Source: Agilicoccus flavus (lineage in GTDB: Bacteria > Actinomycetota > Actinomycetes > Actinomycetales > Dermatophilaceae). Taken from it: a DNA stretch of 64,000 nucleotides. Location of the stretch: the NCBI RefSeq assembly GCF_014857905.1, contig NZ_JACYXE010000002.1, forward strand, positions 248,001 through 312,000. The letters run 5' to 3'. The position numbers and the translations under genes are program-made. The notes beneath the pieces are model-generated. The model saw nothing but the letters and a program-made list of their open reading frames with translations. It was not told the origin of the DNA and ran no database searches. Positions 1 through 64,000 of the stretch are shown here, one piece after another; the first letter of the stretch is position 1, and each line of letters starts with the position of its first letter.

Positions 1-233
1 ACGTCGAGGGCGACATCTTCGGCGACGGCCGCGGCTGGACGCCCGAGAACATCGAGGCCGCGCTGCGGTCGGCGCTCGTCGAGAAGATGGGCCTCAAGCC
101 GAAGGTCGCGTTCGGGCCGCTGCGGACCGCGGTCTCGGGGGCGAAGGTGTCGCCGCCGCTGTTCGAGTCGATGGACATCCTCGGCCGCCACTCGACGCTG
201 ACCCGCCTCCGCGCGCTGCGCGCGAGCCTGTGA
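1..233 (+). CDS. gltX: Glutamate--tRNA ligase, C-terminal end (partial)
   Basis: This is the last 76 codons of a class I glutamyl-tRNA synthetase, which charges tRNA-Glu with glutamate in the cytoplasm. The reading frame is entered at base 3 and stops at TGA 231-233. The fragment shows the anticodon-binding end of the family: a [11 protein letters not shown] segment, then [21 protein letters not shown] and a final helix [14 protein letters not shown]. The catalytic half lies outside the window. The next gene follows in the same frame after a single TGA. Identification rests on recognition of this conserved C-terminus. Confidence 0.93.
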
Positions 234-308
234 CGGCTCCGGGCGGCGCCGACCCCCCGGTGGCCCGACGACGACGAGCCCCGCTTCGAGGCGGCCGCGA
301 CGATCCCG

Positions 309-953
309 GTGGAGGAGCTGGCCCGCCGGGTCGAGGCGACGCCGGCCCGGGGCGGTCGCGTCGTCGTCGCCGTCGACGGCCGCAGCGCAGGCGGCAAGAC
401 GACCTTCTCGGCGCGTGTGGCGCACGGACGCGACGGCTGGTCCGTCGTCCACACCGACGACGTCGCCTGGCACCACTCGTTCTTCGACTGGGCCGACCTG
501 CTCGCGACCGGGGTGCTCGCGCCGGCCGTCGCCGACGGCGGCGAGCCCGTCGCCTTCCGCCCGCCGGCCTGGGACGAACGCGACCGGCCGGGCGCGGTCG
601 ACGTGCCGGCCGGCACAAGGGTGCTCGTCGTCGAGGGGGTCGGGGCCTCCCGCGCCGAGTTGGCGCCGTGGATCGACGTCGCCTGCTGGGTGCACACGCC
701 GTTCGACGTCGTCCTGCGCCGCGAGGACGACCGCATCGCGGCGGGGGAGTCCGACGCCGATCTGTCCCGCGACTGGCTGAGCGCCGAGGCGGCCTTCCTC
801 GCCGCCGACCGCCCCTGGAGCCGCGCCGACGTCGTGATCGCGGGTTCCCCGGTCGCGGCGGGGCCGGCCGCCGACGAGGGCCGGGTCACCGTGCTGCTCG
901 ACCCCGCCGACGTCGACCGACGCCTGGCCGCGACGGCCGCGGCCGACCGATGA
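309..953 (+). CDS. Uridine kinase-like P-loop NTPase
   Basis: A 214-residue nucleoside/uridine kinase-like protein. A Walker A loop GRSAGGKTT sits near residue 25 after a hydrophobic strand (VVVAVD), and an HTDDVAWHHSFFDW segment resembles the Asp-containing substrate region of uridine kinases. A VLVVEGVGA strand near residue 105 fits the family's core sheet, and an RRED segment may be the arginine lid. The substrate is not shown by the sequence. GTG 309 is the only usual start after the gltX stop, yet the 25 codons before it are open in the same frame and look protein-like, so the N-terminus is uncertain. The last 4 bases overlap the next start (ATGA), which indicates co-translation with the HAD gene. 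Confidence 0.75.
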   Translation: MEELARRVEATPARGGRVVVAVDGRSAGGKTTFSARVAHGRDGWSVVHTDDVAWHHSFFDWADLLATGVLAPAVADGGEPVAFRPPAWDERDRPGAVDVPAGTRVLVVEGVGASRAELAPWIDVACWVHTPFDVVLRREDDRIAAGESDADLSRDWLSAEAAFLAADRPWSRADVVIAGSPVAAGPAADEGRVTVLLDPADVDRRLAATAAADR

Positions 954-1732
954 GCGCCACCGACCCGACCCGCTCGGGGGCCCCGACCCCGATCCCACCC
1001 GGCGACGAGTGGGCCGAGCCGGTGCGCGGTCTCGTGCTCGACATCGACGACACCCTCGTCGACACCCAGGCCGCGATGCGGTCCTCGTGCGCGCAGGCGG
1101 CGGCCGCGGCGTGGCCGGGGCGGGGCGCCGACGACCACGAACTGATCTCCGACGTCTTCTACACCGACCCGGAGAACTTCTTCGACCGCTACACCCGCGG
1201 AGAGTTTCCCTTCGAGGCGATGCGCCGGGCCCGCTACGCGCGAGCGCTCGCGGATCTCGGGCTGCCCGACGAGCGGTTCGAGACCTTCGAGGGCGCCTAC
1301 CTCGACGCGTTCGCCGGTGCCCAGGTGCTGTTCGCCGACGCCGTGCCGCTGCTCGACGCGGCCGACCGGGCCGGCGTGGCCGTGTGCTTCCTCACCAACT
1401 CCGGTGATCGCCAGACCGCGATCAAGCTCGAGGCCGTCGGCCTCGCCGGGCGCGCGCCCGTCGTCACGACCGACACGATCGGGGTCGGCAAGCCCGACCC
1501 TCGCCTGTTCGCTCTCGCCTGCGAGCGGGCCGGCGTCACCGCGGCCGAGGTGCTGTGCGTGGGGGACACGCTGCCCACCGACGTGCTCGGCGCACGGGGC
1601 GCGGGCCTGCGCGTCGCGTGGCTGCAGCGCCCCGACCGGCCCGAACCGCGTCACGCGGGGTGGGGTACGCCGATCGACGATCCCGGGGTCCGGATCGTCC
1701 CCGACCTCGACGCCGTGACCGCCCTCCTCTGA
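950..1732 (+). CDS. HAD-superfamily hydrolase
   Basis: A 260-residue haloacid dehalogenase-type phosphatase, presumably cytoplasmic. Motif I is DIDDTLVDT at about residues 28-36 with the nucleophile and acid/base Asp pair; motif II is LTNSG; motif III is the Lys in GVGKPDP; motif IV is GDTLPTDVLGA. A helical cap of about 90 residues lies between motifs I and II, as in subclass I1 enzymes. The substrate cannot be told. ATG 950 overlaps the stop of the kinase-like gene, so the two are probably one transcript. Confidence 0.87.
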   Translation: MSATDPTRSGAPTPIPPGDEWAEPVRGLVLDIDDTLVDTQAAMRSSCAQAAAAAWPGRGADDHELISDVFYTDPENFFDRYTRGEFPFEAMRRARYARALADLGLPDERFETFEGAYLDAFAGAQVLFADAVPLLDAADRAGVAVCFLTNSGDRQTAIKLEAVGLAGRAPVVTTDTIGVGKPDPRLFALACERAGVTAAEVLCVGDTLPTDVLGARGAGLRVAWLQRPDRPEPRHAGWGTPIDDPGVRIVPDLDAVTALL

Positions 1733-1742
1733 GCGGGAGGGA

Positions 1743-2264
1743 TCAGGGGGCCGTCTCGGCCAGGGTCACGTCGACCATGAGGTCGCGCGCCAGCGCCTCG
1801 AGGTCGTCCCGCACGGCGTCGAGGTCGGCCCCGGCGGGCGCCTCGAGCAGCGCCGTCGCCGCGAAGATGCGGCCGCCGGACATGGGTGCGTCACTGCTGT
1901 CGGTGGTCAGCGAGACGACGTTGACGTCGCCCGCCGACAGGGCCTGGCTGATCTCCCGGACGATGCCGGGGCGGTCGTTACCGAGCAGGTCGAGGCGCAG
2001 CGAGACGCGGTCGGGGCCCGCGGCCGGCGCCCCCGCGCGGCGGGCCGAGACGTCGAGGACCCCTGCGAGGGAGCGCAACCCGTGGAGCAGGTCCTCGGTG
2101 CGCCCGTCGGCCACGCCCACCTCGACGAGGCCCGCGAACGTGCCCCCGAGGTGCGCCATCCGGCTGTCCTCCCAGTTGCCGCCGTGGGAGGAGACCACCT
2201 CGGCGAGCGCGTGCACGAGCCCCGCGCGATCGTCGCCGATGACCGTCAGCACGAGTCGAGCCAC
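1743..2264 (-). CDS. ACT-domain protein, GcvR-like
   Basis: A 173-residue protein made of two ACT domains, the small ligand-binding fold used in amino-acid-responsive regulators. The first begins LVLTVIGDDRAGLVHALAE and contains GGNWEDSRMAHLGG; the second begins LRLDLLGNDRPGIVREISQ. This double ACT pattern resembles the glycine-cleavage repressor GcvR and similar regulatory proteins; the target here is unknown. GTG 2264 is chosen because AGAGG lies a good distance upstream; the frame stays open to an ATG at 2315, but that start lacks a site. It converges with the HAD gene, with 10 bases between the two stops. Confidence 0.82.
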   Translation of the reverse strand: MARLVLTVIGDDRAGLVHALAEVVSSHGGNWEDSRMAHLGGTFAGLVEVGVADGRTEDLLHGLRSLAGVLDVSARRAGAPAAGPDRVSLRLDLLGNDRPGIVREISQALSAGDVNVVSLTTDSSDAPMSGGRIFAATALLEAPAGADLDAVRDDLEALARDLMVDVTLAETAP

Positions 2265-2388
2265 GTCGTCCACCTCTTCGTCGAGCGGGAGAATGCCGCG
2301 CTCGAGTCTACGCACCCCGGGCCGGCCCGCCGCCGGGGCTTCGGCCCCCCGGGCAGGGGCAGGCCGGGCAGGGCAGGCCCGGCGGGGT

Positions 2389-2850
2389 TCAGGCTCCCAG
2401 CCCGGCCTTCTCGCGCGTCTGCCGCTTGATGCGGCCCAGCATGCCGGCCATGCCGCCCAGCCGAAGGGGGCTGACGAGGTCGGTCAGGGCCAGGCGGCCG
2501 GGCAGGTCGTTCGGCACGTCGAGGACCTCCTGGGCGGTGGCGCCGTCGAGCCCCTCGGCCAGGATGCCCGCGAACCCGCGCGTCGTGGGCGCCTCCGGCG
2601 GCGCCGAGAACGCGAGACGCACGGCAGCGTCCGGTCCCTGCCCCTCGACGTCGACGACGACGAAGATGGGGGACTGGCACTCCGGGACGGGTTCGAGGAG
2701 CTCGGGGTGGTCGGCGTACTTCTGCGGGAGGGCCGGGAGGCCGGTGCTGAACTCGAGGAGCAGGGCGAGACGCTGCGACTCGGGCATCTCGTGGAAGTCG
2801 GTGACGACCTCGGCGAGCGCCTCCGGCAGGCCGGTCGTGTCGGCGCTCAC
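2389..2850 (-). CDS. SufE-family sulfur acceptor protein
   Basis: A 153-residue SufE/CsdE-like protein. The active-site cysteine that accepts persulfide sulfur lies in [15 protein letters not shown], preceded by the family's typical [18 protein letters not shown] segment. A C-terminal helix region [20 protein letters not shown] matches SufE proteins of actinobacteria. GTG 2850 overlaps the stop of the upstream sulfurtransferase by 4 bases (GTGA), so the pair is translationally coupled. The same pairing of a rhodanese SseA with a SufE protein is known in mycobacteria, suggesting a sulfur relay between them; that role is inferred. Confidence 0.92.
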
Positions 2851-3761
2851 GCGCGCCCACCCCTGCTCGAGGGCACCTCGCCCGGCGTCTCGCCGCGCAC
2901 GATGGGCACCCGCACGGCGTTGCCCCACTCGGTCCACGAACCGTCGTAGTTGCGGACCTGCTCGAAACCGAGCAGGTAGGTGAGCACGAACCACGTGTGG
3001 CTCGAGCGCTCGCCGATCCGGCAGTACGCGACGACGTCGTCGCCCGGCTCCAGGCCCTGTTCCTGCTGGTAGATCGCCTCGAGCTCGGCGCGGGAGCGGA
3101 ACGTGCCGTCCTCGTTCGCCGCGCGCGCCCACGGCACCGACCTGGCTCCGGGGATGTGGCCGCCGCGCAGCGCCCCCTCCTCCGGGTAGTCGGGCATGTG
3201 CGTGCGCTCACCCGTGTACTCCTGCGGGGAACGGACGTCGACCATGGGCTTGCCGAGGTGCCCGAGCACGTCCTCCTTGAAGGCGCGGATCGTCTCGTCG
3301 TGGCGCTGCACGACCGGGTAGTCGGTGGGCTCGACCGCCGGCTTGTCCGTGGTCATGGGCCGCCCCTGCGCCTGCCAGAGGGCGCGGCCGCCGTCGAGCA
3401 GACGCACGTCCTCGTGGCCGAAGAGCTCGAAGACCCACATCGCGTAGGCCGCCCACCAGTTCGACTTGTCGCCGTAGACGACGATCGTGTCGTCGCGCGA
3501 GATGCCCTTGGCGCTCATGAGCCGCGCGAACCCCTCGCCGTCGACGTAGTCGCGCGTCACCCGGTCGTTGAGCTCGGTGTGCCAGTCGACCTTGACGGCG
3601 CCGGGGATGTGGCCCGTCTCGTAGAGCAGCACGTCCTCGTCGCTCTCGACGACCACGAGCCCGGGGGTTCCGAGGTGGTCGGCGAGCCACTGCGTGGAGA
3701 CGAGGCGCGACGGGTCGGCGTACTCGGCGAACGCCGGGTCGTCGTCGTGGGGCACGGGCAT
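2847..3761 (-). CDS. sseA: Thiosulfate/3-mercaptopyruvate sulfurtransferase
   Basis: A 304-residue protein with two rhodanese domains. The N-terminal, structural domain runs from about residue 15 to 130 ([31 protein letters not shown]). The C-terminal, catalytic domain holds [26 protein letters not shown] and the active-site cysteine in [13 protein letters not shown]. It transfers sulfane sulfur from thiosulfate or mercaptopyruvate to a thiol acceptor, probably the SufE protein encoded next. ATG 3761 is chosen because GGAAGG lies about 7 bases upstream; an in-frame ATG 13 codons earlier has no such site. It probably heads a two-gene operon with SufE. Confidence 0.93.
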
Positions 3762-3863
3762 GATCGGCCTTCCGGATGGGGGGAATCGGTCTCCCTGCAT
3801 TCTCCCACCGTCGCTCCCGCGCGCGGCGGCCGGCGGGCGCCGGGCGCCACGGGCGGGGCGCCG

Positions 3864-5363
3864 TCAGCGCCAGAGGGAGCGGCGCAGCGCGTCGGCGACC
3901 TGGTCGGGGTGCTCGCCGCGCCAGGCGACGTGCCCGTCGGGACGCACGAGCACGAACGGGCGCTCCCAGGCGCCCAGGGCGGCGTCGCGGTCCGCCTCGG
4001 GCAGCTCGACCACGGCGCAGTCGCCGAGGTCGCCGGACGGCGCTCCGTCGGGCAGGTCCCGGGCCGCGAGCAGGGTGAAACGCGGGCCCAGCGCGTCGTA
4101 GACGGAGCGGCCGTCGGAGAGCCACAGGTGCGGCAGGATGCCGCCCGGGCAGGCCGACGGGTGGTGCACGACCGGGTCGTCCGGCGGCGGGCGGGTGCCG
4201 TCGGGCACGACGATCGGGGAGTCGGCGGAGGTGTAGCCGAAGACGATCCCCTCCGCGTGGAACTCGGCGTCCTTGACCGCGAGGCGCTCGCCCACCTCGG
4301 CCCGCGCCGCGTCCCCCACCGGGCCGTCGTCCGCGAGGCCGGGGACGACGAAGGAGTACGCGAGGGCGGTGCCGTTCGCGGCGGCCGTCTCGATCATCCG
4401 GGCCGCGGCCGGTCGGCGTTCGGCGGCGTAGGAGTCCAGCAGGGCGGAGCCGGCGCGACCCTGCAGGACCTCCGCGAGTTTCCACGTGAGGTTGAGCGCG
4501 TCGACGACGCACGTGTTGAAGCCGTGGCCGCCCCACGGCGGGTTGAGGTGGGCGGCGTCGCCGACGAGGAAGACCCGGCCGCGGCCGTAGCTCTCGGCCA
4601 GGAGCATCCGGGCGGTCCAGGGGTCGCTACCGAGCACCTCGACGTCAACGTCCACCCCGGCCAGGGCGCGCACGAGGTCGGCCGGGTCGGCGCCCTGCTC
4701 CGGGTCCACGCCCTGGACGATGGCCCACCACCGTTCGTCCAGGTCGAGGCGCCCGAGCATCCCGCTCACGGGCCCGACGATCCAGTACTGCACCGCGTCC
4801 CCGAGGGTGACCCGATCGGCGAGCTCGCGGGAGCGGAAGACGTTGACGTTGGGGCGAGGCGCCGACGAGCCCTGCAGGGGGATGCCCAGGCTCTTGCGCA
4901 CCGCCGACGCGCCGCCGTCGGCCGCGACGACGTAGTCGGCGCGGATCCGCCGCTGCAGCACCTCCTCGACGACCGGCTGCGGCACCCGCTGGCCGATCTC
5001 CGGAGCGTGGGCGAACCCGTCACGGTAGAGCTGAAAGGCGTGGCGGAAGCGGCGCAGCTCGTGCCCCGCCACCCCGGTCGCGAAGACGACGTCCTCCGAG
5101 TAGTCCGCCGTCAGGGGTGAGGCGGCGCGGAGCCGGTCGGCGACCCCGAGCGCGCGCAGCAGCGTCATCGTCCGGGCGTTCGTCGTCTTCGCGCGCGGCC
5201 GGAACGGGTCGACCTGCTCTCGGGGTTCCACGACGAGGCAGTCGATGCCCCGGCGGGTGAGGTCGAGCGCCGCGACGAGGCCCGACGGGCCCCCGCCCGC
5301 GACGAGGACGCTCACGTGCTCGGGCAGGTCCTCGAGGGCACGCGGGGCCCGTTCGGCGGTCAC
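3864..5363 (-). CDS. FAD-dependent aromatic monooxygenase
   Basis: A 499-residue class A flavoprotein monooxygenase of the phenol/3-hydroxyphenylpropionate hydroxylase type, which uses NAD(P)H, FAD and oxygen to hydroxylate aromatic rings. The FAD-binding GGGPSGL loop is near residue 20, the DG motif is VAADGGASAVRKSLGI, and the GD motif is FLVGDAAHLNPPWGGHGFN. The last 150 residues look like the thioredoxin-like tail of this group. GTG 5363 overlaps the upstream transporter stop by 4 bases. It looks intact although the two genes before it are frameshifted. Substrate unknown; an aromatic acid is likely from the AAHS-type transporter next door. Confidence 0.87.
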   Translation of the reverse strand: MTAERAPRALEDLPEHVSVLVAGGGPSGLVAALDLTRRGIDCLVVEPREQVDPFRPRAKTTNARTMTLLRALGVADRLRAASPLTADYSEDVVFATGVAGHELRRFRHAFQLYRDGFAHAPEIGQRVPQPVVEEVLQRRIRADYVVAADGGASAVRKSLGIPLQGSSAPRPNVNVFRSRELADRVTLGDAVQYWIVGPVSGMLGRLDLDERWWAIVQGVDPEQGADPADLVRALAGVDVDVEVLGSDPWTARMLLAESYGRGRVFLVGDAAHLNPPWGGHGFNTCVVDALNLTWKLAEVLQGRAGSALLDSYAAERRPAAARMIETAAANGTALAYSFVVPGLADDGPVGDAARAEVGERLAVKDAEFHAEGIVFGYTSADSPIVVPDGTRPPPDDPVVHHPSACPGGILPHLWLSDGRSVYDALGPRFTLLAARDLPDGAPSGDLGDCAVVELPEADRDAALGAWERPFVLVRPDGHVAWRGEHPDQVADALRRSLWR

Positions 5364-6479
5364 GCCGCGGGCTCCGTCGCGACCGGCGCCGCCGCGGAAT
5401 CGGGCGTGGGACGGGTCCGGCGGCCGACGAACGAGGGCATGGCGAGCGCGATGACGGCCCCCACCGCGGCGGGGATCCCGAACGCGAGCGCCGCGTCGCG
5501 CACCCCGCCGTTCGTGCCGATGAGGAACGCCCCGTACGTCGGCCCGGCGATGGCCCCGAGGCGGCCCACGGCGAGGGACCAGCCGAGGCCCGTGGCCCGC
5601 AGGTGGGCGGGGTAGTACTGCGCGGTGTGGCCGGCGATCATGTTCTGCGTCCCGAGGCCACCGACGCCGGCGAGCACGACGGCCGCGACGAGCAGAGCGC
5701 CGTCCGGGCGGGTCCAGATGACGGCGAGCGCGACGACCGCGCAGCAGAACCCGGCCACCACCATGACCTTGGGCGACGTCCGCTGCCCAATCTGCGAGGC
5801 GACGAGTGTCCCGACGATCGCGCCGAGGGAGTAGAAGAGCAGGAAGCTGATCGCCGCCGAGGTGCCGTAGCCGGCCTCCCGCATGAGCTGGGGCAGCCAC
5901 GTCGTCAGTCCGAAGATCGTCAGGAGGCTCACGAGGGTGACGAGCCAGATGCACACGGTGGACCGGGCGTGCCCGTCGCGGAACAGGCGGACGGCGGCGC
6001 CGCGGGTCGCGCTGCCGAACCGGCGGGGAGCCGCCGGGATCGCCAGGCCGTAGCGGGCGCTGATGACGGCCGCCTCGTCGTCGCGCCCGACGGCGCGCAG
6101 GTAGGCGGGCGACTCGGGCAGGACCTTCCAGGCCACCGGAAGCAGGAGCAGCGCGACGGCGCCCAGCGCGTACACGGGCCGCACGCCGTAGGTGGGCAGC
6201 AGCGTGAGGGAGGTGAGCGAGGCGACGACCGTGCCCACCGCCGGCCGAACCGGTCGGTCAGGACCCCGGCGGCGAGCGAGCCGATGAGCATGCCGACGAG
6301 GGCGAGACTCCCGACGAGACCCGCCGTGGCGCGGTCGACGTTCCACGGCGCCCGGCCGATGAAGCCGGGCAGGGTGGCCCCGTAGACGTACAGGTCGTAG
6401 CCGTCGGCGAGCAGGCCAGCCAGCAGACGAGGAAGATCGGCAACGCCGAGTGGGCCCGCGTGGGCGTGGGTTCGGACAT
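5360..6479 (-). pseudogene. MFS transporter (AAHS type), two frameshifts
   Basis: A major facilitator transporter resembling the aromatic acid:H+ symporter family. It starts at ATG 6479 (MSEPTPTRAHSALPIFLVCW). Near 6413 the coding frame jumps to one reading LLADGYDLYVYGATLPGF, the family's TM1 acidic motif, through GVLTDRFGRR. Near 6241 it jumps again to VGTVVASLTSLTLLP and then runs to the stop at 5360. Both jumps equal one missing base. The rest encodes ordinary TM segments and a second half with TTWLPQLMREAGYG and GRLGAIAGPTYG. It lies between the DUF3500 gene and the monooxygenase in one operon. It is either a true pseudogene or holds two sequence errors. Confidence 0.82.
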
Positions 6480-6492
6480 GGTCTGCGGCCTC

Positions 6493-7787
6493 TCAGGGGC
6501 GGGCGTGGTCGGTCGGGTCGGGGCGGGCGGAGGCGCCCCTCCGGTCGTCGTGCTCGTCCTGCCACTGGCGGACGAGGGCGCGGCCGTAGTCGTTGCCGTT
6601 CGGGGTGCGCAGCACCGTGTGGACGTGGAACGCCTGCGGGGTGTCGTAGTCGGGGAAGACCCCGCAGTGGTGGTCGAGCTCGGCGACGACGACCGGACTC
6701 TGGACCCGGTAGTAGAAGACGTCGTCCGGGCCGTGCCCCCCGATCCAGCTGAACCAGGTGTCGCCGAGGTGGGCCTCCACCTCCCGGCGCTTGGCCCGGG
6801 CCGGTCCGGGCGGCATGACGCCCACGAACTCGTCGACGACGGCGAGCAGCAGGTCCCTCGCCTCGTCGGACAGCTCGTCGGCGCGCACCCCCTCGTAAGG
6901 GATGACGCGGTTGTCCTGGAAGGCCCCCGCCAGGTGCCGCTCGTCGCCCGGGTGGACGCGGCCCTCCGGCATCGCCGGGTCCACCATCTGCTCGTACACC
7001 GTCGCGGCGGCCCGCTGCTCGGGGGTGAGGGCGCCCATGAGCCGGCGGCCGAGGTCGATGCGGGTCGCGAAGGCCGCGTCGCAGGCGTGCGGGCCCTCGT
7101 CGATGGCGTCGGGCTCGGCGCCGCGGAAGACCGGTGCCATGACGAGACGCCCGCCCACGACCAGGGCGTTGACGGCGCAGTGGTGGCCGTAGAGCTGCCA
7201 GCCCCATGGGTCGGAGGTCGAGGGGGTCCCGTAGAGGGCGATGTTGTAGCTGAGCTCGGAGAGGATGAGGGGCAGGTCCACGACCTCACCGAGGAAGCCG
7301 TTGATGCGCATCATCGTGCGGATCGCGGTGAAGCCGGCCTCGCTCGTCGACGCCCGCACGAGGTCGAAGACCGCCTCGACGGTCTGCGGAGCGAGGTTCT
7401 CCAGGCGCAGCCCGGTGTCGAACTGCATGAACTCGGGGTTGGCCCAGGTCTGCCATTCGACGGCGTCCACGGGGTAGGCGATCCGGTCGCGTTCGGCCGG
7501 GGACAACCGGTCTAGGAGCCGCTGCGCCGCCTCGACCATGGCGGCGGTGGGTGCGGCCTCCTCGGGCGGGGCCTCGGTCAGGGGGGGTGGAGGCCGCTCA
7601 CGAGGTCGCCGTCGCTGGTGACGCCGCGGAAGGGCTGCGCGTACAGCGGGCGCCACCCCGCCACGAGGCCGCCGGTGAACCCACCGCCGGCCGCCACCTC
7701 GCGGTAGGCGTACGCGTCGATGCCGCGGATGTCGGCGAGGCGGGGGTGGTCGTGCGGGAACAGGTACTGGCGGAAGGGCGCGCTCAT
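6493..7787 (-). pseudogene. DUF3500 protein, frameshifted at a C7 tract
   Basis: Start ATG 7787 has AGGAG upstream and encodes MSAPFRQYLFPHDHPRL through GVTSDGDLVSGLHPP, then stops at 7578. One base over, the frame continues LTEAPPEEAAPTAAMVEAAQ and runs to the stop at 6493 with WQLYGHHCAVNALVVGG and an FYYRVQSPVVVAELDHH ending typical of DUF3500 proteins. The break falls in a run of seven C on the coding strand (7581-7587); one more C would restore a protein of about 430 residues. The biochemical role of DUF3500 is not established. Its position in an operon with an aromatic hydroxylase and a transporter suggests a catabolic role. Confidence 0.82.
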
Positions 7788-7789
7788 GG

Positions 7790-8533
7790 TCACTCCTGGT
7801 CGATCCTGGTCCGGGCGCTCTGCGCGCTCTGGGCGGTGTCGTTGTGGGCGAGGGCGGCGGCGCGGATCTGCTCGGCGTCGTCCGCGACGATGGCCTCGAC
7901 GAGCCGGCGGTGCACGTCCGCGCGGTCGGACAGGTAGGCGCCGACCTCGTCGTCGCTGCCGTACGAGGCGACGTTGCGTGAGATGTAACCGAGGCAGCTG
8001 GCGTAGACCGAGGCGAGCATCGCGTTGGGGCACAGAGCGGCGACGCGTTCGTGGAGGGCCCAGTTGCGGTGCATGAAGGCCGCGAAGTCGTTCGTCGCCG
8101 TGCCCAGGTCGGCCACGAGCGCACGGAGCTCGGCCGCCTCCGCCGGGCCGCAGACGCGCGCGGTCGCGAGGGCGACCGGTTCTTCGAGGGCCTCGCGGAG
8201 CTCGATGGCGTCGCGCACCGAGACGGGGGAGCCCGTCGCCTTGAGCAGGGTGTGGCGCAGCCGGACGAGGGGCGTCGGGTCCGCGACGAACAGCCCCCCG
8301 TGGCGCCCGGGCCGGATCTCGAGCAGGCCGCGCTCCCGCAGCAACCGGACCGCCTCGCTGACGGTCGAGCGGGCGAACCCGACCTCGGCCCGGACGTCGT
8401 CGAGGGTGCCGACGCGGTCGCCGGGGCGCAGCCCGCGGTCGACGATGTGCGCGGCGAGGGTGTCGGCCAATCCCTCGGCGCGCGAACGAGGCGGGATGAC
8501 GGACAGCTGCTCGAGACTGGACTCCGGTGTCAC
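7790..8533 (-). CDS. GntR-family (FadR/FCD) transcriptional regulator
   Basis: A 247-residue regulator with an N-terminal winged helix of GntR type (residues about 15-80, including GFARSTVSEAVRLLRERGLL) and a C-terminal FCD ligand-binding domain with conserved acidic and histidine positions (RNWALHERVAALCPN; SDRADVHRRLVEAI). FCD regulators usually bind small carboxylates and repress catabolic operons. It is the first gene of the minus-strand cluster, two bases before the DUF3500 start, so it probably controls its own operon. GTG 8533 is the likely start, although the upstream frame stays open and no strong ribosome site is visible. Confidence 0.88.
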   Translation of the reverse strand: MTPESSLEQLSVIPPRSRAEGLADTLAAHIVDRGLRPGDRVGTLDDVRAEVGFARSTVSEAVRLLRERGLLEIRPGRHGGLFVADPTPLVRLRHTLLKATGSPVSVRDAIELREALEEPVALATARVCGPAEAAELRALVADLGTATNDFAAFMHRNWALHERVAALCPNAMLASVYASCLGYISRNVASYGSDDEVGAYLSDRADVHRRLVEAIVADDAEQIRAAALAHNDTAQSAQSARTRIDQE

Positions 8534-8539
8534 CCGACG

Positions 8540-8959
8540 TACAGTGGCGACCTCACGGCCCGCATCGCCCAGAAGCTCACGTCGCAGTGGATCCTCAGCA
8601 AGAACGCCGACCGGTCGGGCCCCATCGGACCGCTCGTCACCGCCGACGAGGCCGGCGACCTGCGCGACGGGCTGGGCCTGCGGACCCGCGTCAACGGCGA
8701 GACCGTGCAGGAGAGCACCTCGGACCTGCAGATTTACGAGGCGGGCGAGACCGTCGCGCACATCTCGCGGACGTTCACGCTCCACGCGGGCGACATCCTG
8801 TTCACCGGCACCCCCTCGGGGGTGGGGTACGCGCGCGACCCGGAGTGGCTGCTCACCGACGGTGACGTCGTCGAGGTCGAGGTGGACCGGCTCGGGGTCC
8901 TGCGCACGCCGATCGGGGGGACGCGCGGGGCGCCGGCGCCCGGCGGCGTGGCTCGGTGA
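8540..8959 (+). pseudogene. FAH-family hydrolase, C-terminal remnant
   Basis: About 139 codons coding for the C-terminal part of a fumarylacetoacetate hydrolase-like enzyme: SGDLTARIAQKLTSQW, GPIGPLVTADEAGDL, LQIYEAGETVAHISRTF and LHAGDILFTGTPSGVGYARD are family landmarks. The N-terminal part with the metal ligands is absent, and no start codon in this frame lies near the beginning. Instead the fragment abuts the divergent GntR start at 8533. It was probably truncated by a deletion or rearrangement that joined it to the GntR gene. FAH-family enzymes act late in aromatic ring degradation, which fits the neighbours. Confidence 0.8.
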
Positions 8960-8984
8960 GATCGGCCGGCGCGACCACCTGCAA

Positions 8985-9000
8985 TGTGATGCAGATCACA
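8985..9000. promoter_or_regulatory. Perfect CRP/FNR-family palindrome
   Basis: TGTGA-TGCAGA-TCACA is an exact match to the TGTGA-N6-TCACA consensus bound by CRP, Vfr and the actinobacterial CRP-like GlxR proteins. It lies between the FAH remnant and the HNH gene, about 185 bases before the HNH start. The likely target promoter is the HNH gene or a lost gene. Confidence 0.6.
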
Positions 9001-9169
9001 TGTCGACCGAGCCGTGAGAAGCGTTGCCGCGCACGGGTTTTGATGCCGGTCAAGAGCGCTCGAAACCCCGTGTGGCACTACGCCTTTCGCCTGTGGATAA
9101 CCCGTTTGTCGGATGCGTGTTCGATAGAATAGGGCATGACGTCGACCACCCTTCCCCGAGTCGCCGGCC

Positions 9170-10495
9170 GTGCCGGCCGGGGATGGGTTCCGGGCGCAGA
9201 TCGACGCCATTCTGGCTTTCCCGCGGGGTTTGTCCGCGGTGGCGAATGCGGAGTTGGCGGGTCTGGCCGCGTTGACGGCGGAGCTGGTCGCGGCGGCGTC
9301 CGCCGCGCAGGCGGCGGTCGTGTTGGAGGCGTCGACGCGCGGGGTGATCGCGGAGTCCGATCACCCCAGGACGCGGGCCTGGGTGGAGCAGTCCTGCCGG
9401 GACGCGGGAGTGCCGGTCGCGAAGGCCCAGGCGAGGAATCTGCACGAGGTCGCGCAGACGTGCGTCGGGTATGACGTCGAGGCGCTGCGGGCCGCAGTGA
9501 CGCAGGGCCGGATCGGCATCGACCTGGCGGGGGTGGTCGCGAAGTCCTTCCGCCGGTTGAAGCGGGACATCGAGTACCCGAATTGGGACGCGCTGCTGCA
9601 GATCCTCATCGACCATGCGGCCGAGGGCGCGCCCGTGAAGGACTTCGCGGCGATCGAAGATCTGCTCATCGGGCAGTACGGGATCCCGGGTCGGCTGGAC
9701 GACCAGCACGAGCGGGCGCGGGACCGGCGCGAGCTGACCGGCTTTCACCGGGACCGGAACGGCATGCTGGTGGCGACGTTGCGGCTCGACCCGGCTTCCG
9801 AGGCCGTCTTCACCGCCGCGATCAACGCCCTGTCCGCGCCGATCGTCGACGAGCACGGCCACCTCGACCCCCGCTCGACCGGCGCCCGCCGGGCGGACGC
9901 GCTGCTCGACATGGTCGCCGCGGCGACGGAGGCCGATCGGGATGTGCCGGGGTCGGGGACGAAGGCGAAGGTCGTCGTGACGATCTCCCTGGAGACCCTC
10001 ATGTCCGGGCTCGAAGAGGCCGCCGAGAAGGGGTGGGCGACGACGGGGTTCTCCCAGGCGCTGTCGCCGAGCGAGGCGCGGATCCTCGGCTGTGACGCCC
10101 AGATCATCCCCGCCGTCCTCGGAGCCAAGAGCGAACTCCTCGACCTCGGCCACGCGAAGCGCCTCATCACCCCGGCTCAGCGCCTCGCGCTGCAGCAAAG
10201 AGACCAGCGCTGCACCTTCCCTGGCTGCACGATCCCGCCCGCCTGGTGCGACGGGCACCATCTGATCTATTGGGCCCTGGGAGCGGCGAACGGAGGCGAG
10301 CTTGCGAGCCGCAGTGAGCGCGACAGAGGGATCGGCGGGCCCACGGACATGGACAATCTGGCCCTCCTCTGTCGTCACCATCACACCGAAGTCCACCGAC
10401 AACGTCACCGCGGGAAAGTCACCCCGGACGGGGTCCGATGGACCCGATCCGACGGCTCCCCGATCGGCAACGCCCTGCGCGCCACGTCCTTCTGA
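9170..10495 (+). CDS. DUF222 / HNH endonuclease protein (13E12 repeat family)
   Basis: A 441-residue member of the large actinobacterial 13E12 family: an N-terminal DUF222 region (residues about 5-330) and a C-terminal HNH nuclease domain. The zinc/HNH residues are visible in CTFPGCTIPPAWCDGHH and LALLCRHHHTEVH. Between the HNH half-motifs, where relatives read roughly WxxGGPTDLDN, this protein has an extra stretch of about 17 residues (AANGGELASRSERDRGI) that matches the genomic repeat at 18374-18685. Family members are multi-copy and their biological role is unclear. GTG 9170 lacks a good ribosome site; an ATG at 9136 in another frame has a TAGAAT element 8 bases upstream, so the 5' end may be shifted or damaged. 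Confidence 0.85.
   Translation: MPAGDGFRAQIDAILAFPRGLSAVANAELAGLAALTAELVAAASAAQAAVVLEASTRGVIAESDHPRTRAWVEQSCRDAGVPVAKAQARNLHEVAQTCVGYDVEALRAAVTQGRIGIDLAGVVAKSFRRLKRDIEYPNWDALLQILIDHAAEGAPVKDFAAIEDLLIGQYGIPGRLDDQHERARDRRELTGFHRDRNGMLVATLRLDPASEAVFTAAINALSAPIVDEHGHLDPRSTGARRADALLDMVAAATEADRDVPGSGTKAKVVVTISLETLMSGLEEAAEKGWATTGFSQALSPSEARILGCDAQIIPAVLGAKSELLDLGHAKRLITPAQRLALQQRDQRCTFPGCTIPPAWCDGHHLIYWALGAANGGELASRSERDRGIGGPTDMDNLALLCRHHHTEVHRQRHRGKVTPDGVRWTRSDGSPIGNALRATSF
10281..10330 (-). repeat. In-frame single copy of the 54-bp genomic repeat
   Basis: Read on the minus strand, this stretch matches the unit of the array at 18374-18685: GAGCGGCGAACGGAGGC, then AGC, then GCGAGCCGCAGTGAGCGCGAC are shared apart from a few variable bases. 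It lies inside the HNH domain of the DUF222 gene and keeps the frame open. Confidence 0.85.
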
Positions 10496-10566
10496 GTTGA
10501 GGCGTGCCCGACCGTCGTCACCACACCCGACCGAGCGTCGCCGGTCGCTGCGCCCTCAGCATCGGC

Positions 10567-11010
10567 TCAACCGCGCGCGTCGTCCCCTCCCGGTTCCGAG
10601 GCCCGCGCGCAGACGAGGACGGCGTCGAGGTCCAGGCCGTACCGGGGGCCGTCGCCGGCGGCGTAGGACTCGACGCGACCGGCCCCCCGGTCGAGCAGGC
10701 GCCGCGCGCCCTCGTGGTTGCCGCGGGCGGCGTGGGTGAGGCCGACGCAGATCTGGGCGAGGCCCTGCCAGAGGTCGCGCTCGGTGTCCGGGGCGGCCTT
10801 CCAGCGGGCCTCGAGCACCTCGTGGGCGGAGAAGGGGCGGCCGTCACGCACGAGCCGGCGAGCGACGTCGAGGGTCTCGAGCGGCGGCAGCGCCTCCTCC
10901 GGCACCGGCTCCACCCCGGCCTCCCCGTACGGCAGCGGCCGACCCAGGGCGTCGCGGGGCCGGGCCTGGCGCGGGCGCCCGGCCACGTCGCGGTCTCGGT
11001 TCCTCGTCAC
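10567..11010 (-). CDS. DUF309 family protein
   Basis: A 147-residue protein with the DUF309 helical signature: PFSAHEVLEARWK, ERDLWQGLAQICVGLTHAARGN and GARRLLDRGA. These proteins are small all-helical, probably cytoplasmic, and of unknown biochemical role. The first 40 residues are a poorly conserved Pro/Arg-rich leader. The start is GTG 11010, without a clear ribosome site. It lies alone between the HNH gene (convergent) and the sirtuin gene, which points the same way 232 bases upstream. Confidence 0.85.
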   Translation of the reverse strand: MTRNRDRDVAGRPRQARPRDALGRPLPYGEAGVEPVPEEALPPLETLDVARRLVRDGRPFSAHEVLEARWKAAPDTERDLWQGLAQICVGLTHAARGNHEGARRLLDRGAGRVESYAAGDGPRYGLDLDAVLVCARASEPGGDDARG

Positions 11011-11242
11011 CGACCCGACGCTACGCGCACCCGAACCGGGCGAGGCCCCCGCGCTCTGGCTGTGGCAGAAAGCCGCACGACAGCGCTACGGCGCCGTCGC
11101 GTAGCCCGCCCGCGCTGCCTGCGCCGATCGGGGTCGGCACGTCGCCGAGTGCCAGGTGCCGACGGGGGCTCGTTCTCGGCGGGCGTCACCATGACTGCGG
11201 TCCGGGGATCCCCCGACGCTCGTGCCCGGCCCGGCAAGGGGA

Positions 11243-12154
11243 TCAGGTCAGCCCGAGCGGGAGGCCGGTGGCGTACTCGCCGTCGACGACCTCGCCGAAG
11301 TCGTCGGTGAGGCCGAGGAGCCGGGCGAGCCCGACGAGGGACTCGCCGAGTCCGGCGTCGAGGCGCCACGTCGCCTCGTCGTCGCCGCGGGTGCGTCCGC
11401 GGGTGACGATCGCGACCGGGCGGCCCGCCTTGTGCGAGTGCCGCACGAACCGGTAGCCGCTCATCACCTTGAGGCTGGAGCCCAGGACGAGCAGGAGCCG
11501 GGAGGCGTCGACGGCCTCGTAGGCGCGCGCGACGCGGTCCTTCGGCACGGGCTCGCCGAAGTAGACGACGTCGGGCTTGAGGGTGTCGGCCCCGCACACC
11601 CGGCACGTCGGCAGGACGAAGGCGGCGACGTCCGCCTCGGCCAGCGTCACGTCACCGTCCGGGCGGATCTCGCCCGTGCGGACGCCACCGGCGAAACCCG
11701 GGTTCAGCGCGTCGAGCTGCTGCTCCATCACCGCCCGCGGGATGCGGTCCTCGCAGGTCAGGCAGCGGACGAGGCCGAGAGTGCCGTGCAGCTCGAGCAC
11801 GTCGCTCGCGCCGGCCTCCTGGTGGAGGCCGTCGACGTTCTGTGTGACCAGCCCGCACGTGAAGCCCTCGCGCTGCAGGGCGGCGACGACGCGGTGCCCG
11901 GCGTTCGGGGCGGACGCCGCGAACCGCCGCCAGCCCACGTGCGCCCGCGACCAGTAGCGGCGGCGCGCGTCGGTGGAGGCGACGAACTCGCCGTACGTCA
12001 TCGGCGTGACCCGGCGCGTCCCGTCGGGGCCCCGGTAGTCGGGGATGCCCGATTCCGTGCTCATGCCCGCCCCCGTGAGGACGCAGACCCGCCCGCCGGC
12101 GACGAGGTCGGCGACCGCCTCGAGGGTGGCCGCGTCGGGGTGTCGCGCGGTCAC
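11243..12154 (-). CDS. Sir2-family NAD-dependent protein deacylase
   Basis: A 303-residue sirtuin, which removes acyl groups from lysines with consumption of NAD. The NAD-binding motif is LTGAGMSTESGIPDYRG (about residues 26-42), then TQNVDGLHQ and the catalytic His in ELHGTL. Two zinc Cys pairs are seen, CLTCEDR and CRVCGAD, and GSSLKVMSGYRF closes the Rossmann fold. The length and the wide spacing between Cys pairs resemble the longer bacterial class II sirtuins. It starts 67 bases after the glnS stop on the same strand, so it may be the second gene of a glnS transcript. Confidence 0.92.
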   Translation of the reverse strand: MTARHPDAATLEAVADLVAGGRVCVLTGAGMSTESGIPDYRGPDGTRRVTPMTYGEFVASTDARRRYWSRAHVGWRRFAASAPNAGHRVVAALQREGFTCGLVTQNVDGLHQEAGASDVLELHGTLGLVRCLTCEDRIPRAVMEQQLDALNPGFAGGVRTGEIRPDGDVTLAEADVAAFVLPTCRVCGADTLKPDVVYFGEPVPKDRVARAYEAVDASRLLLVLGSSLKVMSGYRFVRHSHKAGRPVAIVTRGRTRGDDEATWRLDAGLGESLVGLARLLGLTDDFGEVVDGEYATGLPLGLT

Positions 12155-12221
12155 GGGCGCCCCGGTGCGGGCACGGTCGGGCGGACGGACCGAGCGGCCG
12201 CCCCGGCCCCGGCGGCGACCG

Positions 12222-13922
12222 TCACCTGCCCTGACGCTTCTGGATGTTGGCCCACTCGTCCTTGAGCCCCACGGTCCGGTGGAAGAGCAGGGGCGTGCGG
12301 GGGTCGTGCGCGAAGTAGCCGAGCCGCTCGAACTGGACGACCTCGCCGGGCGGGGTGTCGGCGAGGGCCGGCTCGAGCTTCGCGTCGGCGATCAGCTCGA
12401 CGGAGTTCGGGTTGAGGTCGTCGAAGCTGTCGCCCGTCGCCTCACCGGGCGCCTCGGCCGTGAAGAGGCGGTCGTACAGCGCGACGCTCGCGTCGACCGC
12501 GTGGGCCGCCGACACCCAGTGCATCGTCGACTTCACCTTGCGCCCGTCGGGGGAGTTGCCGCCCTGGCTGGCCGGGTCGTAGGTCGCGCGCACCTCGACG
12601 ACGTCGCCGGCGTCGTCGGTGACGACGTCGGTGCACGTGACGAAGTAGGCGCCGCGCAGGCGCACCTCGCGGCCGGGGGAGAGCCGGAAGAACTTCGGCG
12701 GCGGGTCGGCCGCGAAGTCGTCGCGCTCGATCCACAGCTCGCCGGAGAAGGGGACGGATCGCGTCCCGTCGGCCGGGTTCTCCGGGTTGTTGACGACCTC
12801 GACCTCCTCGACGACCGGCCGGCCCACGGCGTCGGTCGGCCAGTTCGTCAGCACGAGCTTGAGCGGCCGGAGGACGGCCATCCGCCGCTGCGCCGTGAGG
12901 TTGAGCTCGCGCCGCACGAACGACTCGAGGAGCTCGATGCTGTGGCGGCTGTTCGTCCGCGTGACCCCGATGTAGGCGCAGAAGTCGCGGATCGCCTTCG
13001 CGGGGTACCCGCGGCGGCGCAGCCCGCGCAGCGTGGGCATCCGCGGGTCGTCCCAGCCGTCGACGACGCCGTCGGCGACGAGCCTCGCGAGCCGCCGCTT
13101 GCTCGTGATCGTGTGCGTGAGCTCCAGGCGCGCGAACTCGGTCTGCCGGGGCCGGTCGCCCGGCAGCGGCAGGTGCTCGAGATACCAGTCGTAGAGGGGG
13201 CGGTGGCTGTCGAACTCGAGCGTGCACAGCGAGTGCGTCACGCCCTCGATCGCGTCGGACTGCCCGTGCGCCCAGTCGTAGGTGGGGTAGAGGCACCAGC
13301 GGTCGCCCGTCCGGTGGTGGTGGCGCCGCCGGATCCGGTACATGACCGGGTCCCGCAGCTGCATGTTCTCGGCGTTCATGTCGATCTTGGCGCGGAGCAC
13401 CTTGGAGTTGTCCTCGAACTCGCCGTCGCGCATGCGGCGCAGCAGGTCGAGGTTCTCCTCCGGCGAGCGGTCGCGGTACGGGCTCGCGACGCCCTCCTGC
13501 CCGTAGCCGCCGCGGCCCGCCGAGATCGTCTCGGCGTCCTGCTCGTCGACGTAAGCGAGTCCGTTCTCGACGAGGTGCTCCGCCCACAGGTAGAGCTGGT
13601 CGAAGTAGTCGGACGCGTGCCGGACCGGCTCCGGGGGCGTGAACCCCAGCCAGGCAAGGTCGGCGAGGATCGCGTCGCCGAACTCCTGCTCCTCGGTGTC
13701 GGGGTTCGTGTCGTCGAGCCGCAGGTTGCACACCCCGGCGAAGTCGTCGGCGATGCCGAAGTCGACGCAGATCGCCTTCGCGTGACCGATGTGAAGGTAG
13801 CCGTTCGGCTCCGGAGGGAAGCGCGTCTGCACCCGGCCCGCGAAGGTGCCGGCCTCGTTGTCGCGGGCGATCAGATCGCGGATGAAATCGCCGGTGGCAG
13901 CCGGTGCGGCGGGCTCGCTCAT
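12222..13922 (-). CDS. glnS: Glutamine--tRNA ligase
   Basis: A 566-residue class I synthetase that charges tRNA-Gln directly with glutamine. The HIGH motif is in PPEPNGYLHIGHAKAICVDF (residues about 37-56); a GlnRS-type LRLDDTNP follows, and the KMSKS-equivalent is ITSKRRL. The C-terminal half has two beta-barrel segments (YFVTCTDVVTDDAGD; VQFERLGYFAHDP). ATG 13922 is selected because the protein then begins where relatives do (SEPAAPAATGDFIRDLI). A tRNA-Gln(CUG) gene lies divergently 210 bases upstream. Many actinobacteria make Gln-tRNA through GatCAB instead, so a glnS gene here is uncommon. Confidence 0.95.
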   Translation of the reverse strand: MSEPAAPAATGDFIRDLIARDNEAGTFAGRVQTRFPPEPNGYLHIGHAKAICVDFGIADDFAGVCNLRLDDTNPDTEEQEFGDAILADLAWLGFTPPEPVRHASDYFDQLYLWAEHLVENGLAYVDEQDAETISAGRGGYGQEGVASPYRDRSPEENLDLLRRMRDGEFEDNSKVLRAKIDMNAENMQLRDPVMYRIRRRHHHRTGDRWCLYPTYDWAHGQSDAIEGVTHSLCTLEFDSHRPLYDWYLEHLPLPGDRPRQTEFARLELTHTITSKRRLARLVADGVVDGWDDPRMPTLRGLRRRGYPAKAIRDFCAYIGVTRTNSRHSIELLESFVRRELNLTAQRRMAVLRPLKLVLTNWPTDAVGRPVVEEVEVVNNPENPADGTRSVPFSGELWIERDDFAADPPPKFFRLSPGREVRLRGAYFVTCTDVVTDDAGDVVEVRATYDPASQGGNSPDGRKVKSTMHWVSAAHAVDASVALYDRLFTAEAPGEATGDSFDDLNPNSVELIADAKLEPALADTPPGEVVQFERLGYFAHDPRTPLLFHRTVGLKDEWANIQKRQGR

Positions 13923-14132
13923 GACGCTCAACGGTACACGGGGGATCGGGCGCCGCCCCGGACTCCTGTGCAGCCCGGCGAGAGGGCGGCGCGCCCGCTC
14001 GCACCGCCGATTTGGGGCGGCGGGCCGGGGGCCGCTAAAGTTGTTCTCCGGATCACGGTCCGACTCACACTCCTCGATTCGACGCGTTTCATGCGTCATT
14101 CGGGAAGGCGAGAGTCGGGCCTTGACTTCCGT

Positions 14133-14204
14133 TGGGGTATGGTGTAATTGGCAGCACGACTGATTCTGGTTCAGTTAGTCTAGGTTCGAGTCCTGGTACC
14201 CCAG
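14133..14204 (+). tRNA. tRNA-Gln (anticodon CUG)
   Basis: It folds into a full cloverleaf: acceptor TGGGGTA/TACCCCA, D-stem GGTG/GCAC, anticodon stem ACTGA/TCAGT around TTCTGGT (anticodon CTG, codon CAG), and T-stem CTAGG/CCTGG with loop TTCGAGT. The discriminator is G and CCA is not encoded. It lies head-to-head with glnS. Confidence 0.95.
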
Positions 14205-14248
14205 CGCGGATCACGCGCCCGCGGAGGCCTCGCCCCCGGCGAAGGCCC

Positions 14249-14265
14249 CCGCCTCATCGAGGCGG
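14249..14265 (+). terminator. Short hairpin after tRNA-Gln
   Basis: CCGCCTC-ATC-GAGGCGG makes a 7-bp GC-rich stem about 45 bases after the tRNA end. No clear T-run follows, so termination is only likely. Confidence 0.4.
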
Positions 14266-14373
14266 AAAGCGGATCGTGTGGTTTTGGAGAACGTCGCCGG
14301 TCACGGTAACGTTCTCTCCGCTCCACCGGCTCCGGTCGGCGGATCCGACGCCCCAGGCGTCACCTCGGTACAC

Positions 14374-14446
14374 GGCCCCGTTGTGTAGCGGCCTAGCACG
14401 CCGCCCTCTCAAGGCGGTAGCGCGGGTTCGAATCCCGTCGGGGCTA
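14374..14446 (+). tRNA. tRNA-Glu (anticodon CUC)
   Basis: The cloverleaf is complete: acceptor GGCCCCG/CGGGGCT with a G1-U72 wobble, D-stem GTGT/GCAC, anticodon stem CCGCC/GGCGG around CTCTCAA (anticodon CTC, codon GAG), and T-loop TTCGAAT. The discriminator is A and CCA is not encoded. Confidence 0.95.
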
Positions 14447-14453
14447 CCGATGC

Positions 14454-14483
14454 GACAGGCCCCCTCCTCGGAGGGGGCCTGTC
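14454..14483 (+). terminator. Strong hairpin terminator after tRNA-Glu
   Basis: A perfect 13-bp stem GACAGGCCCCCTC / GAGGGGGCCTGTC with a CTCG loop begins 7 bases after the tRNA. It may also end transcription of the convergent IclR gene. Confidence 0.8.
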
Positions 14484-14530
14484 GTCGTTCCGGGCCGCTC
14501 GCGTCGCTCGCCCGCTCGCCGGCCGGGAGC

Positions 14531-15292
14531 TCAGTCCCCGTCGGCGACCCGGGGCGCCGACGACTGCTGCTGGGCGAGGTGGGCCCGCTGCAGCACCTCG
14601 GTGAGCTTGTTCGCGCCCGCGACGACCGTGGCCGCGTGCAACCGGCCGGGCTGACGCGAGACGCGCTCGATGGGGCCGGAGATCGACACGGCGGCGATGA
14701 CCCGGCCGGCCGGGTTGCGCACCGGCGCCGACACCGAGGCCACCCCGGGCTCGCGCTCGCCCACGCTCTGCGCCCAGCCGCGGCGGCGGACCCCCGACAG
14801 GGTGGTCGCGGTGAACTCGGCGTTGTGCAGTCCGCGGTGGAGGCGGTCGGGCTCCTCCCAGGCGAGCAGGACCTGGGCGGCGGAGCCCGCGAGCATCGAC
14901 AGGGTCGCGCCGACGGGCACCGAGTCGCGCAGGCCCATCGGGCGGTCGGCGGAGGCGACGCAGATGCGGTTCTCGCCCTGCCGACGGAAGAGCTGGGCAC
15001 TCTCGTGGGTGTGATCGCGCAGGGCGCCGAGCACGGCCCCGGCCGCGGCGAGCAGGCGGTCCTCGCCGGCGGCGGAGGCGAGTTCGCCGAGGCGAGGTCC
15101 GAGGATGAAGCGACCCTGCATGTCCCGGGACACGAGGCGGTGATGCTCGAGCGCGACGGCGAGGCGGTGCGCCGTGGGCCGCGCGAGCTGCGTGGTGTTG
15201 ACGAGTTGCGCCAGCGTCGCGGGTCCCGCCTCGAGGGCGGCCAGCACGGTCGCGGCCTTGTCCAGCACGCCCACACCACTGCTCGTGTTCAT
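14531..15292 (-). CDS. IclR-family regulator (NdgR/LtbR-like)
   Basis: A 253-residue IclR protein: an N-terminal winged helix (VLDKAATVLAALEAGPATL, then TTQLARPTAHRLAVALEHH) and a C-terminal effector domain (VPVGATLSMLAGSAAQVLLAW; SVSAPVRNPAGRVIAAVSISGP, shortened here). It is divergent from leuCD, the arrangement of NdgR in Streptomyces and LtbR in Corynebacterium, which control leucine biosynthesis genes. The start is ATG 15292; the frame stays open upstream into the shared promoter. An inverted repeat at 15307-15323 is its likely binding site. Orthology is inferred from synteny and family. Confidence 0.9.
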   Translation of the reverse strand: MNTSSGVGVLDKAATVLAALEAGPATLAQLVNTTQLARPTAHRLAVALEHHRLVSRDMQGRFILGPRLGELASAAGEDRLLAAAGAVLGALRDHTHESAQLFRRQGENRICVASADRPMGLRDSVPVGATLSMLAGSAAQVLLAWEEPDRLHRGLHNAEFTATTLSGVRRRGWAQSVGEREPGVASVSAPVRNPAGRVIAAVSISGPIERVSRQPGRLHAATVVAGANKLTEVLQRAHLAQQQSSAPRVADGD

Positions 15293-15306
15293 GGTCAGAT
15301 CATGCC

Positions 15307-15341
15307 GTCTCATTGCCTGAGACTCAAGCCCGCCACATCTT
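15307..15341 (+). promoter_or_regulatory. leuCD promoter with inverted-repeat operator
   Basis: GTCTCA-TTGCC-TGAGAC (15307-15323) is a perfect 6-bp inverted repeat. It overlaps a -35-like TTGCCT (15313-15318), which is 17 bases from a CATCTT -10-like box (15336-15341). Its place between the IclR gene and leuC makes it the probable operator for both. Confidence 0.6.
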
Positions 15342-15419
15342 GGACCTGGCCAAAAATCGGGGAAGGAGTTCGCGCCGCGGAGCCCTCGACTCGCGGCCGC
15401 CCGTCGCCCGAGGAGAGTC

Positions 15420-16862
15420 ATGAGTCGCACGCTGGCCGAGAAGGTCTGGGACGCCCACGTCGTCCGTTCGGTCGAAGGTGAGCCGGACCTGCTCTATATC
15501 GATCTGCACCTGCTGCACGAGGTGACGAGCCCGCAGGCCTTCGACGGGCTCCGTCTCGCCGGCCGCGGTCTGCGCCGCCCCGACCTCACCCTCGCCACCG
15601 AGGACCACAACGTCCCGACGACGCCGGGCCCGATCGAGGACCTCACGAGCCGCACCCAGGTCGAGACGCTGCGGACCAACTGCGCGGAGTTCGGGGTGCG
15701 GCTGCACCCGATGGGTGACGCCGAGCAGGGGATCGTCCACATCATCGGCCCGCAGCTCGGCCTGACCCAGCCCGGGATGACGGTGGTGTGCGGCGACAGC
15801 CACACCTCCACGCACGGCGCCTTCGGGGCGCTCGCGTTCGGCATCGGCACGAGCGAGGTCGAGCACGTCATGGCGACGCAGACGCTGCCGCTCAAGCCCT
15901 TCCGCACGATGAGCGTGACCGTCGACGGCGAGCTGCCCGACGGCGTCACCGCGAAGGACGTCATCCTCGCCGTCATCGCGAAGATCGGGACCGGCGGCGG
16001 GCAGGGGCACGTCATCGAGTACCGCGGCAGCGCCATCGAGGCCCTCTCGATGGAGGCGCGGATGACGATCTGCAACATGTCGATCGAGGCGGGCGCCCGC
16101 GCGGGCATGATCGCCCCCGACGAGACGACGTTCGCCTACCTGCAGGGGCGCCCGCACGCGCCGGCCGGCGCCGACTGGGACGCGGCGGTCGAGGCGTGGC
16201 GGGGGCTGCGCACCGACGAGGGCGCCCGCTTCGACACCGAGGTCCACCTCGACGCGGCGGAGCTCTCGCCGTTCGTCACCTGGGGGACCAACCCGGGCCA
16301 GGGGCTGCCGCTCTCGGCGTCGGTGCCCGACCCCGCGAACCTCCCCGACGACGAGCGCGCCGGCGTCCAGCGGGCCCTCGACTACATGGGCCTCACGCCG
16401 GGGACGCCGCTGCGGGAGGTCGGGGTCGACGCCGTCTTCGTCGGCTCCTGCACGAACGGGCGCATCGAGGACCTCCGCGCCGCCGCCGACGTCGTGCGGG
16501 GCCGCCACGTGGCCGACGGCGTGCGCATGCTCGTCGTCCCCGGCTCGGCGCGCGTGCGCCTGCAGGCCCAGGAGGAAGGTCTCGACGAGGTCTTCACGGC
16601 GGCCGGCGCGGAGTGGCGCCTCGCCGGATGCTCGATGTGCCTCGGCATGAACCCCGATCAGCTCGCGCCGGGGGAGCGGTGCGCCTCGACGAGCAACCGC
16701 AACTTCGAGGGGCGCCAGGGCAAGGGCGGGCGCACGCACCTCGTCAGCCCGCAGGTCGCCGCGGCGACGGCGGTGCGGGGCACCCTCAGCTCACCGGCCG
16801 ACCTCGACGGTCCCGGTGGGCCCGGCGGGCCCGGAGTCCGCGCCGTGCCCGTTCGAGGCTGA
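15420..16862 (+). CDS. leuC: 3-isopropylmalate dehydratase large subunit
   Basis: A 480-residue aconitase-family large subunit. With LeuD it isomerises 2- to 3-isopropylmalate in leucine synthesis. The Fe-S cluster ligands are visible: one Cys in [13 protein letters not shown] and the [10 protein letters not shown] pair. Other landmarks are [19 protein letters not shown] and [20 protein letters not shown]. The last 35 residues after [14 protein letters not shown] are a Gly/Pro-rich tail. ATG 15420 has AGGAG 4 bases upstream. leuD follows 19 bases after the stop, in one operon, probably under the divergent IclR regulator. Confidence 0.97.
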
Positions 16863-16883
16863 CCGACCGATCAGGAGAGCATG

Positions 16884-17474
16884 ATGGAGAAGTTCACCAC
16901 GCACACCGGCGTCGGGGTGCCCCTGCGCCGCAGCGACGTCGACACCGACCAGATCATCCCGGCCGTCTACCTCAAGCGCGTCTCCCGGACGGGGTTCGAG
17001 GACGGCCTGTTCGCGGCCTGGCGCGGCGACGAGTCGTTCGTCCTCAACGCCCCTGCCTACGCCAGGGGGTCGGTGCTCGTCGCCGGGCCCGACTTCGGGA
17101 CGGGATCCTCGCGGGAACACGCGGTCTGGGCCCTGATGGACTACGGGTTCCGCGTCGTCGTCTCGCCCCGGTTCGGCGACATCTTCCGCGGCAACTCCGG
17201 CAAGGCGGGCCTGCTCACCGCTCAGGTCGGCCAGGACGACGTCGAGCTGCTGTGGAAACTTCTCGAGGAGGACCCGGGCACCGAGATCACGGTCGACCTG
17301 ACCGATCGGACCATCACCTGCCGCGAGGCGGTCCTGCCGTTCGACGTCGACGACTACATCGCCTGGCGCCTGACCGAGGGGCTCGACGACATCTCCCTCA
17401 CGCTGCGCCACGAACCCGACATCACCGCCTTCGAGGCGACGCGCAGCAGGATCCTGCCGACGACGACCGGGTGA
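16884..17474 (+). CDS. leuD: 3-isopropylmalate dehydratase small subunit
   Basis: A 196-residue swivel-domain subunit that completes the LeuCD enzyme. Family motifs are [16 protein letters not shown] near residue 19, [17 protein letters not shown], and [13 protein letters not shown]. Two ATG codons lie side by side at 16881 and 16884; the second is chosen because AGGAG (16873-16877) is then 6 bases away. A hairpin terminator follows 36 bases after the stop. Confidence 0.96.
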
Positions 17475-17510
17475 CACCCGACACTCCAAGGTTCTTCGTA
17501 TACAAGCGAA

Positions 17511-17549
17511 TCGGCCACGTTTACCGCTCTGACCTGCGGAAACGTGGCC
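17511..17549 (+). terminator. leuCD terminator hairpin
   Basis: CGGCCACGTTT pairs with AAACGTGGCCG, and inside that CCGC pairs with GCGG past a one-base bulge, leaving an 8-base loop. TTCT follows. Confidence 0.7.
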
Positions 17550-17866
17550 GTTCTGCGTCCCGGGGGGCCGGGTGCGACCCCCGGAGAGGGTGGAATCCAC
17601 TGTCCGTCATGCCCATTGGTGCCGATAGGTGGGCAGGTCCCGACACCGGTCGGGACCGATGGCGGCCCTGCCGTCCGTCCCCGTCGGCCCTGCGCGATCC
17701 GCAGACGCCGAACGGCCGGGCGGGCCCGGCCGGACGCCACGACGAGCTGGAGGGCGCGTCCACCGGGTCACCGGAGCGCGCCCGTACACCGACGTCGCGG
17801 GGGGTGAGACCTCCGTCGCGTCGACGGCCGAAGGATCGGCCGGTCATCTCTGGAGGGAGAGATCAA
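17550..17866. other. Gene-free leader region before HU
   Basis: These 317 bases hold no convincing gene on either strand. They must contain the HU promoter, but no clear -10/-35 pair stands out. The last part carries the purine-rich ribosome site GGAGGGAGAG starting near 17852. Confidence 0.5.
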
Positions 17867-18265
17867 GTGAACAAGGCTGACCTGGTCGATGCGTTGGAGA
17901 CGCGTCTCGGCGGCAAGAAGGCCGCCAGCGATGCGCTCGAGGCCATCTTCGACGTCATCATCCGAGAGGTCGCGCGCGGAGGGAAGGTGGGGATCACGGG
18001 CTTCGGCACGTTCGAGCGGGTCGACCGCGCCGCTCGAACCGGCCGCAACCCGCGCACCGGTGAGTCGGTGCGCATCGAGTCCACCGCCGTCCCGAAGTTC
18101 CGCCCCGGCACCGCGTTCAAGCTGTACGTGGCGGAGCCGGACACACTGCCCAAGGCCGGCCCGGCCGCGGCGCGAGCCGCCGCCGGCACGGCCGCCGAGG
18201 TGCGTGCGCGCGCCGAGGCCGCCATCGCCTCGTCCGGCAAGAAGAAGGGCCGCAAGAGCGCCTGA
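17867..18265 (+). CDS. hup: HU-family nucleoid DNA-binding protein
   Basis: A 132-residue HU protein that bends and packages DNA. The N-terminal dimerisation helices are NKADLVDALETRLGGKKAAS. The beta arm that enters the minor groove carries ARTGRNPRTGESVRI with the conserved RNPxTG tip, and VPKFRPGTAFK follows. Residues 95-132 are an Ala-rich tail ending GKKKGRKSA, a short form of the basic tail seen in actinobacterial HU. GTG 17867 has a strong upstream GGAGGGAGAG. It is monocistronic, closed by the hairpin at 18289. Confidence 0.96.
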   Translation: MNKADLVDALETRLGGKKAASDALEAIFDVIIREVARGGKVGITGFGTFERVDRAARTGRNPRTGESVRIESTAVPKFRPGTAFKLYVAEPDTLPKAGPAAARAAAGTAAEVRARAEAAIASSGKKKGRKSA

Positions 18266-18288
18266 CGCGCAGTTTCTCCCCTCCAGGC

Positions 18289-18318
18289 ACGGGGCCGCCC
18301 CTCTCGGGGCGGCCCCGT
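18289..18318 (+). terminator. HU terminator hairpin
   Basis: A perfect 13-bp stem ACGGGGCCGCCCC / GGGGCGGCCCCGT with a TCTC loop, 24 bases after the HU stop. Confidence 0.8.
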
Positions 18319-18373
18319 CGTCGTGCCCGGACAGCCGCGGTCTCGGGTGGGCACCGCCGGGCGGGCTCGGGAT

Positions 18374-18685
18374 CGCGCTCACTGCGGCTCGCGGGCTGGC
18401 CTCCGTTCGCCGCTCTGAGCCTTCTGTCGCGCTCACTGCGGCTCGCGGGCTGGCCTCCGTTCGCCGCTCTGAGCCTTCTGTGGCGCTCACTGCGGCTCGC
18501 GGGCTGGCCTCCGTTCGCCGCTCTGAGCCTTCTGTGGCGCTCACTGCGGCTCGCGGGCTGGCCTCCGTTCGCCGCTCTGAGCCTTCTGTCGCGCTCACTG
18601 CGGCTCGCGAGCTCGCCTCCGTTCGCCGCTCAGAACCCTCGGTCGCGCTCACTGCGGCTCGCACGCTCGCCTCCGTTCGCCGCTC
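18374..18685. repeat. 54-bp tandem repeat array, six units
   Basis: Units begin at 18374, 18428, 18482, 18536, 18590 and 18644, each exactly 54 bases (18 codons) apart; the last lacks its final 12 or so bases. Each starts with CGCGCTCACTGCGGCTCGC (or GGCGC) and continues through GCCTCCGTTCGCCGCTC to GAGCCTTCTGT. Units 1-4 are almost identical; units 5 and 6 differ in the middle (GAGCTCG, ACGCTCG), and unit 5 reads CAGAACCCTCGGT at its end. There are no unique spacers. The array lies between the HU terminator and cofC, and the proximal unit supplies the end of the cofC reading frame. Confidence 0.95.
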
Positions 18686-19334
18686 GTAGGAGGCGGGCCG
18701 TGGCCGCCCCCAGACCCAGGCGGGTCGCGGCCCGCAGGTCCGACGCGTCGTCGACGTCCCGCCGCAGGCGGGGCAGGTCGAGGTCGAGCCGCCGGGCCGT
18801 GCGGGCGTGCGCCGCGGCCGACCCGCCGCCGAACCGCGGGTCGAACCCCGCGCCGGCCGCGAGGAGGAACACCGTGCCGATCCCGTCCGCGTCCGGGACG
18901 AACGCCGCCAGCGCCCCACCGGCGAGGGCGTCGGCCGCGGCCTCGAACGCGGCGGCGAGATCGGGCGCCCGCACGGCGGGGACGTCCCCGAGCAGGGCCG
19001 CCGCGGCGCCCGGTGCGCCCGCCCATCCCGCGCGGACCGCCGCGTTCAGCCCGGCGCCGGGGTCGGCCACGACCCCCAGGCCCAGGGAGCGCGCCAGGCC
19101 GGCCACGTCGGCGTCCGACGTGACGACGACGGCCTCGACCGGGGCCGCCGTCGCCGTCGACCCGCTCCGACCCGCCGTTTTCGCCGGCTCGTCGGCGAGG
19201 GCCGCGACGGCCGAGAGCGTGTCCTGCGCCAGGGCCCGGGCCAGCGAGGCGCGGTCGACACCGGACGGCGGGACCAGGCGCGACTTGGCGGCGGCGCCGC
19301 CCTTGACGGGCACCACGAGGCGGGTCCGACTCAC
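18630..19334 (-). CDS. cofC: 2-phospho-L-lactate/PEP guanylyltransferase (CofC/FbiD)
   Basis: A 234-residue nucleotidyltransferase of coenzyme F420 synthesis, which joins GTP to 2-phospholactate or phosphoenolpyruvate. The N-terminal nucleotide motif is VVPVKGGAAAKSRL; VADPGAGLNAAVRAG, LLGDVPAVRAPDL and FVPDADGIGTVFLLA form the rest of the GT-A-like core; FDPRFGGGSAAAHA precedes the last strands. The final 18 or so residues (RAANGGERASRSERDRGF) and the stop codon come from the last unit of the 54-bp repeat, so the natural C-terminus may have been altered. GTG 19334 is the start; it diverges from plsC. Confidence 0.87.
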   Translation of the reverse strand: MSRTRLVVPVKGGAAAKSRLVPPSGVDRASLARALAQDTLSAVAALADEPAKTAGRSGSTATAAPVEAVVVTSDADVAGLARSLGLGVVADPGAGLNAAVRAGWAGAPGAAAALLGDVPAVRAPDLAAAFEAAADALAGGALAAFVPDADGIGTVFLLAAGAGFDPRFGGGSAAAHARTARRLDLDLPRLRRDVDDASDLRAATRLGLGAATARLLRAANGGERASRSERDRGF

Positions 19335-19436
19335 GGGACGTGATCCTCGCAGGGCCCCGACACGGGTCGACACCCGGTGCGGCGCCGGAGAAGATGGCGG
19401 GCGGGCGCGTGGCGCGCCCGGGACGGAGCGACGAGC

Positions 19437-20459
19437 GTGAGACACGAGGCCGAGACGGCCACCCGCGCGCAGGCGCCCGGCGCGTACCGCGCGGCCATCG
19501 GCGTCATCCGCCCGGTCATGCGCGCGCTCACCCGACGCGACTGGTCCGGCGGCGAGAACCTGCCCGAGACCGGCGGTGTCGTCGTCTGCGCGAACCACGT
19601 CTCGTACGCCGACCCGCTCGCCGTCGCCCACTTCCTCGTCGACCACGGCCGACGGCCGGTGTTCCTCGCCAAGGCCTCGCTCTTCACGATCCCGTTGCTC
19701 GGCCGCTGGATCGCCGCGTGCGGGCAGGTGCCCGTCCATCGGGGCGACCGCCGCGCCGCGGACGCCTACCGCGACGCCGTCGCCGCCGTCCAAGCCGGGC
19801 AGTGCGTCGTCGTCATGCCCGAGAGCACCGTCACGAAGGACCCCGACCACTGGCCGATGACCGCGAAGTCGGGGGCCGCGCGCATCGCGCTCGCGACCGG
19901 GGTGCCCGTCCTCCCGCTCGCCCAGTGGGGGGCCCAGGAGCTGCTCGGGCGCGACCTGCGCCTGCACCCGACGCGTCGGCCCGTCGTCTCGATGCGCCTG
20001 GGCCCGCCCGTCTCCCTCAGCGACCTGCGGGGACGCCCCGTCGACCGGGAGCTGCTGCGGGAGGCGACCGACCGCATCATGGGGGCGATCCTCGCCGGCG
20101 TCGAGGACCTCCGCGGGGAGAGCGCCCCCGTGGGGGCCTGGGATGTCCGCGAGGGTCGACGCGTCCCGGGCACCTCCGTGCGCCGGGACTCGCCCGCGTT
20201 CGGTGGCCCGCCGCGGCCCGCGGACTCCGTCGCCGGCGATCCCGCCCGCACCGATCCCTCTCGCACCGATCCCTCTCGCACCGATCCCACCGTCACGGGG
20301 TCCACCGGCGATCCCGCCGGCCTGCGCGCCGAGGCCCGTGGGTCGTCCGCCGGCCGCGGACGCCCACCCGCCCGTGGGGGAGAGCGGCCCGCGGGGGAGG
20401 ATCGTCCCGCGGCCCCGCCGGGGCCGGCCGACGGCCACCGAGAGGAATTCCATGCCTGA
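19437..20459 (+). CDS. 1-acyl-glycerol-3-phosphate acyltransferase (PlsC family)
   Basis: A 340-residue acyltransferase of phospholipid synthesis, membrane-associated. The catalytic NHx4D box is NHVSYADPL near residue 54. [13 protein letters not shown] follows, and the usual FPEGTRS box appears as [11 protein letters not shown], a variant. Residues 1-220 form the enzyme. The last 110 or so are Pro/Arg/Gly-rich and low in complexity, with a repeated RTDPS motif from a 15-bp DNA repeat. GTG 19437 has GGAG 8 bases upstream. The 3' end overlaps gpsA by 8 bases, so lysophosphatidate acylation and glycerol-3-phosphate supply are encoded together. Confidence 0.88.
20237..20296 (+). repeat. 15-bp tandem repeat in plsC tail
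   Basis: Four units of 15 bases beginning CGATCCC (20237, 20252, 20267, 20282). Units 2 and 3 are identical (CGATCCCTCTCGCAC). They encode repeated RTDPS in the disordered tail of the acyltransferase. Confidence 0.9.
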
Positions 20460-21453
20460 GATCGCCGTGCTCGGCACCGGGAGCTGGGGGACCGCGTTCG
20501 CCGCGGTCCTCGCCGACGCCGGGGCCGGGGTACGCCTGTGGGGTCGCCGACGCGAGGTGGTCGAGGCGATCGCGGCGACCCGCGTCAACGCGGGTTACCT
20601 GCCCGACCTGGTCCTGCCCGACGGCGTCACGGCCACCCCCGACGTCGCCGACGCGCTCGCGGGGGCCGACGCCGTCGTGCTCGCCGTCCCGTCGCAGCAG
20701 CTGCGGGGCGCGCTCGGTCAGTGGACCGGGCTCATCGAACCCGACAGCGTCCTCGTCTCCCTCATGAAGGGGATCGAACTGGGATCGCGCAAGCGGATGT
20801 CGCAGGTCATCGCCGAGGTGACCGGGGCGACCCCCGACCGGATCGCCGTCGTCACCGGCCCCAATCTCGCGCGCGAGATCGCCGAGCGGCAGCCGGCGGC
20901 GGGCGTGGTCGCGTCGGCGAGCTCGGCGACGGCCGAATGGGTCGCCGAGGCCTGCGCGACCCCGTACTTCCGTCCGTACATCGACACCGACGTCATCGGC
21001 TGCGAGCTGGGCGGCGCGGTGAAGAACGTCGTCGCCGTCGCCGTCGGCATGGCCGAGGGGCTCGGCTTCGGCGACAACACCAAGGCCACGCTCATCACGC
21101 GGGGTCTCGCCGAGACCGTGCGCCTCGGGGTTGCGCTCGGCGCCGACCCGGCCACGTTCTCGGGCCTGGCCGGCGTGGGCGACCTCATCGCCACGTGCAT
21201 GTCGCCGCTGTCGCGCAACCACCGCATCGGCGTGGGGCTCGGCCAGGGGCTCACCCTCGCCGAGGTCGTCGAGCGGACGAAGCAGACCGCCGAGGGCGTG
21301 ACCTCGTGCGAGTCGATCCTCGCCCTGGCCCGTGAGCACGACGTCGACGCCCCGTTGGCCGAGGCCGTCGTCGCCGTCTGCCACGACGGGATGCCGCCCG
21401 CGCTCATCGCCGACGCGCTCATGACCCGCGAGCGCAAGCCCGAGAAGGCCTGA
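20452..21453 (+). CDS. gpsA: Glycerol-3-phosphate dehydrogenase [NAD(P)+]
   Basis: A 333-residue cytoplasmic enzyme that reduces dihydroxyacetone phosphate to sn-glycerol-3-phosphate, the phospholipid backbone. The Rossmann motif [10 protein letters not shown] is at residues 8-17. [18 protein letters not shown], the catalytic Lys in [19 protein letters not shown], and the [15 protein letters not shown] and [16 protein letters not shown] segments are typical. ATG 20452 has AGAGGA upstream and overlaps plsC. It is full length. Confidence 0.96.
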
Positions 21454-21563
21454 CCGATCGGTCGGGTCCCCGGCCGGCGCCGGGCCGCCTACGACTCCGC
21501 CAACCCTGCACACTATGAAAGCGCCGCATGGGCACCGAGGCAACGAACCAGGAGGAGCCGAAG

Positions 21564-21839
21564 ATGATGAGCGGCATCTGTCAGGCGTTCAGGCGCCAGC
21601 CCTCGCTGGATAGACACATGACTCCCTCGCGACGGCACGTCAACAGGTCTGTCCTGCTTGGTGTCACTACGGCGGCGGTCCTCGTCCTGGGGGGCTGCTG
21701 GAAGGAGAAGCCGTGCGGCGACGACCAGTACCCCGTCAAGGCAAAGGACGCGGGAGGGTCGATCTGCGTTGGCTCTGGCGACCCCATCCCGTCCAACTTC
21801 ACCACGTACCCGCCCGGCGCAACCCCCACCGGCCCTTAG
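21564..21839 (+). CDS. Small lipoprotein (SCO0607-like)
   Basis: A 91-residue predicted lipoprotein. A basic stretch (TPSRRHVNRS) and a hydrophobic segment (VLLGVTTAAVLVL) lead to the lipobox LGGC near residue 45. The mature part is only 47 residues, with Cys residues and a GDDQYPVKAKDAGGSICV pattern that resembles the SCO0607 family of streptomycetes (C..GEYPV...G..CV...). ATG 21564 has GGAGGAG 8 bases upstream; an internal ATG at 21618 would give a more normal signal peptide. Its base composition is less GC-rich than its neighbours and it stands alone, which suggests acquisition. Function unknown. Confidence 0.65.
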   Translation: MMSGICQAFRRQPSLDRHMTPSRRHVNRSVLLGVTTAAVLVLGGCWKEKPCGDDQYPVKAKDAGGSICVGSGDPIPSNFTTYPPGATPTGP

Positions 21840-22012
21840 CAGGAACCACAACCGGTCGGAGAACCGAAATGATGGCCCTTGTGTCCTGGCCGGACTTCTT
21901 CACACGACCCCTTGGTCTGGAGTGCTGGTCCCCCCACCCGCGCCGACGCTCGCGCAAGAGCTGATCGCACCCTCGGCGCCTGCCCTGGGGTCGGCGACCA
22001 CCTACCTCTCCC

Positions 22013-22159
22013 CGTGAGTTCAGCGAGAACTCGCGCCTGTGGGAATCGATGACCCCCGCCCGACGGGAGGCCGTCGAGCGTGACCTCGACGCCTTCGATC
22101 GACAGGTCGCTGCGGGGCTCAGCGCCGTCCCCGATGGGGCAGTGCTTTCTCGGCGCTGA
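22013..22159 (+). pseudogene. Possible C-terminal gene remnant
   Basis: The frame ending at TGA 22157-22159 reads REFSENSRLWESMTPARR followed by an acidic/basic helix, EAVERDLDAFDRQVAAGLSA. It looks coding and amphipathic, but the open frame begins only at 21965 after a stop. ATG 22049 would leave just 36 residues. It is either a remnant or a very small gene; no family is recognised. Confidence 0.3.
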
Positions 22160-22394
22160 CGCGTCACGGCGCCGCCTCGCTGAGCCCTGATCCACCAAGG
22201 GTGGGTGGATTCGATGGCGACGTCATGGGGTGTGGGGACTGCCGAGTTGCGGGTGTGGCTGCCCTGCCGGTCTGCTGCGGCTCCTCCACGTGGGCGGGTC
22301 CCCGGGGTTGCGCCGTCGCCGGCGGGTGCCCGCTTCTCGATAACCGCCCGCCAAGGCCGCGGCCGCGGTCGCGGGGCGGTCCGGCCCGCGCCGG

Positions 22395-22400
22395 TAGAGT
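22395..22400 (+). promoter_or_regulatory. -10-like box close to the ddl start
   Basis: TAGAGT fits the actinobacterial TAnnnT -10 consensus and ends 8 bases before the ddl ATG, so the transcript would have almost no leader. No ribosome site is seen before the ATG, which fits leaderless initiation. Confidence 0.5.
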
Positions 22401-22408
22401 CGCCCACG

Positions 22409-23536
22409 ATGACTACGCAGCAGCCGCCCTCTCGTCCCCGGGTCGCCCTCGTCTTCGGCGGCCGCTCCTCCGAGCACGCCGTGTCGTGCGCGACGGCGGC
22501 CGGCGTCCTGTCGGCCATCGACCGGGACGCGTTCGACGTGATCCCCATCGGCGTGACCAAGGACGGCCGGTGGGTGGCGGTCGAGGCCAACCTCGACGCC
22601 CTCGCGCTCAACGCCGGGCACACGCCCGAGGTGGCGCCGTCCGAGTCCGAGGTCGTCCTCCCGCTCAACACGCGCAGCCGTGCCCTGTCTGCGGTCCGGG
22701 CCGGGGTGCCACCGGAACCGCTCGGCGACGTCGACGTCGTGTTCCCGCTGCTGCACGGCCCGTTCGGCGAGGACGGCACCGTCCAGGGCCTGCTCGAGCT
22801 CGCGGACATGCCGTACGTCGGCTCCGGCGTCCTCGCCTCGGCGCTGATGATGGACAAGCACTTCATGAAGGTCGCGTTCGCAGGGGCGGGGCTCCCGATC
22901 GGGCCGTACGAGGTCGTCACCGACCGCGACTGGGTGCGCGACCCCGGCGCGGCGTGCGCGCGGGTCGCGCGGCTCGGGTTCCCCCTGTTCGTCAAGCCGG
23001 CCCGGGCGGGCAGCAGCGTCGGGATCTCTCGCGTCGTCGACGCCGACGGGCTCACCGAGGCGATCGAGGCGGCCCGCGTCCACGACCCGAAGGTCGTCGT
23101 CGAGGCGGCGATCTTCGGCCGCGAGATCGAGTGCGGCGTCCTCGGCAGTCGCGGCACCGACCCGCACCGGGCGAGCGAGCTCGGCGAGATCGCGGTGACG
23201 AGCGGCGGCCACCAGTTCTACGACTTCGAGGCCAAGTACCTCGACGAGTCCGACGTGCGCCTCTCGTGCCCCGCCGACCTGCCCGCCGACGCGGCGGTGC
23301 GGATGCGCGAGATGGCCGTCGATGCCTTCGAGGCCGCCGGCTGCGAGGGTCTCGCCCGGGTCGACTTCTTCTACACGACCGACGGCGAGATCGTCGTCAA
23401 CGAGATCAACACGATGCCCGGCTTCACCCCGACGTCGATGTACCCCATGCTCTGGGCCGCGACGGGCCTGAGCTACACCGGCCTCATCACCGAGCTGCTC
23501 GAGCTCGCGCTCACCCGCCGCGTCGGCCTGCGCTGA
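22409..23536 (+). CDS. ddl: D-alanine--D-alanine ligase
   Basis: A 375-residue ATP-grasp ligase that makes D-Ala-D-Ala for peptidoglycan. Landmarks are VALVFGGRSSEHAVSC near residue 11, FPLLHGPFGEDGTVQGLLE, MMDKHFMKV, the ATP-binding FPLFVKPARAGSSVGIS, and the metal site RVDFFYTTDGEIVVNEINTMPGFTPTSMYP. The domain order (N-terminal, central, ATP-grasp) and length are standard. The start is ATG 22409, with a -10-like TAGAGT just upstream. Confidence 0.96.
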   Translation: MTTQQPPSRPRVALVFGGRSSEHAVSCATAAGVLSAIDRDAFDVIPIGVTKDGRWVAVEANLDALALNAGHTPEVAPSESEVVLPLNTRSRALSAVRAGVPPEPLGDVDVVFPLLHGPFGEDGTVQGLLELADMPYVGSGVLASALMMDKHFMKVAFAGAGLPIGPYEVVTDRDWVRDPGAACARVARLGFPLFVKPARAGSSVGISRVVDADGLTEAIEAARVHDPKVVVEAAIFGREIECGVLGSRGTDPHRASELGEIAVTSGGHQFYDFEAKYLDESDVRLSCPADLPADAAVRMREMAVDAFEAAGCEGLARVDFFYTTDGEIVVNEINTMPGFTPTSMYPMLWAATGLSYTGLITELLELALTRRVGLR

Positions 23537-23573
23537 GCGGGCTCCCTGCCGGGCGCGTCCTCGCCGGCGGGCC

Positions 23574-24074
23574 TCAGCTGCAGCGTCGTTCGCTCTGGGG
23601 GACGGCGCGGGCGGCCTGGCCCAGCGACCCGAGCACGAGGGGTTCGGGCGCGTACTCGGCCGGCACGAGCACCTCGAGGGCGGGGACGCGTCCGTAGGTG
23701 GTGAACGCGGTGCCCCCCTCGAGGCGTTCGACCACCCAGTCGACCCCGTCGACGTCGAGGCACTCGTTCGTCGTCGGCCCCGGCGGGCTGACGCCGCACC
23801 GGGCGACGATCGCGGGGTCGCCCCACGCCGCGACACCCGCCGCACCGTCCGGGGTGTCCGCGCGGACCTCGCGACGCTCGCGACCGCCGACCGTGGCGGG
23901 CCACGCCGCCGCCACCCGCGCGCAGCCGGGGTCACGCGCCCCCGCGGGGACCCCCGCCTCGACGGGGGAGGCGCAGCCGGCGAGGGCGGCCGCGGCGACC
24001 GCGACCAGCGCCACCGTGCGGCGGCCGAGGCCCACGGTCGCGCGTCGCGGCGAGGTCCTGCCCCTGGCCATCAC
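23574..24074 (-). CDS. DUF3515 lipoprotein
   Basis: A 166-residue secreted protein. A basic start and hydrophobic run (TVALVAVAAAALAGC) give a lipobox with the Cys near residue 34. The mature part has AAWGDPAIVARCGVSPPGPT, then CLDVDGVDWVV, and a last Cys at the end, the DUF3515 pattern. In actinobacteria this gene commonly sits between ddl and thiL, as here, pointing to a cell-envelope role, although none is proven. It converges with ddl and diverges from thiL. ATG 24074 or 24071 may be used. Confidence 0.88.
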   Translation of the reverse strand: MMARGRTSPRRATVGLGRRTVALVAVAAAALAGCASPVEAGVPAGARDPGCARVAAAWPATVGGRERREVRADTPDGAAGVAAWGDPAIVARCGVSPPGPTTNECLDVDGVDWVVERLEGGTAFTTYGRVPALEVLVPAEYAPEPLVLGSLGQAARAVPQSERRCS

Positions 24075-24178
24075 CCGTCTCCTCGTTCGCTGTCGGTGCC
24101 GACGTCTAGCGTTACCGGCGAACGCTACCGACCCGGGCCGACGACCGTCCCCGGCGGGCGGCGCACGAGGAGGCGGAC

Positions 24179-25183
24179 ATGGGCGGGGCCACCCCGGAAC
24201 GGCTGGCGGACATCGGCGAGGAGGACCTGCTCGCCCGGATCTTCCCGCTGTTCGGGATCGAGCAGGACGCGTACCTGCCGGTCGGGCCGGGCGACGACGC
24301 CGCGGTCCTGTCGGTGCCCGACGGGCGCGTCGTCGCGACGACCGACGCCATGGTGCGCGGCAGCGACTGGCTCGACCACTGGAGCTCCGGCGCCGACGTC
24401 GGCGCGAAGTGCGTCGCCCAGAACGTCGCCGACGTCGCGGCGATGGGGGCGCGGCCGACCGGGCTGCTGCTCACGCTCGCGGCCGAACCCGACACCCGGG
24501 TCGACTGGGCGCTCGACCTCGCGCGCGGGATCGCGCAGGCGGCCCGGGAGTTCGGGTGCCGGGTGATCGGCGGAGACCTGTCGGGCGCGCCTGCGGGCCT
24601 GCTCCTCGTGTCGATCACCGCCCTGGGCGACCTCGAGGGGCGGGCTCCGGTCCGCCGCGACGGCGCGCGCCCGGGGGACGTCGTCGCCGTGGCCGGCTCC
24701 CTCGGCCGGGCCGCGGCCGGGCTGCTCGCGCTCGAACGCGGGGCCGGCGACGCGGCGCCCGACCTCGTCGCCGCCCAGCGCCGCCCCCGTCCACCCGTTC
24801 AGGAGGGGCCGCGGGCCGCCGAGCTGGGGGCCCACGCCATGATCGACCTCTCCGACGGGCTTGTCCGCGACGCCGGCCGGGTCGCGCGCGCCTCGGGGGT
24901 GACGGTCGACCTGTCGTCGGCCGCCCTGGCCGCCGACGTCGACGCCCTCGTCGACGCCGGCCACGATGTGCTCACGAGCCACGACGCCCGCGGCTGCGTG
25001 TTCGGGGGCGGGGAGGAGCACTCCCTGCTCGCGGTCTTCCCGCCCGACGTCGCGCTGCCCGGGCCCTGGCGGCCCGTGGGGCGGATCGTCGCCCGGTCGG
25101 GCGAGGACTCCACGCCCCCGTCGGGGGTGACCGTCGACGGCGACCCCGTGGACGTCCAGGGCTGGGACCACTTCGGTGGCTAG
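24179..25183 (+). CDS. thiL: Thiamine-monophosphate kinase
   Basis: A 334-residue enzyme that phosphorylates thiamine phosphate to thiamine diphosphate. It has the PurM-like fold signatures: VGPGDDAAVLSVPDGR near residue 38, TTDAMVRGSDW, AKCVAQNVADVAAMGA, GGDLSGAP, and MIDLSDGLVRDAGRVARASG. ATG 24179 has GAGGAGG upstream. A hairpin follows the stop and is shared with the convergent rpmB gene. Confidence 0.94.
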   Translation: MGGATPERLADIGEEDLLARIFPLFGIEQDAYLPVGPGDDAAVLSVPDGRVVATTDAMVRGSDWLDHWSSGADVGAKCVAQNVADVAAMGARPTGLLLTLAAEPDTRVDWALDLARGIAQAAREFGCRVIGGDLSGAPAGLLLVSITALGDLEGRAPVRRDGARPGDVVAVAGSLGRAAAGLLALERGAGDAAPDLVAAQRRPRPPVQEGPRAAELGAHAMIDLSDGLVRDAGRVARASGVTVDLSSAALAADVDALVDAGHDVLTSHDARGCVFGGGEEHSLLAVFPPDVALPGPWRPVGRIVARSGEDSTPPSGVTVDGDPVDVQGWDHFGG

Positions 25184-25196
25184 CGGCAACGCGAAA

Positions 25197-25218
25197 AAGC
25201 CGCCCCGGGGGGCGGCTT
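25197..25218. terminator. Bidirectional terminator between thiL and rpmB
   Basis: AAGCCGCCCC-GG-GGGGCGGCTT, a 10-bp stem. An A-run on its left makes a U-run for rpmB transcripts read on the minus strand. Confidence 0.75.
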
Positions 25219-25237
25219 CACGCGGATGCGCGTCGGG

Positions 25238-25432
25238 TCAGCGAGTGACCTTGCCCGCCTTGAGGCAGGACGTGCACACGTTGAGGCGCTTGGGGGTCTT
25301 GCCGGAGGCACCGACGAACGCGCGGACGCGCTGGATGTTCGGGGTCCAGCGACGCTTCGTGCGGCGGTGCGAGTGCGAGATGTTGTGGCCGAAGGTCGGC
25401 CCCTTGCCGCAGACGTCGCAGTTGGCAGCCAC
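25238..25432 (-). CDS. rpmB: 50S ribosomal protein L28
   Basis: A 64-residue ribosomal protein. It has the L28 signature AANCDVCGKGPTFGHNISHS, RRTKRRWTPNIQRVR, and a second CxxC in LNVCTSCLKAGK, so it is the zinc-binding form. GTG 25432 has AGGAG at good spacing. It diverges from the DAK2-domain gene. Confidence 0.97.
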   Translation of the reverse strand: MAANCDVCGKGPTFGHNISHSHRRTKRRWTPNIQRVRAFVGASGKTPKRLNVCTSCLKAGKVTR

Positions 25433-25735
25433 GGGTAACTCCTGAGAACGATGGTGGATGAGCTCGGTCGGCCCCGCTGCGGGCACCACCTCGCCGCCGG
25501 GGCGGACGGAGGAGGTCGCCGCCGTGAGGTGCGGCTGCGGCGGTGCGGAGACAGCTGCGGTCACAGATGCAGCCACACGTGCAGGCACGCCACGACACGG
25601 GGGAACCGGTCAAGGATAGCCGAGCCGCCCGCAGACGCCCAAACCCGGGCGCCCACGCGGGTGAGCAGGCGGATCGACCCCTGCGCTCTGCGCATCGCTC
25701 TGCGCATCTCCGGGCGCCGGTGTGAGGATGGGGGC
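25433..25735. other. Divergent promoter region, rpmB / DAK2 gene
   Basis: The 303 bases hold no supported gene. They must carry two divergent promoters. A TTGACC is visible on the minus strand near 25608-25613 without a convincing -10 box. Confidence 0.4.
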
Positions 25736-27589
25736 GTGAGAGACGACCCACCCCTGCGCGTGCTCGACGTCGCGGCCGTCAACCGGTGGGCCTTCCGTGC
25801 GCGCGGGGCGCTCGGGGACTACCGCCGGCGCATCGACGACCTCAACGTCTTCCCCGTGCCCGACGGCGACACGGGCACCAACCTCTACCTCACCCTGCAC
25901 TCCGCGCTCGAGGCCCTCGTGCGCGACGTGCGCCCCGACGGCCGGTCGGGGCTGACCGACGGGGCGCTCGGGTTGGCCCGCCGCATCCTCCTCGGCGCGC
26001 GCGGCAATTCCGGCGTCATCCTCGGACTCCTCGTGCGCGGCCTCGCGCAGGGGCTCGACGAGGCCGGCGGCGAGCCGGTCGACGGGCGACGCTTCGCCCA
26101 CGCCGTCACGCGCGCGAACGCCGCCGCGTGGCGGGGGGTGAGCGAGCCGGTCGAGGGCACCATCCTGTCGGTCGCCGCGGCCGCGGCGACCGCGGCGCGT
26201 CGAACCGCGGAGGCGGGCGGCGACCTGCCCGCCGTCGTCGCCGACGCCGTGAACGCGGCCCGCGACGCCCTGGAGCGCACCCCGCGCCAGCTCCCGAGCC
26301 TCGCGCGCGCCGGCGTCGTCGACGCCGGGGGCGCCGGGCTCGTCGTCATCCTCGCGGCCCTCGCCGAGGTCGTCTCCGGCGAGCCGGTGCACGTGCGCCT
26401 GCCCGGGCGGGCGGCCGCGTCGGTCGTCGCCGGCGGGCCCGGGCTCGCGCCGGCCGCTCGCCCCGACGACCCGGGCTCCTCCGGGACGTCGTCGACCCGG
26501 ACGCGCGGCGGGTCCGGCCTGGACGATCCCGTCGAGTACGAGGTGATGTACCTGCTGGAGGCGTACGCCGACGACGACGCCGACGCGCTGCGGGCCCGGT
26601 TGGCGCAGCTCGGCGACTCCCTCGTCGTGGCCGGCGACGAGACCCTGCGCACCGTCCACGTCCACGTCCAGGACGCCGGCGCGGCGATCGAGGCGGCGCT
26701 GCCCCTCGGCCGGATCCACGGCATCCGCGTCACGTGGCTGCCGGGCGCGGACGCGTCCGCCCCGGGGCAGGGGGCCGGCGCCTGCCACCCCGCCGTCCCC
26801 GACGGCGCCGAGGGCCGGACCGAGAACGGCCTCGGTGCCGACGGGCCCGGGCCGGCCGCGTCACCCGGGCCGCCCGGCACACCCGAGACGCCCGCGGGCC
26901 CGCTGCCCGCGCACCCCGGCATGTCCGCCGGCGTCGTCGCGTGCGCGTGCGGTCCCGGGGTCGTGGCGGCCCTCGCCGAGGCCGGGGTGCGGGTCGTGTA
27001 CGACGCCCCGGGCGATCGCGCGCGGCCGCAGGACGTCCTCGACGCCATCCGGGAGCAGGACCCCGCCGGCGACCGGTGCGTCCTCGTCCTGCCCGACGAC
27101 CGCGACGCCCGCCTCGCCTGCCTCGCCGCGATCGACGCGGCTCGCGAGGAGGGCCGAGAGGCCCATCTCGTCGAGACGGTCTCGGTGGTGCAGGCGCTCG
27201 CGGCGCTGTCCGTCCTCGACCCCGGCGCGGACGCCGAGGCGCTGCGAGACCACCTCGCCTCGACCGCCGCGGCCGTGCACACGGGCCTCGTCGCGGTCAC
27301 CGACCGGGACGCCGACACCCCCGCCGGTCCCTGCCGCGCCGGTGACCTCGTGGCCCTGCTCGGCGACGACGTCGTCGCCGTCGGCACCGACCTGACGGAC
27401 GTGACGGAGAAGCTGGTCACCGCCCTCGGTGGTGCCGTCGCCGAGGTGATCACCCTCGTCCTCGGCGCCGACGCCGGCGTGGACGCGCCGACCCTCACGC
27501 GGGCCGTCGCGGACGCCCACCCGGAGGCCGAGGTCACCGCGCTCCTCGGCGGCCAGCCCGTCTACGCGTTGCTGGTGGGGGTCGAATGA
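25736..27589 (+). CDS. DAK2-domain protein, FakA/YloV-like
   Basis: A 617-residue protein related to the fatty-acid kinase subunit FakA. The N-terminal DhaL/DAK2 domain (residues 1-215) has the ADP/Mg site NVFPVPDGDTGTNLYLT, GARGNSGVILG and VVDAGGAGLVVI. A linker rich in Gly and Pro precedes a middle domain (YEVMYLLEAYADD through TVHVHVQDAG), then another disordered linker and a C-terminal DegV-like region (VVACACGPGVVAALAEAGV). FakA phosphorylates acyl groups bound by a FakB partner; no FakB gene is in view. GTG 25736 is preceded by GAGGA. It precedes recG, the usual order in Gram-positive bacteria. Confidence 0.9.
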   Translation: MRDDPPLRVLDVAAVNRWAFRARGALGDYRRRIDDLNVFPVPDGDTGTNLYLTLHSALEALVRDVRPDGRSGLTDGALGLARRILLGARGNSGVILGLLVRGLAQGLDEAGGEPVDGRRFAHAVTRANAAAWRGVSEPVEGTILSVAAAAATAARRTAEAGGDLPAVVADAVNAARDALERTPRQLPSLARAGVVDAGGAGLVVILAALAEVVSGEPVHVRLPGRAAASVVAGGPGLAPAARPDDPGSSGTSSTRTRGGSGLDDPVEYEVMYLLEAYADDDADALRARLAQLGDSLVVAGDETLRTVHVHVQDAGAAIEAALPLGRIHGIRVTWLPGADASAPGQGAGACHPAVPDGAEGRTENGLGADGPGPAASPGPPGTPETPAGPLPAHPGMSAGVVACACGPGVVAALAEAGVRVVYDAPGDRARPQDVLDAIREQDPAGDRCVLVLPDDRDARLACLAAIDAAREEGREAHLVETVSVVQALAALSVLDPGADAEALRDHLASTAAAVHTGLVAVTDRDADTPAGPCRAGDLVALLGDDVVAVGTDLTDVTEKLVTALGGAVAEVITLVLGADAGVDAPTLTRAVADAHPEAEVTALLGGQPVYALLVGVE

Positions 27590-27662
27590 GCGCGCCGACT
27601 CCGCCCCGCACGCGGCGCCCACGACCGGCCGGGTGGCGGCCCGGTCACGCGCAGGAGGCGCC

Positions 27663-29936
27663 GTGGACCTGAGCACCCCGCTCGCCCGGGCCCTGCCCGA
27701 GGCGGCCTACAAGCAACTCCGCAAGGCGGAGGCGTTCGAGACCGTCGCCGACCTGCTGTGGCTGCTGCCGCGGCGCTACCTCGATCGTCACTCCGATCTC
27801 GGAGCGCTCGAGAAGGACGCCTACGTCGTGTTCATCGGGACGGTGGTGTCGGCGTCGACGCGGCCCATGCGCAACCGCCGCGGCACCATGCTCAACGCGA
27901 CGGTCCGCAGCGGCGAGCACACGCTCGCGCTCACGTTCTTCCGGGCCTACGGCCACGACAAGAAGCTCGTCGCGGGTCGGGTCGGCCTCTTCTCCGGCAC
28001 GGTCAGCCGCTACCGCGACACGTGGCAGCTCGCCCACCCGCACTACGAGATCCTGCGCGACGGCGGCGGCGACGACCTGCTCGTCGGGATCCGCGCGCGG
28101 TCCGGACCGGAGGGGTCGGACCACTTCGAGGTGCGGGACGAGCTCGACCACCTGGTCGGCGACCGCGCGGTCTTCCCCGTCTACCGCGAGGTGCAGGGCA
28201 TCCCGTCGTGGACCCTCAACGACTGCATCCGGCTCGTGCTCGATCAGCTCGAGGCCGACGGCAGCGTGGCCGAGGTCGTGCCGCCCGGCGTCGCCCGCGA
28301 GCGCCGGCTCCCCGGCTTCCTCGAGGCGATGCGGCTGCTGCACCTGCCCGCCACGCGCGACGAGCCGCATCGGGGGCTGCGCCGCCTGCGGTACGAGGAG
28401 GCGTTCGTCGTCCAGGTCGTCCTCGCGTTGCGGCGCCGCGAGCAGGCGCAGACGGCCGCGGTGCCCCGGGATCCGCGCCCCGGCGGCGTCCTGGAGGCCT
28501 TCGACGCCCGCCTGCCCTTCGAGCTCACCCCCGGCCAGCACCGGGTCGGGGACGACATCGCGGCCGACCTCGCATTGCCGCGGCCGATGAACCGGCTCCT
28601 GCAGGGCGAGGTCGGGTCGGGCAAGACGGTCGTCGCGCTGCGCGCGATGCTGGCCGTCGTCGACGCCGGCGGCCAGGCGGCCCTGCTCGCCCCCACGGAG
28701 GTGCTCGCGGCGCAGCACCATCGCTCCATCACGGCGATGCTCGGCGACCTCGCCGAGGGCGGCCTGCTCGGCGGGGCCGACCAGGGCACCCGGGTGGCCC
28801 TGCTCACCGGCGGCCTGCCCGCGGCCGCCCGCAAGGAGGCGCTGCTGCAGGCCGCCTCCGGGGAGGCCGGCATCGTCGTGGGCACGCACGCCCTCATCCA
28901 GGACCGGGTGCAGTTCGCCGACCTCGGCCTCGTCGTCGTCGACGAGCAGCACCGGTTCGGGGTCGAGCAACGGGACGCCCTGCGCGTCAAGGCCGGCCAA
29001 CCGCCGCACGTCCTCGTCATGACGGCCACCCCCATCCCGCGAACGGTCGCCATGACGGTCTTCGGCGACATGGAGACCTCGGTGCTCGACGAGCTGCCGC
29101 GGGGCCGCTCACCCATCACGACCCACGTCGTCGACAACCCCCGCTGGTACGAGCGGGCCTGGGAGCGCGTCGCCGAGGAGGTGCGGCAGGGGCGCCAGGT
29201 CTACGTCGTCGCCCCGCGGATCGGGGAGTCCGACGCGCGGGGGGCCGCCGCGGGGGAGGGGTTCGAGCAGGCCGCGTACGACGACGCGCCGCCGGTGGGC
29301 GAGGAGGGCGAGGCCGCCCGGCGGCCCCTGCGCTCGGTGCTCGACATCCACGCGGAGCTGCTCGACACCCCCGCCCTCACCGGGGCGCGCATCGAGATCC
29401 TCCACGGCCGGATGCCCTCGGAGGAGAAGGAGGCCGTCATGGCCGCGTTCGGGGCCGGCGACATCGACGTCCTCTGCTCGACGACCGTCGTCGAGGTGGG
29501 CGTGGACGTGCCCAACGCCTCGGTCATGGTCGTCCTCGACGCCGACCGGTTCGGCGTGAGCCAGCTCCACCAGCTCCGCGGCCGCGTCGGGCGCGGGGGC
29601 GCACCCGGTCTCTGCCTGCTCGTCGCGCAGGACGCCCCCGAGCCGGCGCGCGAGCGGCTCGCGGCCGTCGCGGCGACGACGGACGGGTTCGAGCTGTCCC
29701 GCTTCGACCTCGACCAGCGCAAGGAGGGCGACGTGCTCGGCGCCCGCCAGAGCGGCGGCGCCTCCCAGCTGCGCGTCCTGCGCCTCGCCCGCGACGAGGA
29801 GACGATCCTGCAGGCCCGCGCCGACGCGGCCGACCTCGTCGAGTCCGATCCCACCCTCGCCGGGGTCCCGGCGCTCGCCGCCGCCGTCCGCGAGCGGATC
29901 GACGAGCGCCAGGCCGCCTTCCTGGAGAAGGGGTGA
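27663..29936 (+). CDS. recG: ATP-dependent DNA helicase RecG
   Basis: A 757-residue helicase that remodels stalled replication forks and Holliday junctions. The N-terminal wedge/OB domain spans residues 1-260. The helicase core has Walker A LLQGEVGSGKTVVALRAML, the DEQH box VVVDEQHRFGVEQR, VMTATPIPRTVAMTVFGD, and motif VI HQLRGRVGRGG with DGFELSRFDLDQRKEGDVLGARQSG at the end. GTG 27663 has AGGAGG 4 bases upstream; an in-frame GTG at 27633 does not. Full length. Confidence 0.95.
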   Translation: MDLSTPLARALPEAAYKQLRKAEAFETVADLLWLLPRRYLDRHSDLGALEKDAYVVFIGTVVSASTRPMRNRRGTMLNATVRSGEHTLALTFFRAYGHDKKLVAGRVGLFSGTVSRYRDTWQLAHPHYEILRDGGGDDLLVGIRARSGPEGSDHFEVRDELDHLVGDRAVFPVYREVQGIPSWTLNDCIRLVLDQLEADGSVAEVVPPGVARERRLPGFLEAMRLLHLPATRDEPHRGLRRLRYEEAFVVQVVLALRRREQAQTAAVPRDPRPGGVLEAFDARLPFELTPGQHRVGDDIAADLALPRPMNRLLQGEVGSGKTVVALRAMLAVVDAGGQAALLAPTEVLAAQHHRSITAMLGDLAEGGLLGGADQGTRVALLTGGLPAAARKEALLQAASGEAGIVVGTHALIQDRVQFADLGLVVVDEQHRFGVEQRDALRVKAGQPPHVLVMTATPIPRTVAMTVFGDMETSVLDELPRGRSPITTHVVDNPRWYERAWERVAEEVRQGRQVYVVAPRIGESDARGAAAGEGFEQAAYDDAPPVGEEGEAARRPLRSVLDIHAELLDTPALTGARIEILHGRMPSEEKEAVMAAFGAGDIDVLCSTTVVEVGVDVPNASVMVVLDADRFGVSQLHQLRGRVGRGGAPGLCLLVAQDAPEPARERLAAVAATTDGFELSRFDLDQRKEGDVLGARQSGGASQLRVLRLARDEETILQARADAADLVESDPTLAGVPALAAAVRERIDERQAAFLEKG

Positions 29937-29940
29937 GCCG

Positions 29941-30522
29941 GTGACGCGCATCATCGCGGGAACCGCCGGGGGGCGGCGGATCGACACCCCGCCCGGCGCG
30001 GCGACCCGACCGACCTCCGATCGCGTGCGGGAGGCCCTCTTCTCGCGCCTCGGCCACCTCGACGTCCTCGCCGGCGCCCGCGTCCTCGACCTCTACGCGG
30101 GATCCGGGGCGCTCGGGCTCGAGGCCCTCAGCCGGGGCGCGGCCGACGCCGTCCTCGTCGAGTCGGCCCGTCCCGCGGCGCTGGTGGCCCGTCGCAACGT
30201 CGCCGCCCTCGGGTTGCCCGCCCGCGTCGTCGCCGACACGGCCGAACGGGCCCTGGCCGGGTCCGCCGCCCGCGGTCCGTTCGACCTCGTGCTCCTCGAT
30301 CCGCCCTACGACGTCGACGAACCGACGCTCGCCGGGGTGCTCGGGGCCCTCGTCGAGCCCGGCCGCCTCGACCCCGACGCCGTCGTCGTCGTCGAGCGCT
30401 CCACCCGCAGCCCCGAGCCGGCGTGGCCGCGCGGCCTTCGCGCGTTCGCCGACCGGGCGTACGGCGAGACGACCCTCTGGTACGCCGAACCCGACCCCGA
30501 CGACCCGCAGGAGCTCCCGTGA
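29941..30522 (+). CDS. rsmD: 16S rRNA (guanine(966)-N(2))-methyltransferase
   Basis: A 193-residue SAM-dependent methyltransferase that modifies 16S rRNA. It has the RsmD start RIIAGTAGGRRIDTPPG, RPTSDRVREALFSRL, SAM-binding motif I VLDLYAGSGALGLEALSRGA, and the catalytic LLDPPY. It begins at GTG 29941, 4 bases after recG, and overlaps coaD by 4 bases, so the three genes are probably one operon. Confidence 0.95.
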   Translation: MTRIIAGTAGGRRIDTPPGAATRPTSDRVREALFSRLGHLDVLAGARVLDLYAGSGALGLEALSRGAADAVLVESARPAALVARRNVAALGLPARVVADTAERALAGSAARGPFDLVLLDPPYDVDEPTLAGVLGALVEPGRLDPDAVVVVERSTRSPEPAWPRGLRAFADRAYGETTLWYAEPDPDDPQELP

Positions 30523-31127
30523 CCGAGCCCGGTACCCCCGCCACGTCCCCGACCGCCGACCGTCCGGACCCGACGCGAGCTCCGGACGGGGGTGACGGCG
30601 CCCGCCCCCTGCGCCGCTGCCTGTGCCCGGGCTCCTACGACCCGATCACGCGCGGCCACCTCGACGTCATCGCGCGGGCGGCGCGGCTCTACGACGAGGT
30701 CGTCGTCGGCGTTCTCGAGAACGCCGGCAAGAACGCGCTGTTCAGCGCGACCGAGCGCGTCGGGCTCATCGAGGCCGAGCTGGCGGAGCTCGACCTGCCG
30801 GGCCGGGTGCGGGTCGTCACGTTCGGCGGGCGCCTCCTCGTCGACGTGTGCCGCGACCTCGGGGTCGAGGCCGTGGTCAAGGGGTTGCGCGGCGAGGCCG
30901 ACTACGCCTACGAGCTGCCGATGGCGATCATGAACCGGCACCTGAGCGGGGTGGAGACGCTGTTCATGCCCGGCGACCCCCGCTACGTCCAGGTCTCGAG
31001 CTCGCTCATCAAGGAGGTGACCCGCTTCGGCGGCGACGTCGGCGCCCTCGTGGGCCCGCACGTCCTGGCCGCGCTCCGCGCCCGGCTGGGCGACGGCGCC
31101 GGCCCGGCCGGGCCCGGCGCCGGGTGA
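30519..31127 (+). CDS. coaD: Phosphopantetheine adenylyltransferase
   Basis: A 202-residue enzyme that adds AMP from ATP to 4'-phosphopantetheine, the penultimate step of CoA synthesis. The nucleotidyltransferase motif is CLCPGSYDPITRGHLDVI. LVDVCRDLGVEAVVKGLRG, YAYELPMAIMNRHL and YVQVSSSLIKEVTRFGGDV are diagnostic. GTG 30519 overlaps rsmD but gives an N-terminal extension of about 35 Pro/Asp-rich residues not usual in CoaD. No better in-frame start lies closer to the conserved part. Confidence 0.94.
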   Translation: MTEPGTPATSPTADRPDPTRAPDGGDGARPLRRCLCPGSYDPITRGHLDVIARAARLYDEVVVGVLENAGKNALFSATERVGLIEAELAELDLPGRVRVVTFGGRLLVDVCRDLGVEAVVKGLRGEADYAYELPMAIMNRHLSGVETLFMPGDPRYVQVSSSLIKEVTRFGGDVGALVGPHVLAALRARLGDGAGPAGPGAG

Positions 31128-31366
31128 GACTCACCCGCCGTTTGGGGCGGGCGAGGATGCTGGTCTAGCATGGTGAGTCGGTCTGCGTCGGCGGGCCCGT
31201 GCTCCGTCCGCCCGCCTCGCGGCGACGCCTTCTGTCGCCCATGACGTGCGGATTCGCGCGGTCCACCTCGCCCGACGGCCCGACCGAGACCACGACGACA
31301 GCCGGCTCCCGCCGGTGCTCACCACCGCCGGCTTCCCCCGGCCACGACCAGGACGAGTGACGCGAC

Positions 31367-31951
31367 ATGACCAGGCCCGATCCTCGCGGACCGTGGGTGC
31401 TCGATACCCGCGAGCTGCAGCGTCGACCCGGCGCCATGCGCGAGGTCACCCGCACCGTCGAGGCTCCGGACGAGTTCGGCACCGACGTGATCTCGGTGCC
31501 CGCCGGCCGGCCCATCGACCTCGACGTCCGCCTGGAGTCGGTGATGGAGGGCGTGCTCGTCAGCGGGACCGCCAAGACCGTCGCGACCGGCGCGTGCGTG
31601 CGGTGCCTGGACGACGTCGACGTTCCCGTCGACGTGCCGTTCCAGGAGCTGTTCGCGTACGCCGATCGGGCCGCGCACCACCAGGAGGTGGGCGCGAACG
31701 AGGCCGACGAGGACCAGTACGTGCTCCAGGACGACCTCGTCGACCTCGAGCCGGTCCTGCGGGACGCGGTGTTGCCGACGCTGCCGTTCCAGCCGGTGTG
31801 TTCGGACGACTGCCCGGGCCTGTGCTCCGAATGCGGAGTGCACCTGGCGGCCGACCCGGACCACCACCACGAGAACATCGATCCCCGGCTGGCGGCACTG
31901 TCCGCCCTCCTGGACGCCGGGGACGACCGCACCGAAGAGAAGAGGAACTGA
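31367..31951 (+). CDS. DUF177 (YceD) protein
   Basis: A 194-residue YceD/DUF177 protein, a family linked to rRNA metabolism and almost always encoded just before rpmF, as here. Two Cys clusters are visible, [13 protein letters not shown] and [16 protein letters not shown], and may bind metal. ATG 31367 follows a non-coding gap of about 240 bases in which no clear promoter can be named. It ends 1 base before the rpmF start. Confidence 0.93.
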
Positions 31952-31952
31952 C

Positions 31953-32147
31953 GTGGCCGTCCCGAAGCGGAAGATGTCGCGCTCCAACACCCGGTCCCGT
32001 CGGGCCCAGTGGAAGGCGAGCGCCACGACGCTCACCTCGTGCCCCCGCTGCAGCGCGCCGAAGCAGCCGCACATCGCCTGCCCGTCCTGCGGTGTGTACG
32101 CCGGGCGTCACTACTACGCCGCCGAGCGCACTGAGCACCAGGCCTGA
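31953..32147 (+). CDS. rpmF: 50S ribosomal protein L32
   Basis: A 64-residue ribosomal protein: [19 protein letters not shown] is the classic N-terminus, and the zinc ribbon Cys pairs are CPRC and CPSC. GTG 31953 starts 1 base after the DUF177 stop; rnc follows 25 bases on. Confidence 0.98.
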
Positions 32148-32172
32148 CGCGTCGGCCGGAAGCAGCCGCCGC

Positions 32173-32958
32173 ATGGGTCGCAACGCCCGCGCCGACGCAG
32201 GTCGGCCCGTGGCCGGGCTCGCCGAACGGATCGAGACGATCCTCGGCGCCCCGGTCGGGGCCGACCTGCTCACGCACGCCCTGACGCACCGCTCGTACGC
32301 GTACGAGAACGGTGGGGTGCCGAACAACGAACGCCTCGAGTTCCTCGGCGACTCCGTCCTCGGCCTGGTGGTCACGGAGTCGCTGTACTCCGAGCACCCC
32401 GAGATGGCGGAGGGACAGCTCGCGAAGCTGCGCGCCGCCGTCGTCAACATGCGCGCCCTCGCCGGGGTGGCCCGCACCCTCGGGGTCGGTGACTACCTGC
32501 TCCTCGGGCGCGGTGAGGAGAGCACCGGCGGCCGCGACAAGGCGTCGATCCTCGCCGACACGATGGAAGCCCTCATCGGGACCGTGTTCCTCGCGCACGG
32601 TCTCGACGCCTCCCGCCTCTTCGTCCACCACCTCCTCGACCCGCTCATGAGCTCGTCCGCCCGGCTCGGCGCCGGCCTGGACTGGAAGACGAGCCTGCAG
32701 GAGCTCGCCGCGTCGGGATCCCTCGGCACGCCCGAGTACCGGGTGGCCGAGGAGGGGCCCGACCACGAGAAGGTCTTCACCGCGACCGTCGTCGTCGGCG
32801 ACGAGGCCCTCGGTGAGGGGGTCGGGCGCAGCAAGAAGGAGGCCGAGCAGCGGGCCGCCGAGCACGCCTGGACCGAGCTCAATCGGCGCGCCAACGCCGT
32901 CCTGAGCAGCGAGCCGGAGCCCGCCGCGCAGGGCGAGTCGCCCGCGCCGGATGCCTGA
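32173..32958 (+). CDS. rnc: Ribonuclease III
   Basis: A 261-residue double-strand-specific endoribonuclease used in rRNA processing and RNA decay. The catalytic signature is [16 protein letters not shown], with the second metal site [17 protein letters not shown]-terminal dsRNA-binding domain runs from [16 protein letters not shown] to [17 protein letters not shown] 20-residue Glu/Pro/Ala tail follows. ATG 32173 is the start; the gene overlaps mutM by 8 bases. Confidence 0.96.
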
Positions 32959-33886
32959 GCTGCCCGAGGTCGAGGTCGTCCGGGCGGGCGTCGCCCGCCA
33001 CGTCACCGGCGCGACGCTCGGCGGCGTCGAGATCCTCGGCCGGCGCGTGGCCCGCCGCCACCTCCTCGGGAACGCCGACCTCACAGCCCGCCTGCTGGGC
33101 CGCGAGGTGCAGGCCGTGCGCCGCCGCGGGAAGTACCTGTGGCTCGACCTCTCGCCCGCGCCGGCCCCCGAGGCGCTCGTCGTCCACCTCGGCATGAGCG
33201 GCCAGCTCCTCGTCGCGGACGCCGACCGGTCGCGAGCCCGCCACCAGCACGCGACGTTCGACCTCGTCGGGGGCGCCGCGGGCGCCGGACGTCAGCTCCG
33301 GTTCGTCGACCAGCGCACGTTCGGGGGCCTGGCCCTCGTCGACGTCGTGCCCGACCCGTTCGCGCCCACCGGGTCGCCCGCGACGTCCGGCACCGGGGTA
33401 GCCGCGCGGGACGGCGCGGGCCGGCCGCTCGTGCCCGCGACCATCGCCCACATCGCGCCCGACCCGTTCGAGCCGGCGTTCGACCCCGACCGCGTCCAGG
33501 CCCTGCTGCGGCGGCGGCAGAGCGCGGTGAAGCGGTCGCTGCTCGACCAGGGCCTCGTCTCCGGGATCGGCAACATCTACGCGGACGAGGCCCTCTGGCG
33601 CGCCCGCCTCCACGGCGAGCGCCTCGGCTCCGGCCTGCCGCGGGCCCGCGTCCTCGAGCTCCTCGACCACGCCCGGGACGTCATGGGGGAGGCGCTGGAG
33701 GCGGGCGGGACCAGCTTCGACGCCCTCTACGTCGACGTCGACGGCGAGTCGGGATACTTCGCCCGGAGCCTGAATGCCTACGGACTCGCCGGGCACCCGT
33801 GCACGCGCTGCGGCACCCCCATCGTCAGGGAGCGATTCATGAACCGCTCGAGCTACTTCTGCCCGGCCTGCCAGCGAAGACGGTAG
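32951..33886 (+). CDS. mutM: Formamidopyrimidine-DNA glycosylase
   Basis: A 311-residue bifunctional glycosylase/AP lyase that removes 8-oxoguanine. After the start Met the mature chain begins PELPEVEVV, with catalytic Pro and Glu. The Lys of [10 protein letters not shown], the helix-two-turn-helix [20 protein letters not shown], and the C-terminal zinc finger (CTRCGTPI ... CPACQRRR) are all present. A loop around residues 90-150 is somewhat longer than usual ([23 protein letters not shown]). Confidence 0.96.
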
Positions 33887-34073
33887 ATGGGCGGCCGGTA
33901 TCACGCAGGCCGATAGCGTGGCGTCGCCCGACCGGTGGCACACCGATGTAGGGCGAGCACCGCGCATTCTGGACTCCGGCGGTCCTGCTCGGGCGCCGGA
34001 GCCACAGCGAAACAGACAGGCGCTCCCGGAGCTGATCGGTCCTGGTGTCCCGAGATCGTGCTGGGGTTGTTGC

Positions 34074-35078
34074 TCAGCCGAGGTGCCGGCGCCAGAACGG
34101 GTCGTCGGACCATGAGTCGGGAACACCCATGCCGCTCAGATTCATCGGCGGACGCGTGGCGATCAGTTCGTGGAGCCGACGTGCCCAGCTGCTGCGCGGC
34201 GAGACCGAATCGAGCACAGACTGCAGTGACACGAGCACGGGGTAGAGGCGCTTCCTCGACCGGTCGGGGAGGGCGTCCGTGCCCGCCAGCCACGAGACCG
34301 TCGGAGAGGTCGGGATCGCCGGGTAGACGCCGAGCCCGACGTTCCACAGCCGTCCGTGGTGCGCGCAGACATTCCTCACCCGCACGAAGGTCTGGAGCCA
34401 GGATTCGAGGATCGTTGCAGTGAGGCCGACACTCCTGGCGACGGCGGTTCGGTCGGCGCGTTCGCCCAGGTTGCGGTACACGCCGGCCAGCTGTCCGATC
34501 GTCAAGGTCTCGACCATGAGCCAGGACGGCGGCAGCTCGGGCGAGGCGTAGGTGGTCAGGTAGTGCTCGAGGGCGGAGCGGTGGACCAGCGAGTCCTCGC
34601 CGGCGTCCGGTGTCCTGCGCAGCTGCTCGTCGCAGGTGTCTCGGACGATCTTGAGGAGTCCGGAGTGCTTGCCTCGGTCGCCGAAGTGCCGGGTGTCCAC
34701 GTACCAGTGGGAGTCGTCGTACGTCGTCGACATGTGATCGGTGAGCGCCGCACGAACGGCGACCTCGACCCGCTCGAGGGCGTCCATGACCAACAGCCGC
34801 AGAGCGCGGTCGAAGACGTAGAGGTCGAGCACATCGTCGAACGTCGTACCGTTGCGGAACACGTGGTCGGGCTGACCCTGCTGGAAGGGAATCGTGTAGG
34901 GCGAGAGACGGTAGTAGCCGATGTGGCGCAAGTACCGCGCGGCCCGCTCGGGCTCTGGGACGATCAGACCACGTTCGGACAGGCGATCGACGAGCTCGTC
35001 CAGACCCAGCGGCGGCTTGTTGTAGTTCTGTGAGCCGCGCGAACGCATTGGCCGAGGCGTGCGCCGGGGTGGGGCCAT
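34074..35078 (-). CDS. Abi_2-family abortive-infection protein (AbiD/F-like)
   Basis: A 334-residue protein of the Abi_2 (AbiD/AbiF) phage-defence family. Landmarks are QNYNKPPLGLDELVDRLSER, RYLRHIGYYRLSPYTIPFQ, the YVFDRALRLLVMDALERVEV helix, and near residue 240 RNVCAHHGRLWN, an Rx4H motif as in HEPN ribonucleases. ATG 35078 is chosen because GGAGGAG lies 5-6 bases upstream. It is a lone, less GC-rich gene inserted in the mutM-acyP-smc region, suggesting gain as a defence cassette. A promoter and short terminated RNA lie just upstream. Target and trigger are unknown. Confidence 0.88.
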   Translation of the reverse strand: MAPPRRTPRPMRSRGSQNYNKPPLGLDELVDRLSERGLIVPEPERAARYLRHIGYYRLSPYTIPFQQGQPDHVFRNGTTFDDVLDLYVFDRALRLLVMDALERVEVAVRAALTDHMSTTYDDSHWYVDTRHFGDRGKHSGLLKIVRDTCDEQLRRTPDAGEDSLVHRSALEHYLTTYASPELPPSWLMVETLTIGQLAGVYRNLGERADRTAVARSVGLTATILESWLQTFVRVRNVCAHHGRLWNVGLGVYPAIPTSPTVSWLAGTDALPDRSRKRLYPVLVSLQSVLDSVSPRSSWARRLHELIATRPPMNLSGMGVPDSWSDDPFWRRHLG

Positions 35079-35103
35079 GTGTGCTCCTCCCGGCACGGGC
35101 GCA

Positions 35104-35151
35104 GAAAAAATCCCCCAAGTGCGCATCGTCGAGAGGCGTGGGGGATGTGGT
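35104..35151 (-). ncRNA. Putative short RNA upstream of Abi gene, ending in a terminator
   Basis: On the minus strand a -10-like TAATCT (35163-35158) is followed by about 48 bases ending in the hairpin ATCCCCCA / TGGGGGAT (35146-35139 and 35117-35110) and a run of six T. The Abi ribosome site and ATG begin only 10-26 bases later. The order promoter, short RNA, leaky terminator, toxin gene is that of type III toxin-antitoxin loci, and conserved abiF RNAs are known upstream of Abi_2 genes. The exact ends are inferred. Confidence 0.55.
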
Positions 35152-35157
35152 CCGCCC

Positions 35158-35183
35158 AGATTAGCACGGTCCGCGCCTGGACC
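35158..35183 (-). promoter_or_regulatory. Promoter and inverted repeat of the Abi locus
   Basis: The -10 box TAATCT (35163-35158) is preceded by TGC. An inverted repeat GGTCC-N6-GGACC occupies 35168-35183, in the spacer/-35 area, and could be an operator. No good -35 hexamer is visible. Confidence 0.45.
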
Positions 35184-35472
35184 ATCAGTGACGGGAGAGT
35201 GACGAGCCGGGGTCGAGTTGCTTCAGGGACAGTGGTCGGGCCGGTCGGCTCCGACGCAGCGGCGCTGCAGGGCGGGTCTTCTTGTGCGGCGATGCTCCGG
35301 CTGCCCGTGCGCGGTGCGGCGCGACGATGTGGCGCGAGGCCGATCTCCTGAGCGATCGGTGCGTCCGTCGGCGCGCCTCCACGGTCCGCCACGGGACATT
35401 CACGCGGCGTTCATGCCCTCGGCGCGCCCAGGCCGCCGCGGTCGCGCACCGTGGGGCGGGGACGGAGGAGAC
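35184..35472. other. Intergenic region before the unrecognised gene at 35473
   Basis: About 290 bases with no supported gene. GGAGGAG at 35464-35470 is the ribosome site of the next gene. No clear promoter box is seen. Confidence 0.4.
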
Positions 35473-36138
35473 ATGGTCATGACGGGGACCCGGGTGGTCG
35501 GGCTCGACCTGGGGGTGACGGACGGTGTGAGCGCCGACGCCATCGCGTCGCAGCTCGCGTCCCAGGCGCGGGCTCAGGGCGCGAGCGCCGCACGCCTCGT
35601 CGTCGGAGTACATCGGGTCCTGGGGGCCGGGCCGGCCGACCCCACGCTGCCGGGGACCGGCCACCTCGCCCTCTCGCTGCGCGCCGACGACCTCGACGAC
35701 GAGCAGGTGTGGGCGGTGGCGTCGAAGGTGGCCGCGCGCGTGTTGGGCGAGCAGCCGGACCGCGGCGCCCTCGTGCTCGGCCGCCGACGCAGCGGGCCCC
35801 GGCCGCTGCAGCGATGCGCGGAGGCGGCGGCCCGCGAGCAGACCGATCGCCTCGCCGGCCGGGCCGTCGCGTTCCCCGGCGACGGCCTCGTCGGCGCGGT
35901 CCAGGTGGGGGACCTCACGAGCGGCACGGTCATCGACGAGGTGCTGGATCTTGCGGGTTCCGGACCCCGTGCGGACGACCTCGTGCTGCTCGCCGGGCGC
36001 GCGCGGCCGCGCTGGCAGTTCGGCTCCCTCGTCCTGCACGTGCTGCCCGCCCCGGGCGCGGGTGACGGGGCCGTGTACGTCCCGGTGGAGACGATGCGGA
36101 CCGGCCCGGTCGCGTCGGAGGCCGGGCCCGCTGCCTAG
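35473..36138 (+). CDS. Conserved-looking protein of unknown function
   Basis: A 221-residue, probably cytoplasmic protein that I do not recognise. It has no signal peptide or membrane segment. It begins VMTGTRVVGLDLGVTDGVSA and alternates hydrophobic strands and helices (TGHLALSLRADDLDDEQVWA; AVQVGDLTSGTVIDEVLDLA), so it looks like a folded alpha/beta protein. ATG 35473 follows GGAGGAG by 2 bases; the ATG two codons later, with better spacing, may be used. It ends 9 bases before acyP and is probably cotranscribed with it. Confidence 0.6.
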   Translation: MVMTGTRVVGLDLGVTDGVSADAIASQLASQARAQGASAARLVVGVHRVLGAGPADPTLPGTGHLALSLRADDLDDEQVWAVASKVAARVLGEQPDRGALVLGRRRSGPRPLQRCAEAAAREQTDRLAGRAVAFPGDGLVGAVQVGDLTSGTVIDEVLDLAGSGPRADDLVLLAGRARPRWQFGSLVLHVLPAPGAGDGAVYVPVETMRTGPVASEAGPAA

Positions 36139-36147
36139 TCTGGCGCC

Positions 36148-36429
36148 ATGAGCAGCGCGGGGTTCTTCGTCCGAGGCCGGGTGCAGGGGGTCGGGTTCCG
36201 CTGGTGGACGCGGTCACGCGCCCTCGAGCTGGGCCTCGTCGGCTTCGCTCGCAACTGCGACGACGGGCGCGTCGAGGTCGTCGCCCAGGGCGCCCCCGAG
36301 GCCGTGGACCGCCTCGAGGAACTGCTGCGGGAGGACCCGAGCACCTCGGGCCGCCCCGGCCGGGTCGAGAGCGTGGGCCGCCGGGACGTCGACGAGCGGC
36401 CGGACCTGCAGGGCTTCGTCGAGCGCTGA
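36148..36429 (+). CDS. acyP: Acylphosphatase
   Basis: A 93-residue enzyme that hydrolyses acyl phosphates. The active site is complete: the phosphate loop with catalytic Arg in FVRGRVQGVGFRWW, and the Asn in GFARNCDDGRVEVVAQG. The last 25 residues (GRPGRVESVGRRDVDE) form the usual end. In many actinobacteria it lies shortly before smc; here two lipoprotein genes on the other strand intervene. Confidence 0.95.
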   Translation: MSSAGFFVRGRVQGVGFRWWTRSRALELGLVGFARNCDDGRVEVVAQGAPEAVDRLEELLREDPSTSGRPGRVESVGRRDVDERPDLQGFVER

Positions 36430-36440
36430 GAGGCGGCGCG

Positions 36441-37505
36441 TCAGGCCGGGGGCGCCGCGGCGCGCGGGGCGGCGCGCACGCGATCCGGGGCGGGCATCCG
36501 CACGTCCACCGGGTCGCCGTGGCGGCGGTAGACGATCTCGACGACCCCGCCCGGGGAGCGGGTGAGCAGGCGGCGCAGGCGCCGGCGCCCGTCGGTCCAG
36601 ACCTCGTAGGCGCCCGGCGCCGCGGCGTCGCCCGCGCCGTCGACGGGGCCAGGACCGTCGACGGGGCCAGGGCCGTCGACGGGGCCAGGACCGTGGTCGC
36701 CCTCGCCCGTGCCGCCCGTGCCGCCCGTGCCGCCCGGGCCGGCGGGGCCCCGAGGATCGCCGGAGGCACCGGACCCGCGGGCCGGGGCGGTCGACGGGGC
36801 GACGAGGAGCACGTAGTGGCGCAGTCGCTCGGTCGAGCCGTCGGGGTCGGGTTCGGCCCCGAGGAACCGCACCTCGCGCACCGCCGCCGCCTGCAGGGCC
36901 GGCGACGCGAGGGGGTCGACGGTGTTCGCGAGATCGACGCCGATGGCGGCGACCCGGTCGCGGGGGTAGGCCGTGAACGTGCCGCCGCGGCCGGGCTCGG
37001 CGACGAGGACGCGGCCGCCGTCGGTGAGGACGGTGGTCGCGCGCCGGCCGGACCCGGCGACGAACGCGCCGGCCCACGGCCGGTCGGGCCGTGACACGTC
37101 GGCCTGTGCCGTCATCGAGGCGACGGAGCCGTCGTCGAACAGCGACATGACCTCCACCCGCACGGTGCCCGCGGCCGACTGCGCCGAGCCGACGCCGCGC
37201 AGGAACGCGCCGGTGCCGACGAGTGAACCGGGGCCCGCCGTGAACGGGTCCGCGGAGGCCCGCGACGGGGAGCGGGCCGGCCCCGAGGCTGCCGGGGTGC
37301 TCGGGCCGGGCAGGGGAGCGGCCACGTGGCCCTCGCCCGAGCGGGGTGCCGGTGCCGCCGCGCACGCGCCCGACCCCGCCAGCACGAGGAGGGCCGCGCC
37401 GGCCGCGCCGACGCGCGTGCACCCGGCCCGCGCTCGCCCGGTCCGACGGCGCTCGGCGTGCGGTCGGCCGGTTCGTGCCCGCTCGGTCCGTGCTCGGTTC
37501 GTCAT
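36441..37505 (-). CDS. LppX/LprG-like lipoprotein, low-complexity insert
   Basis: A 354-residue predicted lipoprotein. An Arg-rich start is followed by a hydrophobic run ending SGACAAAP (Cys near residue 48). The mature part, from ADPFTAGPGSLVGTGAFLRG, has the layout of LppX/LprG proteins, which carry lipids between membrane and cell wall. A linker near residues 255-295 is repetitive (GPGPVD three times, then GGT three times). It resembles the next lipoprotein gene (ADPFT...FL), so the two look like tandem paralogs. ATG 37505 is chosen. The lipid-binding role is inferred from family likeness only. Confidence 0.65.
   Translation of the reverse strand: MTNRARTERARTGRPHAERRRTGRARAGCTRVGAAGAALLVLAGSGACAAAPAPRSGEGHVAAPLPGPSTPAASGPARSPSRASADPFTAGPGSLVGTGAFLRGVGSAQSAAGTVRVEVMSLFDDGSVASMTAQADVSRPDRPWAGAFVAGSGRRATTVLTDGGRVLVAEPGRGGTFTAYPRDRVAAIGVDLANTVDPLASPALQAAAVREVRFLGAEPDPDGSTERLRHYVLLVAPSTAPARGSGASGDPRGPAGPGGTGGTGGTGEGDHGPGPVDGPGPVDGPGPVDGAGDAAAPGAYEVWTDGRRRLRRLLTRSPGGVVEIVYRRHGDPVDVRMPAPDRVRAAPRAAAPPA
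36637..36737. repeat. Two short tandem repeats in a lipoprotein gene
   Basis: Three 18-bp units starting CCGTCGACGGGGCCAGG (36637-36690) encode GPGPVD repeats on the minus strand. Three 9-bp GCCGCCCGT units (36711-36737, the last varied) encode GGT repeats. Unit number is likely to vary by slippage. Confidence 0.85.
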
Positions 37506-37560
37506 GGTGGCCCGCTTCCCCAGGTTCGCGGTGGTACGGCGCGGGCGCCCCACGCACCCG

Positions 37561-37588
37561 CGCCCACACCCTAAGGAGGGTGTGGGCG
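37561..37588 (-). terminator. Hairpin between the two lipoprotein genes
   Basis: CGCCCACACCCT-AAGG-AGGGTGTGGGCG is a perfect 12-bp stem. It would end the transcript of the lipoprotein gene at 37695-38540 before the second one. Confidence 0.65.
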
Positions 37589-37694
37589 CGTGTGGGTCGT
37601 CCCGGCGTCCGGTCGCCGCCGGCCGCCCGGGTCTCGGACCCGGGTCGTCAGGCCCCGGTGTCGAGCCGGGTGCGGAGCGGGTCGCGGGCGGGTG

Positions 37695-38540
37695 TCAGCT
37701 CGCGGACGGCGCCGGCTGGGACCCCGGCATCGCGGGGGCCGTCGTCACCTGCGCGGCGGGCGGGGCGGCGACCTTGACGGGCTCGCCGTACTTGCTCACG
37801 GCCATGTCGATGGTGGCCCCGTTCTGGGTGAGCTGCATCTTGCGGACGAGCTTGCCCGAGTCCACCCACACGTCGTAGGGGATCTTGGCGGCGGCGGTGC
37901 CGGTCGGCGCCGGCACGTTCGTCGCGCCGGCCGCCTTCTGCGCCTTGACCGGGTCGATGACGAGGGCGTAGCGGCGCAGCTTCTCGCCCGAGACGTCCTC
38001 CTCGCCCTTGAAGGTGATCGCGTCGATCGCCTGCTGCTGGGCCTTGAGGCTCTCGCTCGGGTTCATCATCTTCTTGAAGTCGACCCCGCCCTGGGCGGCC
38101 AGGTCCTGCATCGACATCTTCACGAACTTGCCGCCGGCCTGGCCGGGCATCTTCAGGTAGACGCTCTCGCCGTCCATGATCATGTCGACGCCGCCGGTCT
38201 GGCCGGGCGCGCTCATCGTCAGCGTGGCCTTCGGCTTGTTCGGGTCGGACACGTCCTGATCGCCGGTCATCGTGATCTTCTGACCCTGCGCCGACATCGT
38301 CATCTGCATGTGGAACGTCTTCTTGTCCTGCTGCGCCTTCTGCGTCTCGCCGAGGAAGGTGGCGACGTCGACCTGCGTGCCGGGGGCGACGGTGAACGGG
38401 TCGGCGGCGGCCTGTTCGCTCGTGGCGGCGGTCGTGGAGTTGCCGGCGGGCGCCGCCTGGTCGGCGCCGCTGCAGGCCCCCAGCCCGAGGAACAGCGGCA
38501 ACGCGAGGGCGGCGGCGGCGCGGGTGGTGCGAGTCTGCAC
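37695..38540 (-). CDS. LppX/LprG-like lipoprotein
   Basis: A 281-residue predicted lipoprotein with signal peptide AAAALALPLFLGLGAC (lipobox LGAC, Cys near residue 23) and a Ser/Thr/Ala linker. The mature domain begins ADPFTVAPGTQVDVATFLGE and alternates short strands (FHMQMTMSAQGQKITMTGDQ; KFVKMSMQDLAAQGG; PYDVWVDSGKLVRKMQL), as in the LppX/LprG and LolA-like folds. It has more Lys and Met than its Arg/Gly-rich paralog downstream. GTG 38540 has GGGGAG 6 bases upstream. Divergent from smc. Confidence 0.75.
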   Translation of the reverse strand: MQTRTTRAAAALALPLFLGLGACSGADQAAPAGNSTTAATSEQAAADPFTVAPGTQVDVATFLGETQKAQQDKKTFHMQMTMSAQGQKITMTGDQDVSDPNKPKATLTMSAPGQTGGVDMIMDGESVYLKMPGQAGGKFVKMSMQDLAAQGGVDFKKMMNPSESLKAQQQAIDAITFKGEEDVSGEKLRRYALVIDPVKAQKAAGATNVPAPTGTAAAKIPYDVWVDSGKLVRKMQLTQNGATIDMAVSKYGEPVKVAAPPAAQVTTAPAMPGSQPAPSAS

Positions 38541-38809
38541 GAGGATCTCCCCTGATCGTCGGTGGACGCGGGCCGGGTGACCTGCGCGCTCTGCCGACCA
38601 CTGTACGGACACCCGCCTGGATGCCCCCTGCGAGCCGCGGCGGGCGCGGCGGCCGGTTCGCCCCGGGCTGCGCAGGAGTTCCCGCCCAGTGGCCCCGTGC
38701 GGCGCTGCGTCGCGGCTCGGGCGGGCGGCGCCGATACAGTGCCGGGGCAGGGCCACCCACGCCACGGCGCGGTCCGCACCCAGCATCGACCCCGGGGAGA
38801 CCACGGAAC

Positions 38810-41800
38810 GTGTACGTCAAGAGCCTGACCCTGCGCGGCTTCAAGTCGTTCGCGTCGGCGACCCACCTCCGCCTCGAACCGGGTATCACGTGCATCGTCG
38901 GGCCGAACGGGTCGGGCAAGTCGAACGTCGTCGACGCCCTGGCCTGGGTCATGGGGGAGCAGGGCGCCAAGACCCTGCGCGGCGGCAAGATGGAGGACGT
39001 CATCTTCGCGGGCACCTCGGGGCGTCCGCCGCTCGGCCGGGCCGAGGTGACGATGACGATCGACAACACCGACGGGGCCCTGCCGATCGACTACGCCGAG
39101 GTGACGATCAGCCGGACGATGTTCCGCACGGGCGGGTCCGAGTACGCCATCAACGGGACCGGGTGCCGTCTCCTCGACATCCAGGAACTGCTGTCCGACT
39201 CCGGGATCGGCCGCGAGATGCACGTCATCGTCGGCCAGGGGCAGCTCGACGCCGTGCTCCGCGCGACGCCCGAGGAGCGCCGCGGCTTCATCGAGGAGGC
39301 CGCGGGCGTCCTCAAGCACCGCAAGCGCAAGGAGCGCGCGCTGCGCAAGCTCGAGCAGATGGAGGGCAACCTCACCCGCGTCGCGGACCTCACGACCGAG
39401 ATCCGGCGCCAGCTCGGCCCGCTCGGCCGGCAGGCGGAGACCGCGCGCCAGGCGGGCGTCATCCAGGCCGACGTCCGCGACGCGCGTCTGCGCCTGCTCG
39501 CCGACGACCTCGCGCAGCTCACGTCGACCCTGGAGCAGGAGGTGGCCGACGAGTCCGCGCTCCTCGCCCGGCGCGCCGAGGTGGAGGGCGAGCTGACGGA
39601 GGTCCGCAAGCGGCTCCGGACGCTCGAGGCCGGCGCCGCCCAGGCGTCCGCGGCGGTGTCGGCGGCCCAGCAGCGGTGGTACGACCTGTCGGCGCTGCGC
39701 GACCGTCTCACCTCGGTCGGCCAGCTCGCGGCGGAGCGCGTCCGGCTCCTCGCGGACGACGACCGTGACGAGCCGGCGACGCCGCGGCGCGACCCCGACG
39801 CCCTGCGGGCCCAGGCCGCCCAGGTGCGCGCCGACGAGGACGAGCTGCGGGGGCGGATCGAGGGCCTGGCCGAGACGCTCGCACGGGCGGTGGCCGAGCG
39901 CGAGGAGATCGAGGGCGCGGCGCGGGCCGAGCGCGAACGCCTCGCCCGCCTCGCGCGGGCCGCCGCCGACCGGCGCGAGGGACTCGCCCGGCTCGCCGGC
40001 CAGGTCGCGGCCCAACGCAGCCGGGTCGAGGCGGGGGAAGCCGAGATCGGTCGTCTTCGCGAGGCCATCGAGACGGCCGAACGGCGGGCGAGCACCGCGG
40101 AGTCCGAGTTCGCGCGTCTCGAGGCGAGCGTCGCCGACGAGGAGGAGGGCGAGGAGGGCCTCGACTCCGCCTACGAGGAGAGCGCCGCGGCCGCCGAACG
40201 GGCCAGGGCGCAGGTCGAGGAACTCGTCGCGGCGGGCCGGACCGCGGAGGGCGAACGCACCAACGCCCACGCCCGCCGGGAGGCGCTCGAGCTGAGCCTG
40301 CGCCGCAAGGACGGCGGCGAGACCCTCCTCGCGCAGGGTGGGGCCGGGCTGCTGGGGACCGTGCCGTCGTTGCTGTCGGTCGAGTCGGGGCACGAGGCGG
40401 CGCTGGCCGCCGCGCTCGGCTGGGCCTCCGACGCCGTCGTCGTCGACTCGTTGGCCACCGGCACCGACGCGCTGCGCCGGCTGCGGGAGGACGACGGCGG
40501 CCGCGTGGGGCTGCTCGTCGCGGCGGGGCCGGCGGGGCCGGCGGCCGTCTCGGAGCACTCCGGGCCCATACCCGATCGGTCCACGGACGGATTCCCGGCC
40601 GGGGCGCGCTGGGCGGTCGACGTCGTCTCGTGCGGTGCCGGCCTCGACGCGGCCGTGGGGCGACTGCTCGCCGGCGTCGTCCTCGTCGCCGACGACGACG
40701 CCGCCCGGGCCCTGCTCGACGCGCGCCCCGAGCTCACCGCCGTCACCGCGGCCGGCGACGTCGTCTCCGCGCACCTCCTGCGGGGCGGGAGCGCGGGGGC
40801 ACCGAGCCTCATCGAGATCACGTCGGCGGTCGAGGAGGCCGCCGCCGCCGAGGCCGACGCGACGGCCCGAGGCGAACGGATCCGTTTCGCGCTCAACGCC
40901 GCCCGCGAGGAGGCGACCCGCCTGGAGGAGAGGGCCGAGGCGGCCCTGTCCGACCTGCACGTCTCCGACGCGCGGATGTCGGCCGTCGCCGAGGCGCTGG
41001 GCCGGCTCTCCGCGGAGGTCGGCGGCGCCCGGGCCGAGGCCGAGCGTGGCCGTGCGGCCATGACGACGGCGCAGGACTCTCTCGAGGCGAGCCGCGCCGA
41101 GCTCGGGCGGCTCGAGGACCGGCTCGCGCAGGCGCAGGGGGACACCGACGACACGGACGAGACCTCTCGGACCGAGAAGCCCGACGCCTCCGAGCGGGAC
41201 CGGCTCGAGGACGCCGCCCAGGCGGCCCGGGCGGCCGAGACCGAGGCGCGGCTGACCCTGCGTACCCGTGAGGAACGCCTGCGCGCGATGTCGGGTCGCG
41301 CCGACTCCCTCGAGGGCCAGGCGCGCGCCGAGGTCGCCGCCCGCGAGAAGGCGCGCGCCCGCGCCGAACGCCGGGCCCGGAGCTCGCGGACCGCCACCGC
41401 CGTCCGCGACATCGCGGAGCGGGGCGCCCGACGCGTCGCGGCGTCGGTCGAGGTGGCCGCGGAGCGGCGGGCCCGGTCCGAGGCCGAGCGGGCGACCCAC
41501 GACGCCGACCTGGCCGCGGCGCGCACCGCGGTCGACGCGCTCGCCGAGAAGCTGCGCGAGCTCACCGACACCGCTCACCGCGACGAGGTCGCCCGCACCC
41601 AGCAGCGGCTGCGGATCGAGGCGCTCCAGGCCCGCGCCCTCGACGAGCTCGGCGTGGACCCGGAGGTGCTCGTCGACGAGTACGGCCCGCACCGACCCAT
41701 CCCGCCGGTGCCCGACCCCGCCCTGTCCCAGGAGGAGGCCGAGGCGCTCGAGGCGGTGCCGTTCGTCCGCGTGGACCAGGAGAAGCGCCTCAAGCGGGCC

Positions 41801-42427
41801 GAGCGCAGGCTCGCCCAGCTCGGGCGCATCAACCCGCTCGCGCTCGAGGAGTTCGCGGCTCTCGAGGAGCGGCACACGTTCCTCGTCGAGCAGCTCGACG
41901 ACCTGCGCCGGAGCAAGAAGGACCTGCTCGACATCGTCGCCGAGGTCGACGAGCGGGTGCAGCGCGCCTTCGCCGAGGCCTACGTCGACACGGCGGCCCA
42001 GTTCGAGGGCGTGTTCTCGCGCCTGTTCCCCGGGGGCGAGGGTCGCCTGACCCTCACCGACCCGGACAACATGCTGACGACCGGGATCGAGGTCGAGGCG
42101 CGGCCGCCGGGCAAGAAGATCAAGCGGCTCTCGCTGCTCTCGGGTGGGGAGCGGTCGCTCACGGCGGTGGCGCTGCTCGTGTCCATCTTCAAGGCGCGGC
42201 CGAGCCCGTTCTACATCATGGACGAGGTGGAGGCGGCGCTCGACGACACGAACCTCGGGCGGCTCATCACGCTCTTCGAGGAGCTGCGGGACTCGAGCCA
42301 GCTCATCGTCATCACCCACCAGAAACGGACGATGGAGGTCGCCGACGCCCTGTACGGCGTGACCATGCGCGGGGACGGCGTGACGACTGTCGTCTCCCAG
42401 CGGATCCGCGAGGCGCAATCGGCCTGA
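38810..42427 (+). CDS. smc: Chromosome segregation protein SMC
   Basis: A 1205-residue condensin ATPase. The N-terminal head has SLTLRGFKSFA and Walker A GPNGSGKSNVVDAL (about residues 32-45). Long Arg/Glu/Ala-rich coiled coils flank a hinge near residues 500-680 (GGAGLLGTVPSLLSVESGHE onward). The C-terminal head holds the LSLLSGGERSLTAVALL signature and Walker B FYIMDEVEAALDD. With ScpA and ScpB it compacts and segregates chromosomes. GTG 38810 sits just before the conserved start. The hinge carries an extra acidic/Gly-rich stretch. Confidence 0.97.
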   Translation: MYVKSLTLRGFKSFASATHLRLEPGITCIVGPNGSGKSNVVDALAWVMGEQGAKTLRGGKMEDVIFAGTSGRPPLGRAEVTMTIDNTDGALPIDYAEVTISRTMFRTGGSEYAINGTGCRLLDIQELLSDSGIGREMHVIVGQGQLDAVLRATPEERRGFIEEAAGVLKHRKRKERALRKLEQMEGNLTRVADLTTEIRRQLGPLGRQAETARQAGVIQADVRDARLRLLADDLAQLTSTLEQEVADESALLARRAEVEGELTEVRKRLRTLEAGAAQASAAVSAAQQRWYDLSALRDRLTSVGQLAAERVRLLADDDRDEPATPRRDPDALRAQAAQVRADEDELRGRIEGLAETLARAVAEREEIEGAARAERERLARLARAAADRREGLARLAGQVAAQRSRVEAGEAEIGRLREAIETAERRASTAESEFARLEASVADEEEGEEGLDSAYEESAAAAERARAQVEELVAAGRTAEGERTNAHARREALELSLRRKDGGETLLAQGGAGLLGTVPSLLSVESGHEAALAAALGWASDAVVVDSLATGTDALRRLREDDGGRVGLLVAAGPAGPAAVSEHSGPIPDRSTDGFPAGARWAVDVVSCGAGLDAAVGRLLAGVVLVADDDAARALLDARPELTAVTAAGDVVSAHLLRGGSAGAPSLIEITSAVEEAAAAEADATARGERIRFALNAAREEATRLEERAEAALSDLHVSDARMSAVAEALGRLSAEVGGARAEAERGRAAMTTAQDSLEASRAELGRLEDRLAQAQGDTDDTDETSRTEKPDASERDRLEDAAQAARAAETEARLTLRTREERLRAMSGRADSLEGQARAEVAAREKARARAERRARSSRTATAVRDIAERGARRVAASVEVAAERRARSEAERATHDADLAAARTAVDALAEKLRELTDTAHRDEVARTQQRLRIEALQARALDELGVDPEVLVDEYGPHRPIPPVPDPALSQEEAEALEAVPFVRVDQEKRLKRAERRLAQLGRINPLALEEFAALEERHTFLVEQLDDLRRSKKDLLDIVAEVDERVQRAFAEAYVDTAAQFEGVFSRLFPGGEGRLTLTDPDNMLTTGIEVEARPPGKKIKRLSLLSGGERSLTAVALLVSIFKARPSPFYIMDEVEAALDDTNLGRLITLFEELRDSSQLIVITHQKRTMEVADALYGVTMRGDGVTTVVSQRIREAQSA

Positions 42428-42600
42428 ACGGGGTTTGCCTCCCGGCCCATGAGCCTCGGCGCGGCGCGGGTCGGCGCGGCGTCCCGGGCGGTCCGCGACA
42501 CGCCGGTCGACACGCCCGCCGTGACCTGATCGTTACCTGTTTGTCGGACTGAATCCTGCTGGCGGCAAAGGAAATCGGCTCACCTGTCGATCATTGAGGC

Positions 42601-43191
42601 ATGGAGGTCATGTTGTTCTGGGTCGCCGGGGTCGCCGCGTTCGCCGTGCTCGTCGTGATCGGGGTCGCCATCCCCGCGCTGCGGGCCGGTCGCCGACCGT
42701 CCACCGTGTTCTCTCGCCGCCGGGCCGAGCGTGCCCGCCGCGAGGCCGAGCGGCCCATCGCGACCGCCGCCGAGCGGGTGTCGGCCGACTCCCGCGCCCG
42801 TCGGGTGCGCCTCGCGCTGAGCGACCTCGTCAGCGGGCGACGCGCCGTCGGGCACCGGCCGGAGGCGTCGCACGAGACCGGCACTGCGGCCGCCCCGGCC
42901 TCGCCGTCGCAGTCCCGGTCGGCCGCCGATCGCGACCTTGTCAGCGCCGCCGACCGCCAGGCGCAGGCCGCCCACGCCGCGCAGGACGCCGTGGCCGGCC
43001 GGCTCGGGAGCGCCGAGCGGGGCGACGAGATCGCCGCCCGGCGCCGCGACGCACAGGAGCGCATCGCCGCCACCGCCACCAACCGGATGGCGCTGTCGGC
43101 CCCGACGAACGCCCCGGGCGAGATCGTCGAGATCGCCGTCGACGACGTCCCCGAGTACTTCGACCTCCCGCGCGCCAGCGGCGGTCGCTGA
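42601..43191 (+). CDS. Membrane-anchored hypothetical protein
   Basis: A 196-residue protein with one N-terminal membrane segment (VMLFWVAGVAAFAVLVVIGVA, less its ends) and a long Arg/Ala/Glu-rich cytoplasmic part likely to be helical and disordered. The C-terminus NAPGEIVEIAVDDVPEYFDL is less repetitive and may be a short folded or binding motif. I do not recognise a family. It lies between smc and ftsY in the same direction, so a link to chromosome or membrane biogenesis is possible but only by position. Confidence 0.6.
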   Translation: MEVMLFWVAGVAAFAVLVVIGVAIPALRAGRRPSTVFSRRRAERARREAERPIATAAERVSADSRARRVRLALSDLVSGRRAVGHRPEASHETGTAAAPASPSQSRSAADRDLVSAADRQAQAAHAAQDAVAGRLGSAERGDEIAARRRDAQERIAATATNRMALSAPTNAPGEIVEIAVDDVPEYFDLPRASGGR

Positions 43192-43371
43192 CCCCGGCGG
43201 CGCTCACCCGAGAACTCGCCGCCGACCCCGCCGACCCGCACGGTCCCACTCGAGCGCCGCCCGGCGCCCCCCGCCCGCCTCCCTGGCCCTCCCCGGTGCC
43301 GAGCCCCGCCGGCCGGCGCCACCCACGGCCCACGACGTGAGGCGTTCCGGGCCATGGGTCAGGATGGGCGG

Positions 43372-44565
43372 GTGGACTTCATCACCGGCTTGTTCAACGA
43401 CCTCGGCACGCTCCTGATCGTCATCGGCGTGCTCCTCGTCGCGGGGATCGGCGCCCTCGTCGGCCTCGTCCGGCCGGGCCGGCGACGCACCCGCGACCTG
43501 CGCGGCGGTTCTCGCCCCGGGGGTGTCGTCGGCGGCGACGAGCGCGGCAGACCGGGAGCCGGCGGCGGCGCGACCACCCTCGAGCGCGACGAACTCGCCG
43601 GGCGCGAGGACGTCGACGCGACGTCCACCCTCGAGCGACCCACCGGCGCCCGGGGCCGGCTGCAGCGCCTGCGGGCCCGGCTCGCCGGCAGCAACTCGGC
43701 GCTCGGCCAGGCGCTGCTCGCGCTCCTCGCGGGCGGTCGGCTCGACGACGAGGCCTGGGAGGACGTCGAGGACACGCTGCTCGCCTCCGACCTCGGCGTC
43801 GAGGCGAGCCAGGAACTCGTCGCCTCCCTCAAGCGGCGGGTCCAGGTCGAGGGCACGACCGACGAGGCCACCGTGCGCCGGTGGCTGCGCGAGGATCTCG
43901 TGCGGATCATCGACCCCGAGATGGACCGGCGCGTCAGCTCGCGCCGGATCGAGGGACGCCCCGCCGTCGTCCTCGTCGTCGGGGTCAACGGCACCGGCAA
44001 GACGACGACGGTGGGCAAGCTCGCCCGCGTCATGGTGGCCGAGGACCGCGACGTGCTCCTCGGGGCGGCCGACACGTTCCGCGCCGCCGCCGCCGATCAG
44101 CTCCAGACGTGGGGCGAGCGCGTCGGCGTCCCGACCGTGCGCTCCGACGTCGAGGGCGCCGACCCGGCCTCGGTCGCGTTCGAGACCGTCAAGGCCGGCC
44201 TCGAACAGGAGGTCGACGTCGTCATCATCGACACCGCGGGCCGCCTGCACAACAAGGCCAACCTCATGGGCGAGCTCTCCAAGATCAAGCGCGTCGTCGA
44301 GAAGCAGAGCCCCATCGACGAGGTCCTGCTCGTCCTCGACGCGACGACCGGGCAGAACGGCCTCGCGCAGGCCGCCGTGTTCGCCGAGGCCGTGAACATC
44401 ACGGGCATCGTCCTCACCAAGCTCGACGGCACCGCGAAGGGCGGCATCGTCGTCGCCGTGCAGCGCAAGCTGGGCGTCCCGGTCAAGCTCGTCGGTCTGG
44501 GGGAGGGCCCGGACGACCTCGCCCCCTTCGACCCCGAGGCCTTCGTCGACGCGCTGCTGGACTGA
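43372..44565 (+). CDS. ftsY: Signal recognition particle receptor FtsY
   Basis: A 397-residue SRP GTPase that docks ribosome-nascent chain complexes at the membrane. An N-terminal hydrophobic segment (TLLIVIGVLLVAGIGALVGL) should insert in the membrane, an acidic/basic linker follows, then the NG domain: ALLAGGRLDDEAWEDVEDTLL, the P-loop GVNGTGKTTTVGKLA, DTFRAAAADQLQTWGER, DTAGRLHNKANLM, TKLDGTAKGG and GLGEGPDDLAPFDP. GTG 43372 has AGGA 7 bases upstream; an in-frame ATG at 43354 is possible. Confidence 0.95.
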   Translation: MDFITGLFNDLGTLLIVIGVLLVAGIGALVGLVRPGRRRTRDLRGGSRPGGVVGGDERGRPGAGGGATTLERDELAGREDVDATSTLERPTGARGRLQRLRARLAGSNSALGQALLALLAGGRLDDEAWEDVEDTLLASDLGVEASQELVASLKRRVQVEGTTDEATVRRWLREDLVRIIDPEMDRRVSSRRIEGRPAVVLVVGVNGTGKTTTVGKLARVMVAEDRDVLLGAADTFRAAAADQLQTWGERVGVPTVRSDVEGADPASVAFETVKAGLEQEVDVVIIDTAGRLHNKANLMGELSKIKRVVEKQSPIDEVLLVLDATTGQNGLAQAAVFAEAVNITGIVLTKLDGTAKGGIVVAVQRKLGVPVKLVGLGEGPDDLAPFDPEAFVDALLD

Positions 44566-44621
44566 GTTCGGGGGCCTCCGGCCCCCGCCACCCCCGCCAC
44601 CCCCGGCCCCAGGTCCGAGGG

Positions 44622-44681
44622 GTGAGATGTCACGTCGGACCGGGCCCGAGCGGCGGGCCCCGGCCGGACGTGCGATCTCAC
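44622..44681. terminator. Large imperfect inverted repeat between ftsY and flippase
   Basis: GTGAGAT (44622) pairs with ATCTCAC (44675-44681), CACGTC with GACGTG, and GC-rich inner arms continue. It could end transcription from both convergent genes; the flippase stop codon lies inside its right arm. Confidence 0.55.
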
Positions 44682-46261
44682 GACGTGGCGGCCGCCGCCC
44701 GGCGCCGGCGGCGGAAGACGAGCCCGCCCCCGCCGAGCACCGTGAGCCCCGCCGCGGCGACGACGAGCACGGCCGGCCACGGTGGCAGGGCCGCACCCAC
44801 CGCGTACACCGCCGCGTACAGGGCGGCCGCGGCCGCGATCGCGAGGAGCCAGCGCGCCCCGAGGCGCGGCAGCGGCGAGGAGCCCAGGACGCGCCGCGCG
44901 AGCAGCAGGTACAGCGGCGCGCAGACGAGGGGAGCGGCCGTGGACGCGAGGACGATGGCCGTGAGGTTCCCGCTCGTCGTCGCGACGCTCACCGCGACGA
45001 GGGTGACGACGAGCACGACTACGTGGAGCGCCGAGACGTGCAGCGGCGTGCCCCGCAGGTTGCCCACGAGGGCCGCGGGCTTGACGAGGGCGTCGGCGAT
45101 CATGCCCAGGCCGACGACCGTGAGGGCCGGCGCGGCGAAGAGGAACGTCTCCCCGAGCCACGCGACGACGATGTCGGGCGCCAGCGCCGACACGACGACG
45201 GCGAGCCCGGTCCCCACGACGAGCGTCGCGCCCGCGCACGCCCGGACCCGCCCGGGCAGCTCCGGCGCGGGTGTCGAGGAGATCGCGTGGATGAAGGGGT
45301 TGGCGGTCCACGAGTCGACCATCCGCGCGCTGGAGTAGACGCGCATGACGGCTCCGAAGGCGGTGGCGGCCACCAGCCCCAGGCTTGTCCCGACGAGGAA
45401 CAGCGGCGCCTGGAACGTGAGCAGCGACGCGAGGGAACCCACGAAGAGGCCGAGCGAGAGCCGCACGAGCCCGCGGGCGTGCTCGGCGAACCCGGCCGAC
45501 CACGCCCGCGGCGACAGCGACGGGGCGCCGAACCGGCGGGCGACGGCGATCGAGCAGACGATCGGGCTCACGGCCGCGCCCGCGACCTCGGCGGCGACGA
45601 CGCCGAGCAGCCCGGTGCCGGTCGCCGCGGCCAGTCCATATCCGGCGATGCGGACCCCGAGCCCGGCGAAGGTCGCCTTGCGCTCGATGTCCTGGCGGTC
45701 CTGCGCCCACAGGACGGCGTTCGTGCCGCGGGCCGCGACGGCGAGGGCGAGGGCGAGGGCGCCGGCGACGACGACGTACCGGGCGGTGCCCGCGTCGTCG
45801 GTCGCGCCGGGGACGGTGCGCAGGTAGAGCGGGACGAGCACGAGGTAGGCGAGCACCAGGACGGCGGCGAGGACGGCGAACAGGCCGACGGCCACGCCGA
45901 CGAACCGCCGCAGCTCCCCGCGGTCGGCGCCGCCGCGGGCGAGGGCACCCATGCGGCGCACGATGCCGTCGCCGATGCCGAAGTCGGTCATGACGAGCAG
46001 CTGCGTCGCCCCGAAGGCGAGCACCCAGAGGCCGTAGGCCCTGGCGCCCGCGAGTTGCACGGCGACGGGGTAGAGGAGGACGAGACCGACGATCCCGGCG
46101 AGCCCCGACGCGTAGTTCCAGGCGACGTTGCGCGAGAATCGACGACGGGCCTCCGGATCACGCGCGGCATCACCTGCGGGGGCCGGTGGCGATGTCGGAG
46201 TAGTGGGTTCGGGGCCCTGTCCCGGACCCGCCCCCGGTGTCGACTCGGGGCTTGACGCCAT
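44678..46261 (-). CDS. Oligosaccharide flippase family membrane protein
   Basis: A 527-residue polytopic membrane protein with 12-14 predicted hydrophobic segments of the MOP/MATE-like flippase superfamily (Wzx type): NVAWNYASGLAGIVGLVLLY near residue 45 starts the first segment, and ARAYGLWVLAFGATQLLVMTD the next pair. Such proteins move lipid-linked sugars across the membrane. ATG 46261 has GAGGAGGG upstream. It is divergent from a glycosyltransferase gene, which supports a role in surface glycan export. Substrate unknown. Confidence 0.85.
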   Translation of the reverse strand: MASSPESTPGAGPGQGPEPTTPTSPPAPAGDAARDPEARRRFSRNVAWNYASGLAGIVGLVLLYPVAVQLAGARAYGLWVLAFGATQLLVMTDFGIGDGIVRRMGALARGGADRGELRRFVGVAVGLFAVLAAVLVLAYLVLVPLYLRTVPGATDDAGTARYVVVAGALALALAVAARGTNAVLWAQDRQDIERKATFAGLGVRIAGYGLAAATGTGLLGVVAAEVAGAAVSPIVCSIAVARRFGAPSLSPRAWSAGFAEHARGLVRLSLGLFVGSLASLLTFQAPLFLVGTSLGLVAATAFGAVMRVYSSARMVDSWTANPFIHAISSTPAPELPGRVRACAGATLVVGTGLAVVVSALAPDIVVAWLGETFLFAAPALTVVGLGMIADALVKPAALVGNLRGTPLHVSALHVVVLVVTLVAVSVATTSGNLTAIVLASTAAPLVCAPLYLLLARRVLGSSPLPRLGARWLLAIAAAAALYAAVYAVGAALPPWPAVLVVAAAGLTVLGGGGLVFRRRRRAAAATS

Positions 46262-46365
46262 CGACCCTCCTCGTGCGATTGGTGGCCCACCCCACACGTG
46301 GCTAGGGTGAGTCGTCCTCCAGGCCCCGATCTCGTCGGGGCCGCGCCCCCCGATCGAAGGTGAGC

Positions 46366-47658
46366 ATGCGCGTCGTCTTCCTGTCCGCCGCACGCCAGGT
46401 GTGGGGCGCCGAGGTGAGCCTACTGACCCTCGCGCAGGCCCTCTCCGCCGGAGGCGTGCGCACCGCGGTGGTCTGCCCACCCGGCGAGCTCGCGCGTCGG
46501 GCCCCGGGTGCCGGCGTGTCCCAGGTGCGACCCGCTGGGGTCTCGGCGGAGGGCGAGCTGGGCCGGGTGCGCGAGGCCTGGCAGCTGTGGAGCACCTACG
46601 CCAAGGACGCGAAGGCCGGCGACCGGCTCGTCGTGTTCAGCTACTACCTGCTGGGCCTCGCCCCGGTGTTCGCGCCGCTGCTGCGCCGCCGCGGGGTGCG
46701 GATCGGGCTCGACTTCCACGACACCCTCACCTCCCGCAAGGCCCGCTGGGCCGTGGGGGCGGGCAGCCTCGCCTGCGACCGGGTCATCGCGTGCAGCGCC
46801 TTCACGGCCGGTCAGCTCGCCCATCACCCCGGTGTGGCGCACCTGCACCGGCCCGTCGTCGAGCGGACGACCCCGACGCGCTCCGCCGCGCCGATCGGCG
46901 CCGGCGTCGACGCGCTCCCGACGGGCGCCCCGGTCGCGGTGGCATCGCTCGAGCGGGACCGCCGGGGCACCGAGGCCGAGCCCGTCGGGGGTGCGGTCGC
47001 GACCCATGCCCCGCCCCGCGCGCCGCACTCCACCCCCCGGCCCCGACCGGGTGACCCGGGCGAGGTCGCGACCTGCAGCGAGCGCGACAGGCGCCCGGGC
47101 GGGGGCCGCGCCCCGGCCGCCGAGGCCCGGCGCGAACCGGGTCGGTTCCGGGTCGGCATCATCGGCCGGATCAGCCCCGAGAAGCGGCACGAGCTGCTCA
47201 TCGACGCGGTCGACCGCCTCGGCGGCGACGCCGACCTCGTCGTCCGAGGTGGCGACGACGGCTGGGCCGGGGACTATCCGACCCGCCTGCTGCGGGCGGG
47301 GCACGACCGGCTGGGGCAGCGGTTCCGGATGGAGGGCCGCGTCGCGCCCGAGCGGGCGATGGCCGAGCTCGACGTCGTCGTCGTCGGCAACCCGGCCGAG
47401 CCGATGGGTCGCACGGTGCTCGAGGCCGCCGACCGCGGCGTGGTGGCCGTCGTCCCCGACTCCGGCGGTGCGAGCGAGCTCGTCGAGGAGGGGGTCAGCG
47501 GCTTCGTCTACCGCCACGACGACCCGGCCGACCTGGCGCGCGTCCTCGACCGGGTTCGGCGCGAGCCCGCCCTCGTCTCGGACATGGTCTCGGTCGCGCA
47601 GTCCCGCATCCCGCGGCCGGCGCAGTACGCCCGGGACTACCTGCGTCTCCTGGGCTGA
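46366..47658 (+). CDS. Glycosyltransferase (GT4-like) with inserted linker
   Basis: A 430-residue GT-B-fold glycosyltransferase. The N-terminal domain begins RVVFLSAARQVWGAEVSLLTLAQ; the C-terminal donor domain starts RVGIIGRISPEKRHELLIDA and has the acidic EX7E-like region ADRGVVAVVPDSGGASELVE. Residues about 178-260, between the domains, are an unusually long Pro/Arg-rich linker with two SLERDRRG/CSERDRR-like patches; the second matches the genomic 54-bp repeat at DNA level. ATG 46366 has AAGG at good distance. Together with the divergent flippase it probably builds a surface polysaccharide. Confidence 0.85.
   Translation: MRVVFLSAARQVWGAEVSLLTLAQALSAGGVRTAVVCPPGELARRAPGAGVSQVRPAGVSAEGELGRVREAWQLWSTYAKDAKAGDRLVVFSYYLLGLAPVFAPLLRRRGVRIGLDFHDTLTSRKARWAVGAGSLACDRVIACSAFTAGQLAHHPGVAHLHRPVVERTTPTRSAAPIGAGVDALPTGAPVAVASLERDRRGTEAEPVGGAVATHAPPRAPHSTPRPRPGDPGEVATCSERDRRPGGGRAPAAEARREPGRFRVGIIGRISPEKRHELLIDAVDRLGGDADLVVRGGDDGWAGDYPTRLLRAGHDRLGQRFRMEGRVAPERAMAELDVVVVGNPAEPMGRTVLEAADRGVVAVVPDSGGASELVEEGVSGFVYRHDDPADLARVLDRVRREPALVSDMVSVAQSRIPRPAQYARDYLRLLG
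47068..47093 (-). repeat. Degraded copy of the 54-bp repeat core
   Basis: By eye, 21 of 26 bases match GCGAGCCGCAGTGAGCGCGA plus CAGAGG, including an exact GAGCGCGACAG. It lies in the interdomain linker of the glycosyltransferase. The match is imperfect, so chance similarity in GC-rich coding DNA is possible. Confidence 0.45.
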
Positions 47659-47741
47659 CCGGCCTCGGCGCAGGCTCGGACCCTATCCAGACCGGACCAG
47701 ACCAGCCAGACCAGAGCCGGCGACCGCCGCCGGCCCGCGGC

Positions 47742-48638
47742 TCAGGCGTCCACGGGCGGTCGCGCGCGGCGGTCGGTGGCGACGCTCGGATCCGACAGTG
47801 CCCACCCCACCACGCCGGCCGAGATCCGGCCGAGCGGGCGGCCGAGCAGCGGATCGGCGCCCGGGACGACGGGGATGTCGAGCATGCGGCGGGCCCAGTC
47901 CGGCAGGTCGGCGAGCGCCCCGGCCGCGAGCATCGCGTAGCCCACCCGCGCGGCCGGCGGCAGCGGCGGGTGCAGGAGGAGGAACCGGGCCGCCTCCTTC
48001 GCGGCCTCGCTCGCGCGCAGCTCGGGTCGGTAGGCCGCCAGCTCCTCGCGCAGACCCGCCACCGTCGTCGGCGGATCGATCACCCCGAGCAGCGAGGCCG
48101 CCCGCCCCGCCTGCTCGACGTAGACGTCGCACTCGTGCGGGGTCAGCCGGCGGGAGGGGGCGACGTAGGCCTGGTACGTCGACAGGAAGCTGTCGGCCTC
48201 GGCGAGATGCACCCAGCGCAGGAGGTGCGGGTCGTCGGCGCGGTAGGGCCGACCGTCGTCGGCCCGCCCCCGCACCCGGGCGTGGATCGCGCGGACCCGG
48301 CCGATGGCGGCGTTCGCGTCGTCGACCGTCCCGAACGTCGTCGTCGCGAGGTAGTGGCTCGTGCGCTGCAGTCGGCCCCACGGGTCGGACTTGTAGCCCG
48401 AGTGCCCGGCGACCCCCGCCATGGCGAGCGGGTGGAGCGACTGCAGGAGCAGGGCCCGGATGCCGCCGACGAACATCGTCGCGTCGGCGTGCACGCGCCA
48501 GACGACGTCGTCGGGGGTGAACCAGCGGGGGCCCGACCGGCCCCAGATGACGGCGGCGGCCGCGTCCGCGTCGTCACCCGCCACCCGCGACCGCAGGGCG
48601 TGGGCGAGGGTCGAGCGGGCCACGGTGAGAACGGACAT
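47742..48638 (-). CDS. DUF2236 (MpaB-type oxygenase) family protein
   Basis: A 298-residue member of the DUF2236 family, which includes latex-clearing-type and MpaB oxygenases that may bind heme. Visible conserved parts are WFTPDDVVWRVHADATMFVG, RALLLQSLHPLAMAGVAGHS with a His, RTSHYLATTTFGTVDDA, and LLRWVHLAEADSFLSTY. The activity in this organism is unknown. ATG 48638 is chosen; a GTG at 48653 lacks a ribosome site. It is convergent with the glycosyltransferase and divergent from amtB. Confidence 0.82.
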   Translation of the reverse strand: MSVLTVARSTLAHALRSRVAGDDADAAAAVIWGRSGPRWFTPDDVVWRVHADATMFVGGIRALLLQSLHPLAMAGVAGHSGYKSDPWGRLQRTSHYLATTTFGTVDDANAAIGRVRAIHARVRGRADDGRPYRADDPHLLRWVHLAEADSFLSTYQAYVAPSRRLTPHECDVYVEQAGRAASLLGVIDPPTTVAGLREELAAYRPELRASEAAKEAARFLLLHPPLPPAARVGYAMLAAGALADLPDWARRMLDIPVVPGADPLLGRPLGRISAGVVGWALSDPSVATDRRARPPVDA

Positions 48639-48740
48639 ACCCCTCAGTGTCACAGCCCGGCGGCGCGCAGGGGGTGGGCACCGGGCCCGACGGGCGGGCC
48701 CAGCGAGATCGGTGCCGGCGTCCAGCACCGTCCCAGCCCG

Positions 48741-50675
<1,935 letters not shown>

Positions 50676-50682
50676 CCACCCA

Positions 50683-50713
50683 GGGGCGCCGGCGCCCGAC
50701 GCGCCGGCGCCCC
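50683..50713 (+). terminator. Hairpin between glnK and glnD
   Basis: GGGGCGCCGGCGC / GCGCCGGCGCCCC with a 5-base loop, a perfect 13-bp stem. It is followed by GCAGTCTTCTC, so it may end or dampen transcription into glnD. Confidence 0.7.
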
Positions 50714-50810
50714 GCAGTCTTCTCCCCGGAGACCTTTCCTTCGCCGAGTCTGTCGAGCCCGCCGACCCTGTTCCGGTCTGCGACGGAGCGCGCGTGATGC
50801 AGGAGTGCCC

Positions 50811-53420
50811 ATGACGATCCGGACGACCCGCGCCACCCCCCGCCTCGGCCGGGGGACCACGCCGGCGGGGCCGAGCGGCCCGGCCGACACCCCGGCCTCC
50901 ACCCCCGCCGCCACCACGGCCGCCACGCCGATCGGGGCGGATCCCCTCGATGGTGAACCCGCGTCGGCCCTGCAGGATCTCGGCCGCCGCCGGGTGGAGG
51001 CGGCCGGCCTGCACGACCTGGCCCGCCCGGGCGCCGGCAGCCGCAGGCGCGCCGCGCTCACCGAACTGACGACCCGCGCCCTGCAGCGCGCGTGGACCGG
51101 CTGCGGGGCTCCCGCCGACGGGGTCGCGCTCGCCGCGGTCGGCAGCCTCGCGCGCGGCGACGGTGGACCCATGTCGGACCTCGACCTCATCCTGCTCCAC
51201 GACGGGCGCCTGCCCGACGAGCGGCTCGGCGAGCTCGCCGAGCGGCTCTGGTACCCGCTGTGGGACTCCGGGGTGCGTCTCGACCACAGCGTCCGGACCG
51301 TCGCCGAGTGCCGCGCCGTCGCGCGGGAGGACCTCGTCGCGGCCGTCGGCCTGCTCGACCTGCGCCACCTCGCGGGCGATCCCGTGCTCGTCGCCGGCGC
51401 CCGCCCGAGCCTGGCGCGCGACTGGCGGGCCGACGCCCGCACCCGCCTGCCCGAGCTCGTCTCGGCCGTGGGGGAGCGGCACACCCGCCACGGCGAGCTC
51501 GCCGACCTCCTCGAGCCCGACCTCAAGGAGGCCCGCGGTGGGCTGCGCGACCTGACGATCGTCTCGGCCCTCACGGCCGCGTGGCTCGCCGACGCGCCCC
51601 GCGGTGCCGTCGACGCCGCGCGCGAACGACTGCTCGACGTGCGTGACGCCCTGCACCTCGCCACGGGCCGCGGCCGGGAACGCCTCGTCGCCCAGGACCG
51701 TGACGCCGTCGCGGCGCTGCTCGGGTACTCCGGTGGCGACGACCTGCTGCGCGACGTGGCGGAGTCCGGGCGGGCCGCCGCCGACGCCCTCGACGCGACG
51801 CTGCGGCGCGCCGGGCAGGCTCAGCGCGCGCGGGCGCTGCGGGTCGGGCCGCGGCGGCCGGCGCTGACCCCCCTCGGCCACGGACTGTCCGAGCACGACG
51901 GCGAGATCGTGCTCGGGGCCCGGACCGATCCCGCGGCCGACCCGCTCCTGGCGCTGCGGGCCGCCCGCGCGTCCGCCCGCACCGGGCTGCCCCTCTCACC
52001 CGCGACGACCCACAACCTGGCCACCCAGGTGCCGAAGCTGCCCCGGCCCTGGCCACCGGCGGCCCGCGACCTGCTCGGCGACGTCCTCGCGGCGGGGGAG
52101 GGCCTCGCGACCACGTGGGAGAGCCTCACGCTCGCCGGCGTCGTGGAGGCGTGGATCCCCGCCTGGTCCGGGATCCGCAGCCGCCCGCAGCACAACCCGG
52201 TGCACCGGCACACCGTCGACCGGCACAGCGTCCAGACCGCGATCGCCACGCGGCCGCTGCTCGCCGACGTCCGCCGCCCCGACCTGCTCGTCCTCGCCGC
52301 GCTGCTGCACGACGTCGGCAAGGCCTACGGGACCGACGACCACGCCCTGCTCGGAGCCGAGCCCGCCCGGGAGTCGGCGCTGGCGCTCGGCTTCGACGCC
52401 GCGGACGCCGACGTCGTCGCGTTGCTCGTGGCCGAGCACCTGACGCTCGTCGACCTCGCCACCCGCCGCGACCCGGACGACCCGCGGACCGTGGACCTGC
52501 TGTGCGAGGCCGTCCGGCACGACCCCGACGTGCTCGAGCTGCTCCGGGCGCTCACCGAGGCGGACGCGCGCGCCGCCGGGCCCGCGGCCTGGTCGACGTG
52601 GCGGGCGCGTCTCGTCGACGAGCTCACCGGCGCCGCCCGCGCCTGCCTCGAGGCCTCCCTCGTGGCGGGGGGCGAGGCGGCGGCCGCGACGGGCGGATCG
52701 GGCGCCGCGACCGCCGGACGGGCGGGAGATGCCGCGGACGCGGGCGGGACGCCGGCGCTGACGGCTCCCTCGGTGCGCATCCCGCCGGAGCGGGAGGCGC
52801 GGTGGGTCGACGCCCCCGAGCACGCGCGGGCGGCCGCCCGCGCGACCGGGGCCGTCGTGACCGTCGAGCAGCGGGAGAGCGGGTTCCTCGTCGAGGTCGT
52901 CGCCCGCGACCGGCTCGGCCTCTTCGCCGACACGGCCGGCCTGCTCGCGGCGGGCGGTCTCGGCGTGCGGAGGGCGCAGCTCACGACCCTGCACGGGCTG
53001 GCCGTCGACCGCTGGTACGTCGAGTCGCCGACCGGCACCGCCCCGGACCCGCGGGCGCTCGAGCGCTCCCTCGCCCGGCTCGCCGCGGGCGACCGACGCG
53101 GCCTCGCCCCCCTCGCCCGTCGGGCCCGCGCCGCCACGTCGGGCGCGGTCGGGGCGCCCGCGCCACGGGCGCTGCTCGTGCCCGGCGCGAGCGAGGACGC
53201 CACCGTGCTCGAGCTGCGAGCCCCCGACCGTCCCGGCCTGCTGCACGACGTGGGGCGGGCCCTCGTCGACGCCGGCGTGAGCGTCCGCAGCGCCCACGTC
53301 GCGACGTCGTGCGGACAGGCCGTCGACACCGTCTACGTCACCGACCCCGCGGGGGGCCCGCTCGGACCCGCCCAGGTGGCCCGGGTCGTCGCGGCGCTCA
53401 TGGACGCCGCCGCCGGGTGA
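50811..53420 (+). CDS. glnD: [Protein-PII] nucleotidyltransferase/removing enzyme GlnD
   Basis: An 869-residue bifunctional enzyme that adds and removes nucleotides on GlnK according to glutamine. The nucleotidyltransferase site is GSLARGDGGPMSDLDLILL (about residue 105). A GlnD-type helical domain follows with DLKEARGGLRDL. The HD hydrolase has LAALLHDVGKAYGTDDHAL. Two ACT domains close the protein (VEVVARDRLGLFADTAGLLA; LRAPDRPGLLHDVGRAL). Pro/Ala-rich linkers are longer than usual. ATG 50811 has AGGAG 5 bases upstream. Confidence 0.95.
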   Translation: MTIRTTRATPRLGRGTTPAGPSGPADTPASTPAATTAATPIGADPLDGEPASALQDLGRRRVEAAGLHDLARPGAGSRRRAALTELTTRALQRAWTGCGAPADGVALAAVGSLARGDGGPMSDLDLILLHDGRLPDERLGELAERLWYPLWDSGVRLDHSVRTVAECRAVAREDLVAAVGLLDLRHLAGDPVLVAGARPSLARDWRADARTRLPELVSAVGERHTRHGELADLLEPDLKEARGGLRDLTIVSALTAAWLADAPRGAVDAARERLLDVRDALHLATGRGRERLVAQDRDAVAALLGYSGGDDLLRDVAESGRAAADALDATLRRAGQAQRARALRVGPRRPALTPLGHGLSEHDGEIVLGARTDPAADPLLALRAARASARTGLPLSPATTHNLATQVPKLPRPWPPAARDLLGDVLAAGEGLATTWESLTLAGVVEAWIPAWSGIRSRPQHNPVHRHTVDRHSVQTAIATRPLLADVRRPDLLVLAALLHDVGKAYGTDDHALLGAEPARESALALGFDAADADVVALLVAEHLTLVDLATRRDPDDPRTVDLLCEAVRHDPDVLELLRALTEADARAAGPAAWSTWRARLVDELTGAARACLEASLVAGGEAAAATGGSGAATAGRAGDAADAGGTPALTAPSVRIPPEREARWVDAPEHARAAARATGAVVTVEQRESGFLVEVVARDRLGLFADTAGLLAAGGLGVRRAQLTTLHGLAVDRWYVESPTGTAPDPRALERSLARLAAGDRRGLAPLARRARAATSGAVGAPAPRALLVPGASEDATVLELRAPDRPGLLHDVGRALVDAGVSVRSAHVATSCGQAVDTVYVTDPAGGPLGPAQVARVVAALMDAAAG

Positions 53421-53463
53421 GCCCGGGGCCTCGACCACCGTCCGTCCCGCCCGGGCGTTTACG

Positions 53464-53482
53464 TTCATTTGTTGACGTCAAG
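53464..53482. promoter_or_regulatory. Operator-like site at the ROK gene promoter
   Basis: TTCATTTGTTGACGTCAAG contains the palindrome TTGACGTCAA (53472-53481). Fourteen of 19 bases match the site before the ABC operon (54752-54770). It lies 26 bases upstream of the ROK start, so autoregulation is likely. Confidence 0.55.
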
Positions 53483-53507
53483 GTGGGGGCGCGCGGATGA
53501 TGTGCCC

Positions 53508-54719
53508 GTGACCCGACGCAGCGTCTCGACGCCCGCCGCGCGCGGCAGCGGCTCCCAGCACGCGCTGCGCGCCGCGAACGTGCGCCGGATCGAGCAGGCC
53601 CTGCGGGCGACGGGGGCGATGACCCAGAGCGCCCTCGCCCGGACCACCGGCCTGTCGAACGCGACCGTCTCCAACCTGGTGCGGGTCATGGTCGACGAGC
53701 AGCTCGTCACGACGTCGGCGACGACGAGCTCGGGCCGGCGCGCCGTGCTCGTGCAGCTCGCCGGGGGGTCGCGACGCAAGGTCGCCGTCGGGATCGACAT
53801 CGGCCGCGGTCACCTGCGTCTGGTCGTCGTCACCCCGGCCCGGGAGGTCCTCGCCGACGTCGAGCGCACCCTCGAGCCCGGCCACCGGGCGCAGGACACC
53901 GTCGCGATCGCGGCGGCCGTGCTCGGCGACGTCCTCGGCGATCTCGGCATCGACCGCGCCGACGTGCTCGGGTGCGGGGTGGGGATCCCCGCGCCGATCG
54001 ACCGGCACACCGGCCGCACCTCCCACGGCGCCGTGCTGCCCGAGTGGAGCGGGTACCCCCTTCGGGAGCAGCTCGCCGCCGGACTCGGGGTGCCGGTCGA
54101 GGTCGAGAACGACGCCAACCTCGGCGCGCTCGCCGAGCTGACCTGGGGCGGCCACGGCGACGTCACCGACCTCGTCTTCGTCAAGGTCGCCTCGGGGATC
54201 GGGGCCGGTCTCATCGTCGGGGGCCGGCTGCACCGGGGGCGCGACGGCAAGACCGGCGAGATCGGGCACACGACGATCCTCGAGTACGGGCCGGTGTGCC
54301 GGTGCGGCGGCCGCGGTTGTCTCGAGGCCATCGCCTCGGGCCAGGCCATGCTCGCGTTGTGGCAGGCCAGCCGCCCGACGCAGCCCGCGACCGCGGAGTC
54401 CCTGGTCCGGCACGCCCGGGCCGGTGACCCGACCGCCGTCCGGATCGTCGAGGACGCCGGCCTCGCCCTCGGTCGGGTGCTGGGCGGGGTGGTCAACCTC
54501 CTCAACCCCCAGCTCGTCGTCGTCTCCGGTCCGGTGACCGGGGCGGGCGAGCTGCTCGTCGACAGCGTCGCCGCGGGCCTGAGCCGCTTCACCTCGCCGG
54601 TGGTCGCCGGTCCCACGCGGGTCACCACCTCCGCCCTGAAGGGCTCCGCGGAGGCCCTCGGCGGGTGCGCCCTCGTCCTGCGTGGCGCCGGCGACGACGC
54701 CTGGGCCTCGGTCGGCTGA
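53508..54719 (+). CDS. ROK-family transcriptional regulator
   Basis: A 403-residue repressor of the NagC/XylR/Mlc type. The N-terminal winged helix has AMTQSALARTTGLSNATVSN (residues about 38-57). The ROK sugar-binding domain follows: VAVGIDIGRGHLRLVVV, VPVEVENDANLGALAE, the signature GEIGHTTILEYGP, and the zinc motif CRCGGRGCLEAIAS. GTG 53508 is the start. It precedes and probably controls the CUT2 importer operon, with a shared operator sequence in front of both. A pentose or similar sugar is a likely inducer. Confidence 0.92.
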   Translation: MTRRSVSTPAARGSGSQHALRAANVRRIEQALRATGAMTQSALARTTGLSNATVSNLVRVMVDEQLVTTSATTSSGRRAVLVQLAGGSRRKVAVGIDIGRGHLRLVVVTPAREVLADVERTLEPGHRAQDTVAIAAAVLGDVLGDLGIDRADVLGCGVGIPAPIDRHTGRTSHGAVLPEWSGYPLREQLAAGLGVPVEVENDANLGALAELTWGGHGDVTDLVFVKVASGIGAGLIVGGRLHRGRDGKTGEIGHTTILEYGPVCRCGGRGCLEAIASGQAMLALWQASRPTQPATAESLVRHARAGDPTAVRIVEDAGLALGRVLGGVVNLLNPQLVVVSGPVTGAGELLVDSVAAGLSRFTSPVVAGPTRVTTSALKGSAEALGGCALVLRGAGDDAWASVG

Positions 54720-54751
54720 CCGTTCGGGTCACGCTCGGGTCACGGTCCCGC

Positions 54752-54794
54752 TTCACTGCTTGACAGCAAGCGTGTGGGGCACGTTCACTGCTTG
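54752..54794. promoter_or_regulatory. Operator-like sites before the sugar ABC operon
   Basis: TTCACTGCTTGACAGCAAG (54752-54770) holds the inverted repeat GCTTG-N4-CAAGC. TTCACTGCTTG recurs at 54784-54794, 32 bases on (about three helix turns). The first site resembles the one at the ROK gene promoter. Confidence 0.55.
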
Positions 54795-54844
54795 TGCTCA
54801 CGTCGCGCCGAAGTCGCCGTCACGTCCGAAGGAGAACCCCACCT

Positions 54845-56437
54845 ATGTCCGCTGCGCCCGCCCTGCTCGAGATGCGGCAGATCACCAAGGAGTTCCCCGG
54901 CGTCAAGGCCCTCTCCGACGTCAGCCTCACGGTGCGACGGGGCGAGGTGCACGCGATCTGCGGGGAGAACGGCGCCGGGAAGTCCACCCTGATGAAGGTG
55001 CTCTCGGGGGTCTACCCGCACGGCACCTACGACGGCGACATCGTCTTCGAGGGGGAGATCGTCCAATTCAAGGACATCCGCGCCTCCGAGAGGGCCGGGA
55101 TCGTCATCATCCACCAGGAGCTCGCGCTCATCCCCGAGCTGTCGATCGCGGAGAACATCTTCCTCGGCAACGAGCGGGCCCGTGGGGGAAGGATCGACTG
55201 GGTCGGAACGAATCGCCGGGCCATCGAGCTGCTGCGTCACGTGGGTCTGCGCGAGGACCCGGAGACCCCGATCAAGACCATCGGCGTCGGCAAGCAGCAG
55301 CTCGTCGAGATCGCGAAGGCGCTCAACAAGGACGTCAAGCTGCTCATTCTCGACGAGCCGACCGCCGCGCTCAACGAGGAGGACTCGGCCCATCTTCTCG
55401 ACCTGATCGAGGGGCTGCGCGAACGCGGCATCACGTCGATCATCATCTCGCACAAGCTCAATGAGATCGAGCGCATCGCCGACTCGGTGACGATCATCCG
55501 CGACGGCCGTTCGATCGAGACGCTCGACGTCGCGGCCGGTGGGGTGGACGAGGATCGGATCATCAAGGGCATGGTCGGGCGCTCGCTCGAGTCCCGTTTT
55601 CCCGAGCACACCCCCAGGCTGGGGGAGACGTTCTTCGAGGTGCAGGACTGGACGGTGGAGCATCCGCAGGTCGCGGGTCGCCTCGTCTGCAAGGGGTCCT
55701 CCTTCCACGTCCGCCGCGGCGAGATCGTCGGTTTCGCGGGGCTCATGGGCGCGGGGCGCACCGAGCTCATGCGCTCGATCTTCGGTCGCTCGTACGGGAC
55801 GCTCCTCGGCGGCCGGATGATCCTCGACGGCCGTGAGGTGACGCTCAAGAACGTCAGCCAGGCCATCGACGCGGGCATCGGCTACGTCACCGAGGACCGC
55901 AAGGTGCTCGGGCTCAACCTCCTCGATGACATCAAGACGACCACCACCGCGGCTCGGCTGAAGAAGATCGCGAAGCACCTCGTCGTGGACCGCAACGCCG
56001 AGTTCGCGGCCGCCGACGGCTACCGTCGCTCGCTACGCACGAAGACGCCGTCGGTCGAGGAGGGGGTCGCCAAGCTCTCGGGCGGCAACCAGCAGAAGGT
56101 CGTCCTCGCGAAGTGGCTCTTCGCCGAGCCCGAGCTGCTCATCCTCGACGAACCGACCCGCGGCATCGACGTCGGCGCCAAGTACGAGATCTACGGGATC
56201 ATCCAGCAGCTCGCCGACGCGGGAAAGGGCGTCATCGTCGTCTCCTCCGAGCTCCCCGAGCTGCTCGGGTTGTCGGACCGCATCTACACGATCTGCGAGG
56301 GCCGGATCACCGGGGAACTCGCCAAGCACGAGGCGACGCAGGAGAACCTCATGCGCCTCATGACGACCACGGGCTCGGCCGCAGGCCGCGCCGCCACGCC
56401 GGCCGCCGGGTCCACCGGTGCGACGGCCGCCCGCTGA
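54845..56437 (+). CDS. Sugar ABC transporter ATP-binding protein (CUT2)
   Basis: A 530-residue protein with two ABC domains, as in XylG, MmsA and GguA. Domain one has Walker [17 protein letters not shown] (residue 40), signature [15 protein letters not shown] and Walker [14 protein letters not shown]. Domain two has the degenerate P-loop [16 protein letters not shown] usual in this class, [15 protein letters not shown] and [20 protein letters not shown] 54845 has AAGGAG upstream. It energises uptake of a monosaccharide with the permease and binding protein that follow. Confidence 0.93.
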
Positions 56438-56474
56438 CCAGCCTCCGCGACGACAAGGACCCCGCGAACCCGCC

Positions 56475-57755
56475 ATGAAACACCTCAAGGCCGTCTTCGG
56501 CAACGACACTCGCCAGTTCGGGATGATCTTCGCGCTCATCGCGCTCATCGTCTTCTTCCAGGTGCGGACGAACGGTCTGCTCCTCACGCCGACCAACGTC
56601 ATCAACCTGTTCCAGGGCAACAGCTACATCCTCGTCCTTGCGATCGGAATGGTGCTCGTCATCATCGCCGGGCACATCGACCTCTCGGTGGGCTCGGTCG
56701 CCGCAGCCGTCGGCATCAGCGTGGCGATCGCGATGCGGGACTGGAGCCTCCCGTGGGGTCTCGCGATCCTCTTCGGGCTGCTGATCGGCGCGATCATCGG
56801 CGCGTGGCAGGGATTCTGGGTCGCCTACGTCGGCATCCCCGCGTTCATCGTCACCCTCGCCGGAATGCTCATCTTCCGCGGGCTCAACCAGAAGATCGGA
56901 GACTCGGACTCGATCCCCGTCCCGAACGGGTATCAGGTCATCGGTCGCGGTTACCTGCCCGAGTTCGGGCCGCTCACCGGGTACAACAACCTCACGCTGA
57001 TCATCGGCCTCGCCCTCATCGCCGCGATCGTCACGGGCGCCCTGCGCACGCGGCGCAACCAGCGGAAGATCGGCGCGGACATGGCGCCCATGTGGACGGT
57101 CGTCGTGCGCCTCCTGCTCATCTGCGGCGCGATCCTCGCGGTGACCCTGCTGTTCGCGTCGGGACGGCGGGGCACGTCGTTCCCGGTCTCGGGTCTGATC
57201 CTCGGCGTCCTGGTGCTGATCTACAGCTTCGTGTCGTCCCGGACCGTGATCGGCCGGCACGTCTACGCGGTCGGTGGCAACAAGCACGCGGCCGAGCTGT
57301 CGGGTGTTAAAAGCAAGCAGATCAACTTCCTCGTCATGATGAACATGTCGATCCTCGCGGCACTGGCGGGGATGATGTTCGTCGCCCGCTCGACCGCCTC
57401 CGGTCCGTCGGACGGCGTCAACTGGGAGCTCGACGCGATCGCCGCCGTCTTCATCGGTGGCGCCGCGGTCAGCGGCGGCGTGGGCACGGTCGTCGGCTCG
57501 ATCGTCGGAGGGCTCGTCATGGCCGTCCTCAACAACGGCATGCAGTTGCTGTCCGTGGGCGCGGACGACACGTCCATCATCAAGGGCCTCGTCCTGCTCC
57601 TCGCCGTCGCGTTCGACGTCTACAACAAGTCCCAAGGACGCCCGTCCCTCATCGGGCGGCTGACGTCGGGTCGCCGGGACCGACCGGCGGTCGAACAGCC
57701 TGCACCCGCCGACCCCGCCCGGAACATCTCCGAAACGGTCCACACCGAGGCCTGA
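56475..57755 (+). CDS. Sugar ABC transporter permease (CUT2)
   Basis: A 426-residue permease with about ten membrane helices, XylH/GguB-like. Family motifs are NVINLFQGNSYILVLAIGM, IDLSVGSVAAAVG, GIPAFIVTLAGMLIFRGLN and, near the end, AIAAVFIGGAAVSGGVGTVVG. A central polar loop of about 60 residues (NGYQVIGRGYLPEFGPLTGY; RTRRNQRKIGADM) fits the longer XylH subgroup. It lies 37 bases after the ATPase gene. Confidence 0.92.
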   Translation: MKHLKAVFGNDTRQFGMIFALIALIVFFQVRTNGLLLTPTNVINLFQGNSYILVLAIGMVLVIIAGHIDLSVGSVAAAVGISVAIAMRDWSLPWGLAILFGLLIGAIIGAWQGFWVAYVGIPAFIVTLAGMLIFRGLNQKIGDSDSIPVPNGYQVIGRGYLPEFGPLTGYNNLTLIIGLALIAAIVTGALRTRRNQRKIGADMAPMWTVVVRLLLICGAILAVTLLFASGRRGTSFPVSGLILGVLVLIYSFVSSRTVIGRHVYAVGGNKHAAELSGVKSKQINFLVMMNMSILAALAGMMFVARSTASGPSDGVNWELDAIAAVFIGGAAVSGGVGTVVGSIVGGLVMAVLNNGMQLLSVGADDTSIIKGLVLLLAVAFDVYNKSQGRPSLIGRLTSGRRDRPAVEQPAPADPARNISETVHTEA

Positions 57756-57805
57756 GTGCCTGGCAGCACCGACGTTTTTCCCACCGAAGAGAAAGAAGCA
57801 CCACC

Positions 57806-58933
57806 ATGCGCAGAATCACGACCATCGCCGTCGCCGTGACGGCGGCGTCCGCCCTCGCCCTCGCCGGCTGCGGCCGCGCCGACGAGGGTGCCGCGAACAC
57901 GGGCTCGGGCGGCGGGTCCACCGCCGGTTCCACCGGCGGCGGCACGGCGGGCTTCCCGGCCGACAGCCTCATCGGTGTCTCCCTCCCGCAGAAGACCTCG
58001 GAGAACTGGGTCCTCGCGGAGAACCTCTTCAAGACCGACCTGGCGGGCGCGGGCTTCAAGACCGACGTGCAGTTCGCCAACAACGGTGTCGCCGAGCAGC
58101 AGAACATCGTGCAGTCGATGGTGACCAAGGGGGCCAAGGTCATCGTCATCGGCCCCATCGACCCGGCGCAGCTCGGTACGCAGCTGCAGGCCGCCAAGGA
58201 CGCCGGCGCGACCGTCATCTCCTACGACCGCCTGCTGTCCAACTCCCCGAACGTCGACTACTTCGCGGCGTACGACAACGTCAAGGTCGGTGAGCTGCAG
58301 GGCCAGGCGCTGCTCGACGGGCTGAAGGCCAAGAAGCCGAACGGTCCCTACAACATCGAGATCTTCGCGGGCGCGCCGATCGACGGGAACGCCACGTCGT
58401 TCTACGACGGCGCGATGAAGGTCCTCAAGCCGAAGATCGACGACGGCACCCTCAAGGTCGTCTCGGGCCAGACCGGGTTCAAGCAGGCCGCCACCGCGGA
58501 CTGGAAGGGCGAGAACGCGCAGAAGCGCATGGACACGCTACTCGCCGGGTCGTACACGAACGCGCAGCTCGACGGCGTCCTGTCGCCCAACGACACGATC
58601 GCCCGCGCGATCCTCACCTCGGTCAAGCAGGCCGGCAAGCCGATCCCCGTCGTGACGGGTCAGGACTCCGAGGTCGAGTCGGTCAAGTCGATCGTCGCCG
58701 GGGAGCAGTACTCGACGATCAACAAGGACACGCGCAAGCTGGTCAAGGCGACGGTCCAGATGGTCAAGGATCTGCAGGCCGGTAAGCAGCCGCAGGTCAC
58801 CGACACGTCCTCGTACAACAACGGGACCAAGGTCGTCCCGGCCTTGCTCCTGCCCCCGATGATCGTCACGAAGGCCAACGTCAAGGAGGCCTACGCGGAC
58901 GACCCGACCCTGAGCAAGCTCACGAACGGCTGA
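57806..58933 (+). CDS. Sugar-binding lipoprotein (CUT2, ChvE/XylF-like)
   Basis: A 375-residue periplasmic-binding-type lipoprotein. Signal peptide ITTIAVAVTAASALALAGC puts the lipid on Cys 22, then a Gly/Ser/Thr linker. The mature domain has IGVSLPQKTSENWVLAENLF, IVIGPIDPAQLGTQLQAAKD, VISYDRLL and LDGVLSPNDTIARAILTSVK, typical of ChvE and XylF aldose receptors. Third gene of the importer operon, 50 bases after the permease, and closed by a strong hairpin. Likely ligands are xylose, glucose or galactose. Confidence 0.93.
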   Translation: MRRITTIAVAVTAASALALAGCGRADEGAANTGSGGGSTAGSTGGGTAGFPADSLIGVSLPQKTSENWVLAENLFKTDLAGAGFKTDVQFANNGVAEQQNIVQSMVTKGAKVIVIGPIDPAQLGTQLQAAKDAGATVISYDRLLSNSPNVDYFAAYDNVKVGELQGQALLDGLKAKKPNGPYNIEIFAGAPIDGNATSFYDGAMKVLKPKIDDGTLKVVSGQTGFKQAATADWKGENAQKRMDTLLAGSYTNAQLDGVLSPNDTIARAILTSVKQAGKPIPVVTGQDSEVESVKSIVAGEQYSTINKDTRKLVKATVQMVKDLQAGKQPQVTDTSSYNNGTKVVPALLLPPMIVTKANVKEAYADDPTLSKLTNG

Positions 58934-58947
58934 TCCTCGCCACCCCC

Positions 58948-58980
58948 GAACGGGCCCCGGTCGACGACCGGGGCCCGTTC
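58948..58980 (+). terminator. Terminator of the sugar importer operon
   Basis: A perfect 15-bp stem GAACGGGCCCCGGTC / GACCGGGGCCCGTTC with a GAC loop. Confidence 0.85.
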
Positions 58981-59018
58981 GACGTGCCGGCCGAGGGGCC
59001 GTTGTCCTCGCGTGACCG

Positions 59019-59471
59019 TCAGGCCCGGCACCAGCTCAGGACGTCGAGCGTCGCTGCGGCCCCGTTGGCCGCCTTGACGCCCTTGCCCTTCGTCGTGAGG
59101 ACGATGACACCGTTGCCGACCACCGCGACGACGCAGCCGAGCCCCGCCGTCAGCTTGGCCATGCCCTGGGGGTCGGCCGGTGTCCCAGCCGAGGTCCACG
59201 GCGTGGATGACACGAGGTTCCCGTGGATGAACTTCTGGAGATACGAGCCCTTGCAGGTGTTCAACCGCTCGCCCGGCCGCAGGAAGTACGACTGACCGGT
59301 CCCGTGAATGCACTGGTAGTAGTACGTGCCCGCCGGGTCGGAGGCTCCGGCGGCCGACGCCCGTTGCGGGGCGAGAGCGAGGACGCCGACGGCGAGCAGG
59401 ACGACGACGATCGACGTGAGGGCTCGGGTCAGTGATCGGGCCGTGAGAGCGGGGCGGAGGGTGACCGGCAT
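59019..59471 (-). CDS. Secreted Cys-containing hypothetical protein
   Basis: A 150-residue protein with a classic signal peptide (SIVVVLLAVGVLALAP and an ASA-A cleavage site near residue 40). The mature domain of about 110 residues has four Cys, in QCIHGTGQSYFLRPGERLNTC, GLGCVVAVVGNG and the C-terminal LSWC, so two disulfides are likely. I do not recognise the family. ATG 59471 has GAGGAGG upstream. It lies between a sugar importer and a GH3 gene but reads the other way. Confidence 0.7.
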   Translation of the reverse strand: MPVTLRPALTARSLTRALTSIVVVLLAVGVLALAPQRASAAGASDPAGTYYYQCIHGTGQSYFLRPGERLNTCKGSYLQKFIHGNLVSSTPWTSAGTPADPQGMAKLTAGLGCVVAVVGNGVIVLTTKGKGVKAANGAAATLDVLSWCRA

Positions 59472-59710
59472 AGGGAGCCTCCTCGGATGAGCGGGGCGCC
59501 GCCTCGGTCGTCCGGGCGGGGGCGCCACGTTACGCACGCCCGTCGATCGACGGGGTGGGAGCAGCGGTCCTCTGTGGATACGGACGACCCGGCGCTGGAC
59601 CGAGGACGTCCCCGGCCGCAGCCGGTCGCGGCCCGGGGAACTGTGGAAGGGTGGCGAGACCGACCCATCGACCGACGTCTGCGGACGTCCGCCACGTCCG
59701 GAGGACACCG

Positions 59711-61969
59711 ATGACAGCCAGCTCCGAGCGCATCGAGGCGCTCATCGCCGACATGACCCCCGAAGAGAAGGCGGGGCAGCTCACCCAGTTCTTCTACTTC
59801 GGGGACGCGGCCGGTGCGGCCGAGGCCGAGAACATGGGCGGGGCCGACGATCTCGCGAGCCAGCCGCGGATGGTGGAGGAGCAGCTGGGCCGGGGCCTCG
59901 TCGGGTCGCTGCTCTTCGTCCGGGACGCGCCGGGCATCAACCGGCTCCAGCGCATGACGATCGAGGGCAACCGGCACGGCATCCCCGCGATCTTCGGCTT
60001 CGACGTCATCCACGGCCTGCGCACGATCCTGCCCGTGCCCATCGCCCTCGCGGCGTCCTGGGACCCGGACACGATCGAGCGCGGCCAGGCGGTCGCCGCC
60101 GCCGAGGCCCGGGCCGTCGGGCTGCACTGGACCTTCGCCCCGATGGTCGACATCGCGCGCGACCCGCGGTGGGGTCGCATCATCGAGGGCGCCGGGGAGG
60201 ACCCCTACCTCGGGGCGGCCGTCGCCGCCGCGCAGGTGCGCGGCTTCCAGGGCGCCGACCGGTCGGGGCTGCGCTCGCAGGACCGGATCATCGCCGGCCC
60301 CAAGCACTTCGCCGGGTACGGCTACTCCGCCGGCGGCCGCGACTACGACGAGGCCGAGATCTCGGACGCGACGCTGCGTAACGTCGTCCTCCCGCCGTTC
60401 AAGGCCGCGATCGACGCCGGGGCGGGCAACGTCATGACCGCCTACATGGACCTCAACGGGATCCCCGCGACGGGCAACGACTGGCTCTTCCGCGACGTGC
60501 TGCGCGGGGAGTGGGGCTTCGACGGCTTCGTCGTCAGCGACGCGATGGCCGTCCACAACCTCGGCACCCGCGGCTTCGCGCGCGACCTCACCGAGGCGGG
60601 CGCGCGGGCGCTGCACGCGGGATGCGACCTCGAGATGGCCATCCAGGACCCCTCGTACGGCCACCTCGTGGAGGCCCTCGACCGCGGCCTCGTCACGCAG
60701 GACGAGCTCGACGAGTCGGTCCGCCGCGTCCTGCGGGCCAAGGAGGCGCTCGGGCTGTTCGACGACCCGTACGTCGACGAGGAGCGCGCGGCCGCCGTCA
60801 TCGCCGACCCGGCCCACCGGCAGGTCGCCCGCGAGGCCGCGGAACGCACCGCCGTCCTCCTGCGCAACGAGGGCTCGGTGCTGCCCCTCGACCCGGCGGG
60901 CACGAAGAACGTCGCCGTGCTCGGCGCGCTGGCGTCGTCGCGCCGCGACACCCTCGGCCCCTGGTGCTTCGACTTCGACCTGAACGAGACGGTGACCGTC
61001 CTCGACGGCATCCGGAACCGCCTGGAGGGCACCGGCGCCCGGGTGAGCTACGCGCCCGGCGTCGGCGCGAGCCTGAGGCAGACCGCGTCGATCTTCGACG
61101 TCTGGGGTGACAACATCCCGCTCGACCCCGACGACTTCGGCGACGCCGACGCCGAGCTGGATCGCGCCGCCGCGCTCGCCGCCGAGAGCGACGTGGCGAT
61201 CGTCGTCGTCGGCGAGTGGCAGAACATGATCGGTGAGCAGGCGTCCCGGTCGACGCTCGACCTCCCCGGGCGCCAGCTCGAGCTCCTCCGGCGGGTCGTC
61301 GTGACCGGCACCCCGACCGTCGCGGTCCTCATGAACGGCCGGCCCCTCGACCTGCGCTGGGCGAGCGAGCACGTGCCCGCGATCCTCGACGTCTGGTACC
61401 CGGGCACGAGCGGCGGCGACGCCGTGGCCCGGCTCCTGTTCGGCGACGTCGTCCCGGCCGGACGGCTGCCGTTCACGTGGCCGCGCAGCGTCGGGCAGGT
61501 CCCGATCACCTACAGCCACGCGATCGGCCACGACCCGGCCCACCAGGCCGAGCGCTACTGGGACGAGGAGAGCACGCCGCTGTTCCCGTTCGGGTTCGGG
61601 CTGAGCTACGCGCAGTTCGCCTACGGGGAGGTCGAGCTCAGCGCGACCTCGATCACACCGGGGGAGAGCCTGTCCGCCTCGGTCGAGGTGCGCAACGTCT
61701 CGGACGTCGACGCCGACGAGGTCGTCCAGCTCTACGTCCACCAGCGGTGGGGGAGGAGCTCGCGGCCGGTGCGCCTGCTCAAGGGCTTCGCGCGGGCGCA
61801 CGTTCCCGCGGGGGCCACGCAGCGGGTCGAGTTCACCGTCGGCCCCGACGAGCTGCGGTACTGGAACGCGGCGCTGCGCGACTGGGTGCTCGACCCCGCG
61901 GAGTACGTGCTCGGCATCGGCGGCGACTCGACGGTGCCGCTGACCGCCGAGTTCACGGTCTCGGACTGA
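59711..61969 (+). CDS. bglX: Glycoside hydrolase family 3 beta-glycosidase
   Basis: A 752-residue GH3 enzyme, BglX-like, that cleaves terminal beta-glucosides or xylosides. The TIM-barrel domain runs to about residue 350 with GIPAIFGFDVIHGLRTILP, WTFAPMVDIARDPRWGRIIE, GPKHFAGYGYSAGGRDYD, and nucleophile Asp in GFDGFVVSDAMAVHNLG. The second alpha/beta domain has VPAILDVWYPGTSGGDAVAR, and a fibronectin-III-like domain ends the chain (VRNVSDVDADEVVQLYVHQR). There is no signal peptide, so it acts on imported sugars. ATG 59711 is the start. Confidence 0.94.
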   Translation: MTASSERIEALIADMTPEEKAGQLTQFFYFGDAAGAAEAENMGGADDLASQPRMVEEQLGRGLVGSLLFVRDAPGINRLQRMTIEGNRHGIPAIFGFDVIHGLRTILPVPIALAASWDPDTIERGQAVAAAEARAVGLHWTFAPMVDIARDPRWGRIIEGAGEDPYLGAAVAAAQVRGFQGADRSGLRSQDRIIAGPKHFAGYGYSAGGRDYDEAEISDATLRNVVLPPFKAAIDAGAGNVMTAYMDLNGIPATGNDWLFRDVLRGEWGFDGFVVSDAMAVHNLGTRGFARDLTEAGARALHAGCDLEMAIQDPSYGHLVEALDRGLVTQDELDESVRRVLRAKEALGLFDDPYVDEERAAAVIADPAHRQVAREAAERTAVLLRNEGSVLPLDPAGTKNVAVLGALASSRRDTLGPWCFDFDLNETVTVLDGIRNRLEGTGARVSYAPGVGASLRQTASIFDVWGDNIPLDPDDFGDADAELDRAAALAAESDVAIVVVGEWQNMIGEQASRSTLDLPGRQLELLRRVVVTGTPTVAVLMNGRPLDLRWASEHVPAILDVWYPGTSGGDAVARLLFGDVVPAGRLPFTWPRSVGQVPITYSHAIGHDPAHQAERYWDEESTPLFPFGFGLSYAQFAYGEVELSATSITPGESLSASVEVRNVSDVDADEVVQLYVHQRWGRSSRPVRLLKGFARAHVPAGATQRVEFTVGPDELRYWNAALRDWVLDPAEYVLGIGGDSTVPLTAEFTVSD

Positions 61970-61996
61970 CCGGGGCGCGGCCGGCCGGTCGCGCAC

Positions 61997-62031
61997 CGCG
62001 GGCCCGCCCCCTGCTCGGGGGTGGGCCCGCG
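61997..62031. terminator. Bidirectional hairpin between GH3 and LacI genes
   Basis: A 15-bp stem CGCGGGCCCGCCCCC / GGGGGTGGGCCCGCG with one G-U pair and a 5-base loop, between two convergent genes. Confidence 0.75.
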
Positions 62032-62065
62032 TCGTCTCGTGGCCGCACGGGCCGGGGCCGGGCCG

Positions 62066-63079
62066 TCAGGGCGGAGGGGCGGTCGACGCGCGCTCGACGA
62101 GCCTCGTCGCCATCTCGACCGGGGGCGTGGCCGTTCGCGGGGCCCGGACGCGCTCGACCGCGACCCGGACGGCCAGGGCCCCCATGTCGGTGAGGGGCTG
62201 GCGCACGGTCGTCAGCGGGGGCGAGGCGGTGGGAGCCGCGTAGCTGTCGTCGAAGCCCACGAGGGAGAGATCGTCGGGCACCCGCAGCCCGAGCCGCCGG
62301 GCCACGTCGACGACCCCGAGCGCCACCGCGTCGCTGGCCGCGAAGACGGCGGTCGGCCGGTCGGGACCGGTGAGCAGGCCGACGAGCCGGTCGGCGTCCG
62401 CGGGGGAGAACGACCCGGCCACGACGAGCTCACCCTCGGCGGGCATCCCCGCCCGGTGGAGCGCGCTCCGGTATCCCGCCAGCCGCTCGTTCCCGGGGGT
62501 CGAGGCGGGCGGGGAGCCCAGGAAGACGATCCGGCGGTGGCCGAGGCGCAGCAGGTGTTCGGTCGCCTGGACCCCGCCGCGCCAGTTCGTCGCGCCGATG
62601 CTCATCGCGCCGAGGGGGGTGGGCGCCGCCGGGTCGACGAGGACGAGGGGAGCGCCGAGTCGCCGACAGGTCGCCACGTGCTGCGCCGAGACCGGCGTGG
62701 TGATGAAGACGAAGGCCTCGGCGCCCCGTGCGTGGGCCCGTTCGAGCCACGGCACGCCCCCCGGCACGGGCTCGCGCCGCACGCGGTGCCACGTCGAGAG
62801 CACGACGGCCGCGTCGAGCTCGGCCGCCTCGGTGACGAGGGCGTCGAGGATCGTGCTCGCGTAGTGGTTGTCGAGGGAGTCGAAGACCACGGAGACGGTC
62901 GTCGTCCCGGCCGGGCTCGCGGCGCCGCGGCCGCGCGCGTACCCGAGACGGCGCGCGACCTCCTCGACCCTCAGGCGGGTGGACTCGGAGATGTCGCCCC
63001 GGCGGTTGAGGGCCTTGGAGGCCGTCCCCTTCGAGACGCCGGCGGTCCGTGCCACCACCCCCAGCGTCACCTCGGCCAT
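62066..63079 (-). CDS. LacI-family transcriptional regulator
   Basis: A 337-residue repressor. The helix-turn-helix and hinge are MAEVTLGVVARTAGVSKGTA, then SKALNRRGDISESTRLRV. The sugar-binding core has VSVVFDSLDNHYASTILDAL, ATEHLLRLGHRRIVFLGSP, VFAASDAVALGVVDVARRLG and LSLVGFDDSYAAPTASPPLT. ATG 63079 is the conserved start. Palindromes at 63081-63117 and 63286-63297 are probable binding sites, the second in front of a sugar-binding lipoprotein gene. It likely controls that importer and perhaps the GH3 gene. Confidence 0.93.
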   Translation of the reverse strand: MAEVTLGVVARTAGVSKGTASKALNRRGDISESTRLRVEEVARRLGYARGRGAASPAGTTTVSVVFDSLDNHYASTILDALVTEAAELDAAVVLSTWHRVRREPVPGGVPWLERAHARGAEAFVFITTPVSAQHVATCRRLGAPLVLVDPAAPTPLGAMSIGATNWRGGVQATEHLLRLGHRRIVFLGSPPASTPGNERLAGYRSALHRAGMPAEGELVVAGSFSPADADRLVGLLTGPDRPTAVFAASDAVALGVVDVARRLGLRVPDDLSLVGFDDSYAAPTASPPLTTVRQPLTDMGALAVRVAVERVRAPRTATPPVEMATRLVERASTAPPP

Positions 63080-63080
63080 G

Positions 63081-63117
63081 GTTACCGAGCGTAACCGTCT
63101 CCGCACGGTTTCGAAAC
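63081..63117. promoter_or_regulatory. Palindromes upstream of the LacI gene
   Basis: GTTAC-N5-GTAAC (63081-63095) and GTTTCGAAAC (63108-63117) lie immediately before the LacI gene start. The second resembles the operator at 63286 and suggests autoregulation. Confidence 0.55.
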
Positions 63118-63285
63118 GTTGCGAGCCTGCTCGACCGACGAGGGCGCCTGCGCCACAGCGGCGGGGCGGGAGGGAGCGTCTCGACCCCCCGGTCGGCGCC
63201 GCGGCCGTTGCCGGATCGTGACCCGCGTGGGCCTGGGTGTGACCCGGCTCACGGGGTCACTGTTCCTTCAAGCGCGAAACATGTT

Positions 63286-63297
63286 CGAAACGTTTCG
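63286..63297. promoter_or_regulatory. LacI-type operator before the binding-protein gene
   Basis: CGAAACGTTTCG is a perfect 12-bp palindrome with the central CG typical of LacI-family sites. It lies 44 bases upstream of the binding-protein start. GCGAAAC at 63273 may be a second half-site. Confidence 0.7.
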
Positions 63298-63340
63298 TGC
63301 CCAAGTCGGTGTCCCAGGTGGTCACAGAGAGGTGACAGCA

Positions 63341-64000
63341 ATGATGCGTACCCGGATGGCGGTCGTCGGAGCAGTGACGGCGACGACCCTCGCCCTCGCC
63401 GCGTGTGGCGGCGGAGCCCAGCCCTCGGGCCCGGCCGGAGCGACCGGCGGCGGCGGTGGAGGTCAGGCCGGCGCGAACGGCTTCTCCGCGTGGGTGCTCA
63501 CGGGCGCCACGCAGACGACGATGAAGAACTCGCTCGAGCAGTGGACCCAGGCCCACGCCGACGCCCCCGCGACCGCCGAGTACTTCGCCAACGACTCCTA
63601 CAAGGAGAAGATCCGCACCGCCGTGGGGTCGGGGAACGCGCCGACGCTCATCTGGAGCTGGGCCGGCGGGACGCTCAAGGACTACGTGAAGAACAAGAAC
63701 GTCGTCGACCTCACCGCCTCGACCAAGACGCTGCAGGACCGGATCGTGCCCTCCGTCATGGAGACCGGCAAGGTCGACGGCAAGGTGTACGCCGTCCCGA
63801 ACAACAACGCCCAGCCCGTGCTCATGTACACGAACAAGGAGGTCCTGTCGAAGGCCGGCATCAACGCCGCCCCGAAGACCTACGCCGAGCTGCTCGACCA
63901 GGTGCAGAAGCTCAAGTCGGCCGGGGTCGACACGCCGATCGCCCTCGCGGGCCAGAGCCTGTGGCCCGAGCTCATGTGGATCGAGTACCTCGTGGACCGC
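63341..64000 (+). CDS. Sugar ABC transporter substrate-binding lipoprotein (partial)
   Basis: The first 220 residues of a family 1 extracellular solute-binding protein; it runs off the window. Signal peptide MAVVGAVTATTLALAACG gives a lipobox Cys near residue 22, then a Gly-rich linker. The mature part has WTQAHADAPATAEYFANDSY, APTLIWSWAGGTLKDYVKN, GKVYAVPNNNAQPVLMYTNK and YAELLDQVQKLKSAGVDTP, the layout of CUT1 oligosaccharide receptors. ATG 63341 (or the ATG next to it) follows GAGAGGTG. Permease genes should follow downstream, under the LacI operator at 63286. Confidence 0.9.
   Translation, partial: MMRTRMAVVGAVTATTLALAACGGGAQPSGPAGATGGGGGGQAGANGFSAWVLTGATQTTMKNSLEQWTQAHADAPATAEYFANDSYKEKIRTAVGSGNAPTLIWSWAGGTLKDYVKNKNVVDLTASTKTLQDRIVPSVMETGKVDGKVYAVPNNNAQPVLMYTNKEVLSKAGINAAPKTYAELLDQVQKLKSAGVDTPIALAGQSLWPELMWIEYLVDR

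Follow-up and report, generated by a model that had tools for sequence, protein, structure and literature searches.

An AbiF toxin gene behind a single abiF RNA hairpin, and stand-alone abiF RNAs of phages as candidate decoys

The window, by which we mean the whole 64-kb stretch of DNA that was analyzed, carries a locus that is very probably (about 0.9 by our estimate) an AbiF/abiF RNA toxin-antitoxin module, an abortive-infection system of a known kind whose function we read from its homologues. The locus has a promoter element, a hairpin, a T-tract and a gene with its catalytic motif; both the protein and the RNA are members of known families, and the two are constantly linked in relatives (Table 1). 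It is a clean, minimal member of its kind, in which one hairpin is best read, from its sequence and position, as both antitoxin and terminator. An RNA-antitoxin locus had been proposed in the first-pass annotation, and this was well guessed; a homologous system has been shown by experiment to be an RNA-antitoxin module (PMC12373285). A new lead comes from phages, outside the window: their stand-alone abiF RNAs are candidate decoys against host AbiF.

Table 1. Features of the AbiF/abiF RNA locus in the window
Feature	Position	Strand	Basis or remark
AbiF/Abi_2 toxin gene, 334 aa	34074..35078	minus	ATG at 35078; ORF end 34074
HEPN R-x4-H motif RNVCAH, R235-H240	34359..34376	minus	intact
Shine-Dalgarno GGAGGAG	35084..35090	minus	sequence
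T-tract, terminator-like, six T	35105..35110	minus	first T = last stem base
abiF RNA hairpin	35110..35146	minus	Rfam RF03085 and fold
Outer stem, ATCCCCC / GGGGGAT	35146-35140 / 35116-35110	minus	sequence
Inner stem, CGC / GCG	35138-35136 / 35124-35122	minus	sequence
Extended -10 element TGC-TAATCT	35158..35166	minus	sequence; 11 nt before hairpin
Inverted repeat GGTCC-N6-GGACC	35168..35183	minus	present; probably not functional

The encoded protein matched Pfam PF07751 (Abi_2) at E 4.1e-51, passing the cut-off, and the PADLOC AbiD profile at E 9.5e-61. Abi_2 was the sole family matched, with no match to a ToxN-type fold, and a genome-wide search found no Abi_2 gene elsewhere in the genome of the window. 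AbiF is widespread, and the Abi_2/AbiF family is thought to be ancestral to Cas13. Residues 19-330, nearly the whole length of the protein, aligned with PDB 8vz6 (E 2.8e-49), which a review describes as the PbAbiF toxin-RNA complex (PMC12737573). The RNVCAH sequence, taken in the first-pass annotation for an Rx4H HEPN-like motif, bears this out: its R, N, A and H, together with the H that follows, are invariant in 43 of 43 aligned relatives, and it aligns with RNSCCHH of 8vz6. The HEPN motif of PbAbiF is R210/H215, and R202/H207 mutants of the C. difficile AbiF lose toxicity (PMC12373285).

Read on the minus strand, the hairpin runs ATCCCCC, A, CGC, the loop CTCTCGACGAT, GCG, CACTT and GGGGGAT, and ends 31 nt ahead of the Abi_2 start on the same strand. 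Searching the hairpin region with the Rfam abiF model, as had been suggested, gave a match to RF03085 (abiF RNA) at 35145-35110 with 42.0 bits, above the gathering score of 37. This was the one match in the whole 64-kb window, and there were no repeats. The predicted fold has -17.5 kcal/mol against a mean of -9 for shuffled sequences (z -3.8), and since the gathering score is passed as well, the hairpin is not a chance structure. We place the start of the RNA near 35151, about 7 nt past the -10 box, from which the RNA would be ∼47-49 nt long and almost all hairpin. The earlier description of about 48 bases of RNA followed by a hairpin treats as two parts what is one and the same hairpin. The same annotation held the RNA-antitoxin, its loop and its arms to be undescribed and specific to this locus. 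Although the layout is as it described, this view is refuted by the RF03085 match above the gathering score and by near-identical RNAs in many actinobacterial genera; the family consensus is matched, and the bulge in the window is one nucleotide shorter, with nothing else of note.

Conservation was assessed in relatives selected by protein. A scan of contigs gave 49 loci, and the upstream DNA was examined in 46 of these, a comparison that the first-pass annotation had also called for. The hairpin was found, nearly letter for letter, upstream of the gene in 39 of the 46, including those many actinobacterial genera, whereas the DNA further upstream, beyond the hairpin region, mostly showed no likeness by eye. 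All 39 hairpin-bearing relatives have TAnnnT ending 11-12 nt ahead of the hairpin, and 32 of them have the extended box TGnTAnnnT. The gene's own promoter, predicted at first reading, is supported as a conserved sequence element. The inverted repeat GGTCC-N6-GGACC, noted in that reading together with the -10 box, is indeed there; being absent from the upstream regions of the relatives, it is probably a chance feature, and we rejected it as an operator.

The T-tract also holds throughout, with at least four T among the six nucleotides counted from the last stem base in 39/39 hairpin-bearing relatives. The earlier claim of a short structured RNA ending in a terminator-like hairpin is supported. 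Placed directly after the hairpin, such a tract is what a plain intrinsic terminator would have, and the hairpin could in principle be a cis-only attenuator of the abiF mRNA from which no free RNA neutralizes the protein. We consider this very improbable. A terminator requires no fixed loop, yet the abiF loop is conserved across phyla and forms the core of RF03085; the C. difficile RNA binds AbiF and works in trans (PMC12373285); and the loop also occurs in phages in which, as described below, no abiF gene was found for it to attenuate.

The remaining 7 of the 46 relatives lack this form of the hairpin. Two of them, both Zoogloea (L093, L094), have a variant hairpin, and L095 is a further case. 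In the other four, from Tessaracoccus/Arachnia (L085, L087, L089, L090), Abi_2 lies close behind the end of an argF-like gene with no abiF hairpin upstream, which means that an abiF RNA is not a requirement throughout the Abi_2 family. When the search started from the RNA, 19 of the 28 RF03085 matches in actinobacteria and 14 of 22 in the class of Zoogloea were followed on their own strand by an Abi_2 start at a distance of 49-110 nt, and some bacterial abiF RNAs were orphans. Two side observations concern such bacterial loci. On plasmids of Acinetobacter and Pseudoalteromonas (L250, L319), Abi_2 sits amid restriction-modification genes with abiF-like hairpins of longer loop upstream; in two actinobacterial genomes (L331, L332), orphan abiF-like RNAs lie ∼10 nt or less from a tRNA gene, perhaps in prophage.

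The closest functional model is AbiF/RCd22 of the C. difficile phi027 prophage (PMC12373285). Common to that system and the window are an Abi_2 HEPN toxin with R-x4-H and an upstream abiF RNA (RF03085); a promoter shared with the toxin and a terminator ahead of the gene, as in C. difficile, are predicted for the window. In C. difficile, a single promoter drives RCd22 together with abiF, most transcripts end at the terminator that precedes abiF, and RCd22 neutralizes AbiF in cis and in trans through direct binding (PMC12373285). The window shows these parts again, more compactly arranged, and we infer the same mechanism for it. A single promoter would yield a ∼47-nt RNA consisting of one abiF hairpin with a U-tract end. 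Most transcripts would stop at the U-tract and supply free antitoxin RNA, and, judging from the studied homologues, read-through would extend into the gene and give the message for AbiF, a HEPN RNase that the abiF RNA would bind and keep inactive. If type III systems in general are a guide, phage infection would disturb host transcription or RNA stability and so free AbiF, which, with the toxicity and RNase activity of its homologues, would then cleave cellular RNA and halt growth.

The two systems also differ. RCd22 has two abiF motifs, is ∼98-132 nt long and has a separate terminator, whereas the window has one motif in ∼47 nt and its hairpin would also be the terminator. Since this single motif runs by its own stem into the T-tract, both the dose of RNA and the way transcription ends could be unlike those of RCd22. 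In addition, the RCd22 locus lies in a prophage lysis module, and that of the window is chromosomal. PbAbiF/AbiFr (8vz6; Zilberzwige-Tal et al. 2025) is likened here by protein and, to the extent that its source is accessible, shares full-length protein similarity, the HEPN motif and an upstream ncRNA with the window; a review likewise reports it as an RNA-antitoxin module (PMC12737573). In the type III systems ToxIN, CptIN and TenpIN, too, an endoRNase toxin is preceded by an RNA antitoxin, and a terminator separates the two, as the T-tract would in the window; theirs, however, are tandem RNA repeats and a ToxN fold, and the window has a HEPN toxin and no repeats.

We found abiF RNAs standing alone in phages (L301, L303-L306, L308-L311, L355-L358) and in viral contigs (among L127-L246, L359-L361 and L363). 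A pattern for the loop only, GCCTCTCNACGATGC, with the stem left unspecified, returned at least 120 stretches from viral contigs. Among the 120 stretches listed, 87-89 had at least 6 of the 7 outer-stem pairs, compared with 0/50 for the reversed loop pattern. When the arms of the 120 listed stretches were shuffled, a mean of 33 and at most 44 had at least 6 pairs, compared with 89 for the real arms; shuffled arms often pair too, as the arms share a C-rich/G-rich make-up. In 65 distinct structured cases among the matches listed, each position of the outer stem showed several kinds of Watson-Crick pair, and most inner pairs were CG, TA or AT. Phage abiF stems covary in unrelated phages while the loop stays fixed. 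Structured hairpins fell within ORFs of at least 80 aa in 28 of the 86 cases listed, whereas random positions drawn from these loci did so in 75% of cases.

A blastn search with one consensus hairpin returned 73 phage records, of which 53 were mycobacteriophages, and 9 of 11 fetched phage loci passed the RF03085 gathering score: Acinetobacter phage Acj61 (58.0 bits), Synechococcus phage S-CREM1 (52.2), Aeromonas phage PZL-Ah8 (50.1), Salicola phage CGphi29 (50.1), Mycobacterium phages Lolly9 (45.3), Bromden (40.5) and Baka (39.7), ctMEh928 (40.0) and Rhizobium phage RHEph21 (38.0). Arthrobacter phage Mimi, with 33 bits, is under the gathering score and was not counted as firm. A match in Rhodococcus phage ChewyVIII was put down to chance; it lies inside coding sequence and has no RF03085 match.

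Whole-record searches for the toxin, Abi_2 (PF07751), covered 100 viral records that had been chosen for their abiF motif, and 99 of these gave no match. By batch, PF07751 had no match among 50 viral records or among ten deposited phage genomes, and matched one of another 40 viral records; since many of the viral records are fragments, the absence is weaker evidence there than in the ten phage genomes. In the sole positive record (L362/G1004), the abiF RNA lies just upstream of Abi_2, which indicates that the search detects the toxin-RNA pair when it is present. An iterated profile likewise found neither Abi_2 nor a fragment of it in those viral and phage loci to which it was applied. As an observation on the bacterial side, a prophage in genome G134 (L312:9400) has an orphan abiF RNA between methyltransferase/RecT and terminase/portal/protease genes, and G134 gave no Abi_2 match.

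Phage copies can be identical to toxin-linked, host-type RNAs. Two toxin-linked forms are conspicuous in actinobacteria, that of the window (ATCCCCC ... CACTT GGGGGAT) and a second (CCCTCCC ... CAAAT GGGAGGG GCC; L003, L012, L044, L247, L325). The 37-nt core of the window is unchanged in viral contig L359, which has terminase and polymerase-exonuclease genes. The window form also occurs in two more contigs, L231 and L360, in each of them behind a promoter-like box at a comparable distance; the contig of L231 has genes for DnaB, an exonuclease, a methyltransferase and an endolysin. Mycobacteriophage LittleE has a 40-nt core identical to the toxin-linked RNA of L362. That the phage RNA type tracks the antitoxin type of the host is suggestive only, owing to the few independent phage lineages.

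Taken together, the absence of the toxin gene, the fixed loop with a covarying stem, the identity with host-type RNAs and a frequent position in tRNA clusters make it rather probable, in our judgment, that several unrelated phage lineages carry stand-alone abiF RNAs as decoys that would hold host AbiF inactive during infection, with the type of copy following the host antitoxin. Analogy points the same way: pseudo-ToxI of phage PhiTE (PMC3475682) and the Racr RNA anti-CRISPRs (PMC10651486) are also stand-alone phage copies of a host defence RNA. They involve another RNA and another target.

The phage RNAs could, instead of being decoys, be what is left of AbiF modules since lost, or they could serve in tRNA processing or as ordinary terminators. 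About a third of the structured cases among the matches listed (24/76) have a tRNA gene within 300 bp, always on the same strand, compared with 0/50 for the reversed-pattern control, and tRNA genes lie within ∼300 bp of the abiF RNA in Baka, S-CREM1, RHEph21, Lolly9 and Bromden. Together with the orphan abiF RNAs of bacteria, this lends such origins some weight. We nevertheless regard them as the less likely reading, given that neither Abi_2 (99 of 100 viral records) nor, in the viral loci searched with the iterated profile, a fragment of it was found, that pairing is kept in varying stems around a fixed loop in unrelated phages, that LittleE and Baka keep the hairpin between flanks that are wholly different on both sides, and that many copies lie far from tRNAs (e.g., L304-L306, L359, L361). 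Cyanophage S-CREM1 has an annotated abiF sRNA which, in the accessible part of the account, is called conserved and likely functional in infection (PMC9964418); that part does not connect it with a counter to AbiF. A full-text literature search, within the texts it covered, likewise returned no claim that abiF RNA is a phage counter to AbiF, and an earlier report is possible in the 2025 AbiF structural paper. The phage RNAs are a strong comparative lead. If the decoy reading is true, it would amount to an RNA-based phage counter-defence against AbiF, directly testable with M. smegmatis phages that bear stand-alone abiF RNAs.

Lastly, we considered the genomic site. In the window, the AbiF gene is convergent to mutM and lies between mutM and acyP/smc (33886-35473). 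Six more loci, from different genera, have AbiF next to mutM in convergent orientation (L055, L056, L060, L061, L078, L086), but most loci do not, and in several relatives mutM leads directly on to acyP or smc and AbiF is missing from the site (L098, L109, L113, L119, L125). With seven AbiF-mutM loci in different genera and relatives in which the site is empty, it looks as though AbiF came repeatedly to one insertion site beside mutM. Two of these loci, L055 and L056, have the upstream 190 nt in common, yet their mutM genes differ.
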